A stretch of 64,000 nt of DNA. Source: Neolewinella xylanilytica. GTDB lineage: Bacteria > Bacteroidota > Bacteroidia > Chitinophagales > Saprospiraceae. A model generated the notes under the pieces. It had not been told where the DNA came from. It was given only the letters and a program-made list of their open reading frames with translations, and did not search any database. The stretch spans positions 1,302,001 through 1,366,000 of the forward strand of contig NZ_PTJC01000005.1 in NCBI RefSeq assembly GCF_002934605.1, given 5' to 3'. Position numbers and translations under genes: made by a program. Every line of letters begins with the position of its first letter. The first letter of the stretch is position 1. Below are positions 1-64,000 of the stretch, in pieces.

Positions 1-1
1 A

Positions 2-298
2 CAGAACGCCTTTTACACCTTCCGGAAATACGATGCCAGCGCCTGGTCGCCGGTTACCTACGACCAGCTGTACCTCAGCGAGCAGGGCCAGGTACTGGCT
101 ACGGTCCGCTTTGCCGATAAGGGGTTGGGCGAGCGAATCGCCGGCCTGATCAAGCCCCTGCATACGGGCGAAATCTTCGGCACCTTTTCCAAGATCCTAT
201 ACTTCCTGGCCTGCCTCATCGCTACCACCCTGCCCATCACCGGTACGCTGATCTGGTGGAATAAGCTGCAGAAGAAACGGCGGCGCGTCTCGGCCTAA
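2..298 (+). CDS. PepSY-associated TM protein, C-terminal part (5' end outside window)
   Basis: The reading frame is open from base 2 to the TAA at 296-298 and gives about 98 residues; the start lies upstream of the window. Near the end the sequence HTGEIFG is followed by a strongly hydrophobic helix (YFLACLIATTLPITGTLIWW) and a short Arg/Lys-rich tail, the usual ending of PepSY-associated transmembrane proteins. In this family the proteins sit in the inner membrane and are often linked to iron uptake or ferric reduction; the substrate cannot be told here. The next gene on the same strand starts 73 bases downstream, after a hairpin at 327-348. Confidence 0.8.
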   Translation, partial: QNAFYTFRKYDASAWSPVTYDQLYLSEQGQVLATVRFADKGLGERIAGLIKPLHTGEIFGTFSKILYFLACLIATTLPITGTLIWWNKLQKKRRRVSA

Positions 299-326
299 AG
301 CCCTACCTTTATTCCGGATTGAATAG

Positions 327-348
327 CTACCCGAATTTTTTCGGATAG
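327..348 (+). promoter_or_regulatory. Hairpin in the leader of the small barrel gene
   Basis: CTACCCGAA, a TTTT loop and TTCGGATAG form a 9-bp stem with one mismatch. It lies between the PepSY stop and the ATG at 372. The paralogous gene at 11945 also has a small hairpin at the same distance from its ATG, followed by the same GACACTA...ACGACAC segment. It could be a weak terminator for the PepSY gene or a conserved leader/operator element; the conservation with the paralogue favours the latter. Confidence 0.4.
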
Positions 349-371
349 CCGGACACTAGGATACGACACAC

Positions 372-953
372 ATGATCACTTGCCCCCGACGGCTGCTTTT
401 TGGCGGCCTGTTTCCCCTGCTATTTCTTTATTGGTCGCCGCTTTGCGGTCAGGACAGTATTCCGCCGTCCGGGCATTTCGAGGTTGAGTTGGAACCGGCC
501 GCTTTCATTTTTCGGGGGTATACCCTCAATATGGGCTTTCAGTCCGGTCCCTTCCGGGTCAGCGTGAAATCCTTCGCCGTCAATCAGCCCCGGCTCTTCG
601 TGGGGAACCAGCACGTTGCCGTCCAGAGCTCCGGGATCGGCTTCGAGGTCAATTACCTTTTCCGGCCAGGGCGTACCCCCTTCGTAGGGGCACTGAGTGA
701 TTTCTACAGCGACCAACTCTTTGCCCGCTCCACCCACGGCAACGGCTTACAGAAGTCGGTCAGCGCCGGCGTACGGATCGGATACCGCCACCTTTTCGGC
801 GAGATGGCTACGGACTACCGCGGATGCTATTTGTCGGGCTCGCTGGCCGCCTTCCGCAAGTTGGATGCGGGCGACCTGGTAATCGCCGGAGAGCATTACG
901 CCCCCCGGTCGCTGTACCTCATCCCGGCGGTGAACGTGGGCTACCGTTTCTGA
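372..953 (+). CDS. Small secreted outer-membrane beta-barrel-like protein (paralogue A)
   Basis: This 193-residue protein has a signal peptide (hydrophobic residues about 8-25, cleavage near LCGQ). The rest alternates short amphipathic strands and ends in GYRF, a C-terminal aromatic residue typical of outer-membrane barrels. No family name could be assigned. It is clearly homologous to the 191-residue protein at 11945-12520: both share an N-terminal RGGY/RGY-type strand, SGxGF, RPGR, QKS, GYR and the final GYRF at equivalent places. Even the upstream sequence (GACACTA...ACGACAC before ATG) is shared, so this is a gene duplication that kept its promoter/leader. The function is unknown; it is expected to be a small outer-membrane protein. 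Confidence 0.7.
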   Translation: MITCPRRLLFGGLFPLLFLYWSPLCGQDSIPPSGHFEVELEPAAFIFRGYTLNMGFQSGPFRVSVKSFAVNQPRLFVGNQHVAVQSSGIGFEVNYLFRPGRTPFVGALSDFYSDQLFARSTHGNGLQKSVSAGVRIGYRHLFGEMATDYRGCYLSGSLAAFRKLDAGDLVIAGEHYAPRSLYLIPAVNVGYRF

Positions 954-1027
954 TCCGCCGCACCACCCGTGAGCGAACTTTCCGCCCGCCCCGCCATTGA
1001 CGGTGAAGAACCAGGTATATATACACT

Positions 1028-1678
1028 ATGCAACACGTACTCGTCATCGGGGCCCACGGTCAGGTAGGCTCCCTCCTCACCGACAAACTCCACGCGGCTT
1101 CCGACTTCACCCCGGTAGCCCTTATTCGCAAACCGGAACAGGCCGACGACTTTGAAAAGAAGGGCGTCGAAGCGCGGGTGGCCAGCCTCGAAGACACCGT
1201 CGAAAGCCTCGCCAGGCACATGAAAGGGATCGATGCCGTAGTGTTTACCGCCGGTTCCGGGGGCAATACCGGAGCGGATAAAACCCTCACCATCGACCTG
1301 GACGGGGCCGTCAAGGCCATGGAGGCGGCCAACTCGACCGGGGTCAATCGCTTCGTGCTGGTGAGTGCCCTGTTCACCGGCGACCGCGACAAGTGGCCCG
1401 ATGAAATGAAGCCCTATTACGTGGCCAAACACTACGCCGATCGTATGCTGGAGCAATCCGGACTGGACTACACCATCGTCCGCCCCGGCACCCTCAAGAA
1501 CGAGGCCGGTACCGGTAAGATCGACACGGCCCGACCCGGAGCGGAACCCCGCGACGTACCCCGCGAAGACGTGGCCAGTGTAATCGTGGAGGTGCTTGGT
1601 AACCGGACTTCAATCGGTAAGGTGATCGAATTTTCCCGGGGAGAGACGCGCATCGCGGATGCAGTGGCCGCTTTATAG
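1028..1678 (+). CDS. NAD(P)-binding atypical SDR (NmrA/SDR_a5-like)
   Basis: The 216-residue protein starts with a Rossmann strand and the glycine motif GAHGQVG (residues about 8-14). It later has VLVSALF and the YxxxK-like active-site stretch YYVAKHYADRML, then YTIVRPGTL, which is diagnostic of the NAD(P)H-binding, NmrA-like atypical short-chain dehydrogenases. Such proteins are cytoplasmic and act as oxidoreductases or redox sensors; the substrate cannot be deduced. Its length is normal for the family. The ATG at 1028 follows a TATATATACACT stretch. It stands alone between the barrel gene and the GH5 gene. A copy of the dispersed 20-bp GC-rich motif begins 12 bases after its stop. Confidence 0.85.
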   Translation: MQHVLVIGAHGQVGSLLTDKLHAASDFTPVALIRKPEQADDFEKKGVEARVASLEDTVESLARHMKGIDAVVFTAGSGGNTGADKTLTIDLDGAVKAMEAANSTGVNRFVLVSALFTGDRDKWPDEMKPYYVAKHYADRMLEQSGLDYTIVRPGTLKNEAGTGKIDTARPGAEPRDVPREDVASVIVEVLGNRTSIGKVIEFSRGETRIADAVAAL

Positions 1679-1690
1679 GAGGTATGCTTT

Positions 1691-1710
1691 GCTCCCGCGC
1701 TCCGCCGCCC
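1691..1710 (-). repeat. Dispersed 20-bp GC-rich motif, copy 1
   Basis: On the minus strand the sequence reads GGGCGGCGGAGCGCGGGAGC. It is one of at least six closely similar intergenic copies in the window (also at 11801, 14782, 16629, 58247, 62370), with the consensus GGGCGSCGGRGCGCGGGARC. Confidence 0.5.
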
Positions 1711-1882
1711 AAAGGGTAGGCGGGGGGGGTACCCGTAACGCTTAGGCGGGGGGAATGAAACGATTGTCCGCAAACGGGAAACAACCGCCTTCGCGAACGG
1801 GAATCACAGGGTAGATTGCTTGTATGGTACCGGGGACGCTTACCCTTACCCGGTCGACCCTGCACTACTAACCCATACCTCG

Positions 1883-3298
1883 ATGATGCATAACCCCCGC
1901 CTCCACCTTTTTATTCCCCCCCTTGCTAGGGCCTTCCTCCTGCTGCTGCTTAGTGGCTCCGTGGGTGCGCAATTGCCCACCGCCGCCGCTGTAGCCGCCG
2001 AGATGACCGTAGGCTGGAACCTCGGTAACTCCCTGGAGGTGCCCGATGGCGAAACGGCCTGGGGTAATCCCGCCACCACCAAGCGGCTCGTCGATTCGGT
2101 TAGCCGCGCGGGTTTTAACGTACTGCGCATCCCCTCGGCCTGGAACAGCTACGCCGACCAGGAATCGCTTGAAATCGACGCCGACTGGCTGGCGCGGGTG
2201 AAGGAAGTCGTGGACTACGGCATCGCCAATGATATGTACATTATCCTCAACAGCCACTGGGACGGCGGTTGGCTCGAGGAGCAACCCGTCTACACCATGC
2301 AGGCAGCCGTCAACGAAAAACAGCTGGCCTACTGGACGCAGATCGCCAACTACTTTAAGGATTACGGCGAACGCCTGCTCTTTGCCGGCACCAACGAAGT
2401 GCGGGCCAATTACGGGACCCCCACCGTGGAAAACATCGAGGTACAGGAGTCCTACAACCAGACGTTCGTGACCGCCGTCCGCGCCACCGGGGGCAACAAC
2501 GCCTCGCGCAGCCTCATCGTGCAGACCTACAATACGAACATCGGGCACGGATTGGCATACTTCACCCTCCCCGAAGATCCGGCGGAAGACCGGCTGTTCG
2601 TGGAAGTACACTACTACGATCCCTACAATTTTACGCTCGATCAGGATCCCGCCAGCGCCTGTACGGTCTGGGGGCAGCCCTGGGCGGACGGCGACGTTTG
2701 CACTTGGGGGCAGGAAGCGTACACCGATGACCTATTCGGTCAGGTGAACGCGGAGTGGGTAGCCGAAGGGGTACCGGTCATCCTCGGTGAATTCGGTGTC
2801 GGTCGGCGAAGCTCCCTCACCGGCAGCGAGCTTACCGATCACCTGGAATCGCGGGAGTACTATTTGGAATACGTCGTCGCGTCCGCCGTTGAAAACGGAA
2901 TGGTACCGATCTACTGGGACAATGGCTACTACGGCGATAACGGCTTCGCGCTCTTCAACCGCACGAGCGGGGCGGTAGTGGACGCCGGGGCACTCAATGC
3001 CCTGCTGGATGGAGCGGGCGGTACGGTAAGTACGGGAAACACCCCGCAAGACGTCGACCTGGGGGTAGCGCTCTTCCCCAATCCCTTCCCGGCGGCCCTT
3101 ACCCTGCGCATTGCCGATCCGGCACTGGTCTACGGACTCCGGCTCACGGATGCCTATGGCCGCAACGTCGGTTACTGGCCGGCCACCGCGGTACGGTCCA
3201 GTATGGAAATTGGTGAGGGGCTGCCGGTGGGCGTGTACCTGCTGAGTGTGCTGGATGTCAGGGGTACCCGCAGTCTCAAAGTAGTCAAGAGCCGGTAA
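1883..3298 (+). CDS. Secreted GH5-family glycoside hydrolase (cellulase/xylanase type) with T9SS tag
   Basis: The frame is open from 1820, but the signal peptide begins at the ATG at 1883 (MMHNPRL..., hydrophobic core LLLLLSGSVGAQ), so this start is chosen; the product is 471 residues. The catalytic domain (about residues 30-380) has GWNLGNSLE, LRIPSAWN, the acid/base Glu in GTNEV (about E172) and the nucleophile Glu in LGEFG (about E303), as in GH5 endoglucanases/xylanases. After a short linker the last 80 residues (FPNPFP... GVYLLSV... LKVVKSR) form a type A T9SS sorting domain, so the enzyme should be exported to the cell surface or medium. The stop overlaps the open frame of the GH115 gene, which suggests a two-gene operon for glucuronoxylan or beta-glucan attack. 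Confidence 0.92.
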   Translation: MMHNPRLHLFIPPLARAFLLLLLSGSVGAQLPTAAAVAAEMTVGWNLGNSLEVPDGETAWGNPATTKRLVDSVSRAGFNVLRIPSAWNSYADQESLEIDADWLARVKEVVDYGIANDMYIILNSHWDGGWLEEQPVYTMQAAVNEKQLAYWTQIANYFKDYGERLLFAGTNEVRANYGTPTVENIEVQESYNQTFVTAVRATGGNNASRSLIVQTYNTNIGHGLAYFTLPEDPAEDRLFVEVHYYDPYNFTLDQDPASACTVWGQPWADGDVCTWGQEAYTDDLFGQVNAEWVAEGVPVILGEFGVGRRSSLTGSELTDHLESREYYLEYVVASAVENGMVPIYWDNGYYGDNGFALFNRTSGAVVDAGALNALLDGAGGTVSTGNTPQDVDLGVALFPNPFPAALTLRIADPALVYGLRLTDAYGRNVGYWPATAVRSSMEIGEGLPVGVYLLSVLDVRGTRSLKVVKSR

Positions 3299-3342
3299 TG
3301 GAGCGTGGTTACCCGACGACCGATATAACTTACCTTTTCCGC

Positions 3343-5817
3343 ATGCATACCTTCGACGTTCTTTGGCCGGCCCGCCGTTGGCAGACCCTTTGCCTGCTGC
3401 TTTTTTCGGTAACGGTCCGCGCGCAAACGGGCCCCTTACCGCTTTTCAAAGCCGACCGACCGGCGGTCGTTTACCTGGAGGCGGGGGCCGACAGCCTGTT
3501 GGAATGGGCGGCGGCGGATTTAGCCGGCGATCTGGAAACGCTGGCCGGACGCGAGGTGGACGTCGTAGCGGCAACGACCTTCGATCCGGAAAAGCCGGGA
3601 ATTTACATCGGGTTGGGCGCCGGAGCGCTGGTGCAAAGCTTTCCGGAGAAACACCGAATTAACTTACCTACGGAGTGGGAGGCCTTTTCCATCCGGCGGA
3701 CGGGCAGCAGCCTGTTGATCACCGGCGGGGATCTCCGGGGAACGGTCTACGGCGTCTTCGACCTGGCCGAGCGCCTCGGCGTTTCCCCCTGGAAGTGGTG
3801 GGCGGACGTGCCCGTGCTGCCCCGGGAACCCCTCGAACTTGACTTGCCGGAAGCGGGCATCACGGAATCGCCTTCCGTACGTTACCGGGGCATTTTCCTG
3901 AACGACGAGGACTGGGGGCTGCAGCCCTGGGCGGCGAAGACCTTCGAGCCCGAAGTGGGGGACATCGGACCGAAAACCTATGAGAAAATTTTCCAATTGC
4001 TGCTGCGCTTGAAAGCTAATACGATCTGGCCGGCTATGCACCCTTCCACCCGGGCCTTCTTCACTGTTCCCGGCAACCGGGAGATGGCCGAACGCTACCA
4101 TATTTTCGTCGGCAGCTCCCACGCCGAGCCCATGCTCCGGAACAACGTGGATGAGTGGGACCACGACCGTTGCGGCGATTACAATTTCCAGACTAACGCA
4201 GACACCATCCTGAACTACTGGCGCCAGCGGGTAACCGAAACTCAGGCCGATAACTATCTCTACACCGTCGGCATGCGCGGCATCCACGATTCGGGGATGG
4301 AAGGTGACGCCACCTTGGAGGAACGGGTGGCCCTGCTTGAGACGATCATTACCGAGCAGCGAAGTATGCTGGAGGAGGAGAAGGGGGTGCCCGCCGATGA
4401 AGTCCCACAGGTCTTCGTTACCTATAAGGAAGTACTGGATCTGTACGACGCCGGCCTCGACGTACCCGAAGACATTACCCTGATGTGGACGGACGACAAC
4501 TATGGTTACATCCGCCGGCTGAGCGAAGGAACCGACCGCGAACGGAGTGGTGGGAGCGGGGTCTACTATCACCTCAGCTACTGGGGCCGCCCCCACGATT
4601 ACCTATGGCTGTCTACTACCCAGCCCGGATTGATCTGGTACGAAATGCAGCGCGCCTATGCCAACGGGGCCCGCGACATCTGGATCGCGAACGTGGGCGA
4701 TATCAAGCCCGCGGAGTACAACATGGAGTTCTTTCTCGATCTGGCCTGGGATGTCGAGGCGATCGGCCGGGAAGGTATCGACCGCCACCTGACCGAGTGG
4801 GCCAGCCGGGAATTCGGAGTCTTCGCCGCCCCGGAGATCGCACCCCTCCTCCGTGAATACTACCTCCTGGCCATGCTCCGCAAACCGGAATACATGGGCT
4901 GGAGTCAGACGGAGCCGACCACCGCTACCCGCCCCGCGGCCTTTACCACCGCCAACGACAACGAGTTCCAGCGCCGGATAGATGCCTACCGAGAACTATA
5001 CGCCCGGTCGCGTGCGATTGCCGCCCTGCTGCCGGTAGCCCGCCGGGATGCGTACTTCGAGCTAGTCGACTACCCCGTCCGCGGTGCTTCGCTCCTCAAT
5101 CAGGTTTACGGCTACGCTACGCTGGCCGCGCGTACCGCTGACCCCGACCGACGCGACAGCCTGCGCCGCGCCGCAAGCAACGCCTACGGGGAAATCGGGG
5201 TGTTGACCAACTATTACAACGATGTGCTGGCCGGTAGCAAGTGGAACAACATGATGGATTACCGGTCGCGGGGCCTGCCGGTCTTCGACCTGCCCGACTT
5301 TGGCGACGCGGCAACAGCCGAACCATCGGAACCGATCCCCGGCGCACCGCAAACCATACCCGTTGCGGCCTACACCACCGCCGAAGCGACCGACTCCTTC
5401 CGCTGGCAAACCATTCCGGGGCTCGGCTACGGTGGGGAAGCCCTGACGTTATTCCCCCTCGACATTGCCCGCTTTACCGATCGGCCCTCCGTGGATTACA
5501 CTTTCGAGGTCGACGAACCAGGCACCTACACCATCGAGGTGCGGTGCTTGCCTACCCACGCCAATGACTTCGGTCACGAGCTTGCCGTAGCGGTTAACGA
5601 CCAACCGGCCACGGATTACCCGCTCAATACCCGCGGCCGTAGCGAAGCTTGGAAAGAGGGCGTACTCGGTAACCACGTCGAGGTGACCCATTCCGTCAGC
5701 CTGGATGAAGCCGGCCCTCATACCCTGCGCCTCTCCGTCAACCAGACGGGGATCGTCATCGACCAGATTGCGGTATATCCGGCGGACTATCCCGAGTTTT
5801 ATGAGCTCCGGCGATAG
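3343..5817 (+). CDS. GH115-family alpha-glucuronidase, secreted
   Basis: The frame is open from 3298, but a good signal peptide (MHTFDVLW... LLLFSVTVRAQ) starts at the ATG at 3343, giving about 824 residues. The motifs SVRYRGIFLNDEDWG, KANTIWPAMHP, SSHAEPM and DNYGYIRRLS are those of GH115, the family that removes (4-O-methyl)glucuronic acid from xylan main chains. The C-terminal part (about 690-820) is a beta-sandwich ending in VIDQIAVYP, as in full-length members; no T9SS tag is seen, so it may be periplasmic. It follows the GH5 gene by 44 bases and is probably co-transcribed. Together they suggest endo-cleavage outside and debranching of the fragments inside the envelope. The length is normal for GH115. 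Confidence 0.93.
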   Translation: MHTFDVLWPARRWQTLCLLLFSVTVRAQTGPLPLFKADRPAVVYLEAGADSLLEWAAADLAGDLETLAGREVDVVAATTFDPEKPGIYIGLGAGALVQSFPEKHRINLPTEWEAFSIRRTGSSLLITGGDLRGTVYGVFDLAERLGVSPWKWWADVPVLPREPLELDLPEAGITESPSVRYRGIFLNDEDWGLQPWAAKTFEPEVGDIGPKTYEKIFQLLLRLKANTIWPAMHPSTRAFFTVPGNREMAERYHIFVGSSHAEPMLRNNVDEWDHDRCGDYNFQTNADTILNYWRQRVTETQADNYLYTVGMRGIHDSGMEGDATLEERVALLETIITEQRSMLEEEKGVPADEVPQVFVTYKEVLDLYDAGLDVPEDITLMWTDDNYGYIRRLSEGTDRERSGGSGVYYHLSYWGRPHDYLWLSTTQPGLIWYEMQRAYANGARDIWIANVGDIKPAEYNMEFFLDLAWDVEAIGREGIDRHLTEWASREFGVFAAPEIAPLLREYYLLAMLRKPEYMGWSQTEPTTATRPAAFTTANDNEFQRRIDAYRELYARSRAIAALLPVARRDAYFELVDYPVRGASLLNQVYGYATLAARTADPDRRDSLRRAASNAYGEIGVLTNYYNDVLAGSKWNNMMDYRSRGLPVFDLPDFGDAATAEPSEPIPGAPQTIPVAAYTTAEATDSFRWQTIPGLGYGGEALTLFPLDIARFTDRPSVDYTFEVDEPGTYTIEVRCLPTHANDFGHELAVAVNDQPATDYPLNTRGRSEAWKEGVLGNHVEVTHSVSLDEAGPHTLRLSVNQTGIVIDQIAVYPADYPEFYELRR

Positions 5818-6010
5818 GGTGGGGCGATTCCCGACCAGTAGTAGGGCCAGGGGGGCAGCGGAAAGCTTTCTCGCTTATCATCAGCGTATTCGAAGCTAGC
5901 CCTTATTCTCCGTTTCCCGGGGGCATCGGATTCACCCCTCGCTACGCTCGGATAGGGTCGCGGGCGGGAGCTCACGAACCGGTTCCGGAGCGTACAAACC
6001 CAGCAAACGA

Positions 6011-6045
6011 AAAACCCCCACCCGGCATCGCCCGGTGGGGGTTTT
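6011..6045. terminator. Bidirectional hairpin terminator
   Basis: AAAACCCCCACC and GGTGGGGGTTTT form a perfect 12-bp stem around an 11-base loop, which itself can form GGC-ATC-GCC. The A and T runs on both sides allow termination on either strand. It lies between the convergent GH115 gene (+) and the alcohol dehydrogenase gene (-). Confidence 0.88.
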
Positions 6046-6065
6046 AAAAACGAAACGGATCACCC

Positions 6066-7193
6066 TCAGGCACCCACCACCTCACCGCGGGTAGGCTGCT
6101 CGATGCTCTCGGCATCCGGCTCGCCACCGGCTACCTCGGTGTGGAGCGATTCCATATCGATCACGTGGCGGAAGGCGTGGTCCGTCGTGTCGCCGCGTAG
6201 CTTGGTAAATACGTCGTTGATCCGGTCCATCCCGATGACCTCGATCTGGGGTCGGATACCGTGCTTGGCGCAAAGATTCATCACCTCCTGGGTCTCCTTG
6301 ACGCCGCCGATCAGGGAACCGGCAACCTCGATCCGGTTGAATACCAGGTCGGCCGGGACGAATTTCGGGATCTCGATGAAGTTGCCCACCATCACCAGGC
6401 TGGAGTTCTTCTTCATGAGGGGAATGAAGATCGACAGGTCGAAGGGATAAGGGATAGTATTGATCAACAGATCGATGCTCATCGCTTTTTCCTGCATGGC
6501 GTTCTCATCTCCGGTCACGACTACCTCGTCGGCACCCAGTTTCAGGATCTCATCGCGCTTGCTTTCGTGGCCGGTGAAGGCGATCACTTTCGCGCCGAGG
6601 GCCTTGCCGAGCTGTACGGCCATGTGCCCGAGTCCGCCGATACCGGCTACACCGAGCGTCTGGCCTTTTTGCAGGTTCCAGTGCTTCATGGGGGAGTAGG
6701 TGGTAACGCCGGCGCACAGGATAGGGCCCGCATACTCCGGCTCCATGCCGTCCGGGATCGTGATGGCAAATTCTTCCCGTACCACCATGTGGGTGCTATA
6801 TCCACCGTAGGTATTCGATCCGTCGGGTACGGTGGGGCCGTTGTAGGTCAGGGTCGCGCCCTTCGGACCGGTGCAATACTGCTCCATGTCGCTTTTGCAC
6901 TCCTCACACTGCTGGCAGGAGTTCACCATGCAGCCAACGCCGATGAGGTCGCCCTGCTTGAACTTGGTGACCCCTTCGCCGATGGAGGTTACGCGACCGA
7001 TGATCTCATGGCCCGGTACGCAGGGGTAGACCGAGTTGCCCCAGTCGTCGTTCACCTGGTGGACATCCGAGTGGCAGACGCCGCAGTAAATCACTTTGAA
7101 GCCGATCTCGCCGGCGCGGACCTCTTTTCGGTCGAAAACGACCGGCTTCAGGGTATCGTTGGCGGAGATAGCGCCGTATCCATACACTTGCAT
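6066..7193 (-). CDS. Zinc-dependent NAD(P)H alcohol dehydrogenase (YahK/CAD type)
   Basis: This 375-residue medium-chain dehydrogenase has the catalytic zinc ligands C40 (CGVCHSD) and H62/E63 (GHE), and the structural zinc cysteines C93, C96, C99 and C107. A Rossmann motif GIGGLGHMAVQLGKALG occurs near residues 183-199. The pattern resembles broad-range aldehyde reductases such as YahK or cinnamyl-alcohol dehydrogenases, which reduce aldehydes with NADPH in the cytoplasm. The final 25 residues (EVAGGEPDAESIEQPTRGEVVGA region) extend past the usual end and are low in structure. It is a single gene ending at a strong terminator. A dyad about 115 bases upstream of its ATG (7308-7327) may be an operator. 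Confidence 0.93.
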   Translation of the reverse strand: MQVYGYGAISANDTLKPVVFDRKEVRAGEIGFKVIYCGVCHSDVHQVNDDWGNSVYPCVPGHEIIGRVTSIGEGVTKFKQGDLIGVGCMVNSCQQCEECKSDMEQYCTGPKGATLTYNGPTVPDGSNTYGGYSTHMVVREEFAITIPDGMEPEYAGPILCAGVTTYSPMKHWNLQKGQTLGVAGIGGLGHMAVQLGKALGAKVIAFTGHESKRDEILKLGADEVVVTGDENAMQEKAMSIDLLINTIPYPFDLSIFIPLMKKNSSLVMVGNFIEIPKFVPADLVFNRIEVAGSLIGGVKETQEVMNLCAKHGIRPQIEVIGMDRINDVFTKLRGDTTDHAFRHVIDMESLHTEVAGGEPDAESIEQPTRGEVVGA

Positions 7194-7633
7194 AAACGTT
7201 GGTTTTGGTTGGGTTAGCAGATTGTTTGGAACGTGTAGGGAATACCACGCCCCAAAGCACGCTCATAAGGAGTAAGGCCGGTCCGACGCGGCAAACGACA
7301 ATTCCTGTACGTACCGGTGGGTACGTAAGGGAGAATCGGACGGATCACCGAAACCCGGACGGGAGGGACGGAAGAATCTAGATTGCCGTCGGTACCGGAA
7401 GCTAGGCATCCGGGACATAGTTCACCACGCTACCGGTATATTCACCGAAAAGCCCCATTTTGACCGGTACGTACTTTGTTAGGAAAATTCAGGCAGCTTT
7501 CCGGGCGTAACCGGCGATGGGGAAGGAGCTTATTCGCGCACCCGAAACCGGGACGCCCCGGCTGCTTTTCCGTAAGTTGGGGTTTCGGTCGGGCCCCTGG
7601 CCTTGGCTGCCCCCCGTTTAAAGTCGCCGAATC
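7194..7633. other. Intergenic region between divergent genes (440 bases)
   Basis: No convincing gene is seen between the alcohol dehydrogenase (-) and the alditol-oxidase-like gene (+). It holds the dyad TACGTACC-GGTG-GGTACGTA (7308-7327) and a related half-site ACCGGTACGTAC near 7460, so it is probably a control region for one or both genes. The short open frames here lack start signals and similarity. Confidence 0.6.
7308..7327. promoter_or_regulatory. Perfect 8-bp dyad, candidate operator
   Basis: TACGTACC, four bases (GGTG), then GGTACGTA form a perfect inverted repeat in the divergent promoter region. The size and symmetry suit a dimeric regulator. No regulator gene lies next to it, so the cognate protein is unknown. 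Confidence 0.45.
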
Positions 7634-8992
7634 ATGAACCGAAAAGAATTTATGAAAACCACTTCGATGATCGTTACCGGCGGCCTGGTCGTACCCTTCT
7701 CGGCCTGCGGGCGGCAGGTCTTACCGGGGCTGGTCGAGGACCCGGGAACCCGGCAAAACTGGGCCGGCAATTATACCTACCAAGCCGAGCGCCTCTACCG
7801 CCCGGGCACCGTGGAGGAAGTGCAGGAGTTGGTCCTGGAGCTTGGTAAACAGAAAGCCCTGGGCTCCCGCCACTGTTTCAATAACATCGCCGACAGTCCC
7901 GGAAGTCAGATTACTACCTCCGGCCTGAATCGGATGCTGTCCGTGGATGAAGCGAATATGACGGTTACCGTCGAGGCCGGCGCCCGCTACGGTGACTTCG
8001 CCGAAGAGCTGCACGACCGTGGCTACGCCCTCCACAATCTGGCGTCTTTGCCCCACATCACCGTGGCCGGAGCCTGCGCGACCGGCACCCACGGTTCCGG
8101 CGTGGAAAACGGTAACCTGGCCACGGCAGTGGTGTCCTTCGACCTGGTCCGGCCGGACGGGGAACTGGTCACCATCGACCGCCAGCACCCGGATTTTCCA
8201 GCCGTCGTGGTCGGTCTCGGCGCCTTCGGTATCGTCACCCGGATGACCCTGGAGGTACAGCCCACCTTCGAGGTCCGTCAGCATATCTACAATAATCTTC
8301 CCCTGACTTCGGTGGTCGATCACTTCGATACCATCATGTCCGCCGGTTATAGCGTCAGCCTGTTCACCGATTGGCTGGACGGGAACGTCAGCGAGGTTTG
8401 GATCAAGCGTCGTACGGACCGCCACGCCGAGGAGCTGGGGGGGGAGTATTACGGCGCGCTGGCCGCTACGGAGAACATGCACCCCATTGCCGGGCTGTCC
8501 ACCGAGGCCGTCAGCGACCAGATGGGCCGCCCGGGACCCTGGTACGATCGGCTGCCCCATTTCCGGATGGGCTTCACGCCGAGCGCCGGAGAGGAGCTGC
8601 AATCGGAATACTTCGTTCCCCGGGAGAATGCGGTGGAAGCCATCTTAGCCATTGAGGCCCTGGCCGATGAGGTAAATCCCCTGCTGCTGATCTCCGAGAT
8701 CCGCACCATCGCCGCCGACGGTCTTTGGATGAGTCCGGCCTACCAGCGCGACAGCGTTGCCCTCCACTTCACCTGGAAACAGCAGGAGCCGGAGGTGCTG
8801 GCCCTGCTGCCGAAAATTGAAGAAACCCTGGCGCCCTTCGCCGTCCGTCCACACTGGGGTAAACTCTTCACGATCAATGCCGCCACCCTCCGCCAGCGTT
8901 ACCCGAAGCTGGACGATTTCGTAACGCTGGCCAAGCGCTACGACCCGGAGGAAAAATTCCACAATACTTATCTGGACAACCGGGTCTGGTAA
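7634..8992 (+). CDS. FAD-linked alditol/xylitol-oxidase-like lipoprotein (ALO family)
   Basis: The 452-residue protein begins with a lipoprotein-type signal (GGLVVPFSAC, lipobox Cys near 25). An FAD-binding (PCMH-type) domain follows, with YRPGTVEEVQELV, GSRHCFNN (His near 80, the usual site of covalent FAD attachment in alditol oxidases) and GACATGTHGSG. The C-terminal domain is of the D-arabinono-1,4-lactone oxidase type and ends HWGKLFTI...YPKLDDF...DPEEKFHN. Family members oxidise sugar alcohols or sugar lactones with O2 and make H2O2. The lipid anchor would place it in the periplasm, which fits the neighbouring polysaccharide-degradation genes. A G8 run occurs inside the gene at 8436-8443 without breaking the frame. 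Confidence 0.88.
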   Translation: MNRKEFMKTTSMIVTGGLVVPFSACGRQVLPGLVEDPGTRQNWAGNYTYQAERLYRPGTVEEVQELVLELGKQKALGSRHCFNNIADSPGSQITTSGLNRMLSVDEANMTVTVEAGARYGDFAEELHDRGYALHNLASLPHITVAGACATGTHGSGVENGNLATAVVSFDLVRPDGELVTIDRQHPDFPAVVVGLGAFGIVTRMTLEVQPTFEVRQHIYNNLPLTSVVDHFDTIMSAGYSVSLFTDWLDGNVSEVWIKRRTDRHAEELGGEYYGALAATENMHPIAGLSTEAVSDQMGRPGPWYDRLPHFRMGFTPSAGEELQSEYFVPRENAVEAILAIEALADEVNPLLLISEIRTIAADGLWMSPAYQRDSVALHFTWKQQEPEVLALLPKIEETLAPFAVRPHWGKLFTINAATLRQRYPKLDDFVTLAKRYDPEEKFHNTYLDNRVW

Positions 8993-9093
8993 CCTGCTTG
9001 TTTCGGGCGACGGGGCGCAGGAAAGTAGAATCCCTCAAACTAGCGTTTATGGCAACTCGCTGACTGCTGACTGCTTCGGCCATCATTTTCGCG

Positions 9094-9420
9094 TTGGCCG
9101 GCGTCTTATTCACTTTCCTGCCCGAGGAGGTAGCCGGCCGGTTGCACGCAAATCCCGACGGGGCTGCGGTTCCGATCTATCAATTGCTCGGGGCTGTTTA
9201 CCTGGGGTTTGCCGGGCTGAACTGGCTGAGCCGCCGCAGCAAAATCGGGGGTATGTATGGTAGGCCGGTGGTTGTTGCCAATTTCGCCCATGCCTTCGTA
9301 GCCGTATTCGCGGTTGGTCGACTGGCGCGTCTAAGCGGGATGACCATCCCCTGGATGGCCACCGTGGTCTACGGCATCTTCGCCGCCACCTTTGCTTTCC
9401 GGCTCTTTCGAAAAGCTTAG
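9094..9420 (+). CDS. Small membrane protein, N-terminus interrupted by a stop codon
   Basis: This frame encodes four hydrophobic segments in 108 residues, with a positively charged end (FRLFRKA). The listed start is a TTG in the middle of the first membrane helix and has no ribosome-binding signal. The same frame continues upstream as CTG CTG ACT GCT TCG GCC ATC ATT TTC GCG, then a TGA at 9061-9063, then ATG GCA ACT CGC (ATG at 9049). Changing that TGA to TGG would give a natural start, MATRW followed by a full first helix. The gene therefore looks like a recent nonsense mutant, or it is started from CTG. Its stop codon overlaps that of the convergent NHL gene (TTAG at 9417-9420). The function is unknown. 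Confidence 0.6.
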   Translation: MAGVLFTFLPEEVAGRLHANPDGAAVPIYQLLGAVYLGFAGLNWLSRRSKIGGMYGRPVVVANFAHAFVAVFAVGRLARLSGMTIPWMATVVYGIFAATFAFRLFRKA

Positions 9421-10532
9421 CGACCGCCTTCCCCCTCGATCGCGCCGAGAAATTCCTGGGGCACTTGGAGAATGGTCATGTTGTGAATGTCGTCGTAGCG
9501 CTCGTTTACGAAGTTCTCGTTGGGGCTGTCGAAGTTGGCGATGAAGAGTTTGTTGCCGACTAGTAGCGGCTCGCATGGCTGATCCATCTTACCGTCGGCG
9601 CCCGTGGTGTTCCCGTTTTCGGCGAGGGTGTGCAGGGTGCCGTCGGCTTCGACGAGGCGGAGCGCGTTGGCCTGGGAGTCGGCGATGTAGAGATTATCGG
9701 TGTTCCGGTCGATGAAGATGCCGTCGCAGCTGGGAATCGTGCCGTATTCGAGAAAGACTTCCCGGGATTGTACGGTTCCGTCCAGGTTCATGGCATACTT
9801 GAATACCCGCCCGTCACTGAACATGCCGACGAACATATTTCCCTGACTGTCGAAATCCATACCGTCCGCCCCGAAGGCCATACCATTCGGCTGGCGGATG
9901 GCGTGGAGGGTATCGATCAGGTATTCCGCGTCCATGGTGGAGGCTACGTGGATAGAATCCTGCAGTTCCGCTTCGGGGAAGCGCCAGATACCGCTGGTGT
10001 TGGTGGAATCTTCCACTTCCCATTTGGTATCGGTGACGTACAGTGCCCCGTCGTGCCAACGTACCGCGTTCGGGTGTTTCAGGCCGGTGACCAGCACGTC
10101 CACGCCGGTGGGTTGGCCGTTCTCCATGTTAAGGCGAAGGATTCGGCTGGCGTAGTCTTTATTAACGTAATACTGGTTGTCGGCGATGTAGAGATTGCCG
10201 TCGGTGCCGAAGGTGATGCCCATCGGCCCGGCTTTCCGGGTTTCCGGGTGAGCGGGGGTGGCGTAGAAGACACTCCATTCGTAGTCCGGGGTGATCTTGA
10301 TAAGCAGGCCGGGGTATTCCGGATTGTTGAAATTCGGATTGGAGACATATACGTTCCCGGCCCGGTCGAGCGCCATGCCATCGGGCTGAGCCAGGAAATC
10401 GGGGAAACTGAACAGCATGTGCTGTACGCCGGGCTCCAATTCGGTTCCGGCCGTCATGTCGGGGTCGACTTCCTGGGCGGAGGAAACCGAGGATAGGGCC
10501 AGTATGGCCAAGAGGATTGCGATACGCATCAT
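9417..10532 (-). CDS. Secreted SMP-30/NHL-repeat beta-propeller protein (gluconolactonase-like)
   Basis: The frame extends upstream to 10688, but the signal peptide starts at the double ATG at 10532/10529 (MMRIAILLAILALSSVSSAQ). The roughly 370 mature residues contain repeated propeller blades such as PDGMALDRAGNVYVSN, GPMGITFGTDGNLYIAD, PNGMAFGADGMDFD and CDGIFIDRNTDNLYIAD. This is the SMP-30/gluconolactonase/NHL pattern, with Asn/Asp residues at blade ends that in this family bind a metal ion. It may hydrolyse sugar lactones made by the nearby alditol-oxidase-like enzyme, but other members of the fold are only binding proteins. It is exported to the periplasm; no lipobox or T9SS tag is seen. 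Confidence 0.82.
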   Translation of the reverse strand: MMRIAILLAILALSSVSSAQEVDPDMTAGTELEPGVQHMLFSFPDFLAQPDGMALDRAGNVYVSNPNFNNPEYPGLLIKITPDYEWSVFYATPAHPETRKAGPMGITFGTDGNLYIADNQYYVNKDYASRILRLNMENGQPTGVDVLVTGLKHPNAVRWHDGALYVTDTKWEVEDSTNTSGIWRFPEAELQDSIHVASTMDAEYLIDTLHAIRQPNGMAFGADGMDFDSQGNMFVGMFSDGRVFKYAMNLDGTVQSREVFLEYGTIPSCDGIFIDRNTDNLYIADSQANALRLVEADGTLHTLAENGNTTGADGKMDQPCEPLLVGNKLFIANFDSPNENFVNERYDDIHNMTILQVPQEFLGAIEGEGGR

Positions 10533-10831
10533 ACTATTGGTTAAGGGGTAGAACAATATAGGTCGGTGGAGAGGGGGTGGGTTCGAAGTTGGCGGGGTGC
10601 TCCACCCACTGTTGCTTTTGAATGACATGGCTGTGGCCGTGGTATACCTTCGGCCTGAGCTTGGTGGTGCTCGGGCACAAAAATCCAAGGTGGAGACCCT
10701 CGGGGTCGAAAGGCTAAACGTGAAAGCCTCGGGTCGGAGACCACCCGACCTTATACTATCACCGACCGATGACCAAACTCTACGAGCTCGAAGAAGGCAA
10801 CCGACCTAAGTGCACCCAGTGGGCGCGCCCG
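10533..10831. other. Intergenic region (about 300 bases), no gene seen
   Basis: The region lies upstream of the NHL gene (-) and downstream of the Gfo/Idh/MocA gene (-). An open frame starting ATGACCAAACTC at 10769 runs on the plus strand, but soon becomes antisense to the oxidoreductase gene and has no recognisable product. No clear terminator or repeat was found. Confidence 0.5.
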
Positions 10832-11761
10832 CTACAGCAAGCTATCTCCCACCCGCCCCACGATCTCCTCGCAAAGCCGGTGGCTCTCCAGCACCCCGTC
10901 CAGGTAATCGGGGGGCAACGGCTTTCCCCTTACCACCGCGATCCAGTGGTCGATCATGGCCCCGAAACCCCGCTGCTCCAGGGTCGGGGTCCAGTTTCCG
11001 AAGCCGAGGCGGTCGGTTTGGTTACCGTGGTAGTGGTAGCCCCGGTGCAGTTCCTCGATCTGCCATTTGTGGCCCGGGGTATAGTATTCCACGGTTTCCT
11101 CGGTGATGCCGCTGACGCGATTCATGCCGCCGGTCAGTAGGCAGTCCCCCTGCAGCCAGCGGACCTGCACGTTCGCCAGCCCATCGCCCCGCATGCGCGT
11201 ATGCACGGTGAAGTGCCTCACTGGCCCTTCGCCCAGGAAGCGGAGGCTGTCTACCACGTGGATAAAATCATCGAAGACGAAGCGCCGGGGATCGCCCGGC
11301 AGGTCCACCCGGTTTTTGTGCCAGGTCATCTGGATGGCTGCATCTTTGGCCTTCAGGGCGCTGATCAGAGGGGCATACCGCCGGTTGAAGCCAACGAATA
11401 ACGGGCAATTTTTTGCCCGGGCGAGGTCGATCAGCCCGGCGGAAGCGGTCAGCGAATCACTCAGGGGTTTGTCTACGAACGTCGGGATCCCCGCCTCCAG
11501 CAGGGCCGTGACGAGCGCGGCGTGGCTCTCCGTCGCGGAATGCACCATCGCCGCGTCGGGGCGATGGTCGAGCAGGTCGCTCAGATCGGTATAGGTTTCG
11601 GCAATGCGGTAGCGTGCCGCCAACTCACTGAGTTTGTCTGCATCACGTGTACACAGTACGGGCTCGACGCCCGGGTGGGTGGTCATGAGCGGGAGGTAGG
11701 CCTTGTCGGCAATGTCGCCCAGACCGATAAGGGCGATCCGGAGTTTGGAAGTAGGGGGCAT
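10832..11761 (-). CDS. Gfo/Idh/MocA-family oxidoreductase
   Basis: The 309-residue protein starts with a Rossmann fold (RIALIGLGDIADKAYLPLM, residues 8-26). It continues with the family signature region MVHSATESHAALVTALLEAG and VDKPLSDS, in which EKP/DKP carries the catalytic Lys, then FVGFNRRYAP. These enzymes use NAD(P) to oxidise or reduce sugars, sugar phosphates or inositols in the cytoplasm. The C-terminal domain is rather short compared with usual members (330-380 residues) but ends in a normal way. The substrate cannot be told; the setting suggests a sugar acid or alditol. A copy of the dispersed GC-rich motif lies 40 bases upstream of its ATG. Confidence 0.88.
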   Translation of the reverse strand: MPPTSKLRIALIGLGDIADKAYLPLMTTHPGVEPVLCTRDADKLSELAARYRIAETYTDLSDLLDHRPDAAMVHSATESHAALVTALLEAGIPTFVDKPLSDSLTASAGLIDLARAKNCPLFVGFNRRYAPLISALKAKDAAIQMTWHKNRVDLPGDPRRFVFDDFIHVVDSLRFLGEGPVRHFTVHTRMRGDGLANVQVRWLQGDCLLTGGMNRVSGITEETVEYYTPGHKWQIEELHRGYHYHGNQTDRLGFGNWTPTLEQRGFGAMIDHWIAVVRGKPLPPDYLDGVLESHRLCEEIVGRVGDSLL

Positions 11762-11800
11762 GATCAGGGCAAGATAAGCCCGGCGGACCGACCGGCACCC

Positions 11801-11820
11801 GTTCCCGCGCCCCGGCGCCC
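11801..11820 (-). repeat. Dispersed 20-bp GC-rich motif, copy 2
   Basis: The minus strand reads GGGCGCCGGGGCGCGGGAAC, identical to the copy at 62370-62389 more than 50 kb away. It lies between the divergent Gfo/Idh/MocA and barrel-protein genes. Confidence 0.55.
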
Positions 11821-11944
11821 AAACCTACTTTAACGTTGTCGCAACGGACCGCGTATTGCCCAAGCCGAACTTTTAACCGATCTTTACGGTTGCATTGATA
11901 CTTCCCGGATATTTCCGGAGAAGCGACACTATAGAAACGACACG

Positions 11945-12520
11945 ATGAATTTTACACGGATTGTCCGCTATTGCGGGCTCACCCTGCTGGCTTTTTGCCT
12001 GCTCCCCACCTTCCTTTCCGCCCAGTCCAGTTCCTCCGGTCGCCTCGAGGCACACTTCGACGCCCTGACTATCCCCCGGGGTGGCTACGCCGTCGGGTTG
12101 GCGTACCAGCACAACCACCTGCGGCTCGGCGTGACCACCTTCAACCACCGGCAAGCCGGTATGGTCGTGGCGGAACGTAACGTAAGCATCCGTACCTCCG
12201 GTCTCGGCTTCGGTGCGGATTACTTCCTGCGTCCCGGGCGTGGTTTCTTCGCGGGTCTCCATACGGCGTTCCACGAGGAAACCCTGAGCCGCACGATCAA
12301 CGAAGACCGGGCCACGCAAAAAAGTATCGAAGCCAGCCTGCAGACCGGATACCGCTGGGCCTTCGGACGGGAGGAAGAAAACTTACGGGGGCTCTACCTG
12401 GAAATGGTCGTGGCCGCCGGTACCCGCCTGGGCGCCCAACCGGTCAGCCTGGGCGCCGGCACCTATACCCCGAAAGCGATCGCCTTTCAGCCGGCGCTGC
12501 GGATGGGCTACCGCTTCTGA
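11945..12520 (+). CDS. Small secreted outer-membrane beta-barrel-like protein (paralogue B)
   Basis: The 191-residue protein has a signal peptide (LLAFCLLPTFLSAQ, cleavage about residue 27) and then a strand-rich domain ending in MGYRF. It aligns along its whole length with the protein at 372-953: RGGYAV, VSIRTSGLGFG, LRPGR, TQKSIEA, TGYRWAFG, RGLYLEM and the final GYRF match in order. The ATG is preceded by GACACTATAGAAACGACAC, nearly the same as before paralogue A. The likely location is the outer membrane; the function is not known. It stands 62 bases before the M20 amidohydrolase gene on the same strand. Confidence 0.7.
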   Translation: MNFTRIVRYCGLTLLAFCLLPTFLSAQSSSSGRLEAHFDALTIPRGGYAVGLAYQHNHLRLGVTTFNHRQAGMVVAERNVSIRTSGLGFGADYFLRPGRGFFAGLHTAFHEETLSRTINEDRATQKSIEASLQTGYRWAFGREEENLRGLYLEMVVAAGTRLGAQPVSLGAGTYTPKAIAFQPALRMGYRF

Positions 12521-12582
12521 GGCGACGGGCTTTTATTTATTGCCGTTTCAGGGTATTTTCGGTCTTACCCAAAAGACTGACA

Positions 12583-14022
12583 ATGCGAAATCCGTACCTG
12601 CTGCTCATCTTCACCCTGATCGGCTTGCCGCTGACGGCCCAGCTTAGTTCCGAGGAAACCACCGTGGTGGAAGGCATCGACCGCCGGGCGGAGGCGTACT
12701 TCGGCGTGGCCAAGCAAATCTGGGACTTCGCCGAAGTCGGCTACCAGGAGCAACGGAGCTCGGCCCTGCTCCAGGAGCTTCTCGAAGGAGAAGGGTTCAC
12801 CGTCGAAGCGGGGGTAGCCGACATCCCCACCGCCTTTACGGCTACCTACGGATCCGGCGGACCGGTCATCGGCGTGCTCGGTGAATTCGACGCCCTGCCC
12901 GGCATCACCCAGACCGCCAGTCCCGACCGGGAAGAACGAATCGACGTGAACGCCGGCCACGCCTGCGGCCACCACCTCTTCGGTACCGGCTCGGCCGCCG
13001 CGGCCATCGCCGTCAAGAACTGGCTGCAGGAGAATGAGCTGGAGGGCACCATCCGCTTCTACGGCACCCCCGCCGAGGAGGGTGGCGCCGGCAAGGTGTA
13101 TATGGTGCGGGCCGGACTCTTCGACGACGTGGACGCCGTGATCCACTGGCACCCTTCGGACGGGAACTCCGCCGACGCGGCCTCCTCGCTCTCCAACAAA
13201 TCGGCCAAATTCCGCTTCTACGGCATCTCGGCCCACGCCGCCGCCGCGCCCCAGAACGGCCGCTCCGCGCTGGACGGCGTGGAGGCCATGAATCACATGG
13301 TCAATATGCTGCGCGAGCACGTGGAGATGGAATCCCGCATCCACTACGTGATCACCCGCGGCGGGGAGGCCCCGAACGTAATTCCCGACTTCGCCGAGGT
13401 GTTCTACTACGTCCGCCACCCGGAAATGGCCCTGGTGGACGCGAACTTCGAGCGGGTGGTCAAATGCGCCGAGGGCGCGGCACTGGGTACCGGCACTACG
13501 ATGGATTACGAGGTGATTCACGGCGCCTATAACCTGCTGCCTAACGTCACCCTGGGGGAGGTGATGCACGAAAACCTGCGCCAGATCGGCGGGGTCGAAT
13601 ACGACGCGGAGGAACAAGCCTTTGCGGAGGGCATCGCGGCCACCTTCGAGAACGCGGGGGAAGCCGATCTGTCGACCGCCGCGGTAGTGGAGCCCTTTCA
13701 GGTGATCCGCAAGGGTAGCGGGGGCTCTACCGACGTGGGGGATGTCAGCTGGGCGGTGCCGACCGTCGGGCTACGTACGGCCACCTGGGTGCCGGGTACC
13801 TCCGCCCATAGCTGGCAGGCGATCGCGGCGGGGGGCACCTCGATCGGTAAAAAGGGGATGGTCGTGGCGGCCAAAACGATGGCGTTGACCGCTATGGACC
13901 TCTTCCGCCAACCCGAGCTCCTCGAGCGGGCCCGGGCCGAGCTGAACGAGCAGCGGGGGACCGACTTCGTGTACAAGGCGCTGCTCGGTGATCGCGAGCC
14001 GCCGCTCGATTACCGCAATTAA
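12583..14022 (+). CDS. Secreted M20-family amidohydrolase (AbgB-like)
   Basis: The 479-residue protein has an N-terminal signal peptide (LLLIFTLIGLPLTAQ). The M20/amidohydrolase features are a first metal-site stretch GVLGEFDALPG, GHACGHHLFGTG, TPAEEGGAGK (catalytic Glu pair) and a lid domain starting at KFRFYGISAHAAAAPQNG, followed by the late metal ligand region GTSAHSWQ. The sequence resembles AbgB, the p-aminobenzoyl-glutamate hydrolase subunit, and related amide hydrolases of about 480 residues. With the signal peptide it should act in the periplasm on amide-linked or aromatic amino acid conjugates. The TauE/SafE exporter gene follows after 3 bases, so the two are almost certainly one operon; the exporter may handle a product. 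Confidence 0.88.
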   Translation: MRNPYLLLIFTLIGLPLTAQLSSEETTVVEGIDRRAEAYFGVAKQIWDFAEVGYQEQRSSALLQELLEGEGFTVEAGVADIPTAFTATYGSGGPVIGVLGEFDALPGITQTASPDREERIDVNAGHACGHHLFGTGSAAAAIAVKNWLQENELEGTIRFYGTPAEEGGAGKVYMVRAGLFDDVDAVIHWHPSDGNSADAASSLSNKSAKFRFYGISAHAAAAPQNGRSALDGVEAMNHMVNMLREHVEMESRIHYVITRGGEAPNVIPDFAEVFYYVRHPEMALVDANFERVVKCAEGAALGTGTTMDYEVIHGAYNLLPNVTLGEVMHENLRQIGGVEYDAEEQAFAEGIAATFENAGEADLSTAAVVEPFQVIRKGSGGSTDVGDVSWAVPTVGLRTATWVPGTSAHSWQAIAAGGTSIGKKGMVVAAKTMALTAMDLFRQPELLERARAELNEQRGTDFVYKALLGDREPPLDYRN

Positions 14023-14025
14023 GCT

Positions 14026-14781
14026 ATGCTGGCGGAAGCCTCCTACTGGGTCATCCTTCCGTTACTCGCCGGATTGGGCACCGGAGCATTCCTCCTTTCC
14101 ACCGTAGCCGGCGGCGGCGGGTCGCTGGTGCTGGTTCCCGTCCTGAATTGGCTGATCGGAATGGGGCAGACGGCCCCGGTGCTCAACTTGGGTACCCTCA
14201 TCGGCCGGCCCGCCAGGCTCGTCATCTTTTGGAAGCATATCCACTGGCGCATCGTAGCCTATTACGCGCCGGCGGCCATCATCGGGGCGTGGTTGGGGGG
14301 CTACCTGTTCGCTACTTTCCGGCTGGAGTGGCTGCAGCTCCTGGTGGGGGTTTTCCTCATCAGCACCGTCTGGCAGTACCGCTTCGGCAAGCGGGAGCGG
14401 TCGTTCGCGATGCAGCGGTGGTGGTTCGTACCCTTAGGGCTGCTCGTCTCCGTACTCGGCACCATCATCGGGGCACTCGGGCCGGTGCTCAACCCCTTTT
14501 ATTTGAACACCGGCCTGGATAAGGAGGACCTGGTCGCCACCAAAACGGCCAATTCTTTCCTGATGGGGCTTAGCCAACTTGGGAGTTACACCTTTTTTGG
14601 CCTCCTCACGGGCGAGCTGTGGACCTACGGGCTCGCGCTCGGCATCGGGGCCACGGTCGGCAACCTCATCGGAAAGCGGTTTCTGGCCGGCATGAAAAGC
14701 CTCACCTTCCGGCGGATTCTGCTGGCCTTCACGTTCGTCAGCGGCGTGCTACTGCTTTACGGCCAGCTCGGGGGAAGGTAA
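14026..14781 (+). CDS. TauE/SafE-family membrane transporter
   Basis: The 251-residue protein has about eight hydrophobic helices and the family features VAGGGGSLVLVPVLNW near the N-terminus and GTIIGALGPVLNPFYL at the repeat in the second half. TauE/SafE proteins export sulfite, sulfoacetate or other small organic anions through the inner membrane. The gene begins 3 bases after the M20 amidohydrolase stop. This suggests coupled translation and perhaps transport of an acid released by the hydrolase; this pairing is an inference. A copy of the dispersed GC-rich motif starts at the first base after the stop codon. Confidence 0.88.
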   Translation: MLAEASYWVILPLLAGLGTGAFLLSTVAGGGGSLVLVPVLNWLIGMGQTAPVLNLGTLIGRPARLVIFWKHIHWRIVAYYAPAAIIGAWLGGYLFATFRLEWLQLLVGVFLISTVWQYRFGKRERSFAMQRWWFVPLGLLVSVLGTIIGALGPVLNPFYLNTGLDKEDLVATKTANSFLMGLSQLGSYTFFGLLTGELWTYGLALGIGATVGNLIGKRFLAGMKSLTFRRILLAFTFVSGVLLLYGQLGGR

Positions 14782-14801
14782 TTGCGCCGGGGCGCGGGAG
14801 C
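14782..14801 (+). repeat. Dispersed 20-bp GC-rich motif, copy 3
   Basis: TTGCGCCGGGGCGCGGGAGC begins at the base after the TauE/SafE stop codon, in the 45-base gap between that gene and the convergent GH43 gene. Confidence 0.5.
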
Positions 14802-14826
14802 GGAAAAAGCATCGTAACCGAAAAGC

Positions 14827-16518
14827 CTACCGGTACACCGCGTCATTTCCCGCGTACCGATACCACTCGAAGGAGGCCGTATTGTCCGATTCCTGTCCGT
14901 CGGAAGTGGCGTAGGGGGCGAGCACGACGCCTACGAACCCGCCGGCATCGTCGGTGCTCAGGTATTTTCCGTCCAGTCCCTCGGCCAGCGTTTGCCAGTC
15001 TCCGTCTGCACCGGCGAAAGACAGCGCGTAATCCGCACCGTCGAAGCTGATGCGCAGCTGCACCGGACCCTCCGGCGCCGGAGCGCTTTCGATGACCTCG
15101 GTGCCGCCTTCCCGGCTATCCACCGACTTTTTGAACTGGATCACCGGTTGGCCGTCGGCCATGGTTTTGGCGATGTAGAAGAAGCGTCGCTCGTTCTGGA
15201 AGGCGATCAGTCCGGCCGACTCGTTGTCGGCCGAGGGTTCAAAATCCAGCAGGACGGATGCTTCGCCGGTCATGTTGTGCTGGCGGTGGCCGACAAAGCT
15301 CGGGTTGCCGCGACCGGAAGCCGTTTCGGGGCGCAGTTCCAGGGTAAGTTCGCCATCGGAGAGGTCGTACCATTTTTCCTGGGGCGTGCGTAAGAAAAGG
15401 TAGCGCAGGTTGAGGCTGTCCCCCTCGAATTCGTCGGTAAAGACGATGTTGCCGGAAAAGCGGTCGCCTGTCGCATCAACGGTGGTGCCGAGGGGAGTCG
15501 GGTAGCTGAACTGTACCTCCTCGAAGTCGGGGTTGATGACCGGCCAGCCATCGTCGGTCCAGCGCACCGGCGCCAGCCAGGTATCGCGGCCCGTATTGAA
15601 GTAGTTGCCTTCGTAGGGGCGGACGGCGAGAAAGACGGCCCACCAGTCGCCGTTCTCCAGTTCCACCATATCGGCGTGGCCGGCGTAGGATACGGGGTGC
15701 TCCCGATCCGGATCGAGGTGGCGCTGGGTGAGAATGGGGTTCTGATCCCAGGGCTCGTAGGGCCCGCGCACGCTGTCGCTACGGAAGATTACCTCCGAGT
15801 GCTGGGGCCCGGTACCGCCCTCGGCACACATCAGGTAGTAGTAGTCGTTGATGTGGTAGATATGCGGGGCTTCGATCCACACCGGCTCCTGGCTGAGATC
15901 CGTACCGCCGTTGACGAGCAGGGTTTGTTCGCCGGTTACGCTGAGGGACTCGCGATCGATTGCGTAGAGGCGGATCGTCCGGTGGCCGCTGTACAGGGAG
16001 CTATCGCCCGGGGGAATGCTGTTGTAGACGATGTACATACTCCCGTCCTCGTCGAAAAAGAGGGAAGGATCGATCCCGTTCACCTCGGGGAGATAGGTCG
16101 GTTCCGACCAGGGCCCCGCCGGATCGGTGGCCGTGATGATGTAGTTGCCGCCGCCACTTACGTTGGTGCAGGTGATGTAAAACACCCCGTCGTGGAAGGT
16201 CATCCCCGGGGCAAATAGCCCGCCACTGACGCCGCTACCCATCGTGTTGAGCTGGCTGGGGCGGTCCATCGCGTGGCCGATCAGCTCCCAATTGACCAGA
16301 TCTTCGCTCTCGAAGATCGGCAAGCCGGGGAAGTAGGCGAAAGTGGACGTCGTCAGGTAGAACTTCCCGTTCGCCTGGCAGATCGTCGGGTCGGGGTAGA
16401 AGCCGGCCAGGATTGGGTTCTGGAATTCTGGAGCGGACGTTTCGGCGGTGGTGACCACGTTTTCGCTACAGCCGGCGCAGATCAAGAGCGAGCAAAGAAG
16501 GAGTAGGGGAAATCGCAT
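14827..16518 (-). CDS. GH43-family lipoprotein (beta-xylosidase/arabinofuranosidase type) with C-terminal beta-sandwich
   Basis: The 563-residue protein begins with a lipoprotein signal (LLICAGC, lipid-anchor Cys at 17). The GH43 five-bladed propeller fills about residues 30-340, with the catalytic base in FYPDPTI (about D43), NGIDPSLFFDEDG (pKa-modulating Asp) and the acid Glu in WIEAPHIY. The second domain (about 365-555, with RFFYIAKTMADG and DGKYLSTDDAGGFVG) is the concanavalin-like beta-sandwich common in xylan-active GH43 enzymes. It is expected on the outer membrane or facing the periplasm and to cut xylo- or arabinoxylo-oligosaccharides, fitting the GH5/GH115 pair about 9 kb upstream. 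The exact linkage specificity cannot be read from the sequence. Confidence 0.9.
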   Translation of the reverse strand: MRFPLLLLCSLLICAGCSENVVTTAETSAPEFQNPILAGFYPDPTICQANGKFYLTTSTFAYFPGLPIFESEDLVNWELIGHAMDRPSQLNTMGSGVSGGLFAPGMTFHDGVFYITCTNVSGGGNYIITATDPAGPWSEPTYLPEVNGIDPSLFFDEDGSMYIVYNSIPPGDSSLYSGHRTIRLYAIDRESLSVTGEQTLLVNGGTDLSQEPVWIEAPHIYHINDYYYLMCAEGGTGPQHSEVIFRSDSVRGPYEPWDQNPILTQRHLDPDREHPVSYAGHADMVELENGDWWAVFLAVRPYEGNYFNTGRDTWLAPVRWTDDGWPVINPDFEEVQFSYPTPLGTTVDATGDRFSGNIVFTDEFEGDSLNLRYLFLRTPQEKWYDLSDGELTLELRPETASGRGNPSFVGHRQHNMTGEASVLLDFEPSADNESAGLIAFQNERRFFYIAKTMADGQPVIQFKKSVDSREGGTEVIESAPAPEGPVQLRISFDGADYALSFAGADGDWQTLAEGLDGKYLSTDDAGGFVGVVLAPYATSDGQESDNTASFEWYRYAGNDAVYR

Positions 16519-16628
16519 GAAGTTGACTTTAGGCTTGTCGGATCGATGTAAGATAATAGTTATGTTGACACTTATCCCCGGGCCCCGGGTGCTTTACCGG
16601 CTTGCACCATAATTTGCCGGAAAGGGGG

Positions 16629-16648
16629 CGGCGGCGGAGCGCGGGAGC
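16629..16648 (+). repeat. Dispersed 20-bp GC-rich motif, copy 4
   Basis: CGGCGGCGGAGCGCGGGAGC differs from copy 1 by one base. It lies between the divergent GH43 and BNR-repeat genes. Confidence 0.45.
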
Positions 16649-16680
16649 AACCACCCTTGCGAACCTAACCGCTACCTGGC

Positions 16681-16688
16681 TATCTTTA
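16681..16688 (+). promoter_or_regulatory. Possible -7 promoter box (TATCTTTA)
   Basis: TATCTTTA matches the Bacteroidota -7 consensus TAnnTTTG in seven of eight positions and lies 23 bases before the ATG of the BNR-repeat gene at 16712. A clear -33 TTG at the right distance was not seen. Confidence 0.35.
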
Positions 16689-16711
16689 ATTTTCCACCCG
16701 ACGGATATTCC

Positions 16712-17755
16712 ATGGCCTGCCTCCTGACGCTCCTCATCATGCTCGTGCTTTCCTCCCTCGACGCCCAGGTTCCGGAAGTGCTGGATTTTGTCCGGACCGA
16801 TGTCTTCGACGAAGGCCCGACGCCGGCCTGCCACGCCGCCACGATCGTGGAAACGACCCCCGGCCGGTTGCTGACCGCCTGGTTCGGCGGCAGTTACGAA
16901 GGGGCGAAGGACGTCGGTATTTACCTAGCCCGGTCGCGGGGGCAGGACTGGTCGGAGCCCCGGCAGCTGGTCGCTGCGCCGGTTGTGGACGGCGACACGC
17001 TGCCCTGCTGGAATCCGGTGCTGTTCCAAAGCCAAAGTAAACGCCTCTACCTCTTTTTTAAAGTAGGTCCTAACCCCCGGGAATGGCGCGGTGCCGTGGT
17101 CACCTCCGACGACGACGGGGCTACCTGGACCAAACCGGCCTATCTACCCGAAGGCTTCCTCGGCCCCGTCCGCAACAAACCCGTCGAAACGGAGCCGGGC
17201 GTGATCCTCTGCGGCAGCAGCACGGAGAGCCCCACCACCGACGCCTGGCGGGTACACCTGGAACGGTACCGCGAAGCCACCGATACCTGGGAAAAGGTGG
17301 CCGTTCCTAATTCCCGGGATTTCGAAATCATCCAGCCCGCCATCCTGCGCCACGGCGGCGATACCCTGCAAATACTCTGCCGCAGCAAGCACGATCGGCT
17401 GATCGGGAGCTGGTCGTACGATGGGGGTGCCAGCTGGACCGACGCGGATAGCCTGCCCGTACCCAACGCCAATTCCGGCGTCGACGCCCTCACCCTTTCC
17501 ACCGGAAATTTCCTCCTCGTCAATAATCCCCTACCGATGGGCGACGACTGGTGGAACGGCCGCAACGTGCTGGACGTAGCTTTTTCCACCGACGGCGTTG
17601 ACTGGCTACCCCTGGTCGACCTCGAACGCCACGAGGAAGGAGAATACAGCTACCCCGCCATCATCCAGGCGGCGGATGGTACCGTCCACGTCGTCTATAC
17701 GTACGACCGGAAGAAGATCCGGCACGCCCGCTTCCGGCTGGTTACCGCCCGCTAG
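16712..17755 (+). CDS. Secreted BNR-repeat sialidase-fold hydrolase
   Basis: The 347-residue protein has a short signal peptide (LLTLLIMLVLSSLDAQ). A six-bladed propeller follows, with Asp-box-like segments such as SDDDGATWTKPAYL and SYDGGASWTDADSL, and the start GPTPACHAATIVETTPGRLL...WFGGSYEG. This is the BNR_2 group usually labelled exo-alpha-sialidase. In environmental Bacteroidota many such proteins act on other acidic sugars, so sialidase activity is not certain. The NTF2-like gene follows after 38 bases and the amidohydrolase 18 bases after that, all on the same strand, which suggests an operon. It should work in the periplasm. Confidence 0.82.
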   Translation: MACLLTLLIMLVLSSLDAQVPEVLDFVRTDVFDEGPTPACHAATIVETTPGRLLTAWFGGSYEGAKDVGIYLARSRGQDWSEPRQLVAAPVVDGDTLPCWNPVLFQSQSKRLYLFFKVGPNPREWRGAVVTSDDDGATWTKPAYLPEGFLGPVRNKPVETEPGVILCGSSTESPTTDAWRVHLERYREATDTWEKVAVPNSRDFEIIQPAILRHGGDTLQILCRSKHDRLIGSWSYDGGASWTDADSLPVPNANSGVDALTLSTGNFLLVNNPLPMGDDWWNGRNVLDVAFSTDGVDWLPLVDLERHEEGEYSYPAIIQAADGTVHVVYTYDRKKIRHARFRLVTAR

Positions 17756-17793
17756 CCCGTCCGCTGAGTCGAGGATTCTTAATTTGCCGCTCT

Positions 17794-18213
17794 ATGCCAC
17801 TGCCCCCCGCCACCGTCCGCTTCTTCGACCGCTACGCCGCTTACTTCACCGCTTCCGATAGCCTGCAGGTGGCGGCGATGTACGCCTTTCCCGCCAGCAT
17901 TTTTTCCGCTACCGGCCAATCGGTGATCATGGACCGGCCCGCTTTTCTCCGCGACTGCGAACTCACCTTCCGGAAGTACGACGCGGTGGGCGTCAAGCGC
18001 ATCACCCACCGCCTGGTCGGAGACAGCCCGATCAACGGGGTCATCCGGCTGGTGGAAATGGAATGGATCTTCCTGGATCAGGCCGGGGAGCGGCTGACCG
18101 ACTTCCGTACCCGCTATATCGTCCGCGACTTCAACGGCCACCTCATCATCCTCGGCGTGGTGGAGGTGGACGAGACGGAGCGGCTGGAGCAATTGCTGGA
18201 TACGGAAGCCTAG
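17794..18213 (+). CDS. NTF2/SnoaL-like small protein
   Basis: The 139-residue cytoplasmic protein has no signal peptide. The pattern is an N-terminal helix (VRFFDRYAAYFTASDSLQVAAMY), then FPASIFSATGQSVIMDRPAFLRDC and long amphipathic strands (RLVEMEWIFLD, TRYIVRDFNG, LIILGVVEVD). This fits the NTF2-like cone fold (nuclear transport factor 2/SnoaL superfamily), which includes isomerases, hydrolases and ligand-binding proteins. No catalytic residue set could be recognised. It sits between the BNR-repeat and amidohydrolase genes, with short gaps, and is likely co-transcribed. Confidence 0.65.
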   Translation: MPLPPATVRFFDRYAAYFTASDSLQVAAMYAFPASIFSATGQSVIMDRPAFLRDCELTFRKYDAVGVKRITHRLVGDSPINGVIRLVEMEWIFLDQAGERLTDFRTRYIVRDFNGHLIILGVVEVDETERLEQLLDTEA

Positions 18214-18231
18214 CCAGGCTATCTTGCGGAG

Positions 18232-19506
18232 ATGGGATGGAATTGCCTGGCGCCGATCGCCGTACTACTGTTTTTCGCTACCGCCAGACTGGCTGCCCAG
18301 GAGGCTACGTGTACCCTAATCACGCCCCGTTACGTATTCGATGGCACTGACCTTTCCGAAGGCCTGTCGGTGCTGGTGCGAAACGACACCATCGCGGCCA
18401 TCGGAGCGGTCACCGACCTGGAAACCTCCGGCTGTGCGGTTCGGGAATTTCCGGAGGGTACCCTCCTGCCCGGCATGATCGAGGGCCACGCCCACCTGCT
18501 GCTGCACCCCTACGACGAAGTGGACTGGAACGATCAGGTGCTGAAGGAATCCCACGCCGAGCGGGCCATCCGGGGTGGGTTGCACGCCGGAGAAACGCTG
18601 CACGCCGGCTTCACTACCGTCCGGGACCTGGGATCCGAGGGGGCGGGGTACGTCGACGTAGGGCTAAAACAAACCATCGACAAGGGCATCATTCCCGGGC
18701 CCCGGCTGCTGGTAGCCGGTAAAGCGATCGTCGCCACGGGGAGCTATGGTCCCGGCGGGTTCAACGAACAGGTCCGGGTGCCATTGGGTGCCGAGGAGGC
18801 CGATGGCCGGGACGAGCTGATCCGGGTAGTCCGCGACCAGATCGGCCACGGTGCCGACCTCATCAAGGTGTACGCCGACTACCGCTGGGGCCCGAACGGG
18901 GAAGCCCGGCCCACCTTCACCCAGGAGGAACTGGCGCTGATCGTGGAAGTCGCCAACAGCAGCGGCCGCCCGGTAGTCGCCCACGCCGCCACCGCCGAAG
19001 GCATGCGCCGGGCCACCCTGGCCGGGGTCGCCACGATCGAGCACGGCGACGGCGGCACGGCGGAGGTCTTCGAGCTGATGGCGGAGCGAGGAGTAGCCCT
19101 TTGTCCGACCCTGGCGGCCGGCGACGCTATTTTGCAGTACCGGGGTTGGCGGAAGGGGACCGATCCCGAGCCGGAACGAATCCGGGAAAAGCGGGCTTCC
19201 TTCACCGCCGCCCTCGCGGCCGGGGTGACCATCGTAGCCGGCGGCGACGTCGGCGTATTCGCCCACGGCGACAACGCTCGGGAACTGGAGATGATGGTGG
19301 ACTACGGGATGGAGCCGCTGGCGGTATTGCGGTCGGTGACTTCCGGAAACGCGGACGTTTTCGGACTTGCCGATCGGGTAGGGCGGATAGTACCCGGCTT
19401 ACTGGCCGACCTGGTGGTGGTGGATGGGGATCCTACTCAAGATATCTCTCTGTTGCGGGAGGTGCGTTGGGTGATGCTCGGGGGCGAGGAGGTTGACTTG
19501 GATTAG
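18232..19506 (+). CDS. Secreted amidohydrolase (imidazolonepropionase/prolidase-like)
   Basis: The 424-residue protein has a signal peptide (LAPIAVLLFFATARLAAQ). It carries metal-dependent hydrolase features: LLPGMIEGHAHLLLHP (first two His ligands), GFTTVRDLG, VVAHAATAEGMRRA, TIEHGD and the final Asp region VAGGDVGVFAHGDN. The end GRIVPGLLADLVVVDGDP is typical of the amidohydrolase family PF01979. Related secreted enzymes cleave Xaa-Pro dipeptides or cyclic imides; the substrate here is unknown. The ATG lies 18 bases after the NTF2-like gene. The convergent TonB-dependent receptor ends only 28 bases further on. Confidence 0.88.
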   Translation: MGWNCLAPIAVLLFFATARLAAQEATCTLITPRYVFDGTDLSEGLSVLVRNDTIAAIGAVTDLETSGCAVREFPEGTLLPGMIEGHAHLLLHPYDEVDWNDQVLKESHAERAIRGGLHAGETLHAGFTTVRDLGSEGAGYVDVGLKQTIDKGIIPGPRLLVAGKAIVATGSYGPGGFNEQVRVPLGAEEADGRDELIRVVRDQIGHGADLIKVYADYRWGPNGEARPTFTQEELALIVEVANSSGRPVVAHAATAEGMRRATLAGVATIEHGDGGTAEVFELMAERGVALCPTLAAGDAILQYRGWRKGTDPEPERIREKRASFTAALAAGVTIVAGGDVGVFAHGDNARELEMMVDYGMEPLAVLRSVTSGNADVFGLADRVGRIVPGLLADLVVVDGDPTQDISLLREVRWVMLGGEEVDLD

Positions 19507-19534
19507 GCGTTCTTCCAGCGCCCCGGCGCCCTGC

Positions 19535-21976
19535 TTACCACTGATACCGTACGCCCAATCCCAGGTCGATGCCGGGGGCGGCGATCCCGCTGGCAAATCG
19601 CCAGTAAAAACGGTCAAGGAGGTTTTCGGCCTTGAGCTGGACGGATACGCGCTCGGAGAAATCGTAGCCGGCGTAGGCATTGAAGGTGTACCAGCCGGGG
19701 GCGCCTTCGCTGTCCGGGGTCAACTCGATGTTGTCGGCACTGCCTACCCGATCGAAGGTGTAGCCGCTGGCAGCGGTGCCGTCGATGGCATTGACGGCGT
19801 AGTCTTCAAACTCCTTGCGGACCTGGAAATCGACCCGCCCCCGCGCCCACCACGGACCGCGTTCGTACCGCAGCCCGAACTGGCCGTAGGCCGGGGGGAT
19901 GTGGTCCTGCGGAAGCGTGAGCAGCTCGCCGCCGGGAGCTTCCTGTCGCCGCTCGCCCCGCAGCCAGTTCAAGCGGCCGTGTAGCTCCCAGCCGGTAGCG
20001 AAGTTCCAGGCGGTGGCGAGGTCGAAGCCGTAGACCCAGGCGCGTTCGGCGTTGACGTTGGTGTCGGTGTAGAGGGTGTCGCCGCGGCTAACGAAGGAGG
20101 TGCGGCCGTCGGGCAGGGCGCCGGCGCGGCGGATGACGGCGTCGGTGAGGACGGTACCGTAGGCGGTGACCTCGAAGCGGAAGGGGCCTTCCAGCCGTCC
20201 GTAGGCGAGCTCCAGGGTGTGGGACTTTTCGGGGCCGAGGTCGGGATTGGGTACCTGTACCCGTCCGTTCTGCTCCCGGAATTTGCCGAAGTCGTCGACG
20301 TTGGGCGCCCGGAAACCCTGGGCGAAGAGCAGGCGTACCGAATTACCGGCGCGGCGGTAACGCAGTCCGATGGCCGCGGTGAGCGCATCCGAATTACCGC
20401 CGGTTCCGTCGAGGTAATCTTCCGGCCAGGCGACGATGTCGTTGGGGGTGAAGGTGGCGCTCAGGCGCTGATAATTGTAGCGGAGGCCGCCCCGCACCCG
20501 CCAGTAATCGGCGAAGCGGTGGCTCAGGTCCACGTAGGCACCACCGGCGGCGAGGGTGCTGCCCCCGCCGGGATACCGGGTGGGTTCGCCCGCCGGGGTG
20601 GCGGTGGAGATCACCTCGTCGTAACGCCCGTCAAGGCCGTAGCGCAGTTCGGTGCCGGTGGCGAGGTGTTTGGCGAAGTCTACTTGCAGGGTGTAGGCGT
20701 GGACGCCTTCGAGGTTCTCGGTAGTGACGGGACTACCGAGCCGGCGCTGGATGCGATCCTCCTCGGTGTACTGGTAGGCGAGTAGGTAGGTGGCCACGTC
20801 GTAGAGGGAGGTAGGGCGGCGGTCGGAGAGGCGCAGACTGCCGAGGGCGCGGGTTTGGGGGCCGTAATCCCACCGGGCCCAGCGGAGGTTGCCGTCGCGG
20901 CGTTCGATGAGGGCGTCGTAGCGCGGGATATCGGAGGTCGTGGAAAACTGGAAGTTGGCGTCCAGCTCCATCTTTTCCGCCAGGCGGAGCCGAAATTTCT
21001 GGAGGAGATTGTACTGATCGTAGCCGCTGCCGACCTGGCGTTGGGGATTATCGTTGTCGAGGACATCGTCGCCGTCGACGTACTGATCGCGGAGGCCGAA
21101 ATCGCCGTAGGCGTCCGGCCGGTTGCCGCCGGCGCGCAGGTCACCGATGGCGGTAACGGAATAGCTGCTGAGCCCCGCCCAGTTGGCTCCGCCGAATTCG
21201 AAACCACCGGCGTAATTAAGGGCATTGGCGGCGGTGGCGAAGTTGGCTTGCTGATAGCCGCTCCAGCCACCGTCGGGCCGGAAATCGGGCTGGCGGGTAC
21301 GGAAGTGGACGACCCCGCCGATGGCATCGCTGCCGTAGGTCAGGGCTCCGGCGCCGTAGATAACCTCGATGCGTTCCAGTACGTTGGGGTCCACGGTGAT
21401 GGCGCTCTGTAGATGGCCGTTCCGGTATATGGCGTTGTTCATCCGAACGCCGTCCACGACTAGCAGTACCCGGTTTGCTTCGAAGCCGCGCACCACCGGG
21501 CTGCCGCCCCCCAGTTGGGACCGCTGTACGTACACCCCGCTGAGGGCTTCCAGGGCGTCTGCCGTGGTTAGCGACTGAATCTTCGCCTGATTTTCGCGGT
21601 CGATCGTTTCCACCTGGTAGGGTAGGGTGTTTGCCCGTTCATCGCGGCGTCCCACGATGGTGGCCGTCATCAGGCTGATGCCGGAGCTCCATTCCAGCAT
21701 GCTGAGGCGGTTGATGCCGGCTTGTAGTCGGTCGCCGGTGACCGTGAGTGGTTCGAAACCGAGAAAGTCGATGCGGAGGCTGTCGTCTTCGGCGAGGTTG
21801 ACGGCGAGCTGGCCGGCATCGTCTGTGTAGCCGAGTTGCTCGTCCGGTAGGCGGATGACGGTGGCGCCGGACAGGGGGTCCCCTTCTTCGTCGAGTACCT
21901 GCAGGACGGTCTGGGCGGAGGTGACCGCGGGGCACAACAGTAAGCACAGAAGCAGAAGACGCAGCAACGGAACCAT
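19535..21976 (-). CDS. TonB-dependent outer-membrane receptor
   Basis: The 813-residue protein has a signal peptide (LLLLCLLLCPAVTSAQ) and a carboxypeptidase-regulatory-like N-terminal domain (about 22-95, VLDEEGDPLSGATVIRLPD). The plug follows (about 115-230: TADALEALSGVYVQRS, VVRGFEANRVLLVVDGVRM, YGAGALTYGSDAIGGVVHF), then a 22-strand barrel ending in LGLGVRYQW. The plug pattern, with the NGHLQ-type loop, resembles hemin or siderophore receptors rather than SusC. No SusD partner gene is next to it, so a role in iron/heme or cobalamin uptake is more likely than glycan uptake. The true ligand is unknown. Confidence 0.9.
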   Translation of the reverse strand: MVPLLRLLLLCLLLCPAVTSAQTVLQVLDEEGDPLSGATVIRLPDEQLGYTDDAGQLAVNLAEDDSLRIDFLGFEPLTVTGDRLQAGINRLSMLEWSSGISLMTATIVGRRDERANTLPYQVETIDRENQAKIQSLTTADALEALSGVYVQRSQLGGGSPVVRGFEANRVLLVVDGVRMNNAIYRNGHLQSAITVDPNVLERIEVIYGAGALTYGSDAIGGVVHFRTRQPDFRPDGGWSGYQQANFATAANALNYAGGFEFGGANWAGLSSYSVTAIGDLRAGGNRPDAYGDFGLRDQYVDGDDVLDNDNPQRQVGSGYDQYNLLQKFRLRLAEKMELDANFQFSTTSDIPRYDALIERRDGNLRWARWDYGPQTRALGSLRLSDRRPTSLYDVATYLLAYQYTEEDRIQRRLGSPVTTENLEGVHAYTLQVDFAKHLATGTELRYGLDGRYDEVISTATPAGEPTRYPGGGSTLAAGGAYVDLSHRFADYWRVRGGLRYNYQRLSATFTPNDIVAWPEDYLDGTGGNSDALTAAIGLRYRRAGNSVRLLFAQGFRAPNVDDFGKFREQNGRVQVPNPDLGPEKSHTLELAYGRLEGPFRFEVTAYGTVLTDAVIRRAGALPDGRTSFVSRGDTLYTDTNVNAERAWVYGFDLATAWNFATGWELHGRLNWLRGERRQEAPGGELLTLPQDHIPPAYGQFGLRYERGPWWARGRVDFQVRKEFEDYAVNAIDGTAASGYTFDRVGSADNIELTPDSEGAPGWYTFNAYAGYDFSERVSVQLKAENLLDRFYWRFASGIAAPGIDLGLGVRYQW

Positions 21977-22011
21977 ACCGCTAAGGTACCACCGGCTTGG
22001 GAACTATAAAC

Positions 22012-22821
22012 TCACTCCTTCGGAATCAGTACGTAGCCCGTCTGTGCCAGTTCGCCAAAATCCTCGTAGCTGATGGTGACGTATCCGCCGGCACCCCAGT
22101 TGCGGCCGAGCGAGCTGCGGAGTTCGAACGTCTCGGCCTCGCCGTCGTAGCCGATGACGGTCATGAAATGCTTTTCGGTGGCCGGACCGTCGGGTTCGTA
22201 GGTGCCGGACTTCAGGCCCGTGAAACGGTCGTCGGTCGACAGTTCCACGATGACCGGGTTGCCCCGGCTGAGGGCCTTCCGGGCTTCGAAGACACGGTTG
22301 CGGGGCTTGGTTTCGGGGCGGAACAGGTAGCCGAAGTTCTCGATGCCGAAGCGGGCCACGGAGTAGACTGAGTTGGGGATAGTACTGCTGTTATAGGGCA
22401 CGATGGCGGCCGATACCGTGCCGGCGTTCATGAGTAGCCCGAGTCCGTCGACGAGGTTGGGGCGGGTGCCGGCGTTGGCCAGGCTCATCGAGATGTAATC
22501 CGGACTCATATTGTCCTTGAAGTTGCTGTTCAGGTTGACGTAGTACTCCAGGGCGTCGGCCAGGGCGTAGGCCCATTCCATACCGGTCTGGGGCACCTGG
22601 CGGATGGGCATCATGTAGGGCTTGATATTTTGGCGCAGGAGGTCTTCCCGGGAGGAGCTGCCGATCCCGGGGATATAGTACATCATCTGGTCGATGGTCT
22701 CGAGATCGCTGAGGCCCTGCAGTTTTTCCGCGCTTTTGGCGGTGCCGTAGGGTTGTTGGGCGAGGGCGCAGGAGCAAAGGAACAGGGCAAACAGGAAAGC
22801 TGTCTGGCGGAGAATCGTCAT
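22012..22821 (-). CDS. Secreted papain-fold (C1A-like) protein, likely catalytically dead
   Basis: The 269-residue protein has a signal peptide (FLFALFLCSCALAQ). Segments match papain-like cysteine peptidases in order: PIRQVPQTGMEWAYALADALEYY (the CWAF helix, here EWAY with Glu82 in place of the catalytic Cys), ALSRGNPVIVEL, KHFMTVIGYDGE (His218 kept) and ELRSSLGRNWGAGGY (the NSWG motif, here SSLG, so the catalytic Asn is Ser236). With two of three catalytic residues missing it is probably a binding or inhibitory pseudoenzyme. It is exported, probably to the periplasm, and follows the TonB receptor start by 35 bases on the same strand, so the two may share a transcript, with this gene first. 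The family assignment is inferred from motif order only. Confidence 0.6.
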   Translation of the reverse strand: MTILRQTAFLFALFLCSCALAQQPYGTAKSAEKLQGLSDLETIDQMMYYIPGIGSSSREDLLRQNIKPYMMPIRQVPQTGMEWAYALADALEYYVNLNSNFKDNMSPDYISMSLANAGTRPNLVDGLGLLMNAGTVSAAIVPYNSSTIPNSVYSVARFGIENFGYLFRPETKPRNRVFEARKALSRGNPVIVELSTDDRFTGLKSGTYEPDGPATEKHFMTVIGYDGEAETFELRSSLGRNWGAGGYVTISYEDFGELAQTGYVLIPKE

Positions 22822-22883
22822 ACTTCAGGGTACTTAAAAAGCTGTGGGGTGCTAACGCTGGGCTGACGGGCTAACGTATACGA

Positions 22884-22961
22884 GGGGTGCCGGTCCGCCG
22901 AGCTACCGGTAAAGTTTTTGGTGTTGAGGAAAAGCGTGTCTGCTCGTCGGCCCGGCTCCGG
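22884..22961. repeat. 78-bp hairpin repeat unit, copy 1
   Basis: The unit starts GGGGTGCCGGTCCGCCGAGC and ends GCTCGTCGGCCCGGCTCCGG. Its arms GCCGGTCCGCCGAGC and GCTCGTCGGCCCGGC can pair over 15 bases with two mismatches, leaving a loop of about 38 bases. The next unit begins directly after it. Confidence 0.75.
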
Positions 22962-23039
22962 GGGGTGCTGGTCCGCCGAGCTACCGCGACAAACTTTGCG
23001 GTCGGGGGGAAGGTAAGCTGCTCGTCGGCCCAGCTCCGG
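22962..23039. repeat. 78-bp hairpin repeat unit, copy 2
   Basis: The second unit starts GGGGTGCTGGTCCGCCGAGC and ends GCTCGTCGGCCCAGCTCCGG. The ends are nearly the same as in copy 1 while the middle has diverged. The tandem pair lies in the gap between the papain-fold gene (-) and the gluQ gene (+). Confidence 0.75.
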
Positions 23040-23111
23040 GGATAAGGCTCATGGCTGCGACCCGTCGGCCGACCAGCAAGCTGTGCGGACGACTGGCGTA
23101 TTTTCACCCCA

Positions 23112-23897
23112 ATGCACCGTATAGCGCCCACCCCCTCCGGCTACCTGCACCCCGGCAACGCGGCCAACTTTGCCGCTAATGCCCTGCTGGCCGACGGCGG
23201 GCCGCTCCTCCTGCGCATCGACGACCTGGACCGCGAGCGCTTCCGCCCGGAGTACCTGGAGGATGTCTTCGAGGTACTGCACTGGCTCGGCATTGATTGG
23301 ACCCACGGCCCGAAGGACGCCACGGACTTCGAGCGGCACTGGTCCCAGGAGTATCGGATGACATTGTACCTCGAAGCGTTGGAGGAGCTACGCACCCGCG
23401 CCCCGGCGCAAGTATTTGCCTGTCCCTGCTCGCGAAAGGAACTGGCGGATGGTGTTCATGTACACGGCTGTCTGCGGGGAAGCATCGCCTTCAACCGGCC
23501 AGCGGTGGCCTGGCGGGTGGATACACGCGGTACCATACTACACGAAAGCATGCCCTGGTTCGCGGTACGCAAGAAAGACGGCCGCCCGAGTTACCAGCTG
23601 GCCTGTACGGTCGACGACCTCCACTTCGGGATTACGGAATGTGCGCGTGGGGAGGACCTGCGGGATAGCACGGCGGCGCAGGCCTTACTCAGCGATTTGC
23701 TGGGTTATCCGCCGTTGCTGGAACGGATCCGGTTCGTGCACCATCCGTTGATCCTAGAAGGGGGGGAGAAGCTTTCCAAGAGCCAGGGGAGCCGCGGGGT
23801 GCGGGAGTGGGGCGTCAGCGCGAAGGAGATCTTTCAGATTGCCGAAAACTGGTTAAGGGTCACACCTTCAAACCATCCACCTTGCGCACCTCCTTGA
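23112..23897 (+). CDS. gluQ: Glutamyl-Q tRNA(Asp) synthetase-like protein
   Basis: The 261-residue protein is a class I glutamyl-tRNA synthetase catalytic core without an anticodon-binding domain. It has the HIGH-type motif TPSGYLHPGN (residues 7-16), RIDDLD, cysteines that would bind zinc (C104, C106, C120 in CPC...HGCLRG) and the KMSKS-type motif EKLSKSQG. GluQ enzymes charge glutamate onto the queuosine base of tRNA(Asp) in the cytoplasm. Bacteroidota members are often named simply 'glutamate-tRNA ligase family'. The ATG at 23112 follows GTATTTTCACCCCA. Its 3' end overlaps the convergent YihY/BrkB gene by 38 bases. A G7 run precedes the KLSKS motif. Confidence 0.85.
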   Translation: MHRIAPTPSGYLHPGNAANFAANALLADGGPLLLRIDDLDRERFRPEYLEDVFEVLHWLGIDWTHGPKDATDFERHWSQEYRMTLYLEALEELRTRAPAQVFACPCSRKELADGVHVHGCLRGSIAFNRPAVAWRVDTRGTILHESMPWFAVRKKDGRPSYQLACTVDDLHFGITECARGEDLRDSTAAQALLSDLLGYPPLLERIRFVHHPLILEGGEKLSKSQGSRGVREWGVSAKEIFQIAENWLRVTPSNHPPCAPP

Positions 23898-24819
23898 TCA
23901 CCCGCACCGCGTTGTGATCCGGCCGGATGGGAAAGCCCCGCCGCTTGGCCCAGGTGAACGTGAACTCCGCTCCGAGGAAGAGAATGAGGCTATTGTAAAA
24001 GGTCCAGACTAGCAGGGTGACCAAGGCTCCCGCGGCACCGTACGTATTGCTGAAATTGGAGTTGCCGATGTACAACCCGATCAGGTAGCGGCCGAGCCCG
24101 AACAGCAAAGCGGTGAAGATCGCGCCGGCCCAAATATCCTTCCACCGCGCCTTCGCGTCGGGTAGAAACCGGAAAAGCAAGGCGAAAATGATCGCCGTTA
24201 CAATGGTCGCCAGTACCCAGCTGGTGATGCCGAGTACCGCCGGTCCGAGGGCGGGCAGGTAGCTGGCAATTTGGTCCATGAAACCGATAATCAGGGCATT
24301 CACGATGAGCGTGATCATCAGCAGGAATCCGAGCCCTACCACGAAGCCGAAGCTAAGCAACCGGGTCACCAGAAATCCGATGATGTTATTAGCCGGCCGG
24401 GCCTCGATCTGCCAGATTTTATTCAGGCTCATTTTCAGGGTCGCAAACACCGTCGAAGCCGTAAACAGCAGCGTCGCTACACTGAGGACGGTAGCCCACA
24501 GGCTGTCTCCCGTGGAATAGGCATTGCTCACGATGTCCTGCAGAGTAGTAGCGGCATCCGGGCCGAGCAGTCCCTCCAGTTCCCCGTACAGCCTTCCGGT
24601 GACCGCATCTTCCCCCATGAAATAGCTGGCAATCGCAATGGCCACCACGAGGAGGGGGGCGAAACTGAATACGGTATAGTAAGCCAGGGCCGCGCCCAGG
24701 GTGAAGGCGTCGTCCTGGCCGTAATTATTGAAGAGTTCCTGGGTAAAGGAAACGGTACGTTGAAAGAAGTTCTGTTTGGGCACGGATTGCGGCTTTGCTC
24801 TTACAATACCGATACCCAC
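23860..24819 (-). CDS. YihY/BrkB-family integral membrane protein
   Basis: This protein of about 319 residues has six hydrophobic helices and the family features [24 protein letters not shown] (start of the core), [12 protein letters not shown] and a final [21 protein letters not shown]. These are typical of the YihY/UPF0761 (BrkB) family, once annotated as ribonuclease BN, now regarded as an inner-membrane protein of unknown transport role. The start used is a GTG at 24817-24819, since there is no ATG before the core helices; it lies 50 bases from the divergent mutase ATG. Its last 38 bases overlap the gluQ 3' end on the other strand. Confidence 0.85.
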
Positions 24820-24869
24820 AACAGTGTTCGCCCCGGCGATTTACGTATTTTGCCCACCACCCCGACTGT

Positions 24870-26924
24870 ATGCAACGACCTCCTTATTCCGAGCGGCCCG
24901 ACCACGGCCTGGGCCGGACCGCGGATTTACCCGCCGATCATCGGCCATTGACCTCCGTAGCCGGTTACCCGCCTTACCTGCGTGGTCCTTACGCCAGCAT
25001 GTACGTGGGCCGACCGTGGACCATCCGTCAGTACGCCGGCTTTAGCACCGCCGCGGAATCCAACGCCTTCTACCGCCGTAACCTGGCTGCCGGGCAGCGC
25101 GGCTTGTCGGTTGCCTTCGATCTGGCTACCCACCGGGGGTACGACAGCGACCACGAACGCGTCCGGGGCGACGTAGGTAAGGCCGGCGTTGCGATCGATA
25201 CGGTGGCGGATATGGAGCGGCTGTTCGACCAAATTCCCCTGGATAAAATGTCGGTCAGCATGACCATGAACGGGGCCGTCCTCCCGGTTATGGCCTTCTT
25301 TATCGTGGCGGCGGAGCGGCAGGAGGTAGCCCCCGAAAAACTGAGTGGTACGATCCAGAACGACATTCTCAAGGAGTTCATGGTGCGGAATACGTACATC
25401 TACCCGCCGGAGCCGAGTATGCGCATCGTTTCGGACATTTTCGCTTACACCGCCGCTCACATGCCACGCTTCAACAGCATCAGCATCAGCGGCTACCACA
25501 TGCACGAAGCGGGCGCAACCGCCGCGGTGGAACTGGCCTATACCCTGGCTGACGGGCTGGCATACGTAAGAGCCGGTGTAGCGGCGGGGCTGGATGTCGA
25601 CGATTTTGCCCCCCGGCTGAGCTTCTTCTGGGGCATCGGCATGAAGCATTTTACCGAGATCGCGAAGCTCCGGGCGGGCCGCCAGCTATGGGCGGAACTG
25701 ATGGCGGAGTTCAAGCCGAAAAATCCGAAGAGTTCGATGTTGCGCACTCACTGCCAGACCAGTGGCTACAGTCTCACGGAGCAGGATCCCTACAACAACG
25801 TTGCTCGTACCTGCATCGAAGCGATGGCGGCGGTCTTCGGTGGCACCCAGAGTCTGCACACCAATGCCCTGGACGAGGCGATCGCCCTCCCCACCGATTA
25901 CAGCGCCAAGATCGCGCGGGACACCCAGCTGTACCTGCAGCACGAGTTGGGAATTACCCAGGCGGTAGACCCCTGGGGCGGTAGTTTCGACGTGGAGCGG
26001 GAGACCCGGCGGCTGGTAAAGGAAGCAAGGGAACTCATGCAAGAGGTCGCGGAAGCCGGCGGAATGGTTCGGGCCATTGAAACGGGCTTGCCGAAATTGC
26101 GTATTGAAGAAGCCTCCGCCCGCAAGCAGGCTGCCATCGACTCCGGCAAGGAACAGATCGTGGCGGTCAACATCTTCCGCAACGACGAGGCGGCTGATTT
26201 CGAACTCCTGGAAGTCGATAACGACCGCGTTCGTCAGGAGCAACTGGACACCATCGCACGAACGAAACGGGAGCGCGATGCGACGGAAGTACAGGCTGCC
26301 ATCACCTCCCTAACGGAAGCGGCGAAGGGAGATGGGAACCTGTTATCGGCCGCCGTGGTCGCCGCCCGCGCCGGCGCCACGCTCGGGGAGATCAGCACGG
26401 CGCTCGAAGAAGTGTTCGGGCGCTACCGGGCCAGCCACCAACTCATCAGCGGGGTATATGCCGGGCATTCGGCTCCGGATCGATTGCGCCAGGTCCGGGA
26501 GCTTTCCGACCGATTCTCCCGGGCCAACGGCCGCCGCCCGCGAATCCTGATTGCCAAACTCGGTCAGGACGGCCACGACCGGGGGGCCAAGGTGATCGCC
26601 TCCGGCTTCGCGGATTTGGGTTTCGACGTAGACGTCGGTCCGCTCTTCCAGACACCGGACGAGGCGGTACGGCAGGCGGTGGAGAACGACGTCCACTTAC
26701 TGGGTATCAGCTCGCTGGCGGCGGGGCACAAAACCCTGGTTCCGGAAGTGGTCCGGCAACTGGCCGCGGCGGACGCGGCGGACATCAAGGTGATCGTTGG
26801 TGGGGTCATTCCTCCTGCCGATTACCAATATCTCTACGACCACGGCGTGGTGGGGATATTCGGACCGGGCACGAATATCACCGTGGCGGCGGAGGAGATT
26901 TTGGAGATGATGCTGGCCGAGTAG
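24870..26924 (+). CDS. scpA: Methylmalonyl-CoA mutase, large (alpha) subunit
   Basis: The open frame runs from 24795, but the ATG at 24870 (MQRPPYSER) is the likely start and gives 684 residues. The N-terminal TIM barrel has [50 protein letters not shown] and [23 protein letters not shown]. The C-terminal B12-binding domain has [23 protein letters not shown], where His near 569 is the lower cobalt ligand, and the late GG/GPG loop. The enzyme interconverts (R)-methylmalonyl-CoA and succinyl-CoA in propionate metabolism. It is normally a heterodimer; the small subunit gene is not in this window. The TAG stop lies in the left arm of a 20-bp perfect inverted repeat. Confidence 0.95.
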
Positions 26925-26990
26925 ACATCGGATGTGTCAGGTGCCAAAAAGTGTGCCAAAATGGCAAAAAACCTGACACATCCGATGTCT
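26923..26990. repeat. 20-bp perfect inverted repeat with nested hairpin after the mutase gene
   Basis: AGACATCGGATGTGTCAGGT at 26923-26942 is repeated exactly as its reverse complement at 26971-26990, 28 bases apart. The left arm shares its first two bases with the TAG stop. The loop holds a second hairpin TGCCA-AAA-TGGCA (26954-26966) and a related GTGCCAAAAA. The structure can act as a terminator between the mutase (+) and the small gene at 26996 (-). Its length and symmetry also suit a REP/MITE-like mobile palindrome. Confidence 0.85.
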
Positions 26991-26995
26991 CCCCG

Positions 26996-27253
26996 CTACT
27001 CCAAGCTCCGGATCCGATAAAATTCCAACAACCGCTTGGAATCCCGGTGCGGATAAAACCGGGGCTCTACGCCCCATTCGTTTACGTAGATTCCCGGTTC
27101 CTCCCGCTCATCCACGAATTTCCCTATCAGCTCGGGATCCACCCCGGCCGGCAGCCGTTCGAGAATCCGTGCCTTCGCCGCGGGCCATTCCGCTCCCAAT
27201 TCACTGCGGATCAGCCGAATCAGCTCGCGATCTTCTTCCGTATAGTTTGCCAT
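26996..27253 (-). CDS. Hypothetical 85-residue acidic/helical protein
   Basis: The ATG at 27253 gives MANYTEEDRELI...; an upstream TTG would add two residues. The product is a short soluble protein with charged helices (EEDRELIRLIRSELG, PAAKARILERL) and a PELIGKFVDEREEPG loop, ending LLEFYRIRSLE. It has no signal peptide, membrane segment or known motif. It follows the HAD-phosphatase stop by 14 bases on the same strand and could be the third gene of the kinase-HAD group. The function is unknown. Confidence 0.6.
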   Translation of the reverse strand: MANYTEEDRELIRLIRSELGAEWPAAKARILERLPAGVDPELIGKFVDEREEPGIYVNEWGVEPRFYPHRDSKRLLEFYRIRSLE

Positions 27254-27267
27254 GATCAATTTGCTTT

Positions 27268-28116
27268 TTACTCCCCGATGGATTTACACACGAAATCCGG
27301 GATGATGCCCGACGCGTTGATTTCCGTTTCCGCGCTCTCGGGGCGGGTATTCCCGCTCAGTACCAACGCCGTGGACACCCCATAGGTGTTGCCGCCCAGG
27401 ATATCCGTGTGTAACGTATCGCCAACCATTAAAATATCCCGCGGGCACACGGACGGGAATTCCTGCGCCACGCTGTCCAATGCCATCTGAAACATCTGGC
27501 TCGCCGGCTTACCAAACTTGACGAATTTCCGCCCCAGTACGTACTCCGCCAGCCGGGCGATGCTCCCCGTCGCCAGGGCTACATCGTTGGCCGTGGTAGG
27601 GTAGAGGAGGTCGGTGTTGGCCACCACTACGGGCACCTGGCACTTCCGCAAAATATTGATCAGTAAATTGATGTCGACGTTCATGTCGTAGCCTTCGTCG
27701 TCGAGAAAGGCTACCGCTCCGATTTCATCCAACCGCATAATATCGACCGCCGAAATAGGTATAGCCTCCAGCCCCGCACCGATGATGTATTCGGCCGAAG
27801 CCGCCGTGCCGAGGTAAGCAACTTTTCCCCGCTTCACTTTCTGCTCCAGAAAGTGCCGGGTGGTAGCTCCGCTGGTGATGATCTTATCCTCGCCGATGCA
27901 GTGGAGTCCATATTCGGCCATGCGGTCGGCGGCGGCCTGCGGACTTCTGGCGGCATTGTTGGTCAACACCCGTACGTGTTTTCCCGCCTCCATCAGCCGT
28001 TCGACGGTCTGAATCGCATTCGGGATCGGGCCGCGGTGGTTGCGTAATACACCGTAGCTGTCAAAGAAGATAACCGGAAATTTAGCGGCCACTTCGTCAA
28101 AGGGGATAATCTTCAT
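27268..28116 (-). CDS. HAD-superfamily subclass IIA hydrolase
   Basis: The ATG at 28116 (MKIIPFDEVAAKF) is chosen over an upstream TTG at 28122. The product is about 282 residues with motif I FFDSYGVLRNH (nucleophile Asp; the usual second Asp of DxD is replaced by Tyr, as in a known group of HAD-IIA proteins), motif II VLTNNAARSP, a cap region, and motif IV MVGDTLHTDILGGNTYG. HAD-IIA enzymes are mostly phosphatases of small phosphate esters. It sits directly after the APH-like kinase gene, about 6 bases apart, so a kinase/phosphatase pair acting on one metabolite is plausible. Because of the Tyr, activity should be checked. Confidence 0.85.
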   Translation of the reverse strand: MKIIPFDEVAAKFPVIFFDSYGVLRNHRGPIPNAIQTVERLMEAGKHVRVLTNNAARSPQAAADRMAEYGLHCIGEDKIITSGATTRHFLEQKVKRGKVAYLGTAASAEYIIGAGLEAIPISAVDIMRLDEIGAVAFLDDEGYDMNVDINLLINILRKCQVPVVVANTDLLYPTTANDVALATGSIARLAEYVLGRKFVKFGKPASQMFQMALDSVAQEFPSVCPRDILMVGDTLHTDILGGNTYGVSTALVLSGNTRPESAETEINASGIIPDFVCKSIGE

Positions 28117-28122
28117 GTCCAA

Positions 28123-29145
28123 TCAGAGTCTAAGCGTATGTAAAATCTTTTCCACGGAAAACTTTTCGTCCAGCGTCGGAAGGTGCGTCGTTAGCACGTC
28201 CCGAGAGAGCTGCTCGGCAAACGAGGGGAGGAAGAAGTAGCGCCCCAGCCGCAACACGTAGTTCAGGAGAAAGAAGCGGTAAGCCTCCTTGATGAAGAGC
28301 ACTTCGGGGCGCGTAAGCGGGAAAATCTCGTGGTACGACCGCAGAAACAGCATAAACCGGTCTTCGAGCAGTCGGTCGACCTCGTAGGTGAAGGCACTTT
28401 TGTCGCCAACCTCGCTCACCACCCGGCTCAGGAAGTAGAAATCCACTACGCGGGTAGATACCCGGAACCAGTCGTAATCCCACCGGCTGGCCAGCCGCCC
28501 GTTCCGGTCCACGCTGAAGTTGCCGATGTTCCAGTCCACGAAGACCGGGATTTTCTGAAAGCCGTACACGTTAATTCGGAAGGTATTTTCCAGGAAGCGC
28601 CGGCACTGTTCCTCGATGAGTTCGTAATGGTCGGGATAATCGGTGCGGGCCGTCGTCACCAGGGCAGTGACATCCGTCGTCATGTCCCGGTCACTGCGTG
28701 GCAGGGTGTTGGTTACCAGGGTGCAATCGCGGTGAAAGTAGGCCATCTCCCGTCCGAGTTGACTCACCTGGTCTTCGGTCAGCTTCCGCGGCGGATTTTC
28801 CTGAATCTGGATCGGTCGGTAGAAAATGATCCAGGCATCCTGCTCCGCGTCGATGTGGCGGTGAAAGAAAAGCTGGTTTCCCTTCATCAGTCCCCGGCTC
28901 AGGAAGTTGGCGTAGCGGACGGGAAGGTTATTAGCCAGTACGTTGATGATCGTATGGTCCTCGGCAAAGCCCTCGAAGGAGCCGAAGTAGGTAACCTTGG
29001 CAATCAGTACGTTGCCGTCTTCCATCACCAGCTTGAACACGTGGTTGGTGGATACGCGGGCGCTGATATCCTCGATGCTCCGAATCGATCGGGTGTGGTC
29101 GTAGGCGCGCCAAGCGTAGCGCAGTATGTTTTGGTGATTGATCAT
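28123..29145 (-). CDS. Aminoglycoside-phosphotransferase-like kinase
   Basis: The 340-residue soluble protein has the APH/choline-kinase fold pattern. A Lys in LIAKVTYFG could be the ATP-contacting residue, VFVDWNIGNFSVD takes the place of the usual HGDLHxxN catalytic loop, and SRWDYDWFRVSTRVVDFYFL gives the Mg-binding Asp. The catalytic loop has Asp-Trp-Asn rather than His-Gly-Asp, so it is a divergent member. Its substrate is probably a small alcohol-type metabolite rather than an antibiotic. The stop codon abuts the HAD-IIA gene, which strongly suggests one transcript. The C-terminal 60 residues are helical (LLNYVLRLGRYFFLPSF). Confidence 0.78.
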   Translation of the reverse strand: MINHQNILRYAWRAYDHTRSIRSIEDISARVSTNHVFKLVMEDGNVLIAKVTYFGSFEGFAEDHTIINVLANNLPVRYANFLSRGLMKGNQLFFHRHIDAEQDAWIIFYRPIQIQENPPRKLTEDQVSQLGREMAYFHRDCTLVTNTLPRSDRDMTTDVTALVTTARTDYPDHYELIEEQCRRFLENTFRINVYGFQKIPVFVDWNIGNFSVDRNGRLASRWDYDWFRVSTRVVDFYFLSRVVSEVGDKSAFTYEVDRLLEDRFMLFLRSYHEIFPLTRPEVLFIKEAYRFFLLNYVLRLGRYFFLPSFAEQLSRDVLTTHLPTLDEKFSVEKILHTLRL

Positions 29146-29229
29146 GATCTGGGGTGAAGGTAGGTTTTAAGCCCTGCGTTTTGCAAACCTGAGAATCGGC
29201 TACCGGTTTGCTAAGGTAAAGTCGACACC

Positions 29230-29595
29230 ATGAGAGAAAACCCACTACCCCTTCTGCTCCTGTTCGTGGTCATCGGCGTCCTCCCGATTATGGTACGGGG
29301 CCAGGACGGTGGCGAGCCCCCCACGGAAGCCGAGCTTCGCCGGTCGGAACTGCTACGGATCAAAAAGCTGACCGCCCGCGGCCCCCACCGGAAGAACCCC
29401 CTGGCCGCTGGCCGCCTACTGGTCCTCAATGCCGCCAGTTCCCAAGCCGAGCGGATCCTGCGCCGCCGTATCCCGAACGCCGAACGCCGTTCCCGCAGAT
29501 CGACCTTTACCTCGCTCGGTTACCGCGAACCCGTCGGCCCGCCACCCCGCCAACGGAAAGAAAGGGGAACCAACGCCGACGCTGCAGATAACTGA
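29230..29595 (+). CDS. Small secreted Arg-rich protein of unknown function
   Basis: The 121-residue protein has a clear signal peptide (PLPLLLLFVVIGVLPIMVRGQ, cleavage about 25). The mature part is very basic: RRSELLRIKKLTARGPHRK, ERILRRRIPNAERRSRRS and PRQRKERG. It has no Cys and no known domain. It could bind nucleic acid, LPS or another anionic polymer, but this is a guess. Its TGA stop (29593-29595) touches the reversed TGA of the glutamine-synthetase-like gene, so the two stop codons form the palindrome TGATCA with no bases between the genes. It stands alone on the plus strand. Confidence 0.55.
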   Translation: MRENPLPLLLLFVVIGVLPIMVRGQDGGEPPTEAELRRSELLRIKKLTARGPHRKNPLAAGRLLVLNAASSQAERILRRRIPNAERRSRRSTFTSLGYREPVGPPPRQRKERGTNADAADN

Positions 29596-30933
29596 TCAGA
29601 TCTGCTCGAAGTAGCGACGCGTTTCCCAGTCGGTGACCACCTCCAGAAAACGATTCCACTCTAGTTGGCGCGATCGCACGAAGTGGCCGCAAAACGACTC
29701 GCCCAATAGTTCCGACACCCGCTCGCTCCGGCGCATCGCCTCCGTCGCCTCCCCGAGGTGCTTCGGCAGCGGTTGGCCGACTGCCTGCTCGTAGGAGCTG
29801 CCCCGCACCATGGGGAGTTCCAATTCTAGCTCGTGTTCGATGCCGTAAAGCCCCGCCGCCAGCGCCGCGGCGATCGCCAGGTAAGGGTTCGCATCCGCCC
29901 CAGGTACCCGCGTCTCCAGTCGGGTGGCGGTCGCGTCCCCGGGAATGTACCGCAGGGCCACCGTACGGTTTTCCGTCCCCCAGTTCGCGCGGGTAGCGGC
30001 CCAGGACCCTTCGATGTAGCGCTTGTAACTGTTTACGGTGGGAGCGAACAGCGGCATGATTTCGGGTAGGAATAGTAGCTGTCCGGCGACATACTGTTTG
30101 AGGGTCGTACTCATCCCGTCCGCCGCCCCGGAATCGTGAAAGGCGTTTGTGCCGTCGCGCCACAGCGATTGATGCAGGTGGCCCCCGCAGCCCGGCAGCG
30201 TGACGGATGGCTTGGCCATGAAACTGCTCACCAGGCCGTGGCGGTAGCTGATTTCCTTCACGCCGAGTTTGAGCAGGACGGCCCGGTCGGCCGCCTCGAG
30301 GGTTTCCCGATGACTGACGGCCGCCTCCAGTACCCCCGGCCCCGTCTCCGTATGCAGCCCCTCGAGCTGAACGTCAAAGCTTCGCAACTGGTCATAGAGG
30401 TCCCGGTGGAATGCTGCATACTGGCTGGTCCGCAGTCCGGAATAGCCAAACATCCCCGGCGTGAGGGGGCGGGGCGACCGGTGGTCCTTTTCCGCCAGGG
30501 ATTCCGGGGTTTCCCGGTACGTAAACCACTCGTACTCCGGACCGAAACGGGCGGTGAAGCCTAATGCACTGGCTTGGTCTATCACGCGGAGCAGCAAAGA
30601 CCGCGGGCAGGCAGTGCCGGCCAGGCCGTTATCGTCGCGGAAATCTCCCAAGAAAAACGGAATCCCCTCTTCCCAGGGTACGCTGCGAAGCGTATGGGTA
30701 TCGATGCGGGCGGAAGCATCGGCGAAGCCGGGGTCGGGTAATGGCTCGGGGTACACCGCGTCGGCAATGTCCCACCCGAAGATGACATTGCAAAAACCGA
30801 AGCCTTTGTCCACCGCGTTCAATAATTTCTCAGCCGACAGGTATTTAGCGCGTAGCACCCCGTCCAGGTCGGTCACCCCAACCTTCACGCGTTGGGTAGG
30901 ATCTTGACGGAGTTGGTCCAGGCTGAGCTTCAT
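29596..30933 (-). CDS. Glutamine-synthetase-family ligase (GlnA/PuuA-like)
   Basis: The frame runs to 30981, but the ATG at 30933 (MKLSLDQLRQDP) fits the family start; it gives about 445 residues. The beta-grasp N-domain includes VKVGVTDLDGVLRAKYL. The catalytic domain has GPEYEWF, EGLHTETGPGVLE, PGCGGHLHQSLW, the ATP/glutamate region RYIPGDATATRLETRVPGADANPYLAIAA and the ending VTDWETRRYFEQI. Sequences of this type are usually gamma-glutamyl-amine (polyamine) ligases rather than the housekeeping glutamine synthetase. The target amine is unknown. It is cytoplasmic and alone in its transcription unit, with a convergent tail-to-tail neighbour. Confidence 0.88.
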   Translation of the reverse strand: MKLSLDQLRQDPTQRVKVGVTDLDGVLRAKYLSAEKLLNAVDKGFGFCNVIFGWDIADAVYPEPLPDPGFADASARIDTHTLRSVPWEEGIPFFLGDFRDDNGLAGTACPRSLLLRVIDQASALGFTARFGPEYEWFTYRETPESLAEKDHRSPRPLTPGMFGYSGLRTSQYAAFHRDLYDQLRSFDVQLEGLHTETGPGVLEAAVSHRETLEAADRAVLLKLGVKEISYRHGLVSSFMAKPSVTLPGCGGHLHQSLWRDGTNAFHDSGAADGMSTTLKQYVAGQLLFLPEIMPLFAPTVNSYKRYIEGSWAATRANWGTENRTVALRYIPGDATATRLETRVPGADANPYLAIAAALAAGLYGIEHELELELPMVRGSSYEQAVGQPLPKHLGEATEAMRRSERVSELLGESFCGHFVRSRQLEWNRFLEVVTDWETRRYFEQI

Positions 30934-31034
30934 CCGGGCAAAGATAGGTAACCCGACCGGCGAACAATCGACCTCGCCCACCGGCTTTCTTCACCAAAAG
31001 ACGGCCCGAACGTGGCCCCCACTATATTTCTATT

Positions 31035-31733
31035 ATGAGCAAGGAAAAAACGAGCAAACTTCAGATCATTATCTATTCGGTTTCCGCTTTGGTCCTGGTC
31101 GGATCAGTAGCTTCCTATTTCATCTTTCCGGGCTTCCAATCGGGCGTGCAGGAAGCTTACGACGTTGTGAGCAGTGGCAACAACCAGCGCATCACCGAAT
31201 ACGTAATGCAGTTCGGATTTTGGGGCCCCCTGGTTGTAATCCTGATCATGACCGTGCAAATGTTCCTTATCGTAGTGCCCAGCTGGTTGCTGATGATCAT
31301 CGCGGTACTGGCCTACGGCCCGTGGTGGGGCGGCCTCCTTTCCGTAGTCGCGGTCACGGTAGCCAGTACCATCGGCTATTCCATCGGTATGGGGCTCAGC
31401 GAAGCAAGCCTCTCCAAGCTCGTCGGCAACAAATCCCAGGCGAAACTCTCGGAAACCGTTACCAAATATGGGAGCGGCGCCGTCGTGCTGTTCCGCTTAG
31501 CCCCGTTCCTCAGTAACGACGCCATCAGTTTCGTAGCCGGCATGCTAAAAATGGGCTATGTCCGGTTCATTCTGGCCACGCTGGCCGGCATCATCCCCCT
31601 CACCGTCCTCATCGCCTTCTTCAGCCAGGATATCGAGCAGCTCAAAAATATCCTAGTCTGGGTAGGCGGTATCGGGCTCGGACTGTATCTCATCTACCTG
31701 GCCTACCAGTACTTTACCAACAAAAGAGACTAA
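31035..31733 (+). CDS. TVP38/TMEM64 (SNARE-associated/DedA-like) membrane protein
   Basis: The 232-residue protein has an N-terminal membrane anchor (IIIYSVSALVLVGSVASYFIF) and about five further helices. The central stretch KYGSGAVVLFRLAPFLSNDAISFVAGMLKMGYVRFILATLAG is the SNARE-associated/VTT domain signature, with FxR and a late Pro. Proteins of this family sit in the inner membrane and are linked to lipid scrambling and envelope integrity. The stop TAA lies inside the first GACTAA of the repeat array that follows. The gene on the other side, dnaX, is convergent. Confidence 0.88.
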   Translation: MSKEKTSKLQIIIYSVSALVLVGSVASYFIFPGFQSGVQEAYDVVSSGNNQRITEYVMQFGFWGPLVVILIMTVQMFLIVVPSWLLMIIAVLAYGPWWGGLLSVVAVTVASTIGYSIGMGLSEASLSKLVGNKSQAKLSETVTKYGSGAVVLFRLAPFLSNDAISFVAGMLKMGYVRFILATLAGIIPLTVLIAFFSQDIEQLKNILVWVGGIGLGLYLIYLAYQYFTNKRD

Positions 31734-31927
31734 TCGCCGCAAGCGACTAAAGGGCGAAGCCCACTAAAAGACTAAAGAACTAAAAGACTATCAAACTACC
31801 CGCCGCAGGCGACTAAATGACTAACCGCCGCAGGCGACTAAAACGGCGAAGCCGACTAACAGACTAACCCCCAAAGGCGACTAACAGACTAACAGACTAA
31901 CGAACTAACAGACTAACGAACCAACAG
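31728..31927 (+). repeat. GACTAA repeat array with GNA-triloop mini-hairpins
   Basis: About a dozen exact GACTAA copies plus several one-base variants (CACTAA, GAACTAA) fill the 195-base gap between the TVP38 gene and dnaX. Some units are preceded by short hairpins with GNA loops: CGCC-GCA-GGCG at 31801-31811 and 31826-31836, a one-mismatch copy at 31735, GGGC-GAA-GCCC at 31752-31762 and CGGC-GAA-GCCG at 31844-31854. The first GACTAA contains the stop codon of the TVP38 gene. Confidence 0.85.
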
Positions 31928-31928
31928 A

Positions 31929-33656
31929 CTATTCCTCCGGTCGCAAATCAAACCGCCGCCGCAGCTCATCCAATGCCGGATTTTTCTCCCGCATTTGCAG
32001 GTATTTATCCTTTGCCGAAAGCCGTTTCTTAACCTTGGCCTGTACGGGTTTCAAACTCTCGTCGTGCTCGAGGATCATCACCAGGTTCGGCCGTTCGAAG
32101 GTCTTGCGCAGGTGGGTGATGAGGCTGTCGTCGTCTCGCAGCGAGGCGATGGCCCGGGCCGATCCCACTTTCACGACGACTTCCTCTTCGCCGTGTAGCA
32201 CGGGTAGGGCCTGCTTCAGGAAGACGGCCAGGGGGGTGCCCTGTTGCTCGGCCAGGAATACGTCCCAGGCGCCCCGCAGGTGCTCGGCATCCAGTTCGGG
32301 CAGTTCCTCGGGGGCTGCCGCGTGGTCGATTTCCTCCTCGGCCTCGGCAATCAGGCTGCTCATATCGACGCTGGCGAAGGAAGCGGATCCCAGTACCGGC
32401 GCGGGTGCCTTGAGGGGGGGACTTTCGGGAGTTAGCTCGCGGGGCTCGCTCGCGTCAGGACTTTTTTTTTCGGCGGCGGGCGCGGGTGCAATGGGCTCGG
32501 AAACCGGTAAAGCCGACGCGGTAGGGGCCCCAGCGCTCACCACCAGGGCCTCGTTGCGGAAGGCCCGACGAATGCTCACCATGCGGAGCAGGGACATTTC
32601 GACGTGCAGTCGCTTGTTGCGGGCCAGCTTATAGTTCAGGTCGCAGTCGTTGGCCAGGTCCAGTACGGTCAGCAACAGGTCGGCGGGGGCAAGACCGGCT
32701 TGCTGCCGGTATCGCTCCCGTAGCCGATCGCCTACCTCGAGCAGTTGCAGCGTAGCCGCATCCTTGCAAACGAGGAGGTCGCGGACGTGGGCCGCGAGTC
32801 CGTTGAGGAAAAGATCCTCGTCGAAGCCCCCCTTCAGCACCTCGTCGAAAAGCAACAGCATTCCCGAGCGATCCTCAGTGAGGATGTAGTCAACCGCCCG
32901 GAAGAAGTAGTCGTAATCGAGTACGTTCAGGTTCTCGATGACGGCCTCGTACGTAATGGTTTTTCCACTGAAACTCACGATCCGGTCGAAAATGGACAAC
33001 GCGTCCCGCAGTGCCCCGTCGGCCTTCTGCGCGATGATGTGCAGGGCGTCTTCGTCCGCTACGATGCCCTCCTGCGCGCAAATCCCCTGCAGGTGCTCGA
33101 TGATATCGTTGGGCTGAATGCGCTTGAAGTCGAAGATCTGGCAGCGGGACAGGATCGTCGGGATAATCTTGTGCTTCTCCGTCGTGGCCAGGATGAAGAT
33201 GGCGTAGGGGGGAGGCTCCTCCAGCGTTTTTAGGAAGGCGTTGAAGGCCTGCTGCGACAGCATGTGGACCTCATCGATGATAAACACCTTGTATTCGCCA
33301 TGCTGCGGCTGAAAGCGTACCTGCTCCGTCAGCGCCCGAATGTGGTCCACCGAGTTGTTACTCGCCGCGTCCAGCTCGGTGATGTTCAGGCTGGCGTTGT
33401 TGTTGAAGGCTACGCAGCTCGGACAAACGTTGCAAGGCTCGTAGTCCGCCGTGCGGTTTTCACAGTTCAGCACCTTGGCGAGAATGCGCGCGGAGGTCGT
33501 CTTACCTACCCCCCGCGGCCCGCAGAAGAGAAAAGCGTGGGCCAGATGGTCGGTCTGCAGGGCATTCTTCAGCGTCTGGGAAACGTGCCGTTGCCCTACC
33601 ACCTCATCGAAGCGGACGGGACGGTATTTCCGGGCGGAGACTACGAAGTTGCTCAT
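31929..33656 (-). CDS. dnaX: DNA polymerase III subunits gamma/tau
   Basis: The ATG at 33656 (MSNFVVSARKYRP) is the family start, giving 575 residues; the open frame upstream to 33755 is ignored. The AAA+ clamp-loader domain has Walker A GPRGVGKTTSA, a zinc site CENRTADYEPCNVCPSC, Walker B VFIIDEVHML and sensor regions ATTEKHKIIPTILSRCQ. A Pro/Ala-rich linker (about 385-430) and the tau tail follow. The linker holds the run GAA AAA AAA AGT (A9, 32462-32470). A -1 slip there gives AAG TCC TGA, a stop two codons later, so a gamma-like product of about 400 residues is predicted. tau/gamma load the sliding clamp at the replication fork. A TATCTTCG box precedes the ATG. Confidence 0.96.
   Translation of the reverse strand: MSNFVVSARKYRPVRFDEVVGQRHVSQTLKNALQTDHLAHAFLFCGPRGVGKTTSARILAKVLNCENRTADYEPCNVCPSCVAFNNNASLNITELDAASNNSVDHIRALTEQVRFQPQHGEYKVFIIDEVHMLSQQAFNAFLKTLEEPPPYAIFILATTEKHKIIPTILSRCQIFDFKRIQPNDIIEHLQGICAQEGIVADEDALHIIAQKADGALRDALSIFDRIVSFSGKTITYEAVIENLNVLDYDYFFRAVDYILTEDRSGMLLLFDEVLKGGFDEDLFLNGLAAHVRDLLVCKDAATLQLLEVGDRLRERYRQQAGLAPADLLLTVLDLANDCDLNYKLARNKRLHVEMSLLRMVSIRRAFRNEALVVSAGAPTASALPVSEPIAPAPAAEKKSPDASEPRELTPESPPLKAPAPVLGSASFASVDMSSLIAEAEEEIDHAAAPEELPELDAEHLRGAWDVFLAEQQGTPLAVFLKQALPVLHGEEEVVVKVGSARAIASLRDDDSLITHLRKTFERPNLVMILEHDESLKPVQAKVKKRLSAKDKYLQMREKNPALDELRRRFDLRPEE
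32462..32470 (-). promoter_or_regulatory. A9 slippery run in dnaX (predicted frameshift/slippage site)
   Basis: On the coding strand nine A's follow the G of a Glu codon. The zero frame reads GAA AAA AAA AGT CCT GAC. The -1 frame (or one extra A in the mRNA) reads AAA AAA AAG TCC TGA and stops at once. Similar A-runs make gamma from dnaX in E. coli (ribosomal -1 shift) and Thermus (transcriptional slippage). Confidence 0.65.
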
Positions 33657-33780
33657 CGGGGCGAAGATACGATTTTGCCCCGGGTGGACCCCATTATACC
33701 CACCACAAAAGCAGGGTGCCCTACCGCGAAAGCGATGCGCTCTACCGCCCGCCAAGCGCGTCTCTATTTACGTGTAGCCG

Positions 33781-34101
33781 CTACTCCACCATTTCCCGGG
33801 AAACGATCACCCCGGCCTTGGTATAAACCGAGTCAATCCAGATGGGCTCGGAACGGATAATCCACATCACGCTATCAAATTCCTCCGGAGTGAAGCCGTG
33901 ATCGGCCAGTATGGACTCATAATAGACCGTCTGCATCGAATCGCGTATGATCACCGGCACCTCGGTCACCAAGGATTCGGCGAGCTGCAATTCAGCGATC
34001 GTCTGCGCAAGTCGATCGACGTCGACGGGCGGGGGACCGGGGATGACATTCGCGCAGCCCGCAGTTAATACTAAAGGGAGCAGGAGGGTCCGCAGCCTCA
34101 T
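33781..34101 (-). CDS. DUF4296 lipoprotein
   Basis: The 106-residue protein has a lipoprotein signal (LLLPLVLTAGC, lipid Cys at about 16). The mature domain begins PPPVDVDRLAQTIAELQLAESLV and has YYESILADHGFTPEEFDSVMWI, the features of the small Bacteroidota DUF4296 family. The function of this family is not known. The gene overlaps the upstream SixA phosphatase gene by four bases (ATGA), so the two are translationally coupled. Confidence 0.8.
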   Translation of the reverse strand: MRLRTLLLPLVLTAGCANVIPGPPPVDVDRLAQTIAELQLAESLVTEVPVIIRDSMQTVYYESILADHGFTPEEFDSVMWIIRSEPIWIDSVYTKAGVIVSREMVE

Positions 34102-34604
34102 TGGTCGTCTTTAGGGTAGTAATACGCCGTTCGCCGGGTATCCGCCAGGGTCCACTTCGACCACTTTTTCGTTTTAAGCTCGCAGCCTATAATCCCCGCC
34201 GTGGGTACGTTGCCGATAAAGTCATTGTTTTGCATGGCGTTGGCCGCTTCCGTGAATCCCGGGTTGTGACCGAAAACGAGTACGGTATCCCAGCCTTTCG
34301 GTAAGTCCTGGACCACTTTCTGGATGGTTTTCGGGCCGGCGTGGTACAGCTTTTTTTCCTTGATGACCTGCGACTTGCTTAGCCCGAAGGCCTCGATGAA
34401 GGCCTTGGCGGTGTGGCGGGCACGCTTGGCGCTGGAGGTGACGACGCCATCGACTTTGAGTCCGGACTTTGCCAGTCGAGCGGCCATGTACGGAGCATCT
34501 TTTTTACCCCTGGAATTCAGCGGGCGGTCGTGATCGGTCAGGCTGGGGTCCGCCCAACTGCTTTTCGCGTGGCGCACGAGGTATATTGTCTTTACTTTAC
34601 TCAT
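34098..34604 (-). CDS. SixA-type histidine phosphatase
   Basis: The 168-residue protein starts YLVRHAKSSWADPSLTDHDRPLNSRGKKDA, with the RHA/RHG catalytic His near residue 12. Later come VVTSSAKRARHTA and VLVFGHNPGF, whose His completes the site. It has the short form of the phosphohistidine phosphatase SixA, which can remove phosphate from His-phosphorylated proteins; other members act on small molecules. It is cytoplasmic. It overlaps the DUF4296 gene by four bases and lies divergent to the two-component genes at 34694, which may share its control region. Confidence 0.88.
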   Translation of the reverse strand: MSKVKTIYLVRHAKSSWADPSLTDHDRPLNSRGKKDAPYMAARLAKSGLKVDGVVTSSAKRARHTAKAFIEAFGLSKSQVIKEKKLYHAGPKTIQKVVQDLPKGWDTVLVFGHNPGFTEAANAMQNNDFIGNVPTAGIIGCELKTKKWSKWTLADTRRTAYYYPKDDQ

Positions 34605-34663
34605 TCATCTATCGCTTTACCTGCTGTTAACACGGACTTAAAGTGGAAGCCACACGCTTAGCC

Positions 34664-34671
34664 TAATTTTG
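34664..34671 (+). promoter_or_regulatory. -7 promoter box (TAATTTTG) before the response regulator gene
   Basis: TAATTTTG fits the Bacteroidota TAnnTTTG -7 consensus at all fixed positions and lies 22 bases before the ATG at 34694. The -33 element is not obvious. Confidence 0.5.
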
Positions 34672-34693
34672 CAGCTTATATAATAACGTTCCA

Positions 34694-35383
34694 ATGACTG
34701 CAACAGCGGCGAAGATACTCCTGGTCGACGATGAACCCGATATTCTGGAAATTCTGGAATTCAATCTCCTGAAGGAAGGATTTGAGGTCGCCACGGCCGG
34801 TAACGGAGAGGAAGGATTAGCCGTAGCCCGCAAATTTCAGCCGGATTTGATCGTGCTCGACATTATGATGCCGATCATGGATGGCGTCGAGGTATGCCGC
34901 CAGCTCCGCGCGGATTCCAAATTCGATAATACCATCATCACCTTTTTGACGGCCCGGGAGGAAGATTATAGTCAGATCGCCGCCCTGGATACGGGAGGCG
35001 ACGATTACATCACCAAGCCTATCCGGCCGCGGGTCCTGATCAGCCGGGTGAAGGCGCTGCTCCGTCGCAACGCCCGCCAGGAAGACGAAGCGGACAGCAG
35101 TTCCATTTCGATCGGCGACCTGGAGATCGACCTCGAACAGATCGTCGTCCGCCGCGGCGAGGAACGCATCGATCTGGCGAAGAAGGAATTCGATCTGCTG
35201 ACCCTTCTGGCCGGCAAACCGGGCAAAGTCTTCAGCCGCGAGGAAATATTTAACAAAGTCTGGGGCACCGATGTCATCGTGGGCAACCGCACCATCGACG
35301 TTCACATTCGAAAACTAAGGGAAAAACTTGGCGACCACTATATCAAAACCATCAAGGGTATCGGCTACAAGTTTGAGTTCTAA
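34694..35383 (+). CDS. OmpR/PhoB-family response regulator
   Basis: The 229-residue protein has a receiver domain (residues 7-120) with acidic pocket DDE, phospho-acceptor Asp at about 56 (VLDIMMP), Thr (FLTARE) and Lys (ITKPIRP). A winged-helix DNA-binding domain follows (about 135-229: KEFDLLTLLAGKPGKVFSREEIFNKVWG...RTIDVHIRKLREKLG...IKGIGYKF). It is the DNA-binding partner of the kinase encoded next, whose start overlaps this gene. The pair resembles PhoB/PhoR-type systems, but the signal is not known. A TAnnTTTG box precedes the gene. Confidence 0.95.
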   Translation: MTATAAKILLVDDEPDILEILEFNLLKEGFEVATAGNGEEGLAVARKFQPDLIVLDIMMPIMDGVEVCRQLRADSKFDNTIITFLTAREEDYSQIAALDTGGDDYITKPIRPRVLISRVKALLRRNARQEDEADSSSISIGDLEIDLEQIVVRRGEERIDLAKKEFDLLTLLAGKPGKVFSREEIFNKVWGTDVIVGNRTIDVHIRKLREKLGDHYIKTIKGIGYKFEF

Positions 35384-36434
35384 GAGCTTAAAGAATAGCA
35401 CCCCCCGGGAAATCGCCATCCGTACGGCCTTCTTTATCGCCGTTGCCTTCGAAGGCGCGCTCCTGCTTTTTCTCGCACTGCCCTTCGTCCCCTTCAGTTG
35501 GTGGCTGATCCTGCTGTGCGGTCCGGCGATCTTCGTGATCAGTTACCTCATCGTACTCGCTACCCTCGACCGCTACATCTACCGCAAGATCAAGCTAATC
35601 TACAAGACGATCCACAGCCAGAAGGTCAGTACCGACATCAAAAAGGAAGGGGTCGACCTCGACCAGCCCATCATCGACGACGTCGAGCAGGAAGTAGCCG
35701 ACTGGGCGGAAAGCCAACAGGAGCAGCTCGATCAGTACGAGCGCTTCGCCGAGTATCGCCGCCGCTACGTGGGCGATATCAGCCACGAGCTTAAAACCCC
35801 CATTTTTAATATCCAGGGGTATCTCCATACCCTTATGGACCACGGCTACGACGATAATAAGATCACCCGCTCCTTCATTAAGAAGGCGGCCAAAAACGTG
35901 GAACGGCTGCAAACCATCGTCGAAGACCTCAGCGCCATCAGCCGCCTGGAAAGTGGTGACCTCATGTTCGACCCCGAGCCGTTCAATATCAAGGAGCTCG
36001 CCCAGGAAGTCATCGAAGAGCTCGACCTCAAAAGCCGCCAGTCCGGTATCACCCTCGGCTTCAAGAGCGGTGCCGACATCGGCTTCATGGTGAGTGCCGA
36101 CCGGGAAAGCATCCGCCAGGTACTCGTCAACCTTGTTTCCAACTCCATTAAGTACGGCAATCAGGGCGGCGCCACCCGCTTCGGATTCTACGACATGGAA
36201 TCCTACATCCTCTGCGAAGTGGCGGATAACGGCATCGGTATCCCCGAAAAGCACCTCCCCCACGTCTTCGATCGCTTTTACCGGGTGGACAAAAGCCGCA
36301 GCCGCCAGAAGGGGGGCAGCGGTCTTGGTCTCTCCATCGTCAAGCACATCATGGAAGCCCACCAGCAAACCATCAACGTACGCAGTACGCCCGGAATGGG
36401 TTCCACTTTCGGAATCACCCTGGCAAAAGCGTAA
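35328..36434 (+). CDS. PhoR-like sensor histidine kinase
   Basis: The frame begins at a TTG (35328) inside the response regulator gene; another TTG at 35373 (16th codon) is an alternative. There is no ATG before the first helix. The product of up to 368 residues has two membrane helices (about 33-80), no large periplasmic sensor domain, a coiled linker, the HisKA box YVGDISHELKTPIFNIQGYL (His about 153) and an ATPase domain with NLVSNSIKYG, DNGIGIPE, FDRFYRVDKSRSRQKGGSGLGLSIVK. The short sensor part suggests that it detects membrane state or a partner protein. It is translated in coupling with the response regulator. Confidence 0.92.
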   Translation: MATTISKPSRVSATSLSSKSLKNSTPREIAIRTAFFIAVAFEGALLLFLALPFVPFSWWLILLCGPAIFVISYLIVLATLDRYIYRKIKLIYKTIHSQKVSTDIKKEGVDLDQPIIDDVEQEVADWAESQQEQLDQYERFAEYRRRYVGDISHELKTPIFNIQGYLHTLMDHGYDDNKITRSFIKKAAKNVERLQTIVEDLSAISRLESGDLMFDPEPFNIKELAQEVIEELDLKSRQSGITLGFKSGADIGFMVSADRESIRQVLVNLVSNSIKYGNQGGATRFGFYDMESYILCEVADNGIGIPEKHLPHVFDRFYRVDKSRSRQKGGSGLGLSIVKHIMEAHQQTINVRSTPGMGSTFGITLAKA

Positions 36435-36524
36435 CCATCACGGATCCCGCCGGTATGCCCCGCCGCGATCCCTCCCGTAGTTTACTTCCCGCTCGGCCGC
36501 ACGCACATAAAGTCGACGGAGAAG

Positions 36525-36555
36525 TTGCAACTACGAAGCAGTTCGTATATATTTG
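36525..36555 (+). promoter_or_regulatory. Promoter of the blaI-like gene (TTG ... TATATTTG)
   Basis: TTG at 36525-36527 and TATATTTG at 36548-36555 match the Bacteroidota -33 and -7 elements (TTTG-N19-21-TAnnTTTG) with a 20-base spacing. The -7 box lies exactly between two operator dyads. The predicted transcript starts only a few bases before the ATG at 36573. Confidence 0.75.
36532..36547. promoter_or_regulatory. Operator dyad 1 of the blaI-like gene
   Basis: TACGAA-GCAG-TTCGTA, a perfect 6-bp inverted repeat around four bases, lies in the spacer of the promoter. It is the same as dyad 2 (36556-36571) except for one spacer base, and begins 24 bases before it, just over two helical turns. 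Confidence 0.85.
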
Positions 36556-36571
36556 TACGAAACAGTTCGTA
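36556..36571. promoter_or_regulatory. Operator dyad 2 of the blaI-like gene
   Basis: TACGAA-ACAG-TTCGTA lies directly after the -7 box and one base before the ATG. Together with dyad 1 it should let dimers of the BlaI-like repressor cover the promoter and start site, as in BlaI/MecI autoregulation. Confidence 0.85.
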
Positions 36572-36572
36572 C

Positions 36573-36968
36573 ATGATCGCGCCTACCGAATCCGAATTAA
36601 GCATCCTGGGTGTCCTCTGGGAAGCCGGCCCCCTCACCGTCCGGGAGGTCAACGACGTCCTCAACCGCCAATCCTCCGGTAACGGGGAGAAGCCCATCGG
36701 CTACACGACCACCCTGAAGATCATGCAGCTCATGGCGGAAAAGGGCCTGGTCGACCGCGACGTGAGCAATCGAAGTCACGTATACAGCGCGGCGGTGGCG
36801 CAGGAGCGAACGCAGCGGAACCTGCTGAGTCGTTTCGTCGACCGGGCCTTCGGCGGTTCGCGTAGCGAGCTCATTCTGCGGGCACTCGGCGATGGAAATG
36901 CGACTACCGACGAGCTGCAAGAGATAAAAAAGCTGATCGAAAAACTGGAGCAAGATGGTACTGAGTGA
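36573..36968 (+). CDS. BlaI/MecI/CopY-family transcriptional repressor
   Basis: The ATG at 36573 is chosen; an upstream frame to 36525 runs through the promoter and operators. The 131-residue protein has the winged-helix N-domain (ESELSILGVLWEAGPLTVREVNDVL...YTTTLKIMQLMAEKGLVDRD) and a helical dimerisation tail (LLSRFVDRAFGGSRSELILRAL). BlaI proteins repress their own operon until an M56 protease, here the next gene (overlap of 14 bases), signals and they are cleaved. Two matching dyads sit at the promoter. No beta-lactamase or PBP gene is nearby, so the target of the response may be envelope stress in general. Confidence 0.93.
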   Translation: MIAPTESELSILGVLWEAGPLTVREVNDVLNRQSSGNGEKPIGYTTTLKIMQLMAEKGLVDRDVSNRSHVYSAAVAQERTQRNLLSRFVDRAFGGSRSELILRALGDGNATTDELQEIKKLIEKLEQDGTE

Positions 36969-38919
36969 TATCGCCGCGCTCGGCACCACCATCCTGCACT
37001 CCCTCTGGCAGGCCACCCTGCTCGCCGGGCTTCTTTGGCTGGTTAGTCGGAACCAACGGCTGACCGCCCGTGCCCGTTACGGTCTGGCCTACGCGACGCT
37101 GCTGGTTCAGTGTAGTTTATCCGTCATTACCTTACTGTATTACCGCGCTCCGAACCCCCACCTCGAAGCAACGGTGAAACAAGCGGTGATCGATTTCGTA
37201 GCTGCCGCTCCGCCCGGAGCCGTCACCCGGCACCTGTTGTATACCCCTGATTTCTGGATGGGTGCCCTGGTTTCCTGTTGGTTGCTCGGTATGCTGGTCG
37301 GTACCCTGCGGCTATCCGTTTCACTCTGGCAGAGCAGGCGCATGCAGTCTCGGGCGGTGACGCCGGTCACCGAAGGTTTCGCCTGCCAGGTGCGCACGCT
37401 CGCGCTGCGAATGGGCTATTCCGGCCGCTTACGCCTGTGGGCGAGCCGCCTGGTCGATACCCCGATGCTGGTCGGACACCTAAAACCCGTGCTGCTGTTT
37501 CCGGTCGCGATGGTCAACCGGCTCTCCACCGAGGAAAGCGAAACCGTTATCCTGCACGAGCTGGCCCACCTTTACCGCTACGATCACTGGTTCAATCTGT
37601 TGCAGTGCCTCATCGAGGTGGTTTTCTACTACCACCCCGCCGTACACTGGATCGGCGCCCGCATCCGGGAAGAACGGGAACACTGCTGTGACGATCTGGT
37701 GCTCGAACACGGGCCGGGGCGGCTGCCGTACGCCCGCGCGCTGCTCTATTTCAGCGCCGCCCATTCCGAGTCTCCGGCCACGCTCTCCCTTACCGACGGC
37801 GGAGGCCTGCTGTCCCGGGTCCGCCGCTTTGTCAATCACCAAGAAATAAGTTATAAAATGAAAAGCCGACTCCTCCTTCTGCCGCTGTTAGCCGTAATCG
37901 TCCTGGTGGCCACCGCGGCCTATGTACCCGCTGAAACCCCTGCCAGTGCGGAATCCCTTTCCGGAAATTTCTCCGCACCCGCGCCCGGCGCCCAACACGC
38001 GGCAACCGCCGTGGATACGCTCCCCCAAGGCACCCACCAGGTGACGAAGATTTCCGACGGTAAAACCACCCGGCTACGCGTCGAAGACGGAAAAATCACG
38101 GAACTGGAACTGGACGGAGAACGCATCCCCGAGCAAGCGTTTCCACAGTACGAGGAACAGGCCGAGGAACTGCTCGGTATTCAGCGGCCGTACCGGATGT
38201 CGCGCAATGACACGGTAATCCTATACGAGCCCCTGCATCATCGATTTTCCGATTCCGTCCTGATTTACCGAAGCCTCTCCGCGCTCGACGGGATCGACCT
38301 GAATTTCGATTTTGATTTTCCCACGGAAGCCCTACAGGACCGGTTTTTAAAGCTGCAACTCAACCTCGATTCGCTCGGAAAGCACTTTGAATCCCTACAG
38401 TTTGACGGCCTGGACGGGGAGATCTTCCTTGATAAGGATCTGGAGCTCATGGACAGCGTCTACACCCGCTCGCTGGACGGGCTGCACATCTTCCGACACC
38501 GCCTCGAGAACATCGACCGGATAGACGATCTGGACGAGCTACGGGAACGGGAAAAAGTACTGCAAAAAGCCCTTGAGCAGCTGGAAGAACGGAAGCAGCA
38601 GCTCCGTGATCGACAAGATGTTCGCGGGGAAGCCATGCTGGACCAGGTTCGTGCCGCCCGCAACCAGGTACTGGCGCACGCCCGACACACCCGGGAGGCT
38701 TTACAACAGCGGCGGCACGCCCCTCTTGGCCTGCAAGTCCATTCCGATGACGGAGCCATTGCCTGGCGACCGCTCGAAGGAGGAGCATCGATCGACGCTT
38801 CCGCCGTTCCGCTACCCAACTCTCGTATGCTTCCCTGTCCGCCAACCGCTCCCTCCGCAACTAGCAGTCCGGCGAGGATTTACACCTACGAATACGGCCC
38901 CGGTAGCTCCCTCGAGTGA
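36955..38919 (+). CDS. M56-family (BlaR1-like) membrane metallopeptidase with a non-PBP sensor part
   Basis: The 654-residue protein starts inside the end of the blaI-like gene. The first 300 residues have four membrane helices and the cytosolic peptidase site VILHELAHLYRYDHW (HExxH at about 201-205), then a distal Glu in REEREHCCDDLVLEH. A fifth membrane helix (about 305-325, LLLLPLLAVIVLVATAAYV) is followed by a periplasmic part of about 330 residues. That part has no penicillin-binding motif; instead it is rich in charged coiled-coil helices (about 525-600, ELREREKVLQKALEQLEERK) and begins with a degenerate repeat region. It should sense some envelope signal and trigger cleavage of the repressor. 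The tail after about 600 is low in structure. Confidence 0.9.
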   Translation: MVLSDIAALGTTILHSLWQATLLAGLLWLVSRNQRLTARARYGLAYATLLVQCSLSVITLLYYRAPNPHLEATVKQAVIDFVAAAPPGAVTRHLLYTPDFWMGALVSCWLLGMLVGTLRLSVSLWQSRRMQSRAVTPVTEGFACQVRTLALRMGYSGRLRLWASRLVDTPMLVGHLKPVLLFPVAMVNRLSTEESETVILHELAHLYRYDHWFNLLQCLIEVVFYYHPAVHWIGARIREEREHCCDDLVLEHGPGRLPYARALLYFSAAHSESPATLSLTDGGGLLSRVRRFVNHQEISYKMKSRLLLLPLLAVIVLVATAAYVPAETPASAESLSGNFSAPAPGAQHAATAVDTLPQGTHQVTKISDGKTTRLRVEDGKITELELDGERIPEQAFPQYEEQAEELLGIQRPYRMSRNDTVILYEPLHHRFSDSVLIYRSLSALDGIDLNFDFDFPTEALQDRFLKLQLNLDSLGKHFESLQFDGLDGEIFLDKDLELMDSVYTRSLDGLHIFRHRLENIDRIDDLDELREREKVLQKALEQLEERKQQLRDRQDVRGEAMLDQVRAARNQVLAHARHTREALQQRRHAPLGLQVHSDDGAIAWRPLEGGASIDASAVPLPNSRMLPCPPTAPSATSSPARIYTYEYGPGSSLE

Positions 38920-38928
38920 GCCGGAGCA

Positions 38929-39693
38929 CTAGACCGATACGCTGGCGGTAATGTAGCTGAGAAACCGCCGCAGCGCCTGCCGCTTACCCACATCCAAATG
39001 ATAATCGATATGGTGGGTGTAGTAGTGGGTCAGGTCAAAATCGGGGGTAGGGGAAGGCAGCAGCAGCTGCAGTTGGGGTAAATGATCCAGCCCCTCCCGG
39101 AGGGCGGCGTTGAACTCCGCTATGAATTTCGGGGATAGGTCCGGCGAGGTAGTCACCCAGGCAGCAAACACGAAGGGCAGCCCGGTATGCTCTTTCCAGG
39201 CCGAGCCGAGGTCGTAAACGTAGCGGAACCGTTTGTCCAGTCCGATTGTCCGGTCGCCGATCACCAGCCCTCCGATCGTACCGTTGATGTGCTCGATGTA
39301 CCCTTCGCGGGCATCCAGCAAGGTCACGGGGTGCCGCCAGTATTCCTCGAGCAACAGCCGGGCGAGCAGCACGGAGGTGCGGCTGTGGTGGTCGAGGTAA
39401 ACGTGGGTCATTTCCCGCAGGGGAACGTCGCCGTAAATGCAAACGGTGGCCACCGCGCCGTCCGCGCCGATACAGTAATCGCTGATGATCTCGTACTCGG
39501 GAAGCTCCGGTAGCACGGCCACCGGCACCAGGCCGATCTCGGCTTCACCGGCCACCAGGCGGCGGGCGCATTCGCTCGGAATGGCGAGGTCCATGTCCAT
39601 ACGGTCGCTGATCGGACTACGCAGCAGCCCGTACAACAAGGGTTTGGTGTTGAGGTAGCTGACGGCCACCATGCGGGGTTTGGTTCCTACCAT
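38929..39693 (-). CDS. mqnA: Chorismate dehydratase MqnA
   Basis: The 254-residue protein has the MqnA pattern: VAVSYLNTKPLLYGL at the start, AEIGLVPVAVLPELPEY, a substrate-site stretch YLDHHSRTSVLLARLLLEEYW and GGLVIGDRTIG. MqnA turns chorismate to 3-[(1-carboxyvinyl)oxy]benzoate, the first step of the futalosine route to menaquinone. mqnE, the next step, lies two genes upstream on the same strand, and a histidine phosphatase gene is between them, overlapping this gene by 7 bases. The other futalosine genes (mqnB, mqnC, mqnD) are not in the window. It is cytoplasmic. Confidence 0.93.
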   Translation of the reverse strand: MVGTKPRMVAVSYLNTKPLLYGLLRSPISDRMDMDLAIPSECARRLVAGEAEIGLVPVAVLPELPEYEIISDYCIGADGAVATVCIYGDVPLREMTHVYLDHHSRTSVLLARLLLEEYWRHPVTLLDAREGYIEHINGTIGGLVIGDRTIGLDKRFRYVYDLGSAWKEHTGLPFVFAAWVTTSPDLSPKFIAEFNAALREGLDHLPQLQLLLPSPTPDFDLTHYYTHHIDYHLDVGKRQALRRFLSYITASVSV

Positions 39694-40328
39694 CGCTCTT
39701 TATTCACTGGCTCGGGCAGGTGATCTCGATCGTTCTGGAGATGAAACTCGAAGGTGCCGTCTTCCCGTTGTTCCGCCACCCAGAGGCCGAGGTTGTTGTG
39801 CCGCAATTCGTTCATGCGTCCCAGGGGGCGTCCCATCATGAGGGTGACCAGTCCGCACATGGCCCGGCCGTGGCTGCAGATCAGCACCTTGGATTCGGGG
39901 CGTTGGCGGAGGTGATCGATGAAGGACTGGAGGCGTTCCCCCATTTCCCGGGCGCTTTCCCCGCCGCCGATTCGTCCGTCGAGCTCGCCGGTAGCCCAGC
40001 CATCCTTGATTTGTTGGTACTCGGCGATGCTTTCGGGGGTGCCAAGCTTGCCCTCGTGGCTGCCCCAGCACATCTCGTTGATCGTTACGTGCTTTTCCCA
40101 GGGTAAGCCCCCGTCGATAAAGTGGGATACGGTTTCCCAGGTACGCTTCAGGCCGCTAGTGATAACCAGTTCGAAGGGCTCCGCACGGTAGCGCTCGTAA
40201 AAGTGACGGGCCTGGGCGCGGCCCGTATCGTTAAGACTGGAATCTACCCCGCTACCCTGTACGATGCCGCGAAGGTTAAAGTCGGTTTCTCCGTGACGGA
40301 CGATGTAAATGGTTTTGGGATTTTTCAT
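39687..40328 (-). CDS. Histidine phosphatase (phosphoglycerate-mutase-like) between mqnE and mqnA
   Basis: The 213-residue protein has the family site IYIVRHGETDFN (catalytic His about 11), VVTSGLKR-type segment (VITSGLKRTWET), EMCWGSHEGK and the second His in LICSHGRAMCGL. Members are phosphatases or mutases of small phosphate esters. It is placed inside the menaquinone pair, starts 40 bases after mqnE and overlaps mqnA by 7 bases, so the three are one operon. No phosphatase step is known in the part of the futalosine route that MqnA and MqnE carry out. It may act on a neighbouring branch such as nucleotide salvage or be a hitchhiker. This link is an inference. Confidence 0.85.
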   Translation of the reverse strand: MKNPKTIYIVRHGETDFNLRGIVQGSGVDSSLNDTGRAQARHFYERYRAEPFELVITSGLKRTWETVSHFIDGGLPWEKHVTINEMCWGSHEGKLGTPESIAEYQQIKDGWATGELDGRIGGGESAREMGERLQSFIDHLRQRPESKVLICSHGRAMCGLVTLMMGRPLGRMNELRHNNLGLWVAEQREDGTFEFHLQNDRDHLPEPVNKERW

Positions 40329-40367
40329 GGCAGTAGCTGCTTGTACGGTGAGAAAGTTCGGGGGAGC

Positions 40368-41558
40368 TTACACTACGGGTAGGGAAGTATAGCCCCGGTA
40401 CGCCTTATCGTCGGCAAACTCCGCGTCCGTATAATCTTTAATGACGCCGTATAGCGTATCGCGTTCGATGGGCCGGCGACCGACGGAGCGGATCATTTTT
40501 ACCAGGTCCTCGGTACTCATGGCCGGGTGTTTTTCTCCCCCGGCCATGGAATAGATCCGGGTGGTGTCGTCGATCGTACCATCGATGTCATTGACCCCGA
40601 AGGCGAGGCTCAGTTGGGCGGTGGTGCGACCGATCATGGGCCAGTAGGCTTTCACGTGGTCGAAGTTGTCGAGGTAAATGCGGCCGATCGCGTAGTTGCG
40701 CAGGTCTTCGATCACGCTGACCTCCGGGAGGTGGCTCAGCTCGTTGTTCTCGTTGCGGAACTTGAGCGGGATGTAGGTCTGGAAGCCACCGGTTTTATCC
40801 TGCAGCGCCCGCAGTTTTTCCAGGTGATCGACCCGGTGGTGGTATTCCTCGATGTGGCCGTAGAGCATGGTGGCGTTGGAGCGACCGCCCAGTTCGTGCC
40901 AGATTTCATGGATGCGCAGCCACTCCTCGCCGCTACATTTCCCTCCGGCGATCTGGTCACGGATCTCCGGAGCGAATATTTCGGCACCGCCGCCGGGCAT
41001 ACTTTGCAGGCCGGCCTCCTGCATCAGCCGCATGCCCTCTTCGTAGCTGATCTTGGCTTTCTTGAAGATGTAGTGGTACTCCACCGGCGTCAGGGCCTTG
41101 ATGTGGAGGTCGGGCCGGTGGGCGTGGATCCGCTGGAAAAGCTCGGTGTAGAAGGGCACGTCGTACTGCGGCAGCACCCCCCCGACGATGTGTACTTCGG
41201 TCACGGGCTGGCCGTCGTACTTGCGTACGATGTCCAGCATGTCCTCGATGGTGTACTCCCAGCCGTCTTCCCGCTTTTTGATCCGGCGACTGTAGCTACA
41301 GAACGTACAGGTGTAGAGGCAGACGTTGGTCGGCTCGATGTGAAAATTGCGGTTGAAGTAGGTGTTGTCGCCGTGCTTCTGCTCGCGGACGTGATTCGCC
41401 AGCGTACCGAGAAAACCCAGGGGGGCTTCCTCGTAAAGCAACAGCCCTTCTGCCTCCGTAATGCGCTCGCCCTGCGCTACTTTTTGGGCGACGGCGCGCA
41501 GGTGCGGAGCCAATCGGGAATCACGAAGCAGGGTCTGGAGGGGGGCGGGAGAAATCAT
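40368..41558 (-). CDS. mqnE: Aminofutalosine synthase MqnE
   Basis: The 396-residue radical SAM protein has the cluster motif CLYTCTFCSYSR (Cys at about 80, 84, 87). It continues with VTEVHIVGGVLP, LTPVEYHYIFKKAKISYEEGM, MPGGGAEIF and IPLKFRNENNELSH. This pattern is MqnE, which joins S-adenosylmethionine to the MqnA product, giving aminofutalosine. It is distinguished from MqnC by length and by the ALTPVEYHY/GAEIF segments. It is the first gene of a three-gene operon (mqnE, phosphatase, mqnA). The window therefore implies respiration with menaquinone made by the futalosine route. Confidence 0.95.
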   Translation of the reverse strand: MISPAPLQTLLRDSRLAPHLRAVAQKVAQGERITEAEGLLLYEEAPLGFLGTLANHVREQKHGDNTYFNRNFHIEPTNVCLYTCTFCSYSRRIKKREDGWEYTIEDMLDIVRKYDGQPVTEVHIVGGVLPQYDVPFYTELFQRIHAHRPDLHIKALTPVEYHYIFKKAKISYEEGMRLMQEAGLQSMPGGGAEIFAPEIRDQIAGGKCSGEEWLRIHEIWHELGGRSNATMLYGHIEEYHHRVDHLEKLRALQDKTGGFQTYIPLKFRNENNELSHLPEVSVIEDLRNYAIGRIYLDNFDHVKAYWPMIGRTTAQLSLAFGVNDIDGTIDDTTRIYSMAGGEKHPAMSTEDLVKMIRSVGRRPIERDTLYGVIKDYTDAEFADDKAYRGYTSLPVV

Positions 41559-41629
41559 CCGGTGGGGTTAGCGATTCTAGGTACAACAACCGCAACAACT
41601 TTCAGTTTTTTCTGAAAGAAATAATTCGG

Positions 41630-42274
41630 CTATTTAACGTCCTCCAGTATGCGGACCACGGCACCGGGGTCGATTTGCCAGTGGAGGCGATAGACGACTG
41701 TGCGGTGCTTCCCCGTCTCCAGGTCGAGGCGCCGTCGTTGGTGGCGGTCCGTAATTTGTAGAACGTACGTGCGGTTGTCATCGGTCCGCAGTTCCAATTG
41801 CTCCCCGGAAAGTGCCAGGATAACGCCCGAGATGCTGAACAGCTCCGGGGCCTCCGCAGTGATCGTCGACCGGGGATCGGCCGGAGGATGCTTTTCCGCC
41901 GGCGAGCGGTTGCTGCGGGCCAGCGGGATATCGGTGTAGCGGAGTTTCCGGTCCTGCTTGTCGGCCGATAGCGCCTTAAGCGCCTCGCAGCTATCGGCAA
42001 GGGGGTCGATCAGCAACGCTACCAGTTGGCGGCGATCGTCTTCCTTCCGTACGGACAACTGGAGTTCGGCACGGATTTGCCGAGGGTGGGCATTAACCAC
42101 CGTTTCCACGCAGCGGTCGGCTTGAATGCCGGGATAGACCAGTTCTTCGGCACTGATGCAGTTGCAGACTTCCCGAGCTAGTTGTTGGATAAAGGACTGG
42201 CCGGTTGTTCGCTGTCCCAGTCCGGTAAGGACGAGGAGCAGCATAGAAGACCGAACCGAGCGGGAGAGTCGCAT
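41630..42274 (-). CDS. Hypothetical secreted protein
   Basis: The 214-residue protein has a signal peptide (SSMLLLVLTGLGQRTTGQ, cleavage about 26). The mature part has a helical segment with three Cys (VCNCISAEELVYPGIQADRCVETVV) and a central part with DSCEAL. A second, beta-rich domain follows a Pro-rich linker (about 130-214: SISGVILALSGEQLELRTDDNRTYVLQIT, VVYRLHWQID). The first half resembles small Cys-containing secreted proteins of Bacteroidota with an unknown role. It lies between mqnE and the large C25 peptidase gene, both on the same strand, with gaps of 71 and 88 bases. Confidence 0.6.
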   Translation of the reverse strand: MRLSRSVRSSMLLLVLTGLGQRTTGQSFIQQLAREVCNCISAEELVYPGIQADRCVETVVNAHPRQIRAELQLSVRKEDDRRQLVALLIDPLADSCEALKALSADKQDRKLRYTDIPLARSNRSPAEKHPPADPRSTITAEAPELFSISGVILALSGEQLELRTDDNRTYVLQITDRHQRRRLDLETGKHRTVVYRLHWQIDPGAVVRILEDVK

Positions 42275-42362
42275 ATGGTCTAAGGTAGGGAGATCCTGAT
42301 TTTTCGATGGTTGGGAATACGGGTATGGAGAAAATGGTCCGCCCTTGGGGATCGCTATTGAA

Positions 42363-45300
42363 TTAGCGCAGGATGACCACCTTCCCTAAGCCATTCTTGA
42401 AGTACTGATCGGTGACAGCGTGAGTGGCCCGGAATTCCTGGTTGCCGGAGTCCTGGTGGGATTGAAGCGGACTACCGGTTTCATCCGCGGTGATCACCCG
42501 GTAGAGGTAGACACCGTTGGCTAGTTGGTCGCCGTATTCATCGGTGCCGTCCCAGCTGTAAGCGGTCTGGTGGGTGCCGATCTTGATGGTTTCGTGGGCT
42601 AGCAGGTCGATATCCCGTACTACCCGGCCGGAGACCGTCATGATCTGGATGCGAAAAACCTCCGGTGCTTCGCTGCCCGTGAGGGTATACACGAAGCGGG
42701 TCTGGGTCGTAAACGGATTCGGGTAGGTGAGTACGTTGGTAATCAGTTGTTCGTTGAGCACTTCGAATTCTTGCTCGTAGTCGAACAGGCCGGATTTGTT
42801 ATTCGAGCGGTCCTTGGCCTGTACCTTGATGCGGTAGGTGCCATCCACCGGCAGTTCGGGGCGGAAGTAAATTTCGGCCATATTATCGCCGGTACCGGGG
42901 GCGGGGACGTACTCGACGCGCTCGTCCGACATGCGGATTCTTTCACCGCTGTTGCCCTGTCCGGGGTAGACCAGTTCGATTTCGTAGGCGGAGGAGTCGT
43001 CTAGGCGGCGGAAGGTGTTTTCGTCCCGCAGCTGAATAAGTATTTCGGGTTTGGAGCTCACCAATTCCCCGTTGTTGATCCTGCGCCCGTCGAAATAGAC
43101 CTTGAGATCCGGATCCACCAGGTCGGTACTGATGCCTAGATCGGTAGTGAGGAAATTATTAAAGAGAATTTCCTCGGGTTGATCCGCACTGGGGTTGAGC
43201 AGCAGCTGTACCCGCAAGCCGGAATTAATCGAGGTGGTGGGCAGGGAAAACTGTACCGTGTCCCGTCCGTTACCGGCCAGCGGGGGGCGCCTCCGGAAAA
43301 TGCGCGTTACCCGGTTGGTTTCATCCAGCACGCTCAGTTCGATGAGCAGGCTATCCATCGGAATGGGAGAGAGGTTTTCGTAGCCGATTTCCATCTTCGC
43401 CACTTCACCCTGAGCGAGGGTGTCGGGTACGGAGTAGGCGACTGCGGGGCTGATCGCTACGTCACCGGGGCGTTGGTAATCGATGTACAGTTCATCCAGG
43501 GTAGCGGAAGTCCGCAGCACCTCGTCGAAAAAGGACAGTTCAGCTTTTAGGTGCTGGTAGGTCGTTGCATCGTAGTCGGACAGACTTAGGGTGAATTCCA
43601 ATTGGTCACGAATGGAAAGCGGTTGATCCTGAAGGAGGTCCCATTCGCCGGTGGCTAACTGGCCAAAAAGTTTAAGGTGGCAGCTGTCCTGTTGTTGTAT
43701 GTTATCCGGTCGAAATTGCAGGCGCATCTCCTTCCAGCTTAGGGCGGGGCCTACTTCCGGCGTGGTGTAGGTTCCGTTGTCCCAGTTCTCACGGATCGCT
43801 ACGCGCACGTGGGTCTCTGCGTCCTGACTGTCGCCGACCGCTTCGCCGAGCGCGCCTATTCCTTTTTGAAACATGAAGGTGTAGGGCACGGAACCCAGGG
43901 TTTCGAGCAGGCGGATTTGCTCGGCACCTTCCGCTTCCAGCACGCCGTAGATGGTACGACCGAAAGCTGTTGAATCGGCTAGCCAGTCGGACGTATGATA
44001 TTCGATATCCTCGCCCCGTTGCGCACTGTAGACGAAGACGTACTGGCCATCCTGTACGTACTCTTCCAAAAACTGCATCATGCCGGAACGACCTGCGGCG
44101 GTTCGGGTATCGAAAGACCAGGGATCTGCTACTCCGCGGGCTGAATTGTAGGAGCCGTCACCTGGCGAACTAAACCATTTCCTGTTATTCGTACTGTCAA
44201 CTACAATTATCTGTATTCCGGCCCGGATCTTCCATGGAAATGGAGATACAAATCGATTGTCATTTTTTCTAAACTCAGGCATACTTCCGGATTTATAGAT
44301 GCCGTTGGAGATCTCTATATAATTTACATTTTGTTTGAAAGCCCATACCGGATTTTTTTCAAATACCTGAATGTTTTGCGCTTCGCCCTGACTGAGCTGC
44401 CCCGGGTGTTGGAGTGCATACCCGATATCGTCGGACACTCGCGCAGCGAGATAGGTAAAGCTACTTTCGCTCCAGAGGTACCCCTGTCCGACTGTTAGAC
44501 TACTGTCTGGACTGATGCGCCAGTAGTAGGTCGTGCTATCCTGGAAAGAAAGGGAAGGGGCATACCGGATAATGCCACCCGCAGCGGTGATCTCTTCATT
44601 GACCAAGGGGATAGAAAAATCAGCCTCGAGTGATACTTGTACGGCGTACTTTCTTTCCGGCGCCAGCGGATCGGAGGTGCCCGCCACCAGCTGCACCCCA
44701 GGCCCCACCACTGCAAAGGGCGGGGGGAAAGCTACTTTCGCCGTATTGGCGATGATGGTAAACGGTACACCGGGTCGCCCGCCAATGACGACGTCGTTGT
44801 TGCTTTCCGCGCTGCCGGTGGGCAGTTCGGCGATGGCACCCGCCGCATCGATGGTCAGGAGCAGTCGGTTGTTTCCTACGGCCTCGATACCCAGGTTGGG
44901 TACTTCAAGCGCTACGAACTCCTCGTAAAACGGGACCGGAACCGGTAACCGTGCCAAATCACGGATTTCACCGGTGGGCAATTCTTGCCGAACGTTGATC
45001 AGCACGCTGTCGGGAAGACCTTCCGCGTGGGTTCCTAAATTAATCACCTTCAGGTTGACGGTAAACGTGCTGTCCTGAGCGGGGATCACTTCCGGCACGA
45101 ATTTAACCGTAGCAGGATCGATGACCAGGTCCGGGCCCGGGCGGGGATGGAGCCGGAATGCGGGATCACCACTGAGCGTGAACTGTTCCATTAATATACC
45201 CAAGGTGAAATTACTCGTCCCGGCGAATTCATCGATCGTTGCCCGCAGCACGTCACCAACACCGTCTCCATAGTAAGGCCCGGAAAGGTTCGTAAAGATG

Positions 45301-47384
45301 CTACGACCGTAAGTTCCCAGGGCGCTGATGTACCCCAGGCCCTTTGAGGCGGCGTAGGTAATCGCTCCCCCCTCCGGTAGGAATATAAATCGTTCGCTAA
45401 TGCTCCTGGCTTCGGTGAACGCGTCGCCGCTGTAGCATCCTAGGCTGAGCATGAAGGGATACTTATTCTGATTATTATAGTTTTCGGGGTTATCGATATT
45501 GAAATCAAATCCCTGGCTGCTGGAATGTCCGTAAAAGGTGAGTAAGGATACTCCCTGGTTGATCCGGTTGAAGATGATGTCCTGGCGGGCCTCTTCGATG
45601 GGTTCACTGTTCGTTTTAAATACGCTCGTTACGCTCCCTCCCAGAAAGCTGTTTTCGAAGATGTTCTCCATCGTGGCCAGATTGTACCGGATCGCGCTCT
45701 GTTCGCCGGCGGTGGTGCCGCCGCCCAGGAACAGGGCCTGCTTCATCCAAGCTGCGTCGTCGATGGTTTGGTCGACCTCGTAGATCTGACGTTCGACTTC
45801 CTGAAGCTTGCGGACGTAAATGCCGATTTCTTCCCGGTTGATGGCAGCCAGGCGGCCCGTCGCCAGCTTGGGCAGGGGATTGCCCAGGTCGGCCGACATC
45901 AAATTATCCGAAGCGGGAAATCCAAATCCCGGCACGAAGAAGGTACTCCATGCCGCTTCGAGGTCGGCGCGGTCCCGCAGGGCCGTGTACTCTCTGCCTT
46001 TACCCACCAGAAATAAGTAATTCAGCTGCGGAGCTACCTGCTGCGCGGCGTAGAGGTAGTTGCGAATGGCCTGGGGGTGGCGCCGTAAGCCGTAACCGAA
46101 GGCATCGTAGAGGTCTTCCACGTAGACCGTATGTACAGTGTAATTGCCTCCCACCGAGCTTTCGCGGTAGTCGGCCATTGCGTCCAGTTCGGGGCCCGCC
46201 AACCGGCGACTCGTTATAATCAGGTAATCGGTTTGCGGCGGAGGCAGTAAATCCGTAAGCGTCACCAGTTGGCTTGCCGCTGGCGACCAGGCTTCGTTGA
46301 GTAAAACAAACCGGCGTTCTGCAACAGCGGCGGACAACTGAAACTGACCGCCCAAGATGGGGTACACCGTCGCGGAAGCCGGGTCGTAGAGCCGGCTTCC
46401 TGCGTTGACACCACTAGTAAACTCCAGCGTTTGGGACGGCCCGGCCGGCAGGGTGAACGAAAGAAAATTCGCCGTACCCACCGCCCGGGCCGGATAGGTA
46501 ACCGAAACGAAGGCTAAATTGGCTTTGTCCTGCGGGCCGGCCTGCCCCGCGATCGAAAACGACGCCTGGTTGGTAGTGAGCGCGAACGATAGGGTGGTAT
46601 CGTGCAAACTCCATTCATCCCCCGCGTTGATGGTAGCTAGTGCTTGGTTGTTGACCGTGATGAGTTGGGAGTGAGCGTCTCCGAAGGCAAGTCCGAACCG
46701 AAGCGACAGCGCAGCCTGGCCACTCACCGCTTCCGGAAGCGCCAGTTTTTCGCCGGTAACTGTGCTGCCATTACTAGAGAGCAGATCGTTGCTGCGCAGG
46801 GAACCGTACCCCTCATTCCACTCGTAATGCGAAAAATAGACGCTCAGGCCGGCCGTGCGTCGGAAAAATTTACTCTGCGACTTTCCGTATACCTTCTCCG
46901 TGGTCCGGTAAATGGTCGAATTGGTAGGACCGCCCGTCGGATCCGTGGCCGGGCGGTACCGCAATACCTCATCTGGAGATGCAGCCAAACCAAGGTAGTA
47001 CGCCGACGTATCGGTATACATCCCATACTCGGTGTTGAGGAGCATATCTTCCCCGAACTCGAAAAGGTATTTGTCCATTTCGCTGCGAGCACGCTCTCCA
47101 TAGAAAAGGACCTCCCCGTCAATTACGTCGATCGGGACGGGCTCCCCCCGGTGGTAGAGCTGCAGGCGCTCCAAATCCGCCGTCGACTCGATTAGTCCCG
47201 ACCCGGCGATCAGTTCCGCGGTCACCCGGTAAAAGCCGTCCTGGGCTACGTCCAAACGGAGGTGACTGCTTCCCGCACCGTACCATTCGTTGCCGTAGCG
47301 CACGCCGGATTCGGTGGCCATTTGCGCTACTATAGCCAGGGGACAAGCAAGGGTGAAAAGGAAAATCGTAAAGGTGCGAGACAT
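42363..47384 (-). CDS. Giant secreted C25-family (gingipain-like) cysteine peptidase with T9SS tag
   Basis: The ATG at 47384 (MSRTFTIFLFTLACPLAIVAQ, signal peptide) is preferred to an upstream GTG at 47405; it gives 1673 residues. The peptidase domain (about 380-780) has the His in TFYGHSSSQGFDF (about H620) and the Cys in SLGCYSGDAF (about C650), as in peptidase family C25. Several Ig-like/CARDB-type domains follow (about 800-1560). The end (YPNPFTTQTRF...DQLANGVYLYRV...GKVVILR) is a FlgD-like fold and type A T9SS sorting domain. The His and Cys contexts differ from those of PorU, so this is more likely a secreted T9SS cargo peptidase than the T9SS sortase itself. An AT-rich patch lies at about 44190-44370. 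Confidence 0.85.
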   Translation of the reverse strand: MSRTFTIFLFTLACPLAIVAQMATESGVRYGNEWYGAGSSHLRLDVAQDGFYRVTAELIAGSGLIESTADLERLQLYHRGEPVPIDVIDGEVLFYGERARSEMDKYLFEFGEDMLLNTEYGMYTDTSAYYLGLAASPDEVLRYRPATDPTGGPTNSTIYRTTEKVYGKSQSKFFRRTAGLSVYFSHYEWNEGYGSLRSNDLLSSNGSTVTGEKLALPEAVSGQAALSLRFGLAFGDAHSQLITVNNQALATINAGDEWSLHDTTLSFALTTNQASFSIAGQAGPQDKANLAFVSVTYPARAVGTANFLSFTLPAGPSQTLEFTSGVNAGSRLYDPASATVYPILGGQFQLSAAVAERRFVLLNEAWSPAASQLVTLTDLLPPPQTDYLIITSRRLAGPELDAMADYRESSVGGNYTVHTVYVEDLYDAFGYGLRRHPQAIRNYLYAAQQVAPQLNYLFLVGKGREYTALRDRADLEAAWSTFFVPGFGFPASDNLMSADLGNPLPKLATGRLAAINREEIGIYVRKLQEVERQIYEVDQTIDDAAWMKQALFLGGGTTAGEQSAIRYNLATMENIFENSFLGGSVTSVFKTNSEPIEEARQDIIFNRINQGVSLLTFYGHSSSQGFDFNIDNPENYNNQNKYPFMLSLGCYSGDAFTEARSISERFIFLPEGGAITYAASKGLGYISALGTYGRSIFTNLSGPYYGDGVGDVLRATIDEFAGTSNFTLGILMEQFTLSGDPAFRLHPRPGPDLVIDPATVKFVPEVIPAQDSTFTVNLKVINLGTHAEGLPDSVLINVRQELPTGEIRDLARLPVPVPFYEEFVALEVPNLGIEAVGNNRLLLTIDAAGAIAELPTGSAESNNDVVIGGRPGVPFTIIANTAKVAFPPPFAVVGPGVQLVAGTSDPLAPERKYAVQVSLEADFSIPLVNEEITAAGGIIRYAPSLSFQDSTTYYWRISPDSSLTVGQGYLWSESSFTYLAARVSDDIGYALQHPGQLSQGEAQNIQVFEKNPVWAFKQNVNYIEISNGIYKSGSMPEFRKNDNRFVSPFPWKIRAGIQIIVVDSTNNRKWFSSPGDGSYNSARGVADPWSFDTRTAAGRSGMMQFLEEYVQDGQYVFVYSAQRGEDIEYHTSDWLADSTAFGRTIYGVLEAEGAEQIRLLETLGSVPYTFMFQKGIGALGEAVGDSQDAETHVRVAIRENWDNGTYTTPEVGPALSWKEMRLQFRPDNIQQQDSCHLKLFGQLATGEWDLLQDQPLSIRDQLEFTLSLSDYDATTYQHLKAELSFFDEVLRTSATLDELYIDYQRPGDVAISPAVAYSVPDTLAQGEVAKMEIGYENLSPIPMDSLLIELSVLDETNRVTRIFRRRPPLAGNGRDTVQFSLPTTSINSGLRVQLLLNPSADQPEEILFNNFLTTDLGISTDLVDPDLKVYFDGRRINNGELVSSKPEILIQLRDENTFRRLDDSSAYEIELVYPGQGNSGERIRMSDERVEYVPAPGTGDNMAEIYFRPELPVDGTYRIKVQAKDRSNNKSGLFDYEQEFEVLNEQLITNVLTYPNPFTTQTRFVYTLTGSEAPEVFRIQIMTVSGRVVRDIDLLAHETIKIGTHQTAYSWDGTDEYGDQLANGVYLYRVITADETGSPLQSHQDSGNQEFRATHAVTDQYFKNGLGKVVILR

Positions 47385-47506
47385 AGGCAGTGGTTGTTCC
47401 GACACAAGCCGGAAGGGGGTTCGCGAAAACCAACTTTAAAGGTAACGCCCCCGTCTCGGTCCGATGTACAACTACCTACGTGAAATTGTCCGGTTCCGGA
47501 CGCACC

Positions 47507-49171
47507 TTATTCCGGCAGGTAGGTCAGTTGCTGATCGCGAAGGGGGGGCATGCCCCGATAGCCCAGCCCGATTGTGGGGAGAACGGAGGTGCCGGTAGGC
47601 GCAAAACCAGCGGGGATGCGGCCAGCGTAGAGAAGGGTGCGCTTTCCGGAGAGCAAGCGGTCCACGGACAAATTATATAATCGTTGGTAGCGGTAGGCGC
47701 CATCCTCCTCCTGGTCGATGAGGTAGAGGTCGATCGGCAGGTCGCCATCCAGGCGGACCTCCCGCGGCGCGGTAACGTAAACCCGTAGCGAGTCGTCGCT
47801 TCCGGTTGGGAACCCGGCTTCCAGGGCCACGTCGTCGATGACCTGGAAGTTTTCGATCCGGCGCAGGCGGAGTTCTCCCTTCTGCGGCCGGAAGGTCTCC
47901 TGACCGGAAAATTTCCAGTTCCCTTGCCCAAGTAGCCATACCGGCTGGTTGTGATACACGGTGTCGCGTTGCCAGATATCGTACTGGCTTGGTCGGTAGG
48001 CTACGTCGGTGAACGTCCAACTCGGGTTGCCGCCGCTGTAGAATTCGTAGAGCGAAGCATACCGGTAGCTGTTCTCTACGATTACCGGTTCCGACCCGGC
48101 GATAGTTTGTAAGCGCTCCACCCAGGGCTGGTGGTCGAAGGGTTTCTCGAAGGGCAACCACTCCCGGGGTGCCATCAATAATAATCGGGCGACCACGAGA
48201 ATCCCTCCCGTCAGCCAGCAGAGTCTAAGCAAATTTTTCCGCCATTCGGGGAAGCCCTCCACCGCCCGGAAGGTGATGTACACTAGGGGAATGGATAATA
48301 ATGCCGTCCACTGGGCCTCCGTCCGGCCCTTCGTCGTGGAGTAGAGAAAGAAGAGGAGCATCCCCCCCACCAGCCACCGGAGTGAGCGTCCGAAACGATC
48401 CTGCGGGCGGACCCGGGTGAAGGACAGCCAGTAGTGGTAGAGGAGGAAGGGGCTGAAGATGAGCAGCTGATTGAGGAGGTACTGGGTGGTGAACTTGAAC
48501 TGGTAGGGGTCGTCCCGCCCACTGAGGTGGTAGCGGAAGGAGGGGAAATCGTGGGCGTACTGCCAGTAGAGGTGGGGCAGGAACAAACAAGCTCCCGTTA
48601 GTGCCGCTACCCAGGCCGAAGGTTTTTGGATCAGGTACACCAGACTCGGTAAAACGGTAAAGAAGATCAGCATCAGGCCGTGGTACTTGCTATAGAGCAA
48701 GCCGGCCATCGTCACCCCCCAGATGAGGGCGGACGGCAAATCCAGTCGCTGCAGGTAATTCCGGAACGCCAGCAAATACAGCGCCGTGAAGAGCAGCAAC
48801 GGACCGTCCGGCGTAGCGATAAAGCCGTACACCTGTAGCATCGGTTGGGCGAACGCGAGGGCGGCGAGGGTCCAAAGCGCAACTCCCCGCGGTCGCCCGA
48901 CCAGGTAGTAGATCGCGGTCAGGGTAGCTCCGCCCGCCAGCACGTGGCCGAACCGGAGGCCCAGGCTACCCGGCAGCCAGTCTTTACCCAGTGCGATCAG
49001 CAAGGCCACGGCCGGGGGGTGGTCGAAGTAGCCCCAGTCCAGCCGGCCGGCGTACATCCAGTAGTAGGTTTCGTCCGGGTCGAGGGGGGTGAACGCCGCC
49101 TGTAGCATGTTCAGCAACAGCCAGGCGAGCAACAAGTGATAGGGCCGGACACGGACACTTTGGGATAACAT
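47507..49171 (-). CDS. ArnT-like GT39/PMT-family glycosyltransferase (554 residues)
   Basis: The protein has about 11 membrane helices and a first loop with LDPDETYYWMYAGRLDWGYFDHPP, the catalytic Asp/Glu loop of the dolichyl-phosphate-mannose/undecaprenyl-sugar (PMT/ArnT) transferases. These are inner-membrane proteins that move a sugar from a lipid phosphate carrier to protein or lipid A. The last 150 residues form a soluble periplasmic domain (PQKGELRLRRIENFQVIDD). It is not adjacent to the two GT39 paralogues at 59359-62285 and has a different loop. It stands between the C25 peptidase and a small lipoprotein gene. The acceptor cannot be told. Confidence 0.87.
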   Translation of the reverse strand: MLSQSVRVRPYHLLLAWLLLNMLQAAFTPLDPDETYYWMYAGRLDWGYFDHPPAVALLIALGKDWLPGSLGLRFGHVLAGGATLTAIYYLVGRPRGVALWTLAALAFAQPMLQVYGFIATPDGPLLLFTALYLLAFRNYLQRLDLPSALIWGVTMAGLLYSKYHGLMLIFFTVLPSLVYLIQKPSAWVAALTGACLFLPHLYWQYAHDFPSFRYHLSGRDDPYQFKFTTQYLLNQLLIFSPFLLYHYWLSFTRVRPQDRFGRSLRWLVGGMLLFFLYSTTKGRTEAQWTALLSIPLVYITFRAVEGFPEWRKNLLRLCWLTGGILVVARLLLMAPREWLPFEKPFDHQPWVERLQTIAGSEPVIVENSYRYASLYEFYSGGNPSWTFTDVAYRPSQYDIWQRDTVYHNQPVWLLGQGNWKFSGQETFRPQKGELRLRRIENFQVIDDVALEAGFPTGSDDSLRVYVTAPREVRLDGDLPIDLYLIDQEEDGAYRYQRLYNLSVDRLLSGKRTLLYAGRIPAGFAPTGTSVLPTIGLGYRGMPPLRDQQLTYLPE

Positions 49172-49289
49172 CCAACGAAGGTAGGCAGCTCACACCGTCC
49201 CGTACCACCCTTCTGCCGCCTTCCGGTACGGAGCTGACGTAAGCCGGAACGCGAATTTTTTCTTCCGGGTTTCGCATCTTTGCGGGTCC

Positions 49290-49787
49290 ATGAAGTACCT
49301 CACCCCACCCGTGCTGTTTTTTTTCTTGCTTTTCTGGTCCGCCTGCGGCGGTACGGAACACGAACCGGCCACCGCGGCCGATGACCGTAATTTGGCGGAA
49401 CGGCTGCCCGGTACCTGGGAAACCGTTGAGCTGGAAGTCGACTACGCTACGTACATGGGTGCGGATACGGCCTACCAAGAACACATCCGGGAGGCGGACT
49501 GGGGGCAGGTTTACGGCGTCAGGCCCCCCAGTACCGAATTCACCCCGAACGGAAAGCTCCGGCGAACTTACCGGCTGCGTTCCGGAGAGGTAGCTAACAT
49601 CACGAACGGGATCTGGAAAGTGACCGGCGATAGCCTGCTGGTCATCGAGCCGAACATCACCTATACCTACGCCTACGAACTCGAAAACGACCGCCTCGAG
49701 CTCACCGGCAGGGTGGATCAGGACCAGGACGGCCAGGCAGATGACGATTTTCGGGCGGTCTACCGAATGACGAGCCGGACCCGGTAA
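49290..49787 (+). CDS. Small lipocalin-like lipoprotein
   Basis: The 165-residue protein has a lipoprotein signal (LFFFLLFWSAC, lipid Cys about 19; the codons contain a T8 run). After a short linker, LAERLPGTWETVELEVDY starts a beta-rich domain with FTPNGKLRRTYRL, ITNGIWKVTGDSLLVIE and YAYELENDRLELTG. This is the common small 'lipocalin-like' or DUF4488/5004-type lipoprotein fold of Bacteroidota. It is probably anchored in the outer membrane; its ligand is unknown. CATCTTTG lies just before the ATG and resembles a -7 box. The T8 run could vary in length and so switch the gene off. A strong terminator follows the stop. Confidence 0.7.
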   Translation: MKYLTPPVLFFFLLFWSACGGTEHEPATAADDRNLAERLPGTWETVELEVDYATYMGADTAYQEHIREADWGQVYGVRPPSTEFTPNGKLRRTYRLRSGEVANITNGIWKVTGDSLLVIEPNITYTYAYELENDRLELTGRVDQDQDGQADDDFRAVYRMTSRTR

Positions 49788-49793
49788 ATAAAA

Positions 49794-49823
49794 GACGGCC
49801 CCGCGAGTGTTCGCAGGGCCGTC
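49794..49823. terminator. Hairpin terminator between convergent genes
   Basis: GACGGCCC and GGGCCGTC pair over 8 bp, followed after one mismatch by GCGA/TCGC with a GTGT loop. On the minus strand the stem is followed by TTTTATTT, so it mainly ends the gene at 49856-50887. Confidence 0.8.
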
Positions 49824-49855
49824 GGCAATTCATTATTACGGTAGTCGTCCTTTTC

Positions 49856-50887
49856 CTAACGAGCTACGACAAAGCGGGCCGCGCGGTCGTTCAGGCGAAG
49901 GGTATAGACGCCGGGAGCCAGCTGGGGTACACGGAAAGTCCCGCCCTGTACCTGGAAGGTGCCCACCCGGCTGCCATTAGGGGCGTAGATTTCTACATCC
50001 AGATCCTCACCGAGCGCCCGGTCAAGGGTCAGTTGCTGACCGGAAGCGACGGGATTGGGGCTCAGGCTGAGGGGCGCCGTCTCCGTCTGACGGTACGCCA
50101 CGTACTGCACGCCGAGTTCGGTGCGGGTGCCGTCGAAATCGTACTGCTCGAGGCGGTAGTAGTTGGTGCCCACCGACGGCTTCTCATGCCGGTAGCGGTA
50201 AGTGCTGGCGAGACCGGTAGTACCCTGCCCGCCGATCGTGGCCACGGGGGAAAATTCCTTACCGTCGGTACTGTGGGCGATGACGAAGTGGCTATTGTCC
50301 TCTTCGTCGGCCGTTTCCCAGTTCAATTCTACCCGGTCGTCGTAGGCCTCGGTCGTCCAGGACATGAGGGTCACGGGCGCTGCTGATGACATTTTCGGGT
50401 CGCCGAGGGTGCAGGTGCCGCTGCACTGGGCCAGCAGATAGTTCAGGTAATCCACACTATTGTTGGGCCATTGTTCTGGATCTGTGCCAAAGTTCTTGTT
50501 ATCAAACAGGTGGTAGCTTTTGGTTCGTGGGCCTTTATCGTACTTGCCTTTATCGTACTCGATGTGTAGGTTATTACTAGTTTTCATCAGAGTAAACCTT
50601 GTCAGTCTATCGGTAAGCGTGGATGCTGAAAATGTTGGATTGACATTGCCGTATACGGTAACGGTGATCCCACGGAGGTCCTCGAATCGTTCTAGGTTGA
50701 TGCTATTAAGCCCTTCATTCAAAGTCAGGGAGCAAATTTCATCAGGCGTATCGCACGCACTGCTGTAGAAATCTGTATTTTCCTTTGTGCGGGAAATTTG
50801 ACAGTCGCAACTATCTTCTTGTGCCATTATAGCAACGGGAGCGAACAGCGCTGCGAGGAGCAGCACCCTAAGGTTAATAAATTTCAT
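49856..50887 (-). CDS. Secreted Cys-rich passenger with T9SS tag, mosaic composition
   Basis: The 343-residue protein has a signal peptide (LLLAALFAPVAIMAQ). The passenger (about 24-165) has paired cysteines (CDCQ, SSAC, DEICS and, later, QCSGTC) and no known domain. A spacer domain (about 185-265: SWTTEAYDDRVELNWETADEEDNSHFVIAHSTDG) and a type A T9SS tail (SLSPNPV...VYTLRLNDRAARFVVAR) follow. The DNA is unusual. The tail half is GC-rich like its surroundings, but the passenger half (about 50400-50887) and the following 800 bases of non-coding DNA are AT-rich, as if a new passenger had been joined to a resident tail. The function is unknown. Confidence 0.7.
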   Translation of the reverse strand: MKFINLRVLLLAALFAPVAIMAQEDSCDCQISRTKENTDFYSSACDTPDEICSLTLNEGLNSINLERFEDLRGITVTVYGNVNPTFSASTLTDRLTRFTLMKTSNNLHIEYDKGKYDKGPRTKSYHLFDNKNFGTDPEQWPNNSVDYLNYLLAQCSGTCTLGDPKMSSAAPVTLMSWTTEAYDDRVELNWETADEEDNSHFVIAHSTDGKEFSPVATIGGQGTTGLASTYRYRHEKPSVGTNYYRLEQYDFDGTRTELGVQYVAYRQTETAPLSLSPNPVASGQQLTLDRALGEDLDVEIYAPNGSRVGTFQVQGGTFRVPQLAPGVYTLRLNDRAARFVVAR

Positions 50888-51013
50888 CGTCGTGTTGTGT
50901 TGTTATTGGAAGACCGAATAAAACTGCCTATCAGTTTATCCGTCGCAATAGTGTTTGAAAGAATGGTGTCGTTCGTAAGTGTCGAAAAAAGGTGTTATCA
51001 AGTGTCGTTTAAA

Positions 51014-51057
51014 TAAAATAGTGTTGTTCAACGTGTCAATACCGAAGTGTCCGATAG
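51014..51057 (+). repeat. 44-bp direct repeat, left copy
   Basis: TAAAATAGTGTTGTTCAACG is followed by TGTCAATACCGAAGTGTCCG and ATAG. It matches the copy at 51153-51196 with two base differences. It abuts the left arm of the palindrome at 51058. Confidence 0.85.
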
Positions 51058-51141
51058 CATACCGCCAGACATTACAGGGCATTCGGTTTCCTTCCCCTCC
51101 TGGGGGCAAAAGCCGGAGGAATGAAAATGTCTAGCGGTATG
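51058..51141. repeat. 84-bp palindromic element in the AT-rich island
   Basis: The arms CATACCGCCAGACATT (51058-51073) and AATGTCTAGCGGTATG (51126-51141) pair with one mismatch. The 52-base centre is locally GC-rich and can form further hairpins (CATTC/GAATG and CCCC/GGGG). Its GC-rich centre differs from the flanks. It is flanked by the 44-bp direct repeats, which suggests an inserted small element. Confidence 0.75.
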
Positions 51142-51152
51142 TTCGTTTAATG

Positions 51153-51196
51153 TAAAATAGTGTTGTTCAACGTGTCAATATCGAAGTGTCCAATAG
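51153..51196 (+). repeat. 44-bp direct repeat, right copy
   Basis: It begins TAAAATAGTGTTGTTCAACG and ends CAATAG, with two differences from the left copy. It lies 11 bases beyond the right arm of the palindrome. Confidence 0.85.
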
Positions 51197-51743
51197 TGTT
51201 ATGTAGCCAAAATAGTGTGTCGAAGTGTCGTGTCGGAATACGTAAAAAAAGTCAGCGCTGACATAAACGGTAAATAGGCGATAAAACACAGGCATCCCAT
51301 ATGGGGCACTTGCATCCATCACCGAACAGTAGACAATCCCTGTGTTGAGGGGGAAAATTTGTGTTGTTCAGTGTCGTAAAATCTTGGCAACAGGTATATA
51401 CACGCGGATATAGGTTCGGATAAACCGAATGGCATTAAAACCGGAATATCAGCGATGTAAAACTGTTGATATGGTAGAAGCTAATAACAAAAGTCATTTA
51501 ACTCGTGGATCTACGCGATCAAGGCGTGTGATCTGATTACAATACAATATTACGGCTTCGATGTTCACCCATCCTAAATTTTACCCGCTTTATTTTCCCC
51601 ATTGGGGCTTTTTAACATATTCGTTTTTTACCGGGGGCGAATAGTCGGTCCGGTTCATATCGGCCATCGTTGACTCCCGGGCAGCGCGACCCTTTGGAAG
51701 GAAGCGCCCCACATTCCCCGACAACCTTCGGAAGGGAGCTATC

Positions 51744-53504
51744 CTACTCCAGCGTAACGTTCAGATGCAGTTCCCGCAGTTGCTTCGCGTCGATGGCGGC
51801 CGGCGCGTCGATCATCACGTCCCGCCCCTGGTTGTTCTTGGGGAAGGCGATGAAGTCGCGGATCGAGCTCTTGCCGTTCATCACCGCGCAGAGGCGGTCG
51901 AAACCGAAAGCGATGCCCGCATGGGGCGGCGCACCGTACTCGAAGGCCCCCATCAGGAAGCCGAACTGCTCCTCCGCTTCCTCCGGCGTAAAGCCGAGGA
52001 GCTGGAAATTCTTTTCCTGCAGCGCGCGGTCGTAGATCCGTACGGAACCACCTCCGATCTCCGCTCCGTTGATGACGAGGTCGTAGGCATCGGCCTTCAG
52101 CGACTTCATGGTATCGTGGTCGCCGGTCAGCATGCGGTCGATCTCCTCCCGCTTGGGGCTGGTGAAGGGGTGGTGCATGGCGTGGAAGCGCTCCGACTCC
52201 TCGTCCCACTCCAGCAGGGGGAAGTCGACCACCCAGAGCGGTTGGAAGGCACCGGCGGGGATCATGTCGTATTCCTGGGCTACGTGGAGCCGCAGGGTAC
52301 CCAGCTGGGTGCGGGTTTTCTCGTCGTCGCCGGAAAGGACCAGGAGCAAGTCACCGGGCGTTGCACCTGCGCTCGCCGCCCACGCCTGTAACGCCTCCTG
52401 ATCGAAGAATTTATCTACGCTGCTCTTGAAGCTGCCGTCCTCGTTGCATTTGACGTACACTAGTCCTTTGGCGCCGATCTGCGGGCGCTTCACCCAGTCG
52501 GTAAGGGCGTCGAGTTGCTTGCGGCTCAGATCGGCCTTGCCGGGTACGCAGATGCCGGCCACCAGCTCCGCGCCGTCGAACACCTGGAAGCCTTTACCCT
52601 GGGCCACGGCGTTCAGGTCAACGAGCTCCATACCGAAGCGGAGGTCGGGCTTGTCGGAGCCAAAGCGGCGCACGGCCTCGTCGTAGGGCATGCGGGGGAA
52701 TTCGCCGAGATCGATGCCCTTGACTTCCTGGAACAGGTGGCGGGTGAGGCCCTCGAAGGTATTCAGTACTTCTTCCTGGGTGACGAAGGCCATCTCGCAG
52801 TCGATCTGGGTGAATTCGGGCTGGCGGTCGGCGCGCAGGTCTTCATCGCGGAAGCACTTGACGATCTGGAAGTACCGGTCGTACCCGGCCACCATCAGGA
52901 GTTGCTTGAAGGTCTGGGGACTCTGGGGCAGGGCGTAGAATTGCCCCTCGTTGAGGCGGCTGGGAACGACGAAGTCGCGGGCGCCCTCCGGCGTGCTTTT
53001 GATGAGGTTGGGGGTTTCGACTTCCAGGAAGCCCTGGGCGGACAGGTAGGCACGGACGGCCAGGGCCAGCTTGCTGCGGAAGATGAGGTTCTGCTGGAGA
53101 GGATTACGGCGCAGATCGAGGTAGCGGTACTTCATGCGCAGGTCGTCGCCGCCGTCGGTCTCGTCCTCGATGGTGAAGGGCGGCACCTTCGATTTATTGA
53201 GCACCATGAGTTCGCGGGCCAGGATCTCCACGTCGCCGGTGGGGCGGTTCGGGTTCTTATTGGTGCGTTCGCGGACTGATCCCTTTACCTGAATGACCCA
53301 CTCGCGGCCGAGTTTCCGGGCCCGTTCGGCGAGGGGGGCGTCGTCATCGCTGTCGAAGACCACCTGGGTGATGCCGTAGCGGTCGCGCAGATCCACGAAG
53401 GTGAGCCCGCCGAAGTCGCGGCCGGCCTGGACCCATCCGCTGAGGGTTACTTCGGTGCCGGCGTCGGTGAGGCGGAGCTCGCCGCAGTTGTGGGTACGGA
53501 ACAT
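51744..53504 (-). CDS. aspS: Aspartyl-tRNA synthetase
   Basis: The ATG at 53504 ([12 protein letters not shown]) is the family start and gives 586 residues. The protein has the OB-fold anticodon domain (about 5-110), the class II catalytic core with motif 2 [21 protein letters not shown], the bacterial GAD insertion (about 295-415) and motif 3 [15 protein letters not shown]. This is the long bacterial form that charges tRNA(Asp) in the cytoplasm. TACCTTTG at 53526-53533 on the minus strand, about 21 bases before the ATG, is a good -7 box. The gluQ-like enzyme at 23112 acts on the same tRNA. Confidence 0.97.
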
Positions 53505-53525
53505 GGTCGCTGTCTTTTGGGGCGG

Positions 53526-53533
53526 CAAAGGTA
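53526..53533 (-). promoter_or_regulatory. -7 promoter box (TACCTTTG) of aspS
   Basis: On the minus strand TACCTTTG fits TAnnTTTG exactly and lies 21 bases before the aspS ATG. No clear -33 TTG at 19-21 bases was found. Confidence 0.55.
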
Positions 53534-53728
53534 CATCAGTCTGGTAGTTCTTTCCCCGACTCCACGTTGAGCGTACTGGCGCTGGCTGTGGCGATTAGTG
53601 AATCGTGGTTGGCTCCCCGCAAGATCACCGACTTCGTTTCGGCTTCTAAATAATAGTGGGCGCATTTCGTTTAAGTAGCAAGACACCCCCGCCCAATACG
53701 GCCCTACTGGATCGTTATTGATCATTTG

Positions 53729-53765
53729 CAGATACCAATGGCTGTTTATCAACCATTTGTATCTG
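53729..53765. promoter_or_regulatory. Inverted repeat upstream of the FG-GAP surface protein gene
   Basis: CAGATACCAATGG and CCATTTGTATCTG pair over 13 bases with one mismatch around an 11-base loop. It ends 19 bases before the ATG at 53785, so it may be an operator or a leader hairpin. Confidence 0.5.
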
Positions 53766-53784
53766 TGGAACGACCTTGCAACAA

Positions 53785-56700
53785 ATGCTATTTTTTAAAA
53801 CCAGCCGGTGGATGCCGCTCTTCGTATGGATGGGCGTCCTGTTACTCTCGAGCACCGTATTCGCGTACCCCGGTTTCACCGGCGAAGACTTCAGTTGTAG
53901 CTCCGATAATCAGCCCCCCGTACCGGATGGAGCAGCCGCCGGAGGCTGGCGACAGCTCGAACGCCTCACCGCACCCGACGGCGTCGCTTCGGCTTCCTTA
54001 GGGAGTAGTGCGGACATTGACGGCAACTACGCCGTGGTCGGTGCACCCCAGGACATCAACGGTGGAAAAGTGACCGGCGCCGCCTACGTATATCACCGCG
54101 CGCCTACGGGGTGGCAGCTAGTCGGCAAGGTAGTGCCGGGCGACGCCAAGGACGGGGATCGCTTCGGTACGAGCGTCATCATTCGCGGGCAGTACGTCGT
54201 AGTGGGGGCACCGGACCACGATGCCGGAGGTAAGAATGCCGGGGCGGTGTACGGCTTCGCGCTATCGGGAAAAAATTTGTTTCAAGTCGCAAAGGTCGTA
54301 GCCGCCGATCGCGCTGCCGGGGATCAGTTCGGGGAGAGTCTGGCGGCCACCTACGACCGGCTTTTCGTAGGGGCGAGTGGGGTAGACGGTGCCTACAGTA
54401 ACACCGGAGCGTGTTATGCTTACCGCCTGGTGGGCACGAATTTCTACCTGGAGCAAAAACTGGAAAGCTCGGACGCGGTAACCGGACAACAGTTTGGAAG
54501 CAGCGTAGACGTCAGCGGCGGAACCCTCATCGTGGGGGCATACCGCGATAATACCCTGGCCAGCGCCGCCGGGGCCGCCTACATCTGGAAGTATTCCGGT
54601 TCGGATTGGGTAGAAACGGCAAAATTGTACGGCGGCAGCCTCGGGGGGACGGACCAGTTCGGTTTTGCCGTTAGCATCGATGGGGGCAGGGCGCTGGTCT
54701 GTGCCAACCGCGACGACGACGGGGGCACCAATGCCGGTGCCGTGTACGCCTTTGAAGAGCAGGCCGGAAGCTGGAACCAGAGCCAGAAGATCGTGGGCGG
54801 CGGATCCTACGGCGGTAGTTTCGGAAGCACCCTGAAACTCCGTGGGGACTCCGCCGTGATTGGTGCCGCGAAGGGCACGCAGGGCCTTAACCAATCGGGG
54901 CAGGCCCACCTCTTCGTGTTCAATGGGTCTTCCTGGGCGGCGGAGTCGGACTTTCCCATCGACGACGGCACCGTGGAAGCAAAGGGCTACTTTGGGTCCT
55001 GTATCGCCTTTGACGGCAAATCCGTCATCATTGGTGCCAACGGGCAGACCGGCGCGGCCAGTAAGGCCGGCGCCCTCTATGCCTTCGAACCGCGGTATAC
55101 GCTGGCGGCGACCCGCTTGGTCGCCTGTGATGGTCCGGTGATCCTGCCGACGCCCGGCGCAACGGACAATTGTACGGGAGCGATCACCGTCCGGAGTACG
55201 GACGCGATTACCTTCTCCGCTGCCGGTACCTTCTCCGTCGAATGGCACTTCGCCGATGCTGCGGGCAATTATTCGTCCGCTACGCAAACCGTAGACGTAG
55301 TCGTTCCCGGTTTAACGTTACCCTTCACCGAGGACGTAGAAGTAAGCACCGCCAGCCGCGCGTGCTGGACGGTCGTCAATGGGGGGTCGGCCAGTGGCTG
55401 GTCCACCCACGAGGATTCCGCCCTGTCCTTTTCCGGCAGCGGCGCTTTTCTGCTCGGGCCCGCGGTATCCGCCGACCACGACGATCAGCTGCTCAGCCCC
55501 GCTTTCCCACTGACTACCGGCACGGAGTATCTGATGTCCTTTTACCACCGTCAATTGCCCGGTAGCCAAGATGAAAAGCTACGGATCTACCTGGTTGACG
55601 CTGCCGATGATTCGGAGGTAAAACAATTATTTGCCGACGTCGCCCTAACGGCGAACTACGAACAGGTGAATTTGATCTGGACCGTACCTACCGAGGGGGA
55701 TTACCGCATTGTGCTGGAAGCGACCGGGCCGGTCGGGGGGGCGGGGGTGCTCATCGACGACATCGGGGTCGAGGAATTTGACCCCGGGAAGAACTGGAAG
55801 GGACTCGTAGGGAAATCCAGTGACGAATGTACTACCGTCGTAGCCAGAGGGCTGCACGGATTCGCCCGCCACCGGGTGCTCGACCCCGCCGGCAACCTCG
55901 TCGTCGAAATCGACCCGAACGGGAATGAGCTGGGCGATGTGAACGTCAGCGTCACCGACTACGCGGACGTGCGCCGCGCCCCCTTCACCCGCCGCGAGGT
56001 ACTGGGCCGGTACATGGACATCTCGCCCCAAAACGGCTCCGGGCCGTATGCTAACAACGGGGGGGTGAAAGTCCGCATCTATTACCGGCCGCAGGAGCTA
56101 AGTCAGTTCAATGCCGCCCGCTCGGAAAGCAACGGCTGGTCCGACCTGGTGATCACGCATTATTCCGACATCAATCAGGATTGTGACCTGGACAATAGTA
56201 CGGGGACCGATTATTCCCTGGAAATTCCCTCGGCTACCGGCGGAGTCAACGCTAACGCCCAGTATCTCGAATTTACCACGACGACCTTTTCCGAGTTCGG
56301 GGCCACTTCGCTGACCGCGATGCCGGCTACGCTGGTGGATTTCACGGCGGTGAGCAACGGAGGAGGTGTATCCTTGCAGTGGTGGGTGGACGGCGAAGAG
56401 AGCGTATCCCACTACCTCATCGAGAGATCGACCGACGGCCGAACGTATGCAGCTTTTATCGGCGTGCCCGCGCAGCGGGCGGGGGTCTACGAGGCGCGGG
56501 ACGCGGCTCCCGACGTCCTCACTTACTATCGTCTGCGGATGGTAGATGCGGATGGCACGGTAAACTTCAGCAATGTCGTAAGCATTCGCGGTCGTCAGCT
56601 GCTCTCCCGGTCAACGGTCTTCCCGGTACCGACCGAAGACGTAGCCTACGTTCGCTACCGGCAGGATGCGGCCGGCGCCGTACGCTTTCGGGTCACCGAC

Positions 56701-56853
56701 CTGCAGGGCCGGGTGCTGACCGATCGCCTGCTGGAAAAAGCGGCCGGCGAGTACCGTGAGGAGATCGATCTGAGCGGCTTCCCCGCCGGCACCTACGTAC
56801 TGGTACTCAGCGGGGTGGTCCCTACCGAAAATTTCAAACTGGTAAAGCGGTAG
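53785..56853 (+). CDS. Large secreted FG-GAP/HYR surface protein with T9SS tag
   Basis: The ATG at 53785 (MLFFKTSRWMPLF) is used; the frame opens nine bases earlier at a TTG. The 1022-residue protein has a signal peptide, then about seven FG-GAP-type propeller repeats of some 53 residues (about 50-435; GDRFGTSVIIRGQYVVVGAP, GDQFGESLAATYDRLFVGAS and similar). An HYR-like domain (about 440-515, CDGPVILPTPGATDNCTGAI), a MAM/adhesin-like sandwich (about 515-660) and a T9SS type A tail (FPVPTEDVAYVRY...GTYVLVLSGVVPTENFKLVKR) follow. It is likely a surface adhesin or sugar-binding scaffold. It is divergent from aspS, with an inverted repeat just before it. Confidence 0.85.
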   Translation: MLFFKTSRWMPLFVWMGVLLLSSTVFAYPGFTGEDFSCSSDNQPPVPDGAAAGGWRQLERLTAPDGVASASLGSSADIDGNYAVVGAPQDINGGKVTGAAYVYHRAPTGWQLVGKVVPGDAKDGDRFGTSVIIRGQYVVVGAPDHDAGGKNAGAVYGFALSGKNLFQVAKVVAADRAAGDQFGESLAATYDRLFVGASGVDGAYSNTGACYAYRLVGTNFYLEQKLESSDAVTGQQFGSSVDVSGGTLIVGAYRDNTLASAAGAAYIWKYSGSDWVETAKLYGGSLGGTDQFGFAVSIDGGRALVCANRDDDGGTNAGAVYAFEEQAGSWNQSQKIVGGGSYGGSFGSTLKLRGDSAVIGAAKGTQGLNQSGQAHLFVFNGSSWAAESDFPIDDGTVEAKGYFGSCIAFDGKSVIIGANGQTGAASKAGALYAFEPRYTLAATRLVACDGPVILPTPGATDNCTGAITVRSTDAITFSAAGTFSVEWHFADAAGNYSSATQTVDVVVPGLTLPFTEDVEVSTASRACWTVVNGGSASGWSTHEDSALSFSGSGAFLLGPAVSADHDDQLLSPAFPLTTGTEYLMSFYHRQLPGSQDEKLRIYLVDAADDSEVKQLFADVALTANYEQVNLIWTVPTEGDYRIVLEATGPVGGAGVLIDDIGVEEFDPGKNWKGLVGKSSDECTTVVARGLHGFARHRVLDPAGNLVVEIDPNGNELGDVNVSVTDYADVRRAPFTRREVLGRYMDISPQNGSGPYANNGGVKVRIYYRPQELSQFNAARSESNGWSDLVITHYSDINQDCDLDNSTGTDYSLEIPSATGGVNANAQYLEFTTTTFSEFGATSLTAMPATLVDFTAVSNGGGVSLQWWVDGEESVSHYLIERSTDGRTYAAFIGVPAQRAGVYEARDAAPDVLTYYRLRMVDADGTVNFSNVVSIRGRQLLSRSTVFPVPTEDVAYVRYRQDAAGAVRFRVTDLQGRVLTDRLLEKAAGEYREEIDLSGFPAGTYVLVLSGVVPTENFKLVKR

Positions 56854-56866
56854 GCGCTACCTGCGG

Positions 56867-58195
56867 TCATTCGGACTTACGGATGAGCCAACCCGGCGTG
56901 TCCGGGGGCAGATGGTAGCGGACGAAGCTGCCGTTTTCGTCCGTTTCGACCGACAGGATGCGTTCCGAAGACGGGCCGCTGACGTTGCGCAGGGTGGCGG
57001 CCTGCCAGCCGTCCGGTACGTAGGTTTTAAAGGTGAGGGGTACGTTGTAAACGGCGGGGTCGAGCTTGCCGGAGAGGGTGGCCTTGATCGTACCCTCGCT
57101 GTACTGGCTGCTCACGGTCGTGGCTTCCCGCTCGCGCATGTACTTCGTTACGGTGGCGAAGGGAGCGATCCACAACCGGTCTTCCCGCTCCTTGATGTAG
57201 GTGAAGTATTCCCGCAGCTCCGCTCCGGGGCGGGCCGCCCAGCCGTAGGCATCGACGCCGTGGAAGACTTCCACCAGCCAGACGTTATCGTGGGCCAGGG
57301 TGGTGTCGATCCAGCTTTTCATGGTTTGCAGGCTGGTGCCGTCGGTCGGGCCGCGCTGCCACTGGACGTATTCCCGTTCCTGCGCTCCCGGCGCCAACCG
57401 GCTTGCCCGATTCAGTTCGGCCAGGTAGGGGGCCGGCATCCGGTTGCGCAGGGCGGGATAGACGCGGTGGGCGTATTCCATGACGCGCTCGTCCTCGGTT
57501 CCGTAGGGGCCTTCGGCGGAGAAGGTGGCCGCGGGCCCGAGAAAGCGCTTGATGTCGTCGCGGCTTTGCTCCAGTTCGTACAGTAGGTTGGCTTCGTCCA
57601 GTACGGCCAGCTTGGGGTGGGTGACGGTGTGGCTGGCGATCTCGTGGCCGTCGGACTGGTACTGGCGCAAGTCGGCCCAGGTGGTGGTGTCGACCGCGTT
57701 GTCGTGGAAGACCACGGCATCGGTGTCGCGGAGCTTTCCCTTCAGCAGCTTTTGGTAGGCCTCGTCCATGAGGGCGTAGGCCTGCTTTTTCCCTCCGCCT
57801 TCGTAGGCTTCCCCGGCCCGGGTGTGGTAGTCGACCGCCTCGCTCGTACCGGTGAAGGCGATGAGGGAGGCCCGCTCGAAGAAGGTAGTCGAATCGGTCG
57901 GTACTGCCGCGGCTTCCCGGAGGATGTCTTCCCGGTTGCGCCCGATGAAGCGACCGCCGAAGGAGCCGGGGATCTTGCCGGTGATGACGTAGAAGGTGGC
58001 TTGCATATCCAGGCTATCCAGAATGGGCCGGGCCACCGTGAACTGGGTAATGATGCCGTCGTCGAAGGTGAGGGAGACGGCACCGGTTTTGTCGCCTTGC
58101 CAGCGGGTGATGTCGGTGTGGCCGGGGGCCTGGGCGGCGAACGTGGATGGCACACTGACGGCCAGCAGGAGGCAAAGGGAGAGACGAAGCGGCAT
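56867..58195 (-). CDS. Secreted polysaccharide deacetylase (CE4) with C-terminal beta domain
   Basis: The ATG at 58195 (MPLRLSLCLLLAVSVPSTFAAQ) starts a signal peptide; the open frame upstream is ignored. The 442-residue product has the NodB motifs SLTFDDG (metal Asp, about 45-46) and GHEIASHTVTHPKL (metal His pair, about 195-199), then a VEVFHGVDAYGW late motif. A beta-sandwich of about 80 residues at the end (GTIKATLSGKLDPAVYNVPLTF) is an added domain. CE4 enzymes remove acetyl groups from glycans such as xylan, chitin or poly-N-acetylglucosamine. It should work in the periplasm or outside; the substrate is unknown. Envelope-glycan genes follow next. Confidence 0.88.
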   Translation of the reverse strand: MPLRLSLCLLLAVSVPSTFAAQAPGHTDITRWQGDKTGAVSLTFDDGIITQFTVARPILDSLDMQATFYVITGKIPGSFGGRFIGRNREDILREAAAVPTDSTTFFERASLIAFTGTSEAVDYHTRAGEAYEGGGKKQAYALMDEAYQKLLKGKLRDTDAVVFHDNAVDTTTWADLRQYQSDGHEIASHTVTHPKLAVLDEANLLYELEQSRDDIKRFLGPAATFSAEGPYGTEDERVMEYAHRVYPALRNRMPAPYLAELNRASRLAPGAQEREYVQWQRGPTDGTSLQTMKSWIDTTLAHDNVWLVEVFHGVDAYGWAARPGAELREYFTYIKEREDRLWIAPFATVTKYMREREATTVSSQYSEGTIKATLSGKLDPAVYNVPLTFKTYVPDGWQAATLRNVSGPSSERILSVETDENGSFVRYHLPPDTPGWLIRKSE

Positions 58196-58246
58196 GATGC
58201 GTAGAACTTGAAACCTGGGGCGATACGACCCTCTTGAAAGCAATTA

Positions 58247-58266
58247 TTGCGCCGGAGCGCGGGAGA
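58247..58266 (+). repeat. Dispersed 20-bp GC-rich motif, copy 5
   Basis: TTGCGCCGGAGCGCGGGAGA lies in the divergent region between the deacetylase (-) and glycosyltransferase (+) genes. It is followed by AAGCGGGAACGGGC. Confidence 0.5.
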
Positions 58267-58447
58267 AAGCGGGAACGGGCAAAAGGTAGCCAAATTACAC
58301 CGACCGCCGTCGGGCCGGTGTGACCTTTTCCCCCGCTTGTCCGGCGATGAACAGTTGGCAACCGCCCCGCCCGGAAAAGGCCGTACCGACCCGCTAAGCC
58401 TATCTTTACGGCGCTTTGCCACCTATCCCTCCGTAGAGTCAATTTCC

Positions 58448-59362
58448 GTGGTTACCCTATACCTCACCTTCGGCACCGATCTTACGGTCCACCAGCAGGC
58501 TGTTTTTTCCGCCATGACCCTGTTGGCGCACCGGCCGGGAGAAATCGTCGTGTGGACCGATGCTCCCCATTTCTATCAGTTCCTCGGCGACCGGGTGTCT
58601 ACCCGGTACCTGGAGCCGGATACACTCGCCGAATGGAAAGGGGCCCACGACTTCTTCTGGCGTATCAAGATCGCCGCACTGCGACAACTGTCCACGGAAT
58701 ACCCCGGGGAACACCTTTTGTATTTGGACGCCGACACCTTTTGTTTCGCCCCGCCGGCTAAAATGGTTGGCATACTGGACAACGGGGTACACTTGATGCA
58801 CGCGCTGGAAGGGCTCCCCTCCGCCTTACCAACCTCCACCGAGCGGCGAATGGGCCGGCAGACCCAGGGGAAAACTTTCGGCGGGGTTTCCCTCACCGAC
58901 CACCACTTCATGTACAATGCCGGGGTGGTGGGCCTTTCCGCGCACTTGGCGGGGGAAGCGGTCGACCTGGCGCTCCGCATTTGTGACGAAATGTGCGCCG
59001 CGGGGGTTACCCGACGCCTGGTAGAGCAGTACGCTCTGTCCATCGCCCTGGCGGAGGCCGGGGGACTTACGGTCGCTAACTCGGTCATCGGCCATTACTG
59101 GGGAAACAAACGGGAATGGACCGACCGGATCGGAACCTTCTTTTTAGGCCATCACCTGCTCGGTACGTCAGCGGAAGAACAGATCACGGCAACGCAGGGC
59201 GTGGATTTCCGGGCGTTTCCGCTGTACCGTAAATCGAGCTCCACCCTGAGAAAGCTGCAGGCCTGGCTGGCGGCGAAGACCGTCGGCTACCCTAGCACCT
59301 ACGCTCCTCCGGAAGGAATGGACGCGAGCGAACGGTCGGAGCGGTGGATGGCAAGCCGTTAG
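58448..59362 (+). CDS. GT-A-type glycosyltransferase-like protein
   Basis: The GTG at 58448 (VVTLYLTFGTD) is taken as start, giving about 304 residues; the longer open frame upstream has no family features. A TATCTTTA box lies about 45 bases before it. The protein has a Rossmann-like first strand, HFYQFLGDRVSTRYLEPD, HDFFWRIKIAALRQL and the metal motif LLYLDADTFCF (DxD), as in GT8/GT-A sugar transferases. The second half has MYNAGVVGL and VIGHYWGNKREW. It is cytoplasmic and probably adds a sugar to an envelope glycan or glycolipid, since three envelope-sugar genes follow. The start is uncertain. Confidence 0.72.
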   Translation: MVTLYLTFGTDLTVHQQAVFSAMTLLAHRPGEIVVWTDAPHFYQFLGDRVSTRYLEPDTLAEWKGAHDFFWRIKIAALRQLSTEYPGEHLLYLDADTFCFAPPAKMVGILDNGVHLMHALEGLPSALPTSTERRMGRQTQGKTFGGVSLTDHHFMYNAGVVGLSAHLAGEAVDLALRICDEMCAAGVTRRLVEQYALSIALAEAGGLTVANSVIGHYWGNKREWTDRIGTFFLGHHLLGTSAEEQITATQGVDFRAFPLYRKSSSTLRKLQAWLAAKTVGYPSTYAPPEGMDASERSERWMASR

Positions 59363-60774
59363 TCCGGTTTTTTACGGTTCCAGGCCCTTAGGTCCTCGTT
59401 GATGTCGCCGACGGGCTCGAAAGCCTCGATGAGCGTGCGCCCCAGGAGCGTAGTCGCTTCCGAATCATCTTTACGGCCCACCAGGTAGGTGACGGTAGTA
59501 TCCGCGAGAATACGTTGGGCCTCCGCCGCCTCGTCGATGCGAAAGGCGCGGGCGTGGTGGTCGTAAAAGAGCAGCGAGGAGTGAATGTAGGGGGTCGGCA
59601 CGGGACGGTCCAGCAAGTGGTAGGAGATCTGAAATCCGTTGATCGCAAAAAAGGTTTCTCCCGGCGGCAGGCGGTCCCGCAGGTAGTCGGCAATGATCCG
59701 CGGCTCGTCATCCTTGCCGGCGTAGTAGAAGGCGTGCCCGATGCCGAGGCCGATGCTCACGACGGCCACCGCCCAGGGTACCCAGCGCCGGCGGAGAACC
59801 TCGCTCCAGACCAGCCCCACGCAGGTGCCCGTATAGAGGGCCATTACCGGATGGAGCTGGACCTGATAATGGCCGAACCGCTTCCCGGTCAGCAGTACGA
59901 CGACGCTTACCAGGAGGGCTTGCAGGGCTAGGTACGTGAGCCAGACCGGCAGTTGCTTTCCGACTTGGCCCCGTACCTGCGCTACGACGCCCAGCAAAAA
60001 GAAGGGGCTGTACCGCAGCAAATAGTCGCCCATATACTTCAGCCGCAGGTACCACGGCAGATCGATGGGGTAGGCCGAGCCGACCTCGAAGGTGTAGAAC
60101 CAGAGCTCGGGGAGCATGCCTAGTTGAGCGAAATAGGCCACCACGCCGGCTACCGGCAGGAGAAAAGCTCCAACCAGTACCAGGCCATGCCCGACCATGC
60201 GGGCCGGTTGGCGGCGGTACCACCATACCAAAAACAGGCCGATCGCCAGGGCCTCGGCGGCCACGAAAGGTTTGATGACGAAACCTACCCCCAGCAGCAA
60301 ACCGGCCAGCCACCAGCGCTTACGGGGGGCTACCACGGTAGCGGCTACCGCGCCGATGGTGAAGACGTTGAAGAAGATCTCCGTATTCGGCGACACGCCG
60401 TAAAACTTGTACACGCTGCACATAATGATGTACACCGTGCCGGCCACGTAGCCCGCCCCGGGCTTTCCGGTAGCGCGTTCGGCGACCACCGCGAGCAGCC
60501 ATGCGCCAAGGGCTACGAAGGCCGTGGCGGCCAGCCGCAGCAGCCAAATGCTGCCGCCGGTCAGCTTGATGAGCAGGGCATACAGCCAGAAGATGCCGAT
60601 CGGCTTGGTGTCGATCACGTCCCGCAGGTAAATCTCCCCCCGCAGCAGCTCGTCGGCCCCCACGATGTAGGTGCTTTCGTCGTGGTTGATCACGGAAACG
60701 GAAAAGCTGCCCCAGCGGATCGCTACGGCGAGGATAAAGAAGAGTACGGGAACGATCCAGGGGCGGTGGCGCAT
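59359..60774 (-). CDS. GT39/PMT-like membrane glycosyltransferase (tandem paralogue 1)
   Basis: The 471-residue protein has about ten membrane helices. The first periplasmic loop is SVINHDESTYIVGADELLRGEIYLRDVIDTKPIG, where HDEST holds the catalytic acid, followed by WLYALLIKLTGGSI. It aligns closely with the next gene (60822-62285). The C-terminal periplasmic domain has DEPRIIADYLRDRLPPGE, INGFQISYHLLDRPVPTPYIH and AQRILADTTVTYLVG. These enzymes transfer a sugar from a polyprenyl phosphate to an acceptor on the outer face of the inner membrane. The gene lies 47 bases after its paralogue. The stop overlaps the glycosyltransferase stop at 59362 by four bases. Confidence 0.85.
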   Translation of the reverse strand: MRHRPWIVPVLFFILAVAIRWGSFSVSVINHDESTYIVGADELLRGEIYLRDVIDTKPIGIFWLYALLIKLTGGSIWLLRLAATAFVALGAWLLAVVAERATGKPGAGYVAGTVYIIMCSVYKFYGVSPNTEIFFNVFTIGAVAATVVAPRKRWWLAGLLLGVGFVIKPFVAAEALAIGLFLVWWYRRQPARMVGHGLVLVGAFLLPVAGVVAYFAQLGMLPELWFYTFEVGSAYPIDLPWYLRLKYMGDYLLRYSPFFLLGVVAQVRGQVGKQLPVWLTYLALQALLVSVVVLLTGKRFGHYQVQLHPVMALYTGTCVGLVWSEVLRRRWVPWAVAVVSIGLGIGHAFYYAGKDDEPRIIADYLRDRLPPGETFFAINGFQISYHLLDRPVPTPYIHSSLLFYDHHARAFRIDEAAEAQRILADTTVTYLVGRKDDSEATTLLGRTLIEAFEPVGDINEDLRAWNRKKPD

Positions 60775-60821
60775 GGGTAATCAGCGGGCGTTAGCCATCA
60801 AAGGTAATGCCGCCCGGGCCC

Positions 60822-62285
60822 TCAATCCTGCCGCTCGTAAATGTATAGCTGGGCATCCAGGCTGTCGACCAGCGTAAAATCTTCCAGCAAGCGGTCGGTC
60901 AGGGGAGTGAAGAAGGCCGGATCCCCGGGGTGGCGCACCACGTAGCGCAGCTTGGAGTTGGCCAACAGTTTTTCGGCTTCCGCCCGCTCGTCCAGTTGGT
61001 AGGTGCGTACGTACTCGGGATAAAACATAAGGGCGGTGTGTACGAAGGGCGTAGGCACGTCCCGGTCGAGTAAGTAATAGCTGATCTGATGGCTGGTCAC
61101 GCTAAAGAATTGCTCTTCGGGGGCCAGCCGTTCCCGGAAATAATCGGCGATCATTTCCGGACGGTCCGTCTTGCCGGTGTAGCGCACGTAGTGAATTACC
61201 CCAAGCAGGGCGGCTAGGCCGGTCAACCCGTAAACCACCACACGCCGTGACAGCCACCGGCGGACTCCCCCCCAGGCCTGCACTCGCTCGTCAAGAAAGG
61301 CGGCCGCCAGGAGGCACAGGGCCGGGTGCAACTGAACCTGGTAGTAGCCGAAGCGCCTGCCCGGACTCAGGATCATGATGGCTACCAGCGCGAAATACAC
61401 CAGTAGGTAGTACAGCCATACCCGATTGGTACCCCGACGGTACGCCGCGTGGACGGCTACGGCAGCCGGAATCACCAGGATGGCGTACCGGAGCAGGTAT
61501 TCGCCCAGGAATTGGAGGCGCAGGTACCAGGCGAGTTCCGCCGGGTACCTGCTATTGACGGTGAAGGTGTAATACAGCAGTTCATCCACCATACCCAGAC
61601 GTAGGTAATGGGCATAGACCACGAGTAGCGGCACGCAAAAGCCCGCCACCAGCCAGGCGGCGGATAGCAGGCCCACCACCACTTGCCGACGTCGCCACCA
61701 GTAATACCACAGGGCGAACAGTCCGGTAGCCAGGCTCTCCGCGGCGGCGAAGGGCTTGATGATTACCGCCGTTCCGAGTAGCAGGCCCATCGCCGGCCAG
61801 TGCCAGCGGGGCGGGTCGGCGGTGGGCGCCGGGGCGCGGGGAGCAATGCCCAACGCGAGGGCGGCGGCCGTCAGGCAATTGAAGAACAACTCGCTGTTGG
61901 GGCCCAACCCGTAATCGGAAAAGAGGGAGCAGGCGAAAACGTAAGCCATCCCGGCGGCCGACCCCACGCGGTCGCTACCGGTGGCACGGCGGCCGGCCCA
62001 GTACAGCGCCCAGGCCGTCAGCGCCACGAAGAGGTGGGTTGCCAGACGTATCCCCGGTATGCTGCCCCCGGTCAATTTGATCAGGCCGGCGTACAACCAA
62101 AAAACACCGATGGGTTTGGTGTCGAAGATGTCGCGCAGGTAGACTTTCCCGTTGAGCATCTCCCGGGCGATGACCAGGTAAGTGCTTTCGTCGTGGTTGA
62201 TCACGGAAATGAAGGAACTGCCCCAGCGGAGCAGGAGCGACAGCCCGATGAAGAGAAACAAGGTGGGCCAGGGGCGGAGCGACAT
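60822..62285 (-). CDS. GT39/PMT-like membrane glycosyltransferase (tandem paralogue 2)
   Basis: The ATG at 62285 (MSLRPWPTLFLFIG) is chosen and gives 487 residues; the open frame upstream continues to 62342. It shares with its neighbour SVINHDESTYLVIAREMLNGKVYLRDIFDTKPIGVFWLY, the helix pattern and a C-terminal domain with DRPEMIADYFRERLAPEEQ, VTSHQISYYLLDRDVPTPFVH and AEKLLANSKLRYVV. The pair is a tandem duplication. A segment with the dispersed GC-rich motif (61824-61844) lies inside the gene in a Pro/Ala-rich loop (APRAPAPTADPP) that the paralogue lacks. It should act on a polyprenyl-linked sugar; donor and acceptor are unknown. Confidence 0.85.
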   Translation of the reverse strand: MSLRPWPTLFLFIGLSLLLRWGSSFISVINHDESTYLVIAREMLNGKVYLRDIFDTKPIGVFWLYAGLIKLTGGSIPGIRLATHLFVALTAWALYWAGRRATGSDRVGSAAGMAYVFACSLFSDYGLGPNSELFFNCLTAAALALGIAPRAPAPTADPPRWHWPAMGLLLGTAVIIKPFAAAESLATGLFALWYYWWRRRQVVVGLLSAAWLVAGFCVPLLVVYAHYLRLGMVDELLYYTFTVNSRYPAELAWYLRLQFLGEYLLRYAILVIPAAVAVHAAYRRGTNRVWLYYLLVYFALVAIMILSPGRRFGYYQVQLHPALCLLAAAFLDERVQAWGGVRRWLSRRVVVYGLTGLAALLGVIHYVRYTGKTDRPEMIADYFRERLAPEEQFFSVTSHQISYYLLDRDVPTPFVHTALMFYPEYVRTYQLDERAEAEKLLANSKLRYVVRHPGDPAFFTPLTDRLLEDFTLVDSLDAQLYIYERQD

Positions 62286-62369
62286 GGGACCAAATTTAGT
62301 ATAAGTCCCGGCTGCCAGGAGGTCCATTTGTGCGCCTACCATCCCGGGGTCGGGTTCCGACGGTGATCC

Positions 62370-62389
62370 GTTCCCGCGCCCCGGCGCCC
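62370..62389 (-). repeat. Dispersed 20-bp GC-rich motif, copy 6
   Basis: The minus strand reads GGGCGCCGGGGCGCGGGAAC, identical to copy 2. It lies between the divergent GT39 and proB genes, about 55 bases before proB. Confidence 0.55.
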
Positions 62390-62431
62390 GACTATCTCTC
62401 TACCGAAGTACCCGCTATCCGACTACCGTAC

Positions 62432-62439
62432 TACCTTTG
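62432..62439 (+). promoter_or_regulatory. -7 promoter box (TACCTTTG) of proB
   Basis: TACCTTTG fits TAnnTTTG exactly and ends four bases before the proB ATG (62444), which suggests a nearly leaderless transcript. A -33 element was not clear. Confidence 0.55.
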
Positions 62440-62443
62440 CCCC

Positions 62444-63232
62444 ATGTACCAACGCCTAGTCATCAAGGTAGGAACCAACGTGCTCACCCGTGCCGACGGC
62501 CGGCTCGACATCACCAGCATCAGCAACCTCGTAGACCAGATCGCGGACCTGAAGCAGCGGGGGGTGGAGCTCGTGCTCGTCTCGTCCGGGGCGGTGGGGG
62601 CCGGGAAGGAATTGCTGCCCGGCCGTGCCAACGACGAGGCGGTAGCGCAGCGCCAGGTTTACTCCGCCATCGGGCAGGTCCGGCTCATGGAGTTGTACCG
62701 CAATCTCTTTGCCGGCCACCGGCTGCTCTGTGCCCAGGTGCTGGCTACGAAGGGTGATTTCCGCGACGACCTCCACTACGACAATATGCTCAACTGCTTC
62801 CGGGCGCTGTTGCAGGACGAGATCGTGCCCGTGGTAAACGAGAACGACGTGGTGGCCGTGACGGAGCTGATGTTTACTGACAACGACGAACTAGCCGGGC
62901 TGGTGGCACGGATGGTGAGCGCCGATGCCCTCGTGATCCTGAGCAGCGTAGAGGGACTCTACGACGGCCCGCCCGACCGGCACGAAAGCCGGCTCATTCC
63001 CCGGGTAGCCGCCCACGATACCGGTGTCGACGGCGTGGTACAGGCCCGACGCACCAGCGGCGGTCGCGGAGGAATGGCCACGAAACTCCGCATCGCCCGC
63101 GAAACCGCCACGGGGGGGATTCCCGTACTGATCGGTAACGGTCGCCGGCCGAACATCCTCTCCCATTTGTCGACCAACGACTGGCCCGGTACGGTAGTGG
63201 CGGCTACGGACAATAGCGCGGCTGCCGACTGA
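62444..63232 (+). CDS. proB: Glutamate 5-kinase, short form without PUA domain
   Basis: The ATG at 62444 (MYQRLVIKVGTNVLT) is chosen; the upstream frame lacks family features. The 262-residue amino acid kinase has KVGTNVLT (phosphate loop), LVSSGAVGAGKELL, PVVNENDVVAV, FTDNDELAGLVARMV and GGRGGMATKLRIA. The protein ends after the kinase domain and so lacks the C-terminal PUA domain found in E. coli ProB; such short forms are known in other bacteria. It phosphorylates glutamate in the first step of proline synthesis, in the cytoplasm. No proA gene is next to it in the window. The next gene starts 29 bases downstream. Confidence 0.94.
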   Translation: MYQRLVIKVGTNVLTRADGRLDITSISNLVDQIADLKQRGVELVLVSSGAVGAGKELLPGRANDEAVAQRQVYSAIGQVRLMELYRNLFAGHRLLCAQVLATKGDFRDDLHYDNMLNCFRALLQDEIVPVVNENDVVAVTELMFTDNDELAGLVARMVSADALVILSSVEGLYDGPPDRHESRLIPRVAAHDTGVDGVVQARRTSGGRGGMATKLRIARETATGGIPVLIGNGRRPNILSHLSTNDWPGTVVAATDNSAAAD

Positions 63233-63261
63233 GTTCTTACCCTTTATCCGCCATTCTCCGT

Positions 63262-64000
63262 ATGCGTATCCCCATTCTACTGGTTGTCCTGTTGACGCTG
63301 TGCTTTGCCTGCGAGGTGGACCGCGATTACCTCACCGGTGATAGCGTCGAATTACGCTTCAGCCTGGATACCCTCACCTTCGATACCGTGTTTACGGCCC
63401 GGGGCAGCGCCACGCGGGTCTTTACCGTATACAACGACGGCAGCGATCCGGTACTGATCGACCGCATCACGGTGGCCGGGGAAACCGGGGTCACCTTCAC
63501 CTTCAACGCAGATGGCACCATGGGGCCGGAAGTGGAAGACGTGGTGATCTTCGCCCAAGACAGCATCTTCGTCTTCGTGGAAGTGGAGGTGGACCCGACC
63601 GAACCGGAGGAGGTCAGTCCGTTCATTGCCACGGATCGCCTCCTTTTCGAAACCGGTGATTTTCAGCACGAGGTTACGCTAGAGGCCTACGGCCAGAACG
63701 CCCTTTACCTCAACGGATTTAACCGGGGCACCCTGGTCCAGCCCATTTGCCAGGACGGCACCTTTACCCTGCCAACGGAGCTGCCTACGGTGATCTATGG
63801 CTCGTTGGTCGTGGATTCCTGCGTGCTGCGGGCGTTGGCGGGCACCCGCATCTACTTTCACGGCGGCCTGCAGCGCGACGAACAACCCGGTGGCCTGGGC
63901 ATTTTCGAAGATGGATTCATCTATACCCTGCCGGCCGGCCGGATCGAGCTGCTGGGGACGCTGGAAGACCCGATTATCCTGGCAACGGACCGGTTGGAAG
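63262..64000 (+). CDS. Secreted lipoprotein, N-terminal part (continues beyond window)
   Basis: The ATG at 63262 starts a lipoprotein signal (LLVVLLTLCFAC, lipid Cys at about 16). The mature part begins with the Bacteroidota pattern LRFSLDTLTFDTVFTARGSATRVFTVYN and then a fibronectin/Ig-like beta domain (DPVLIDRITVAG...). Proteins with this start usually continue into a right-handed beta-helix and are of unknown, surface-linked function. The frame is open to the last base, so the C-terminus is not seen. It follows proB by 29 bases on the same strand. Confidence 0.75.
   Translation, partial: MRIPILLVVLLTLCFACEVDRDYLTGDSVELRFSLDTLTFDTVFTARGSATRVFTVYNDGSDPVLIDRITVAGETGVTFTFNADGTMGPEVEDVVIFAQDSIFVFVEVEVDPTEPEEVSPFIATDRLLFETGDFQHEVTLEAYGQNALYLNGFNRGTLVQPICQDGTFTLPTELPTVIYGSLVVDSCVLRALAGTRIYFHGGLQRDEQPGGLGIFEDGFIYTLPAGRIELLGTLEDPIILATDRLE

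Follow-up and report, generated by a model that had tools for sequence, protein, structure and literature searches.

The dnaX gene of Neolewinella xylanilytica contains a run of nine A's (A9) shortly behind the part that encodes the clamp-loader core, and we regard it as quite probable that this run is a programmed slippage site used by RNA polymerase. From the sequence of the gene and its relatives we infer slippage, the polymerase as its agent, and the production and use of gamma, the short clamp-loader subunit. RNA polymerase would stutter on the nine A's, yielding dnaX mRNAs in which the run has 8, 9, 10 or more A's. Translation would give tau (575 aa) if the message has 9 or 9+3n A's, whereas 10 A's would lead to a stop codon two codons later and a protein of 400 aa, and 8 A's to a protein of 407 aa. 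Both short products would represent gamma, that is, the complete clamp-loader ATPase minus the tau-specific C-terminal part. In the following, the frame reached with one added A, which is also the frame of a -1 shift, is called the +1-A frame, and that reached with one A fewer the -1-A frame.

The features of the gene are listed in Table 1, with positions in the window, i.e., the whole 64-kb stretch of DNA that was analyzed. The coding strand at the site reads GCC GAA AAA AAA AGT CCT GAC, and the run extends from the second base of codon 396 to the first base of codon 399 (window positions 32470 down to 32462), as a first-pass annotation had proposed. Direct reading of the gene also confirmed the annotated length of 575 residues, with a computed mass of 64.1 kDa. 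With one added A, the protein ends with ...APAAEKKKS before the TGA and has a computed mass of 44.67 kDa, in accordance with the forecast that an extra A or a -1 shift would give a product of about 400 residues and 44 kDa ending in EKKKS. In contrast, the claim that the other outcomes do not end so quickly had to be corrected: with one A fewer, the protein ends with ...EKKVLTRASPAS before the TAA, after 407 aa and with a computed mass of 45.34 kDa. The two stop codons thus follow the run at distances of two codons (TGA) and nine codons (TAA). The annotated position just behind the clamp-loader core was also correct. In a domain profile search the clamp-loader domains reached residue 368; domain III is the last part of the shared core, and the run lies about 28 residues further on. 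The zero frame encodes tau and does not end at the run, and thus this dnaX is not a split dnaX gene.

Table 1. Positions of dnaX, its proposed slippage site and the predicted ends of its products in the window
Feature	Position	Strand	Basis
dnaX, DNA polymerase III subunits tau/gamma, 575 aa	31929..33656	(-)	TIGR02397, 435.6 bits over cut-off; PF13177, PF22608, PF12169
A9 run, proposed slippage site, codons 396-399	32462..32470	(-)	sequence and conservation in relatives
TGA in the -1 / +1-A frame, predicted end of gamma at 400 aa (...EKKKS)	32455..32457	(-)	sequence; TGA at the same distance in 18/18 run-bearing genus genes
TAA in the +1 / -1-A frame, predicted end of a second gamma-like product at 407 aa	32432..32434	(-)	sequence
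gamma/tau domain III, PF12169, residues 237-368	32553..32948	(-)	5.1e-5, 23.5 bits (slightly below the curated cut-off, 24.4)
tau-specific linker and C-terminal region, not in gamma	31932..32461	(-)	reading frame; similar tau region in the shifted frame of 24/25 flipped relatives

The A9 of dnaX is the only run of at least nine A's or T's in the window, which has a GC content of 60%, and 23 distinct runs of A9 or longer were found in the genome of 5.38 Mb. For the single gene, synonymous resampling gave a probability of 0.087 for a -1-frame stop as near as the TGA and of 0.75 for a -1-A stop within 10 codons, as is the TAA; neither value is significant. Judged from the sequences, it is the comparison with relatives, and not the single gene, which decides that the dnaX site exceeds chance.

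The genus sample comprised 21 genomes, 20 of which had a dnaX match, with 67-90% identity to the N. xylanilytica protein in full-length matches. At the same place, 16 of the 20 genes have an A9 and two an A10, whereas the dnaX genes of two genus members (L046 and L047) do not contain a run of A9 or longer. All 18 run-bearing genes, which due to their kinship represent fewer than 18 independent events, have a TGA two codons on in the +1-A/-1 frame. The alignment with close relatives that the annotation had suggested as a check thus came out in favor of the site. The outcome it had named as contrary evidence, an interruption of the run by synonymous changes among close relatives, was not observed down to 67% protein identity.

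The encoded peptide, EKK(S/T/N)-P/A-(D/E), is also present in 18 of the 18 run-bearing genes. Lysine is encoded by AAA at the site, whereas AAG is preferred elsewhere in these genes (316 AAG versus 191 AAA), and the expected share of GAA-AAA-AAA among EKK in the genus is 6.7%. The proline codon that carries the hidden TGA is CCT in 17 of 17 cases, compared with 63 of 588 prolines elsewhere in the same genes; the eighteenth gene has GCT (Ala) instead, with an identical TGA. As far as can be read from codon usage, the genus genes depart from their own synonymous preferences in using AAA-AAA and CCT here.

The analysis was extended to the family (168 genomes, composed of 152 of 184 matched genomes and 16 from the genus-level search) and to the class (the 89 best-scoring of 284 matched genomes, family members excluded). 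In 152 of the 168 family genes and in 79 of the 89 class-sample genes, a run of A9-A11 follows the DEVH motif at a distance of 225-275 codons. Taken together, the site carries A9 or longer in 231 of 257 dnaX genes, in contrast to 4 of 1278 windows of equal size taken from other parts of these genes. Among the 30 best-scoring genes from other classes of the phylum, 15 have A9 or longer. However, the site is dispensable in many lineages: 16 of the 168 family genomes lack an A9 at the site, and of 80 database loci retrieved by protein similarity (L059-L138), 39 have a run of A9 or longer and 41 do not, the latter being mostly titled Bacteroidaceae, Prevotellaceae or Bacteroidales. In two of the loci, titled uncultured Crocinitomix (L100 and L101), the zero frame ends 245 codons behind DEVH and no A-run of at least 7 is present there; perhaps these are gamma-only genes or genes with another shift signal.

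For the analysis of reading frames, a set of 231 genes with A8 or longer was used, from which two ambiguous genes had been excluded; it is distinct from the above-mentioned count of 231 genes with A9 or longer. The run is A9 or A10 at 216 of these sites. It starts in phase 1 of the codon in 182 genes, in phase 2 in 26 genes and in phase 0 in 23 genes. The occurrence in all three phases indicates that nucleotides are conserved rather than one peptide.

Other runs of A9 or longer in the N. xylanilytica genome were considered when they lay in sense orientation deep inside a long frame, with at least 100 codons before and at least 60 codons behind the run. Besides dnaX, three such runs were found. 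The first, an A10 (G000:C1:924597-924606), lies in L421 (G000:C1:923233-925380), with other-frame stops 4 and 12 codons on. We take L421 to encode a ligase-like domain, a membrane helix and a PASTA-like part, with the A10 between ligase and helix. The A10 is present only in N. xylanilytica and its nearest relative, i.e., in 2 of 20 genus loci, and L433 has an A8. The second, an A9, lies in L446 (G000:C2:2059010-2061046, minus strand), a single frame of about 690 aa, at the junction of two parts, presumably a RibF-like (FAD synthetase) part fused to a glycosyltransferase-like part (RibF-GT2). Of the 20 genus genomes that gave a match, 18 have a near full-length one, but among 18 genes read only that of N. 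xylanilytica has the junction A9, and L454 has an A8. Both runs, which had seemed as promising as that of dnaX, were rejected as further programmed sites, as neither is kept in the genus. This contrast, albeit of two examples, shows that conservation of a long intragenic A-run of N. xylanilytica is not a matter of course. The third run lies in L281. In the stretch that separates dnaX, at its 3' end, from the convergent neighboring gene (31763-31931), there is an array of 8-base units (GACTAACA, ACTAAAAG). Three consecutive units (GACTAANNGACTAANNGACTAA) gave 66 matches, including overlaps, at many places in the own genome, and the reversed pattern gave 0; the array is thus a member of a genome-wide family of short tandem repeats.

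Slippage of RNA polymerase predicts that the second alternative frame is also closed and that tau may be found in the -1-A frame, so that the frame spelled by the DNA would be nearly indifferent. To quantify closure, the frame leading on into tau was taken as reference, and a stop codon within 10 codons was scored as closure. Both non-tau frames are closed in 214 of the 231 genes (92.6%), or in 213 of 229 without the two A8 genes. The corresponding share was 30.1% at positions downstream in these genes, 26.3% when codons were shuffled and 33% under synonymous resampling. At the corresponding location of 60 dnaX genes that lack a run, both frames are closed at 23.0% of the positions. Among 50 representatives with less than 65% core identity, both frames are closed in 43 versus 17.4 expected, and among 22 representatives outside the own family in 18 versus 8.2 expected. 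For the -1-A frame alone, 40 of the 50 representatives have a stop within 7 codons, versus 23.7 expected. The -1 frame is more tightly closed than the other, with a stop within 3 codons in 81.8% of the 231 genes. CTGACCTAA follows the run in 13 of 152 family genes, and the pattern CTGANNTRA, a short stretch that gives one stop per alternative frame, follows it in 32 of 152. Within the own genus, the second closure is less pronounced: 13 of 18 genes have a stop within 10 codons in both frames, and the -1-A stop, which is often later, has a median distance of 7 codons.

The register in which tau is encoded was also not uniform. In the 231 genes, tau is in the zero frame in 206 cases, in the +1-A frame in 23 cases and in the -1-A frame in two cases (L345 and L354); outside of this set, L406 is a further case of tau in the -1-A frame. 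The 25 genes whose zero frame ends at the run, here called flipped, belong to 9 family and 16 class genomes, and on a tree of the DnaX core (FastTree) at least 19 register switches were counted. When the shifted-frame C-terminal part of the flipped genes was aligned with the tau of a relative, the score exceeded that of every one of 200 shuffles in 24 of the 25 cases, and only L295 failed. L419 and L420 show this split-dnaX state as well, with the zero frame giving gamma and tau being reached by a shift. It appears fairly likely that dnaX is "register-free" in much of Bacteroidota. Slippage on A9-A11 would supply all three frames, selection would act only on the presence of the run, of a single open frame and of two early stops, and the frame spelled by the DNA would drift; plain gene calling would then cut an essential gene short in many genomes. 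It is this drift that is new in the results, whereas the dnaX gene of N. xylanilytica itself joins the known Thermus kind. A site that is kept across many lineages of a phylum while its open frame drifts through three registers was not found in the openly readable texts that were searched.

Alternatively, a uniform mRNA could be subject to programmed -1 ribosomal frameshifting on A_AAA_AAA, by the mechanism known from E. coli but on a different heptamer. The gene, the outcome and the logic of the -1 product are the same as in E. coli, the 400-aa product would be identical to that of the message with one added A, and the tighter closure of the -1 frame is what a -1 shift alone would select, so that frameshifting could contribute. 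However, E. coli dnaX uses a -1 frameshift on A_AAA_AAG together with an SD motif and a stem-loop, and none of the three was found in N. xylanilytica. In the 18 nt upstream of the run no SD-like sequence was seen. Downstream of the run, the 231 genes gave no signal of structure (z of -0.25 versus -0.31 for the control), in accordance with the annotated lack of a clear stem-loop. Seven genus genes (L048, L049, L051-L053, L056 and L058) have a predicted fold below -21 kcal/mol over 60 nt, yet no consensus structure was obtained downstream of the run for the 18 genus genes (alifold 0 kcal). A downstream hairpin and an internal SD motif were therefore both rejected as stimulators. In the larger set, the zero-frame heptamer A_AAA_AAG is present in 38 of the 231 genes, and SD-like tetramers precede the run in 16.9% of the genes, compared with 10.1% and 12.6% in controls; given these two elements, some relatives may use a ribosomal shift. 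Nevertheless, frameshifting explains neither why stops are in excess in the second alternative frame nor why tau is in the -1-A frame in L345, L354 and L406, and as an account of the site in N. xylanilytica we consider it unlikely. The drift of the register, the closure of both frames and the lack of an SD or hairpin signal favor RNA polymerase slippage over frameshifting of the E. coli type. The preference for transcriptional slippage in the first-pass annotation, which had been based on the missing stem-loop, was strengthened by the dual closure and the occurrence of tau in all three registers. A demonstration of slippage by an RNA polymerase of Bacteroidota was not found in the literature searched, as far as its texts were available.

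The argument from the flipped genes, though not that for the site itself, would be weakened if the flips were homopolymer sequencing errors. Any single flip could be an error of plus or minus one in a run of A9-A11, and many of the genomes are in many contigs and are probably metagenome assemblies. One flipped gene, L341, differs by one A from its near relative L353, and single flips of this kind could be errors. However, the flipped state recurs in pairs of genes that are closest to each other on the tree (L181/L191, L231/L243, L343/L357 and L301/L342), five species of a single genus have it (L401-L405, g175), and it is also present in one-contig genomes (L401 in G408 and L408 in G507). Furthermore, L343 and L357 differ from L349 just behind the run, while the run length is equal. 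The recurrence and this difference outside of the run length show that sequencing error is not the explanation of all flips, and the tau similarity of 24 of the 25 shifted frames (not of L295) also stands against it. That the flips are errors is therefore improbable.

Very unlikely is a sliding of ribosomes in both directions on poly(A) codons, by which they would land on either stop. Sliding on A-runs, with termination at out-of-frame stops, does occur in E. coli ribosomes, and such sliding would account for the closure of both frames. However, in the E. coli in-vitro system an A11 led to robust truncation, whereas A9 and A10, the lengths at the great majority of the sites analyzed here, led to little (PMC4363877, as far as its text was available). 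Least probable of all is that the run is kept for the peptide Glu-Lys-Lys-(Ser/Thr)-Pro or by codon bias, with no slippage and with gamma either missing or produced proteolytically, as is the case in Caulobacter (PMC5009743, available text): the peptide is indeed present in all run-bearing genus genes and many relatives manage without the run, but the codons at the site run against the genus preference, the run occurs in three codon phases, and the tau of the flipped relatives requires a shift.

RNA polymerase slippage in dnaX is established for Thermus thermophilus, where it occurs on an A9 with stops in both other frames (available texts of PMC1088944 and PMC5009743). As in T. thermophilus, the A9 of N. 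xylanilytica is in the coding strand after the clamp-loader core, tau is in the zero frame and both other frames have stops; gamma is known to arise from mRNAs of altered length in T. thermophilus and would do so here. A ratio of gamma to tau of about 1:1 is also expected of the Thermus type. In contrast to T. thermophilus, the organism belongs to another phylum, the -1-A stop is less tight in the genus Neolewinella, and slippage is a prediction from the sequence. The GeneTack study reported that dnaX is split in 17 genes from 12 genera, with an A10 in nine cases, and named Chlorobium and Chloroherpeton (PMC3711429). Its input included 22 Bacteroidetes genomes, and Bacteroidota may be among the nine A10 species. 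The flipped relatives, with gamma in the zero frame, tau reached by a shift and an A-run, are of this split type, whereas the N. xylanilytica gene is unsplit. A description of tau in the -1-A frame, as in L345, L354 and L406, was not found in the passages of that study that were consulted, and a report of dnaX slippage in Bacteroidota was not found in the openly readable texts searched.

Taken together, the results support selection for a short clamp-loader subunit in many lineages of Bacteroidota and thus bear on the debated need for gamma. The sites form a natural series, with A9, A10 and A11, three registers, and absence in L046, L047 and 41 of 80 database loci, in which the evolution and the loss of RNA polymerase slippage can be followed. 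In addition, dnaX frames of about 370-440 aa in Bacteroidota are often not broken genes.
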